The notes beneath the pieces were generated by a model. That model made no database searches. It was given only the letters and a program-made list of their open reading frames with translations, and was not told the origin of the DNA. The translations under genes were made by a program, and so were the position numbers. Shown one piece after another: positions 1 through 11,574 of a stretch of 11,574 nt of DNA. The stretch comes from a bacterium (GTDB lineage Bacteria > ARS69). Numbering within the stretch: position 1 is the stretch's first letter; each line of letters starts with the position of its first letter. The stretch spans positions 1 to 11,574 of the forward strand of contig JALGZO010000187.1 of NCBI GenBank assembly GCA_025774865.1, read 5' to 3'.

Positions 1-102
1 GGCGGCGAGCACCGGTGCAGTCATTGACAACATGGCCACCACGGCAGCGATCAGCGCAGCCGGCCTGGATGACGGTGAACGGGCGATTCGGGGCAATCTC
101 AT
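1..102 (-). CDS. 5' end of an exported protein (partial, runs off left edge)
   Basis: Thirty-four codons are visible before the window ends. ATG at 102 is preceded by GGAG (109-112) with a 6-nt gap, a good ribosome binding site. The translation starts MRLPRIAR, has four arginines in its first 13 residues, then a hydrophobic core at about residues 15-28 (AALIAAVVAMLSM), and ends in PVLAA, which fits a signal peptidase I site. So the product is very probably exported to the periplasm or beyond. It lies 108 bp downstream of the pgaB-like gene on the same strand, and I see no U-tract terminator between them, so it may be a last or satellite member of the exopolysaccharide operon. The mature protein is outside the window and its function cannot be told. 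Confidence 0.72.
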   Translation of the reverse strand, partial: MRLPRIARSPSSRPAALIAAVVAMLSMTAPVLAA

Positions 103-210
103 TGTCTTCTCCGGGATGAAGCGTAAACCTTGGGACGATATCATCTACTTTACCGCGGCCAGGGGGTCCCGCGCCTCCCTGAAGTTTCGTCGCCCGGACG
201 GACGTCGGTC

Positions 211-1221
211 CTACGCACCGTCCATCATCGACCGGAATGCCCGCAGTGACGTTCGAGCGGTAATGGTGAAGCGGCCCAGGGGATCCGCCGCAAGCGAGTC
301 CGCTCGGGGCGGAGCGTTTCGATAGGGCCAAAGCGTGGCGACTCCCCGGAACCCGAGCGACTGGGCCAGGGAGTCCACCTCGGCGGATCCCGCCCCGAAG
401 GGCCAGGCGAGGAATCGGCTCTCGTGGCCGAGCTCCCGCTCGATGCTTCTTCGGCTGGCCAGCAGATCCGCGCCCAGAGGTGAGAAGGGGGACACTCTGC
501 CCATCCGGTCACGGGACGCCATGAGAACCCGAGGAACGTGGCGACCTCGGGAGCGCACCTTCGTGTGCATCTGGTGCGTGTGACTCTCGACCCGGATCAC
601 GCCCTCACGCTCCAGTTCTCGAAGGGTCTCCCAGTCCGTGATTTCCAGATCGTTCCAACCCCGTTCTCCCACCCGGCCGGTGATCATGAACACCGTGGCA
701 CGGTAGCCGTAGCGCCGGAGCACGGGGACCGCGTAATCCACGAACGAGCGCTCACCGTCGTCGATCGTGATCACCACGCTGCGGGGTGGGATGCTTCCCT
801 GGCCGTCCATCCAGTCGGCGAGCTCTTCGAGGTCGATCGCCTCGTAGCCATTCTCGTGGAGGTACCGCATGTGTTGCTCGAACGTGGGAACGGTCGTGGT
901 CCAGAAATCCTTGTCGGGAATCGTCGGGAGGTTCAAGAACACCGCGCCGAGCACGCGGACGAGTCGGCCCAGCGTGAATCCGGGCCGGAAGTAGTGGTAG
1001 CAAAGCACCGGTACGCCTTCGGAGCGTGCGTTTACGAGGCTCGCGAACCGCACTTGCTCGTCGGGGGCAAAGACGGGCGGCACGGCAAGGTCGCTCTGCG
1101 CTCGAGGGGTGTCGTCCAGGCGATTCCACTCCGCGACTGCACCGACGCCGAGCACCGCCGATACGATGAAGCACACCGCACTCGCGAGGAGGTGATTGGA
1201 GCGCTTCGGGCGGACGATCAT
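211..1221 (-). CDS. pgaB: PgaB-like polysaccharide N-deacetylase (NodB domain only)
   Basis: This 336-aa protein is predicted to remove acetyl groups from periplasmic poly-beta-1,6-N-acetylglucosamine before export. Residues 10-30 form a hydrophobic segment ending GAVA, either a signal peptide (cleavage before E31) or an anchor; no canonical lipobox is seen. VPVLCYHYF (70-78) is the usual entry to polysaccharide deacetylase domains. Motif 1 is TIDDG with D154/D155. Motif 2 is SHTHQMH with H214 and H219; the five-residue spacing is the one I recall for E. coli PgaB rather than the HxxxH of many NodB proteins. Motif 3 is LAWPFG (271-276). E. coli PgaB is about twice as long because it adds a C-terminal glycoside hydrolase domain (GH153); here nothing follows the deacetylase, as in Gram-positive IcaB. 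The start overlaps the stop of the upstream beta-barrel gene by 4 bp (ATGA), so translation is probably coupled. Another polysaccharide substrate is possible, but the neighbours favour PNAG. Confidence 0.88.
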   Translation of the reverse strand: MIVRPKRSNHLLASAVCFIVSAVLGVGAVAEWNRLDDTPRAQSDLAVPPVFAPDEQVRFASLVNARSEGVPVLCYHYFRPGFTLGRLVRVLGAVFLNLPTIPDKDFWTTTVPTFEQHMRYLHENGYEAIDLEELADWMDGQGSIPPRSVVITIDDGERSFVDYAVPVLRRYGYRATVFMITGRVGERGWNDLEITDWETLRELEREGVIRVESHTHQMHTKVRSRGRHVPRVLMASRDRMGRVSPFSPLGADLLASRRSIERELGHESRFLAWPFGAGSAEVDSLAQSLGFRGVATLWPYRNAPPRADSLAADPLGRFTITARTSLRAFRSMMDGA

Positions 1222-2915
1222 GTTCCGGCGAAGAGAGCGAGTCCCACGCCTTCACGCTCGTAGCCGTCGCTCGTGTCGAACCGCGACGTCGACTTGCGCG
1301 CGAACGCGAAGAAGCCGTAGTCGGGCCAGGGGCGCCACCGCACTTCGACCCCGCCGTCGAGAACGCCGAAGCGACCGTCTCCGTCCTCATGTTCCGACGC
1401 GAGGCGGGCGTCCCCGGCGAATCTCCATTCGGTCCCGACGGCCCACGCGGCCCCCGCCCGCACGAAGAGTGCGTCGTAGCGATCCGGGTTGTAGTAGCCG
1501 TGATCGAACGTCTGATCGAAGGTGAACCAGGATACTCCCGCTCCGAATGAGATCGGGCGCCACGGCCAGGGCGTCAGGTCCAGCTCCCCGGAAGCGGCCC
1601 AGCGCGCGTTCCCGTCGGAATAATCGCCGTAGCCGGCTTCTGTCCGGGCGATCAGGCGGTCGTTGATCCGACGATCGAGTCCGAAGGAGAACTGATCGAT
1701 GTAGAGCCGGCGGGCTAGCGCCCGTGGCGTCGTGATGTGAACACGCGCGAGTCCGCCGTCCAGCCGGGTCCAATCGGCCGGCCGCCAGGTCGCCCAGCCG
1801 TCCCAGAGCAGCCGGGTGGACTCGACCTCGTCACCCGGGATCGTCGTTCCGTCGCCGGCGTCGACGTCGCGCTGGCCCGACTCCTGAGTCAGAACCGTGA
1901 GGTCGAGGTTGAGGGCGACCGAGTGTGAAGCGGCCCAGGATCCCCCGCCCGTCGTGCGAACGGCACGGATCTCCCCAGGCCCGGGTTGCTCCGCGCGATC
2001 GAACGCCAGCTCGCCGCGAAGCCGGAATCGCGGAGCCGGCGCCCCCTCCGCCCGGACCCCCCAGGTCGTGATGTCTTCGTCATCGCCGTCGGTCCAGAAC
2101 GAACCGGCCGCCTCCCACACCGCTCGGCGATCGGCCTCCAGCTCGTGGCGTAGCTTCGTCGCTTCCGAGCCGTCGACGCCCTCGAGCATGTGTTGCCCGA
2201 GATCCGGCCGGCCTTGCCAGTACCACGCCTGCGCGAGTCCCGTGCGCGCCTCCGCGTCCGTTCGATCCCGCTCGAGGAGCTCTTCATAGTGTGTTGCCGC
2301 CTGCCGGTGTCGCCCGCGCGCGTTCTCGGCGGCGGCCAGACCGAGGAGCGCCTCGCGGGAGTCCGGCGCGGTCTCGAGCACCCGTGCGTACAAGTGGGCC
2401 GCCTCGGCATGATCCTCCCGCCAGGCCGTGACCCGGGCGAGACCGAGGAGCGCTTCTTCGTCGGCCGGGTCTTCCGCGACGACGCGGGCGTAGATCTCGT
2501 CGGCTGCGAGCAGGTCGTCGGACCAGGCGAGGGCGCGGGCGAGGCCGAGCACGGCGTCGCGATCGTCGGGGTGGCGCTCGAGATGCTTCCGGTACCAGGG
2601 GAGGGCTTCCTCCGGCCGCTCCATCCAGGTGAGCTGATCCGCCACGAGGAGCTCGATCTCGGGCTCCAGCGACGAATCGAGCTCCAACGCGGCGAGGGCC
2701 GCCACCACGGCGTCCGAGTGCCGAGACTCTTCGGCCGCCTGCTCGGCGTCGGCCAGTAGCTCCTCGATGCGCTGGGCCCGGGCCACGTCGGCTGCCGTTT
2801 CAGGAAGGCGGGGAAGGCCGAGCGGCATCGCCGACGCGGAGCCGGGGCCTGCGCACGCCAGGGCCGCGAGGAAGAGAATCGCCCGGAGAGCGGTCAGTCT
2901 CGACGCGTCTTCCAC
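1218..2915 (-). CDS. pgaA: TPR plus outer-membrane beta-barrel export porin (PgaA/YaiO-like)
   Basis: The 565-aa product is predicted to carry polymer through the outer membrane. I start it at GTG 2915, not at an ATG further upstream that would lie deep in the synthase gene. The GTG has a Shine-Dalgarno (AAAGGGGA, 2920-2927) and opens a signal peptide (hydrophobic at 9-21, cleavage likely after SASA at 29). Residues about 44-240 are tetratricopeptide repeats (for example LPWYRKHLERHPDDRDAVLG and IYARVVAEDPADEEALLGLA). From about 265 to the end the sequence alternates polar and aromatic or aliphatic residues with many W, Y and F, as in a beta-barrel. YYNPDRYDALF (474-484) resembles a segment I associate with YaiO/PgaA barrels. 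E. coli PgaA is longer (about 800 aa), so this is a compact version. The role as PgaA rests largely on the neighbouring synthase and deacetylase. It overlaps the synthase stop by 22 bp. Confidence 0.8.
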   Translation of the reverse strand: MEDASRLTALRAILFLAALACAGPGSASAMPLGLPRLPETAADVARAQRIEELLADAEQAAEESRHSDAVVAALAALELDSSLEPEIELLVADQLTWMERPEEALPWYRKHLERHPDDRDAVLGLARALAWSDDLLAADEIYARVVAEDPADEEALLGLARVTAWREDHAEAAHLYARVLETAPDSREALLGLAAAENARGRHRQAATHYEELLERDRTDAEARTGLAQAWYWQGRPDLGQHMLEGVDGSEATKLRHELEADRRAVWEAAGSFWTDGDDEDITTWGVRAEGAPAPRFRLRGELAFDRAEQPGPGEIRAVRTTGGGSWAASHSVALNLDLTVLTQESGQRDVDAGDGTTIPGDEVESTRLLWDGWATWRPADWTRLDGGLARVHITTPRALARRLYIDQFSFGLDRRINDRLIARTEAGYGDYSDGNARWAASGELDLTPWPWRPISFGAGVSWFTFDQTFDHGYYNPDRYDALFVRAGAAWAVGTEWRFAGDARLASEHEDGDGRFGVLDGGVEVRWRPWPDYGFFAFARKSTSRFDTSDGYEREGVGLALFAGT

Positions 2916-4153
2916 TGTGTCCCCTTTCGGGCGGGTTCGCGCAAGAACCCGGCGGGAGTGGAGCGAACCGTGACGACCGCGAGAAACATCCAGTAGATCA
3001 ACGGATAGAACACCGCGATGGGATAGGTGCGGCCGAGGCGGAAGTCGTATCGCCGGTCCAGGAGCACGCCCGTGAAGAGCTGGGCGAGGCACACCGTGGC
3101 CATGGACATTCCCCACCAGTTCGGGATGGGACTCCCCCCGATGGGCGGGAAGCCGAGCGCGTAGGACACGACCCAGAGCGACGTGAGCAGTACGAAGCTG
3201 TATCCCCACACGATCGAGAATGTCGACTCCAGCACGACGGGCCAGAAGCGGCGCGCTCGCCAGTTGAGCAACTGACGCGCGTGCCGCCGCAGCACTTGGG
3301 CGAGCCCCAGCGCCCAGCGGCGACGCTGATTCCAGAGGTCCACCCACCGCTCGGGTACACGCATCCAGACGACCGCACGCGGCTCGTACCGGATGTCCCA
3401 GTGGCGCAGCTGCAGCTTCCAGCTGATGTCGATGTCCTCCGTGGCCATGTCCGGGCTGAAGAGCCCCACGTCCTCGAGAGCGCTCCGGTGGAACGCCCCG
3501 ACCACGCCACTCACCGTGAGGATCCGACCCCAGATCCGCTGGGCCCGCTTCTGGAGCGAGATGATCGAGGTGAACTCGATCGCTTGCAGTTGGGTGAGAA
3601 GGTTCCCGCGGTTGAGCACGCGCGGATTCCCGGTGACCGCGGCCACGCGAGGATCTTCGAAATGCGGAACGATGTGGCGCAGGATGGACGGGTCGGGACG
3701 GGCATCGGCATCGACGATGAGAATGATGTCACCGCGGGCGCAACGGAGACCGTCATTGAGCGCCATCGCCTTGCCTTCATTGATGTTCTTCTCGGCGATC
3801 CGGATTCGTCCGTCGGCGTTGAGGCGATGCAGGATCTCCAGCGTTCCGTCGGTGCTCGCGTCGTCGACGAGCAGCACTTCGTAGGCCGGGTAGTCGATGG
3901 CGAGCAGGGATTCGATCGAACGCTCGACGTGCAGGGCTTCGCAGTAGGCCGGCACGAGGATGGTGACGAACGGTGGGTTCTCGCCGATTGGTGGCGCCTC
4001 CTTGCCCCGATGCTCCCGGCGCACGTGATACATCAGGGAAGTGAGGATCCACATCAGCCCGGTCAGCATCGGGTACCACGCGAAGAAGAGGAGCCACCCC
4101 ATGTAGCCCGGCGTGTGCTGGATCCAATCGAGCAGCGAGACGACGTCCGTCAT
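2894..4153 (-). CDS. pgaC: PgaC-like processive beta-glycosyltransferase (GT2), poly-GlcNAc synthase
   Basis: This 419-aa inner-membrane enzyme is predicted to polymerise UDP-GlcNAc into beta-1,6-linked poly-N-acetylglucosamine and push the chain across the membrane. A first membrane span lies at about 18-41. The cytoplasmic GT2 domain follows: VTILVPAYCE (63-72), the first aspartates in VDDAS (96-100), the DXD-type motif DADA (148-151), TED (238-240, catalytic base region) and QRRRW (276-280). This D, DXD, TED, QxxRW set marks processive synthases such as PgaC, IcaA, cellulose synthase and hyaluronan synthase. Further spans lie at about 306-334, 347-366 and 378-398. The length fits PgaC (about 440 aa). 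It starts 4 bp inside the end of the PgaD-like gene (ATGA overlap). Together with the deacetylase and barrel genes this makes PNAG the most likely product; other GT2 polymers cannot be excluded from sequence alone. Confidence 0.9.
   Translation of the reverse strand: MTDVVSLLDWIQHTPGYMGWLLFFAWYPMLTGLMWILTSLMYHVRREHRGKEAPPIGENPPFVTILVPAYCEALHVERSIESLLAIDYPAYEVLLVDDASTDGTLEILHRLNADGRIRIAEKNINEGKAMALNDGLRCARGDIILIVDADARPDPSILRHIVPHFEDPRVAAVTGNPRVLNRGNLLTQLQAIEFTSIISLQKRAQRIWGRILTVSGVVGAFHRSALEDVGLFSPDMATEDIDISWKLQLRHWDIRYEPRAVVWMRVPERWVDLWNQRRRWALGLAQVLRRHARQLLNWRARRFWPVVLESTFSIVWGYSFVLLTSLWVVSYALGFPPIGGSPIPNWWGMSMATVCLAQLFTGVLLDRRYDFRLGRTYPIAVFYPLIYWMFLAVVTVRSTPAGFLREPARKGTQWKTRRD
2920..2927 (-). 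promoter_or_regulatory. Shine-Dalgarno that sets the GTG start of the pgaA-like gene
   Basis: AAAGGGGA on the minus strand lies 4 nt before GTG at 2915, inside the last codons of the synthase gene (stop at 2894). It supports the GTG start, which gives a clean signal peptide. The longer upstream frame back to 3347 would encode an arginine- and proline-rich stretch antiparallel to nothing known and overlapping the conserved synthase. Confidence 0.65.
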
Positions 4154-4722
4154 GGCGCGCGGACCTCAGCCGCCGGTGGTTCGGCCTCGAGTGATTCGGC
4201 TCGGAAATGCTTTTCGTCCCCCTCGACGTGGATGATCACCCGAGTCGCGTGTCGGAGGTCGGCCCCCGATTGCACTCGGATCCGTCGCCGGTGGAAGTCG
4301 ACGGCGACGGCGACGCGATCCGGGGGGCGTTCGGCCCGACGCCCCTCGAGTTTCCGGGCTAGGCGCCGGTTGTAGTCGACCCACGCCCGCGTGCCGGTCC
4401 ATACGCCGGCGATGAAGAAGACGAGGACCCCGAACGAGATCAAGGCCTCCTGGCCGACCCCGCGAGCGAGTACGACGCGCCAGTATGTGAGATAGGTGAG
4501 CCACAGGACGGCCGACAGGACGAGGTGGCGCACGACGGTGGCCCTGCGAGCGGGCGGGCGCTCGTGCGGCCCGTCCGAGGGACGGTGGATGCCAGGTGGT
4601 GGCCCGTCCTCGTGAGGGCCGGGTCGCAGTCGCGGAAAGGACGGTCTCCAGGTACCCGGCAGAGTTCGCCGGATCCGGGTGGTCAGTCCACCCGGGGAGG
4701 CCTTCTTGATCCAGGTCGCCAT
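4150..4722 (-). CDS. pgaD: PgaD-like two-TM accessory subunit of the poly-GlcNAc synthase
   Basis: A 190-aa protein with two adjacent membrane spans, about residues 66-85 (LVLSAVLWLTYLTYW) and 93-113 (ALISFGVLVFFIAGVW), then an arginine-rich cytoplasmic tail. This hairpin topology and its place directly before pgaC (4-bp overlap) match PgaD, which in E. coli binds PgaC and with it senses cyclic di-GMP. Sequence similarity to PgaD is low to the eye, so the name rests on topology and context. Two oddities stand out: a 65-residue proline- and arginine-rich N-terminal region, and a C-terminal stretch (about 136-175, VAVAVDFHRRRIRV and ATRVIIHVEGDE) that looks like a small beta-rich domain. ATG at 4722 has no good Shine-Dalgarno (only GGGG directly before it). 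GTG at 4533 would give a 127-aa protein, close to the usual PgaD size, so the true start is uncertain. Confidence 0.68.
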   Translation of the reverse strand: MATWIKKASPGGLTTRIRRTLPGTWRPSFPRLRPGPHEDGPPPGIHRPSDGPHERPPARRATVVRHLVLSAVLWLTYLTYWRVVLARGVGQEALISFGVLVFFIAGVWTGTRAWVDYNRRLARKLEGRRAERPPDRVAVAVDFHRRRIRVQSGADLRHATRVIIHVEGDEKHFRAESLEAEPPAAEVRAP

Positions 4723-4895
4723 ACCCCGGAATTCGGCGGCGGCGTCCGGCTACCTTATAGCGGGAAGGGCCCTCGCGAGAGCTTCAGCGGGAGATTCGCC
4801 GATTCGTCGAGTGGGCACGATTCGCTCCGAAAGGGGATCGCATGCGGGGAGTTGCGAACAATGGCCGGATCTTGGCGCCCGCGACTCGGTCACCC
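4723..4895 (-). other. Intergenic gap between the DUF1028 gene and the exopolysaccharide operon
   Basis: This 173-bp gap is where the promoter of the pga-like operon should lie, if it has its own. The only -10-like element I see is TATAAG at 4754-4759 (minus strand), 32 bp before the annotated ATG, without a convincing -35. I see no hairpin followed by a U-tract that would end the DUF1028 transcript, so read-through from upstream is possible. A 19-codon frame starting ATGCGATCC has no ribosome binding site and is not called. Confidence 0.5.
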
Positions 4896-5900
4896 TCACT
4901 CGAACCGAACGAGTCGACGCGTCCGGCTGATCGACCCGGCGGTCAGCCGGTACAGGTAGACGCCCGCCACCGGCAGATGCTTCCCACTCCAGCGCACCTG
5001 GTGAGCCCCAGCGGGCTGGAACTCGTCGACCAGGGTCGCGACCTCCTGGCCGAGGACGTTGAAGACTCTCAGTTCCACGTGAGTTGCCGCCGGCAACTCG
5101 TACCGAAACGTCGTGAAGCCATCGAAGGGATTCGGGTGGTTGTGAAGCCGCAGCGCGGCGGGCGAGTCGACCACCCGGGCGCTCACCGCCGTCTGCAGCC
5201 AATCGTCGTAGAGCCCCTGAAGGAGATCGATGGGGTTCTGATTGCTGCTGGTGTTGTTGACGTTTAAGTCGAGGTAGAGATCATTCGTGGGATCGCCGGG
5301 CCGCGCCACGCGAATGAAGGCCGAGATCGACGGCTTGTCCGGGAGGCAGCGCGTATCGGCCCCCGGTACGTTCGCTCCCTGCAGGGCCGCCATGAGCTTG
5401 TCGGCCAGGGTGCCCGAGGTGGTGAGGAATGCCAGCTCCATTCCGTCGAGGATCTCCTGGCCGAGAAGGATGTTGCCCGCGATCGCGTAGGTGACGCCGA
5501 GCTCGTGGTTCTTGTAGTCGAAGCAATTGATGCCCGTGTACGCCGCGCTCCGGCCGCCTCCGATGAGATCCACCACTCCGTACTGGCGGATCGTCGGGTT
5601 GCCGCCGGAATCGTGAACGACGAGCGAATCGATGATCTGCTGGGGCGAATGTCCCTGGTTCATCAAGAGCCGGGCGTAGTTCTGATTCTGCGCGGTCCAG
5701 TAGGACTGGGTATGGATGGCTCCGAGCCCCGGATGGACATCACTGATGATGATCGAGCCGGCGATGCAGGAGGCACCCGCACTCCCGACTTCTTGAGTAT
5801 TCGGATCCACGGCGACGATCGAAAAGGTCGCGAGAGCGGGGAAGGCTCCCAGGATCGTCGCCGCGCAGAGAAGGGCCAACCCGAGTCGGAGACGTTTCAT
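4896..5900 (-). CDS. Secreted DUF1028 (Ntn-hydrolase-like) protein with C-terminal FlgD-Ig/sorting domain
   Basis: A 334-aa protein with a signal peptide (1-24, ending PALA), a DUF1028 domain (about 25-240) and a C-terminal immunoglobulin-like domain (about 250-334). ATG 5900 has AAGGAG six nt upstream. TFSIVAVDPNTQEVGSAGASC (from 25) is the DUF1028 signature opening; the family is related to Ntn hydrolases, but I know of no firmly assigned reaction. Predicted cleavage after A24 puts T25 at the mature N-terminus, where Ntn enzymes carry their nucleophile. GADTRC (180-185) stands where many cytoplasmic members have a GGDxRG-type motif. The tail begins LHNHPNPFDGFTTFRYELP (251-269) and continues with LRVFNVLGQEVATL, typical of FlgD-Ig or 'Por' C-terminal domains that guide secretion or surface attachment in FCB-group bacteria. 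It follows the BNR protein gene by 46 bp and is probably co-transcribed with it. Substrate unknown. Confidence 0.87.
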   Translation of the reverse strand: MKRLRLGLALLCAATILGAFPALATFSIVAVDPNTQEVGSAGASCIAGSIIISDVHPGLGAIHTQSYWTAQNQNYARLLMNQGHSPQQIIDSLVVHDSGGNPTIRQYGVVDLIGGGRSAAYTGINCFDYKNHELGVTYAIAGNILLGQEILDGMELAFLTTSGTLADKLMAALQGANVPGADTRCLPDKPSISAFIRVARPGDPTNDLYLDLNVNNTSSNQNPIDLLQGLYDDWLQTAVSARVVDSPAALRLHNHPNPFDGFTTFRYELPAATHVELRVFNVLGQEVATLVDEFQPAGAHQVRWSGKHLPVAGVYLYRLTAGSISRTRRLVRFE

Positions 5901-5946
5901 GATCTGCTCCTTCGCCGACAGTCGGGTGTCCGCGGCCGAGCCGGAG

Positions 5947-8481
5947 CTACCTCACGACTGTCATCTTCACCGTCTTCTTGTCCGCACCCGCTGTGAGCAC
6001 GACAAAGTAGACGCCACTTCGCACGTCCGCCGCGATCCAGGGCGCCGCGCGGACCACTCCGTCCCCGTGGGGCAGCTGAACCACGCGGTCGATGAGCCGC
6101 CCGTGGACGTCGTAGATATCGAGGGTCACTTCGCCCTCGTGTTTGGCCGCGAACCGGAGCCACGTCCGATCGCGTACCGGATTCGGCGAGGGCGGGTCGA
6201 GCATGAGGTTCAGCGCCGCGCCCGCGACAGACACATCCGCCCCGGTGGAGACCCCCGGGAGGTCCACTTCCCAGGCCCCGCGACCGTACGTCCCGGCCAC
6301 GAGCTTGCGCGTGGATCGATGAATCTCCAGGTCCGTCACGACGACGTTCGGGAGGCCCGTTTCGAACGGCACCCAGTTCGCCCCGCCGTTCGTGCTCGAC
6401 CAGACCCCGAAGTCCGTTCCGAGGAACCAGTCATCCGGGTTCGCCGGGTCCGCGATCATCGTGTTGACGGGAATCGAGGGGAGATCTCCCGTCACGTCCG
6501 TCCAGCTCGCACCGAAATCGGTCGTGACCGCGAGGTGGGCGACGTTGTTGAACGAACCGAACGTGACGAACGCCGTGCCGAGGTCGGAGGGGTGAGCCTG
6601 GATCTTGGTCTCCGATCCGACGGGGAAGCCGTAGTTGGCCGCGGGCGTCCAGGAATCACCACCGTCCGTCGAGACGAAGGGGCGCGTGGGGTTCACCGAC
6701 CAGACCACATCGCCGTCGGTCGGGCTGATCGAGATCCAGATCGCGGTGTGGGGTGCGATGTTCGACCAGAGGAAGCCCCCGCTCGTGGTGCGGAAGATCC
6801 CGTTGCTCGTGGAGGTGAACAGCCGATTCCCCTGGTTTTGATCCTCGTCGACGGCGGTCACCCAGTCGCCCTGCCCGTCGATCCCGTTCATGATCGGGAA
6901 CCAGCTGGCTCCGCTGTTGAGGCTCTTTACGTGGTTACCGAACTGCCACTCAGCGTAGACCGTCCCGTTGCCGGGATTGATATTGCACACCATACCATCG
7001 GCGATGAGGGTCGAGATGAACCAGTCGTTCGGCCCGGCGTCGCGACCGGGGAAACCGTTGTCCTGAGATCCACCGGTCATGAAGGTCGGATTGCTCTGCG
7101 ACACGCAGATGTCGTAGAACTGGAACGTCGGAAGACCTTCGCGACGGGAGTTCCACGACTGTCCGTCGTCGGTCGACTTCCATACGCCCCCGTCGGTGCC
7201 CACCCACACATCGTTCGTAGACCCCGGCTCGTACGCGATGGCGTGGTGATCCCAGTGGACGTCGGTCTGGTTGCCGAGCGCGGTGACGCTGTGAGTCTCG
7301 GTGAGCGTGACGCCACCGTCGCTCGACTCGTACATGCGGACACCGCCGGCGATGACCCGGTCCCGGTCGTCGGGATCGACGACGATCGTGAGGTTGTACC
7401 AGCCCTGGCTGTTCACCATGTTCGTGGAGGTGTTTCGGGCCTCCCAGGTCGCGCCGTCATCCGTGCTCCGGTAGACGCCAAGCGTCTGGTGGTTGTCCGA
7501 GCGCGTGTAGTTGGCGTAGATCACGCTGGGATCCGCCGGAGTCACGGCGATCTTGGTCTTGCCGATGAGAGTGGGCGTGGGCTGTCCGGTTCCGACCGCC
7601 GACCACGTCAGACCGTCATCGGTCGACACCTTGACGTTGTTGCCGCCAGCGCCGGAGCGGCCGCGACACGTGTACATTCGAGCGGGCTCGCCGGGCTTGC
7701 ATTTCACGTCGTAGTAGTGCCCACCGGACATGACTCTCGTCCAGTTGTCGCCCTGATCGATCGAGCGCCAGAGCCCGTCCGTGGCGCCCGCGAGGATCGT
7801 CCCCGTGAGCGGATTCACCTCCATGTGATGGAAGCCGTGACCGCTCGGCAGGTTGAAGGTGAGGCTCGTCGGCTGCCAGGTGGCACCGCTGTCGGTCGAC
7901 TTGAAAATCCCGACCCCGGACTGCCCTCCGGCTCCTTCGCCGGTCCCGACCAGAACCACGCTCGGATTCTGATCGAGAACGGCGACGGCACCGATGAGAA
8001 GAGACGGCAGCTGATCGGTCGCCGTCGTGTACGTGTCGCCGCCGTCGCTCGACTTCCAGAGGCCGCCGCTCGCGGCGCCGATGTAAACGACGTTCGGATT
8101 GGTCGGATGGAACTCGATCGTGGTGATGCGTCCGGAGAGGTTCACGGGGCCGAGCTGGAACCAGCCGGCTCGAGGCGATACGCCGAGCTGCCTCTCGCGC
8201 TTGATCCGCCACGCGTGGAGCACCTCCTGCGGCTCGGGGAGCCGTCCCCCCAGGCGGCGCTGGATGTTCCATTTGATCCGGTTGAACGGCTTCCATCCGC
8301 TTCCCGGTTGGTCGCGGAGCTCCGGATGGGCAGCGTAGAATCGCTCCATCGATTGGATCCAATCGGGGAGCGGTGAATCAGGGTGTGGCTCCGCGGCCGT
8401 CGCGGTCTCTCCGGCGAAGGCGGTCAATGAGATCGAGGCGACGAGCAGAGAGGTTCTTCGGAGAAAGGAAGCTCGAGACAT
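5947..8481 (-). CDS. Secreted Asp-box (BNR/VPS10-like) beta-propeller protein with C-terminal sorting domain
   Basis: An 844-aa exported protein. ATG 8481 has AGGAGG five nt upstream. Residues 1-29 are a signal peptide ending TATA or ATAA. Residues about 38-100 include GSGWKPFNRIKW, a type of N-terminal block I have seen before propellers of this class. From about 144 to 703 there are twelve Asp-box-like motifs (S-x-D-x-G-x-T/S-W), for example KSTDSGATW (194-202), RSTDDGATW (338-346), KSTDDGQSW (435-443) and VSTDGGDSW (603-611). They repeat every 40-80 residues, as in two stacked sortilin/Vps10 or sialidase-type propellers. Some boxes are degenerate (KSLNSGASW, RTTSGGFLW). I see no sialidase or GH74 catalytic set that I could name with confidence, so it may bind rather than cut. 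The tail (about 758-844), opening DPPSPNPVRD, is a FlgD-Ig/'Por'-type domain like that of the next gene. Likely surface or extracellular; binding partner unknown. Confidence 0.88.
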   Translation of the reverse strand: MSRASFLRRTSLLVASISLTAFAGETATAAEPHPDSPLPDWIQSMERFYAAHPELRDQPGSGWKPFNRIKWNIQRRLGGRLPEPQEVLHAWRIKRERQLGVSPRAGWFQLGPVNLSGRITTIEFHPTNPNVVYIGAASGGLWKSSDGGDTYTTATDQLPSLLIGAVAVLDQNPSVVLVGTGEGAGGQSGVGIFKSTDSGATWQPTSLTFNLPSGHGFHHMEVNPLTGTILAGATDGLWRSIDQGDNWTRVMSGGHYYDVKCKPGEPARMYTCRGRSGAGGNNVKVSTDDGLTWSAVGTGQPTPTLIGKTKIAVTPADPSVIYANYTRSDNHQTLGVYRSTDDGATWEARNTSTNMVNSQGWYNLTIVVDPDDRDRVIAGGVRMYESSDGGVTLTETHSVTALGNQTDVHWDHHAIAYEPGSTNDVWVGTDGGVWKSTDDGQSWNSRREGLPTFQFYDICVSQSNPTFMTGGSQDNGFPGRDAGPNDWFISTLIADGMVCNINPGNGTVYAEWQFGNHVKSLNSGASWFPIMNGIDGQGDWVTAVDEDQNQGNRLFTSTSNGIFRTTSGGFLWSNIAPHTAIWISISPTDGDVVWSVNPTRPFVSTDGGDSWTPAANYGFPVGSETKIQAHPSDLGTAFVTFGSFNNVAHLAVTTDFGASWTDVTGDLPSIPVNTMIADPANPDDWFLGTDFGVWSSTNGGANWVPFETGLPNVVVTDLEIHRSTRKLVAGTYGRGAWEVDLPGVSTGADVSVAGAALNLMLDPPSPNPVRDRTWLRFAAKHEGEVTLDIYDVHGRLIDRVVQLPHGDGVVRAAPWIAADVRSGVYFVVLTAGADKKTVKMTVVR

Positions 8482-8693
8482 ACCACCCTCCTGGGTTTCC
8501 GCCGGCGAAGAGCGAGCCGAGTCGGCCGCGGTTGCGCACGTAGCCGCGAGTCCGGGGAGAGTGGAAGTCTAGCACATGGGGTGACGGGACTGATGTCGGC
8601 CGTCGGGTAGGGCTCGACCGGACGGCACGAGCCCTACCCCGGGCCGCATCGAGCGAGCCGTCCGGGGTGCGAACGCCGGTGGGGAAGAGGCGG
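8482..8693. other. Intergenic gap with a strong inverted repeat
   Basis: This 212-bp stretch between the small membrane protein gene and the propeller gene holds the 12-bp inverted repeat described separately. On the minus strand TAGACT (8566-8571), preceded by TG one base away, could be an extended -10 about 85 bp before the propeller gene, but no -35 is visible. An open frame crossing the region (8378-8752) is arginine- and serine-rich and overlaps the propeller signal peptide out of frame, so it is not called. Confidence 0.5.
8605..8639 (-). terminator. GC-rich hairpin, candidate terminator or RNA stem between operons
   Basis: GGGTAGGGCTCG (8605-8616) and its exact reverse complement CGAGCCCTACCC (8628-8639) flank an 11-nt loop, so a 12-bp perfect stem can form. 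It begins 55 nt past the stop of the 34-aa gene and ends 124 nt before the start of the propeller gene, where a transcript boundary is expected. Neither strand has a run of T after the stem, so it is not a classical intrinsic terminator. It could mark a U-less terminator, an mRNA-stabilising stem or a protein-binding palindrome. Confidence 0.45.
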
Positions 8694-8798
8694 TCAGCTC
8701 TTGTTCTTGAACTGAGCCTGCTTCCGGTGGTTCCGAACCGAGAAGTAGGCAACGCCCAGGATGACCGCGAGCACGATCAGGATCACGTTGAACGACAT
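8694..8798 (-). CDS. 34-aa single-span membrane protein
   Basis: ATG at 8798 to TGA at 8694 encodes 34 residues. AAGGAG (8807-8812) sits 8 nt upstream, one of the best ribosome binding sites in the window. The protein starts MSFN, has one hydrophobic span at about residues 5-19 (VILIVLAVILGVAYF), then a basic tail (SVRNHRKQAQFKNKS), so a short N-out, C-in topology is expected by the positive-inside rule. It lies 55 bp after tadC on the same strand and may be the last gene of the pilus operon. It lacks the processing site and EY motif of Flp pilins, so it is not a pilin that I recognise. Function unknown. Confidence 0.7.
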   Translation of the reverse strand: MSFNVILIVLAVILGVAYFSVRNHRKQAQFKNKS

Positions 8799-8853
8799 GG
8801 TCGGATCTCCTTCGTCAATCCGGGATGGGTTGCACACGGGGCAGAAACATCAA

Positions 8854-9792
8854 TCAATCGTTCATTCCTTTGAGAGCATCGATCAGCTGCAACATTCCAG
8901 GAGCGAGCATGACGACGAGCAGGGCCGGGAAGATGCAGAACACCAGGGGGAACAGCATCTTGACCGGGGTCTTCCTCGCCGCTTCTTCCGCCCTCTGACG
9001 TCGTCGCGTCCTCAGGGAAGCTGCGTGAATCCGCAATGCGCGAGCGATGCTCGTACCGAACCGGTCGCTTTGAACGAGGACCGCGACGAGTCCTCGAACG
9101 TCCTCGTTGCCGGTGCGCCGCGCCAGATTTCGCAAGGCTTGAGTTCTCTGCACTCCCGTACTCATCTCCAGATTGACGAGCCGGAGTTCCTCGCTCATGG
9201 CGCGCGAATGCAGTGTGCTCTCGCGGCTCACGCTGAGGAGCGCCGCGTTCAACCCCTGCCCTGCTTCGACGCAGATGACCATGAGATCGAGAGCATCGGG
9301 GAGGGCCAATGTGATCTCCATGCGACGCTGATTCTGCTTGATCCGCAACCACATCGACGGCGCCATGAATCCGACGAGGGCGACTACCCCGGAGAGCACC
9401 GTGACTTCCATCTGGAGCAGCCCCGTGTAGTTGCCACCCACGTAGAGCATCACGAGGCCGAGCGCGGCGGCCAGGAAGACACGCAGGCCCACGAAGACCT
9501 TGGTGACATCATCATGGCGGAATCCGGCGCCGGCCAGCTCCCAGCGTAGCAAGGGCGACTGGCTCTGCCAGGGCAGAACCCACGAGAACACGGTGAAGGG
9601 GCGCAACCAAACGGGGAGGGGACGCGCGAACAGGCCGGCGGCGGACTCGACCACCTCCCCCTGGGGGGTACCGATCTTGCGAAGTCGGTCCACGACGCGG
9701 TTGTCACCGCCCCGGAGCCGCATGACGCCGAGCACGGCACTGATGACTGCGACGCCAAGCATCGCGGGAAGCAGATACTGAACCATCGTCAT
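8854..9792 (-). CDS. tadC: TadC-like inner-membrane platform protein of the Tad/Flp pilus
   Basis: A 312-aa membrane protein that with TadB forms the inner-membrane platform on which the CpaF/TadA ATPase works to assemble Flp pili. Membrane spans lie at about 5-23, 103-120, 130-150 and 280-302. The T2SSF (GspF-type) domain covers about 164-295 and opens LPDALDLMVICVEAGQGLNAAL (164-185), a hallmark of TadC; RNLARRTGNEDVRGLVAVL and SDRFGTSIARALRIHA follow as expected. The length is usual for TadC. ATG 9792 overlaps the tadB stop by 4 bp (ATGA); ATG at 9786 is an equally close alternative start. It is the last recognisable tad gene here. Confidence 0.92.
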   Translation of the reverse strand: MTMVQYLLPAMLGVAVISAVLGVMRLRGGDNRVVDRLRKIGTPQGEVVESAAGLFARPLPVWLRPFTVFSWVLPWQSQSPLLRWELAGAGFRHDDVTKVFVGLRVFLAAALGLVMLYVGGNYTGLLQMEVTVLSGVVALVGFMAPSMWLRIKQNQRRMEITLALPDALDLMVICVEAGQGLNAALLSVSRESTLHSRAMSEELRLVNLEMSTGVQRTQALRNLARRTGNEDVRGLVAVLVQSDRFGTSIARALRIHAASLRTRRRQRAEEAARKTPVKMLFPLVFCIFPALLVVMLAPGMLQLIDALKGMND

Positions 9793-10754
9793 ACCTTGAT
9801 CTCCGCGATTCGACGCATGATGAAGTAGCCGACAACTTGCAGTACGGCGGCGGTCATGAGCATGTAGCGGCCCATCGGCTCCTCTATCATCGTCTTCATG
9901 TAGTCCGGCGCCGTGCCGAGGATGAAGAGCCCGAGCGCGATGGGCAGAACCGAAAGGATCGTTCCCGAGAGGCGCGCCTGGGCCGTCATCGCACGGACGT
10001 CACCGAGAATGCGCAGCCGCTCCCGGATGACCTCGGCGGTCTGCTCGAGAATCTCCGTCAGGTTGCCACCCGTGTCGCGCTGGAGCAGGACGGCGATCAC
10101 GAAGAGGTGGAGCTCCTTGCTGTCGACCCGTTGGGCCAGATTGCGAAGCGCTTGTTTCATGTCGACGCCGAGGCGGGTCTCTTCGAACAGAATCGTGAAC
10201 TCGCCGGCCACCGGATCGGAGCACTCCTGTGCGACGACCTGGATGGCGCTCGAGAGCGCCATCCCCGCCCGCAGGGCGCCGGTGAGAATGTCCAACGCGT
10301 CCGGGAACAGCCGCTCGAAGTGCTTGACCCTCTTGTTCCTCCGACGGACGGCCAGGATCCAGGGAGCGGTGCCCAGAAGGACGCCCACCGGGAAGACGTA
10401 GTAAGGAGCTCCAAAGAACATGAGGCCGGCCACGCCCGCCACGGCGAGCGCCAGCGACATGAACAGGAACGCATCCGTGCGGGTCTTGCCGCCTCCCTGG
10501 AGGAGCAGGAGATTCACGCGTCGGGCGAACGCGAACCGGCTCAGCAGCTCTTCCATGAACGGACTCGAGCTGAGCCTTCGATCGTCGAGAATCCCGGGAG
10601 CGGCCGGTACCCTCTCTCGATCCGGCGTCAGGGCCTTGAGTCGGGCGCGAAGCCGCCGCTTCTCCGAGTCCCCGGCGATCCAGTAGACGCCGGCGAACGC
10701 GACGATGGTCACTACGAACACACCGACCGAAAGGAGGATCAGTTCCCGTTCCAC
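9789..10754 (-). CDS. tadB: TadB-like inner-membrane platform protein of the Tad/Flp pilus
   Basis: A 321-aa membrane protein, partner of TadC in the Tad pilus platform. One N-terminal span lies at about 5-27, a hairpin at about 95-135, and two C-terminal spans at about 262-282 and 297-313. The T2SSF domain (about 148-275) opens LFPDALDILTGALRAGMALS, then QECSDPVAGEF and LGVDMKQALRNLAQRVDSKE, all typical of TadB. The start is GTG at 10754, 9 bp after the ATPase stop; the upstream sequence has only a weak AGGA, so translation is probably coupled to cpaF. Full length for the family. Confidence 0.92.
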   Translation of the reverse strand: MERELILLSVGVFVVTIVAFAGVYWIAGDSEKRRLRARLKALTPDRERVPAAPGILDDRRLSSSPFMEELLSRFAFARRVNLLLLQGGGKTRTDAFLFMSLALAVAGVAGLMFFGAPYYVFPVGVLLGTAPWILAVRRRNKRVKHFERLFPDALDILTGALRAGMALSSAIQVVAQECSDPVAGEFTILFEETRLGVDMKQALRNLAQRVDSKELHLFVIAVLLQRDTGGNLTEILEQTAEVIRERLRILGDVRAMTAQARLSGTILSVLPIALGLFILGTAPDYMKTMIEEPMGRYMLMTAAVLQVVGYFIMRRIAEIKV

Positions 10755-10763
10755 GGAGGCGTC

Positions 10764-11574
10764 CTATCCTTCCCGCAGTTCGAAGAAGAGATCTGCGTCG
10801 ATGTCCAGCCCGCTGAGGGCGAGCTTCTCGGCGAACTTGGGCCGGATGCCCGTCGCCTCGTAGTGACCCTGCACGCGCCCGTTTGCATCAATTCCGGTCT
10901 TCGAGAATCGGAAGATCTCCTGCATCGCGATCACATCCTGCTCCTTGCCCACGATCTCACTCACACTCACGAGCCGGCGCGTACCGTCGGACATTCGGGT
11001 CACGTGAACGATGACGTCGAGACCGGCGCTGATTTGCTCTCGCATCGCGGCCGTCGGGAGGTTCACGCCACTCAGAAGCATCAGGGTCTCCAACCGGTGC
11101 AATGCATCCCGCGGGCTGTTGGCGTGTACCGTCGTGATCGACCCGTCGTGTCCCGTGTTCATGGCCTGGAGCATGTCGAGAACCTCGTCGCCGCGAACCT
11201 CCCCGACGACGATCCGGTCCGGCCTCATGCGGAGCGCGTTTCGCACGAGCTCCCGCTGCGTCACTCGTCCCTTGCCCTCCACGTTCGGGGGCCGCGTCTC
11301 CAGACGCACGACGTGAGGCTGCAGGAGCTTGAGCTCGGCGGCATCCTCGATCGTCACGATCCGCTCGGACACCGGAATGGACGCCGAGAGCGCGTTGAGC
11401 AGCGTCGTCTTGCCGGAACCGGTGCCGCCGGAGATGAGCATGTTCAGGCGGGCGTGCACCGCCGCATTGAGAACGGCAACCATCCCCGGGCTGATGGAGT
11501 TGTTCTGAATGAGAGCGTCCATGGTGAGCGTGCGAACTCCGAACCGGCGAATGGAGAGAATCGGGCCGTCCAGG
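10764..11574 (-). CDS. tadA: CpaF/TadA secretion ATPase, C-terminal part (runs off right edge)
   Basis: The hexameric ATPase that powers Tad/Flp pilus assembly. The reading frame stays open to the window end: before ATG 11522 it reads [17 protein letters not shown] in frame, which is family sequence, so that ATG is internal and the true start is outside. About 269 residues are visible. Walker A GGTGSGKT is at 11406-11429. IEDAAEL (the Asp box) follows, then [16 protein letters not shown] (Walker B) and [12 protein letters not shown] (His box). All key residues of the PulE/VirB11-type ATPases are present, so the enzyme looks active. The C-terminal tail ([14 protein letters not shown]...) is typical of CpaF. 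The stop lies 9 bp before tadB. Confidence 0.94.

Follow-up and report, generated by a model that had tools for sequence, protein, structure and literature searches.

Four overlapping genes on the minus strand of the DNA analyzed here probably form an operon for a PNAG-type exopolysaccharide, which, judging from the families of the encoded proteins, would be made by C together with D, partially deacetylated by B and exported by A. The best reading of this D-C-A-B operon is that it represents a third, diderm PNAG-type lineage, in which deacetylation at the inner membrane is combined with a PgaA-type pore and the system is probably gated by c-di-GMP. The stretch examined (the window; 11,574 nucleotides) is a whole contig of a fragmented 4.7-Mb MAG with 8.3% contamination.

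Gene layout and the four proteins

The order in the window is D (4150..4722, 190 amino acids, a PgaD-like inner-membrane subunit with two TM helices), C (2894..4153, 419 amino acids, a PgaC/IcaA-like GT2 polymerase), A (1218..2915, 565 amino acids, a PgaA-like exporter with a signal peptide, a TPR region and a 16-strand barrel) and B (211..1221, 336 amino acids, a NodB/CE4 deacetylase of the PgaB/IcaB kind without a hydrolase domain), all on the minus strand. The earlier note had described this order with overlaps of 4, 22 and 4 bp, and the open frames at these coordinates bear it out, as did a check of E. coli K-12 for the order A-B-C-D with which it was compared (pgaA-B-C-D). Both 4-bp overlaps are ATGA, and A starts with GTG immediately behind AAAGGGG, which are the usual marks of translational coupling. 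All four frames are open and the active sites are retained. Directly upstream of D, on the same strand, is a gene for a DUF1028 protein to which a sorting tail resembling those of type IX secretion is fused (4896-5900). Another gene on this strand (5947-8481) encodes a secreted protein of 844 amino acids with Sortilin/Vps10-BNR repeats, whose C-terminal tail is likewise type IX secretion-like. Further upstream on the minus strand (8854-11573) are Tad-type pilus/secretion genes for a TadA/CpaF-like T2SSE ATPase and two TadB/TadC-like T2SSF membrane proteins.

The best family of C by far is PgaC/IcaA (TIGR03937; 386 bits, E-value 1.6e-115), with the next family at 112 bits. The cellulose synthase CelA scored 67 bits, its cut-off being 699, and the grouping with cellulose synthases that would have refuted the earlier note was not observed. 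C has 35% identity to E. coli PgaC and retains the motifs of processive GT2 enzymes (DD, DxD, TEDID and QRRRW) as well as the equivalent of R222 of E. coli PgaC, a residue that is the same in 50 of the 51 sequences having a residue at that site. The score of C is under the curated equivalog cut-off of TIGR03937 (422.3 bits), as are those of seven relatives (372-400 bits) and of an IcaA-like protein from L. brevis (369 bits), while a staphylococcal IcaA (S. equorum, 582 bits) and a canonical PgaC (529 bits) pass it. The phylogeny of C places canonical PgaC with IcaA in one group (100/99) that excludes every D-C-type sequence; the outgroup, a GT2 from the same genome, has a very long branch that makes the rooting unsafe, and only this split is used. 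Going by its sequence, C would work like a PNAG synthase while being formally outside the PgaC/IcaA equivalog.

For D, the family model searches gave no match above the cut-off when the window protein was used alone. TIGR03940 was matched by 6 of 31 D proteins of relatives (best E-value, 1.2e-4) and PF13994 by 5, the window D matching neither. When the genomes were searched with TIGR03940, canonical genomes matched, the genome of the window did not and the remainder was noise; the D profile gave nothing meaningful when run against PDB sequences. In profile-profile comparison, the alignment between the D family and canonical PgaD extends along 109 columns (Prob 96.8, E-value 2.5e-10), including both TM helices and the tail, with a score of 61 versus 44 for the best of 60 locally shuffled controls. 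Furthermore, a W114-x3-N118 motif at the end of the second TM helix (4369..4383, minus strand) is invariant in the D family and aligns with W71 and N75 of E. coli PgaD. The relationship of the two-TM protein to PgaD thus holds at the level of profile homology, at which D is best described as a remote PgaD homolog.

The structure model of A (mean pLDDT, 93.3) contains TPR helices at residues 41-262 (2130..2795, minus strand), which are also supported by Pfam TPR matches, followed by an outer-membrane barrel of exactly 16 strands at residues 266-564 (1224..2120, minus strand). The barrel matches that of PgaA (4y25) with a Z of 26.4 and 2.4 A over 273 of 290 residues (Foldseek, VIA-align). PelB and BcsC match the fold at a similar Z, sharing with A the combination of TPR and 16-strand barrel, but the barrel sequence profile of A matches PgaA and the partner genes of A are of the PNAG type. 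The profile alignment with canonical PgaA barrels spans 247 columns (Prob 97.9, E-value 6.5e-13) with a score of 93, compared with about 18 or less for shuffled controls and 19 for a reversed one, and the window A by itself scores 23.9 bits with the Pfam PgaA_barrel model, slightly below the cut-off of 27. The membership of the barrel in the PgaA family, which the earlier note had suggested, is therefore supported by both sequence profile and fold. Its description of A as a short porin does not hold, since the barrel has the normal 16 strands and about 300 residues, compared with 295 in E. coli PgaA. In total, A has 565 amino acids versus 807 in E. coli PgaA, and according to the model the barrel is full-sized and the shortness is confined to the TPR part.

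All 27 B proteins matched the PgaB and IcaB models, and the best match of B both by sequence and by fold was IcaB of Ammonifex (4wcj). The catalytic and metal-binding Asp-Asp pair (757..762, minus strand) is invariant, as are both histidines of the metal-binding H-x4-H motif (SHTHQMH; 565..582, minus strand). The protein ends after the NodB domain, in agreement with the earlier description of a deacetylase without a hydrolase domain, and the GHL13 hydrolase domain was absent from the assembly of the window's genome and from ten related assemblies in a search that found its canonical positive control. The N terminus of B forms a hydrophobic helix (residues 2-31 of the model; 1117..1206, minus strand) that is predicted to be a membrane anchor; a lipobox scan found no lipobox in the window B, while several B proteins of Krumholzibacteriota have one. 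An insert of exactly 28 residues with a hydrophobic core separates YHYF from the next strand in each of the 27 B proteins; in the window (904..987, minus strand) it reads RPGFTLGRLVRVLGAVFLNLPTIPDKDF. It is located at the site of the membrane loop of IcaB, termed Region 1 in PMC7112194. The insert with which it aligns in staphylococcal and lactobacillar IcaB is shorter, and E. coli PgaB has none there. By analogy with IcaB, the insert may act as a membrane loop and B would deacetylate at the inner membrane. The phylogeny of B contains three separate sets, namely canonical PgaB, IcaB and the proteins of the D-C-A-B group. A lone B-like gene was also observed on a Priestia plasmid, where no operon was seen.

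Distribution of the D-C-A-B order

The C gene was found in 4 of 5 genomes sampled from the small phylum of the window and, at an E-value of 1e-60 or lower, in 37 of 80 genomes of a second phylum (that of genome G005), which holds the loci named Krumholzibacteriota. Complete D-C-A-B operons were found at 30 loci in 29 genomes from the window's phylum and Krumholzibacteriota, the window included, and some are on megabase-size contigs. The other loci in the group consist of D-C, D-C-A or C-A-B, with contig ends truncating many of them, and no other gene order was present among the loci collected for the group; no B followed A in the stretch retrieved for L075, L077 and L087. Canonical loci of other phyla (L020-L022) have the order A-B-C(-D), with D after C. 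The synteny survey that the earlier note had proposed thus recovered these four families in this order at 30 loci, beyond what is expected by chance. The unusual order to which that note pointed is real, but it is not a local rearrangement and is rather a conserved trait of the whole clade.

Parts of this arrangement were also observed elsewhere. Three actinobacterial loci, from Rubrobacter and two others (L009, 7402-9245; L013, 3152-4956; L014, 7543-9206), contain only a D-C pair with no exporter or deacetylase gene adjoining, and in Rubrobacter the pair is followed by a gene for a GspE/PilB-like ATPase. An acidobacterial locus (L016, 7553-10861) contains D-C-A with no B adjoining; in a survey of 200 genomes of that acidobacterial class, the seed genome matched and the 199 others did not. 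These actinobacterial and acidobacterial loci show that the position of D before C is common to the wider clade. Among the Krumholzibacteriota loci whose neighboring genes were inspected, a divergent alanyl-tRNA-synthetase-like gene, recognized by eye, is often located just upstream of D (L012, L019, L079 and L087), and it marks a stable chromosomal site in these four loci.

The MAG of the window contains a second complete D-C-A-B operon (L027, 7968-12338, on contig C513 of genome G000) with different flanks. Its identity to the window operon is 77% for C, 59% for B, 46% for D and 43% for A. The tetranucleotide usage of contig C513 correlates with that of the window at r 0.975, compared with 0.93-0.95 for relatives. 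Judged by this composition, we lean toward the second copy being a paralog rather than contamination by a related genus.

Proposed mechanism and alternative readings

As to the polymer product, the anchoring of B and the regulation by c-di-GMP, we infer the following from the protein families. C with D, probably as a c-di-GMP-dependent complex, would use UDP-GlcNAc to build a GlcNAc chain at the inner membrane and pass it outwards. B, held at the inner membrane by its N-terminal helix and IcaB-like hydrophobic loop, would partly deacetylate the emerging chain without cutting it. The resulting positively charged polymer might then be guided along the short TPR region of A and out through the 16-strand barrel, as suggested by PgaA. 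Control by c-di-GMP is plausible because C retains the equivalent of R222, which has been reported for c-di-GMP binding by PgaC (PMC10333796), because D retains the W-x3-N motif, and because the genome encodes GGDEF proteins, which were found in all 10 genomes tested. In E. coli PgaA, the part of the TPR region close to the porin binds the deacetylase domain and stimulates it, whereas modulation of the hydrolase falls to the N-terminal part (PMC9384988). From this division of labor, a short TPR region would be predicted to go together with the absence of the hydrolase, which is the combination present here.

The earlier note had called the operon a divergent PNAG machine. All four homologies on which that description was based were upheld, while PNAG itself is a product that we infer, because C is under the equivalog cut-off and outside the clade of PgaC and IcaA. 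It could be that the same architecture serves a related but chemically different amino-sugar polymer, with C using another linkage or sugar and B deacetylating its product. We regard this as unlikely: the position of the C clade, which is under the cut-off throughout, and a fold of A common to the exporters of Pel and cellulose are in its favor, but B is one of the PgaB/IcaB deacetylases, whose substrate is PNAG, C retains all the PgaC motifs tested and the barrel profile of A matches PgaA. It is highly improbable that the operon belongs to a cellulose- or Pel-type exporter that recruited a GT2 and a deacetylase by chance, as might be supposed from BcsC and PelB being among the top fold matches of A, since this identity is largely refuted by the family scores of C and the match of D to the PgaD profile, and no BcsB- or Pel-like gene was found in the operon. 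A decayed or chimeric pga locus produced by assembly, which the fragmentation and contamination of the MAG and the two operon copies in the bin might suggest, is scarcely credible and is refuted by the survey of loci, with open frames, intact active sites and the same order in 29 genomes, including megabase contigs.

Relation to the pga and ica systems

E. coli pgaABCD (hmsHFRS in Yersinia) is similar to this operon in having a GT2 polymerase, a PgaD partner, a NodB deacetylase and a porin composed of a TPR region and a 16-strand barrel. It differs in gene order, and B here lacks the GHL13 domain and has the hydrophobic insert, the TPR region is short and C is in a separate clade. Staphylococcal icaADBC likewise has a single-domain deacetylase carrying an insert where the membrane loop lies, and among solved structures IcaB is the one closest to B. 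However, the outer-membrane exporter A and the PgaD-like D are present here, the gene order differs, C is again in a separate clade and the genes of the window include none for an IcaC-like acyltransferase. The icaB-like pgaB clades of Gram-negative bacteria described by Bundalovic-Torma et al. 2020 (PMC7112194) also have a deacetylase without a hydrolase domain that is predicted to be at the inner membrane. Those clades are characterized by GT fusions, and neither pgaA nor pgaD was detectable in them, whereas here both A and D are present and no fusion was seen. The combination of an IcaB-type deacetylase with a PgaA-type exporter and a PgaD-like partner in the order D-C-A-B was not found in what was read of that paper. 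Furthermore, a search of the open-access literature gave no report joining Krumholzibacteri with PNAG, or with an exopolysaccharide and a deacetylase.

Tentatively, and with slightly less than an even chance in our estimation, D-C-A-B may be a third deep lineage of PNAG-type machinery, distinct from both pga and ica, whose IcaB-like, membrane-bound deacetylase operates together with a PgaA-type porin in bacteria with two membranes, on a polymer that may differ from classical PNAG. If this is true, D-C-A-B would supply the combination that has been missing between the designs of ica and pga, and export through PgaA would need no PgaB hydrolase. A PNAG-like matrix system would also be extended to Krumholzibacteriota and a small neighboring phylum, for neither of which was such a report found. 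It has been proposed (PMC7112194) that pga arose from an ica-like ancestor whose deacetylase lost its inner-membrane localization and gained a hydrolase domain. By pairing an ica-type deacetylase with a pga-type exporter, this clade makes that scenario and the need for the hydrolase in export directly testable.
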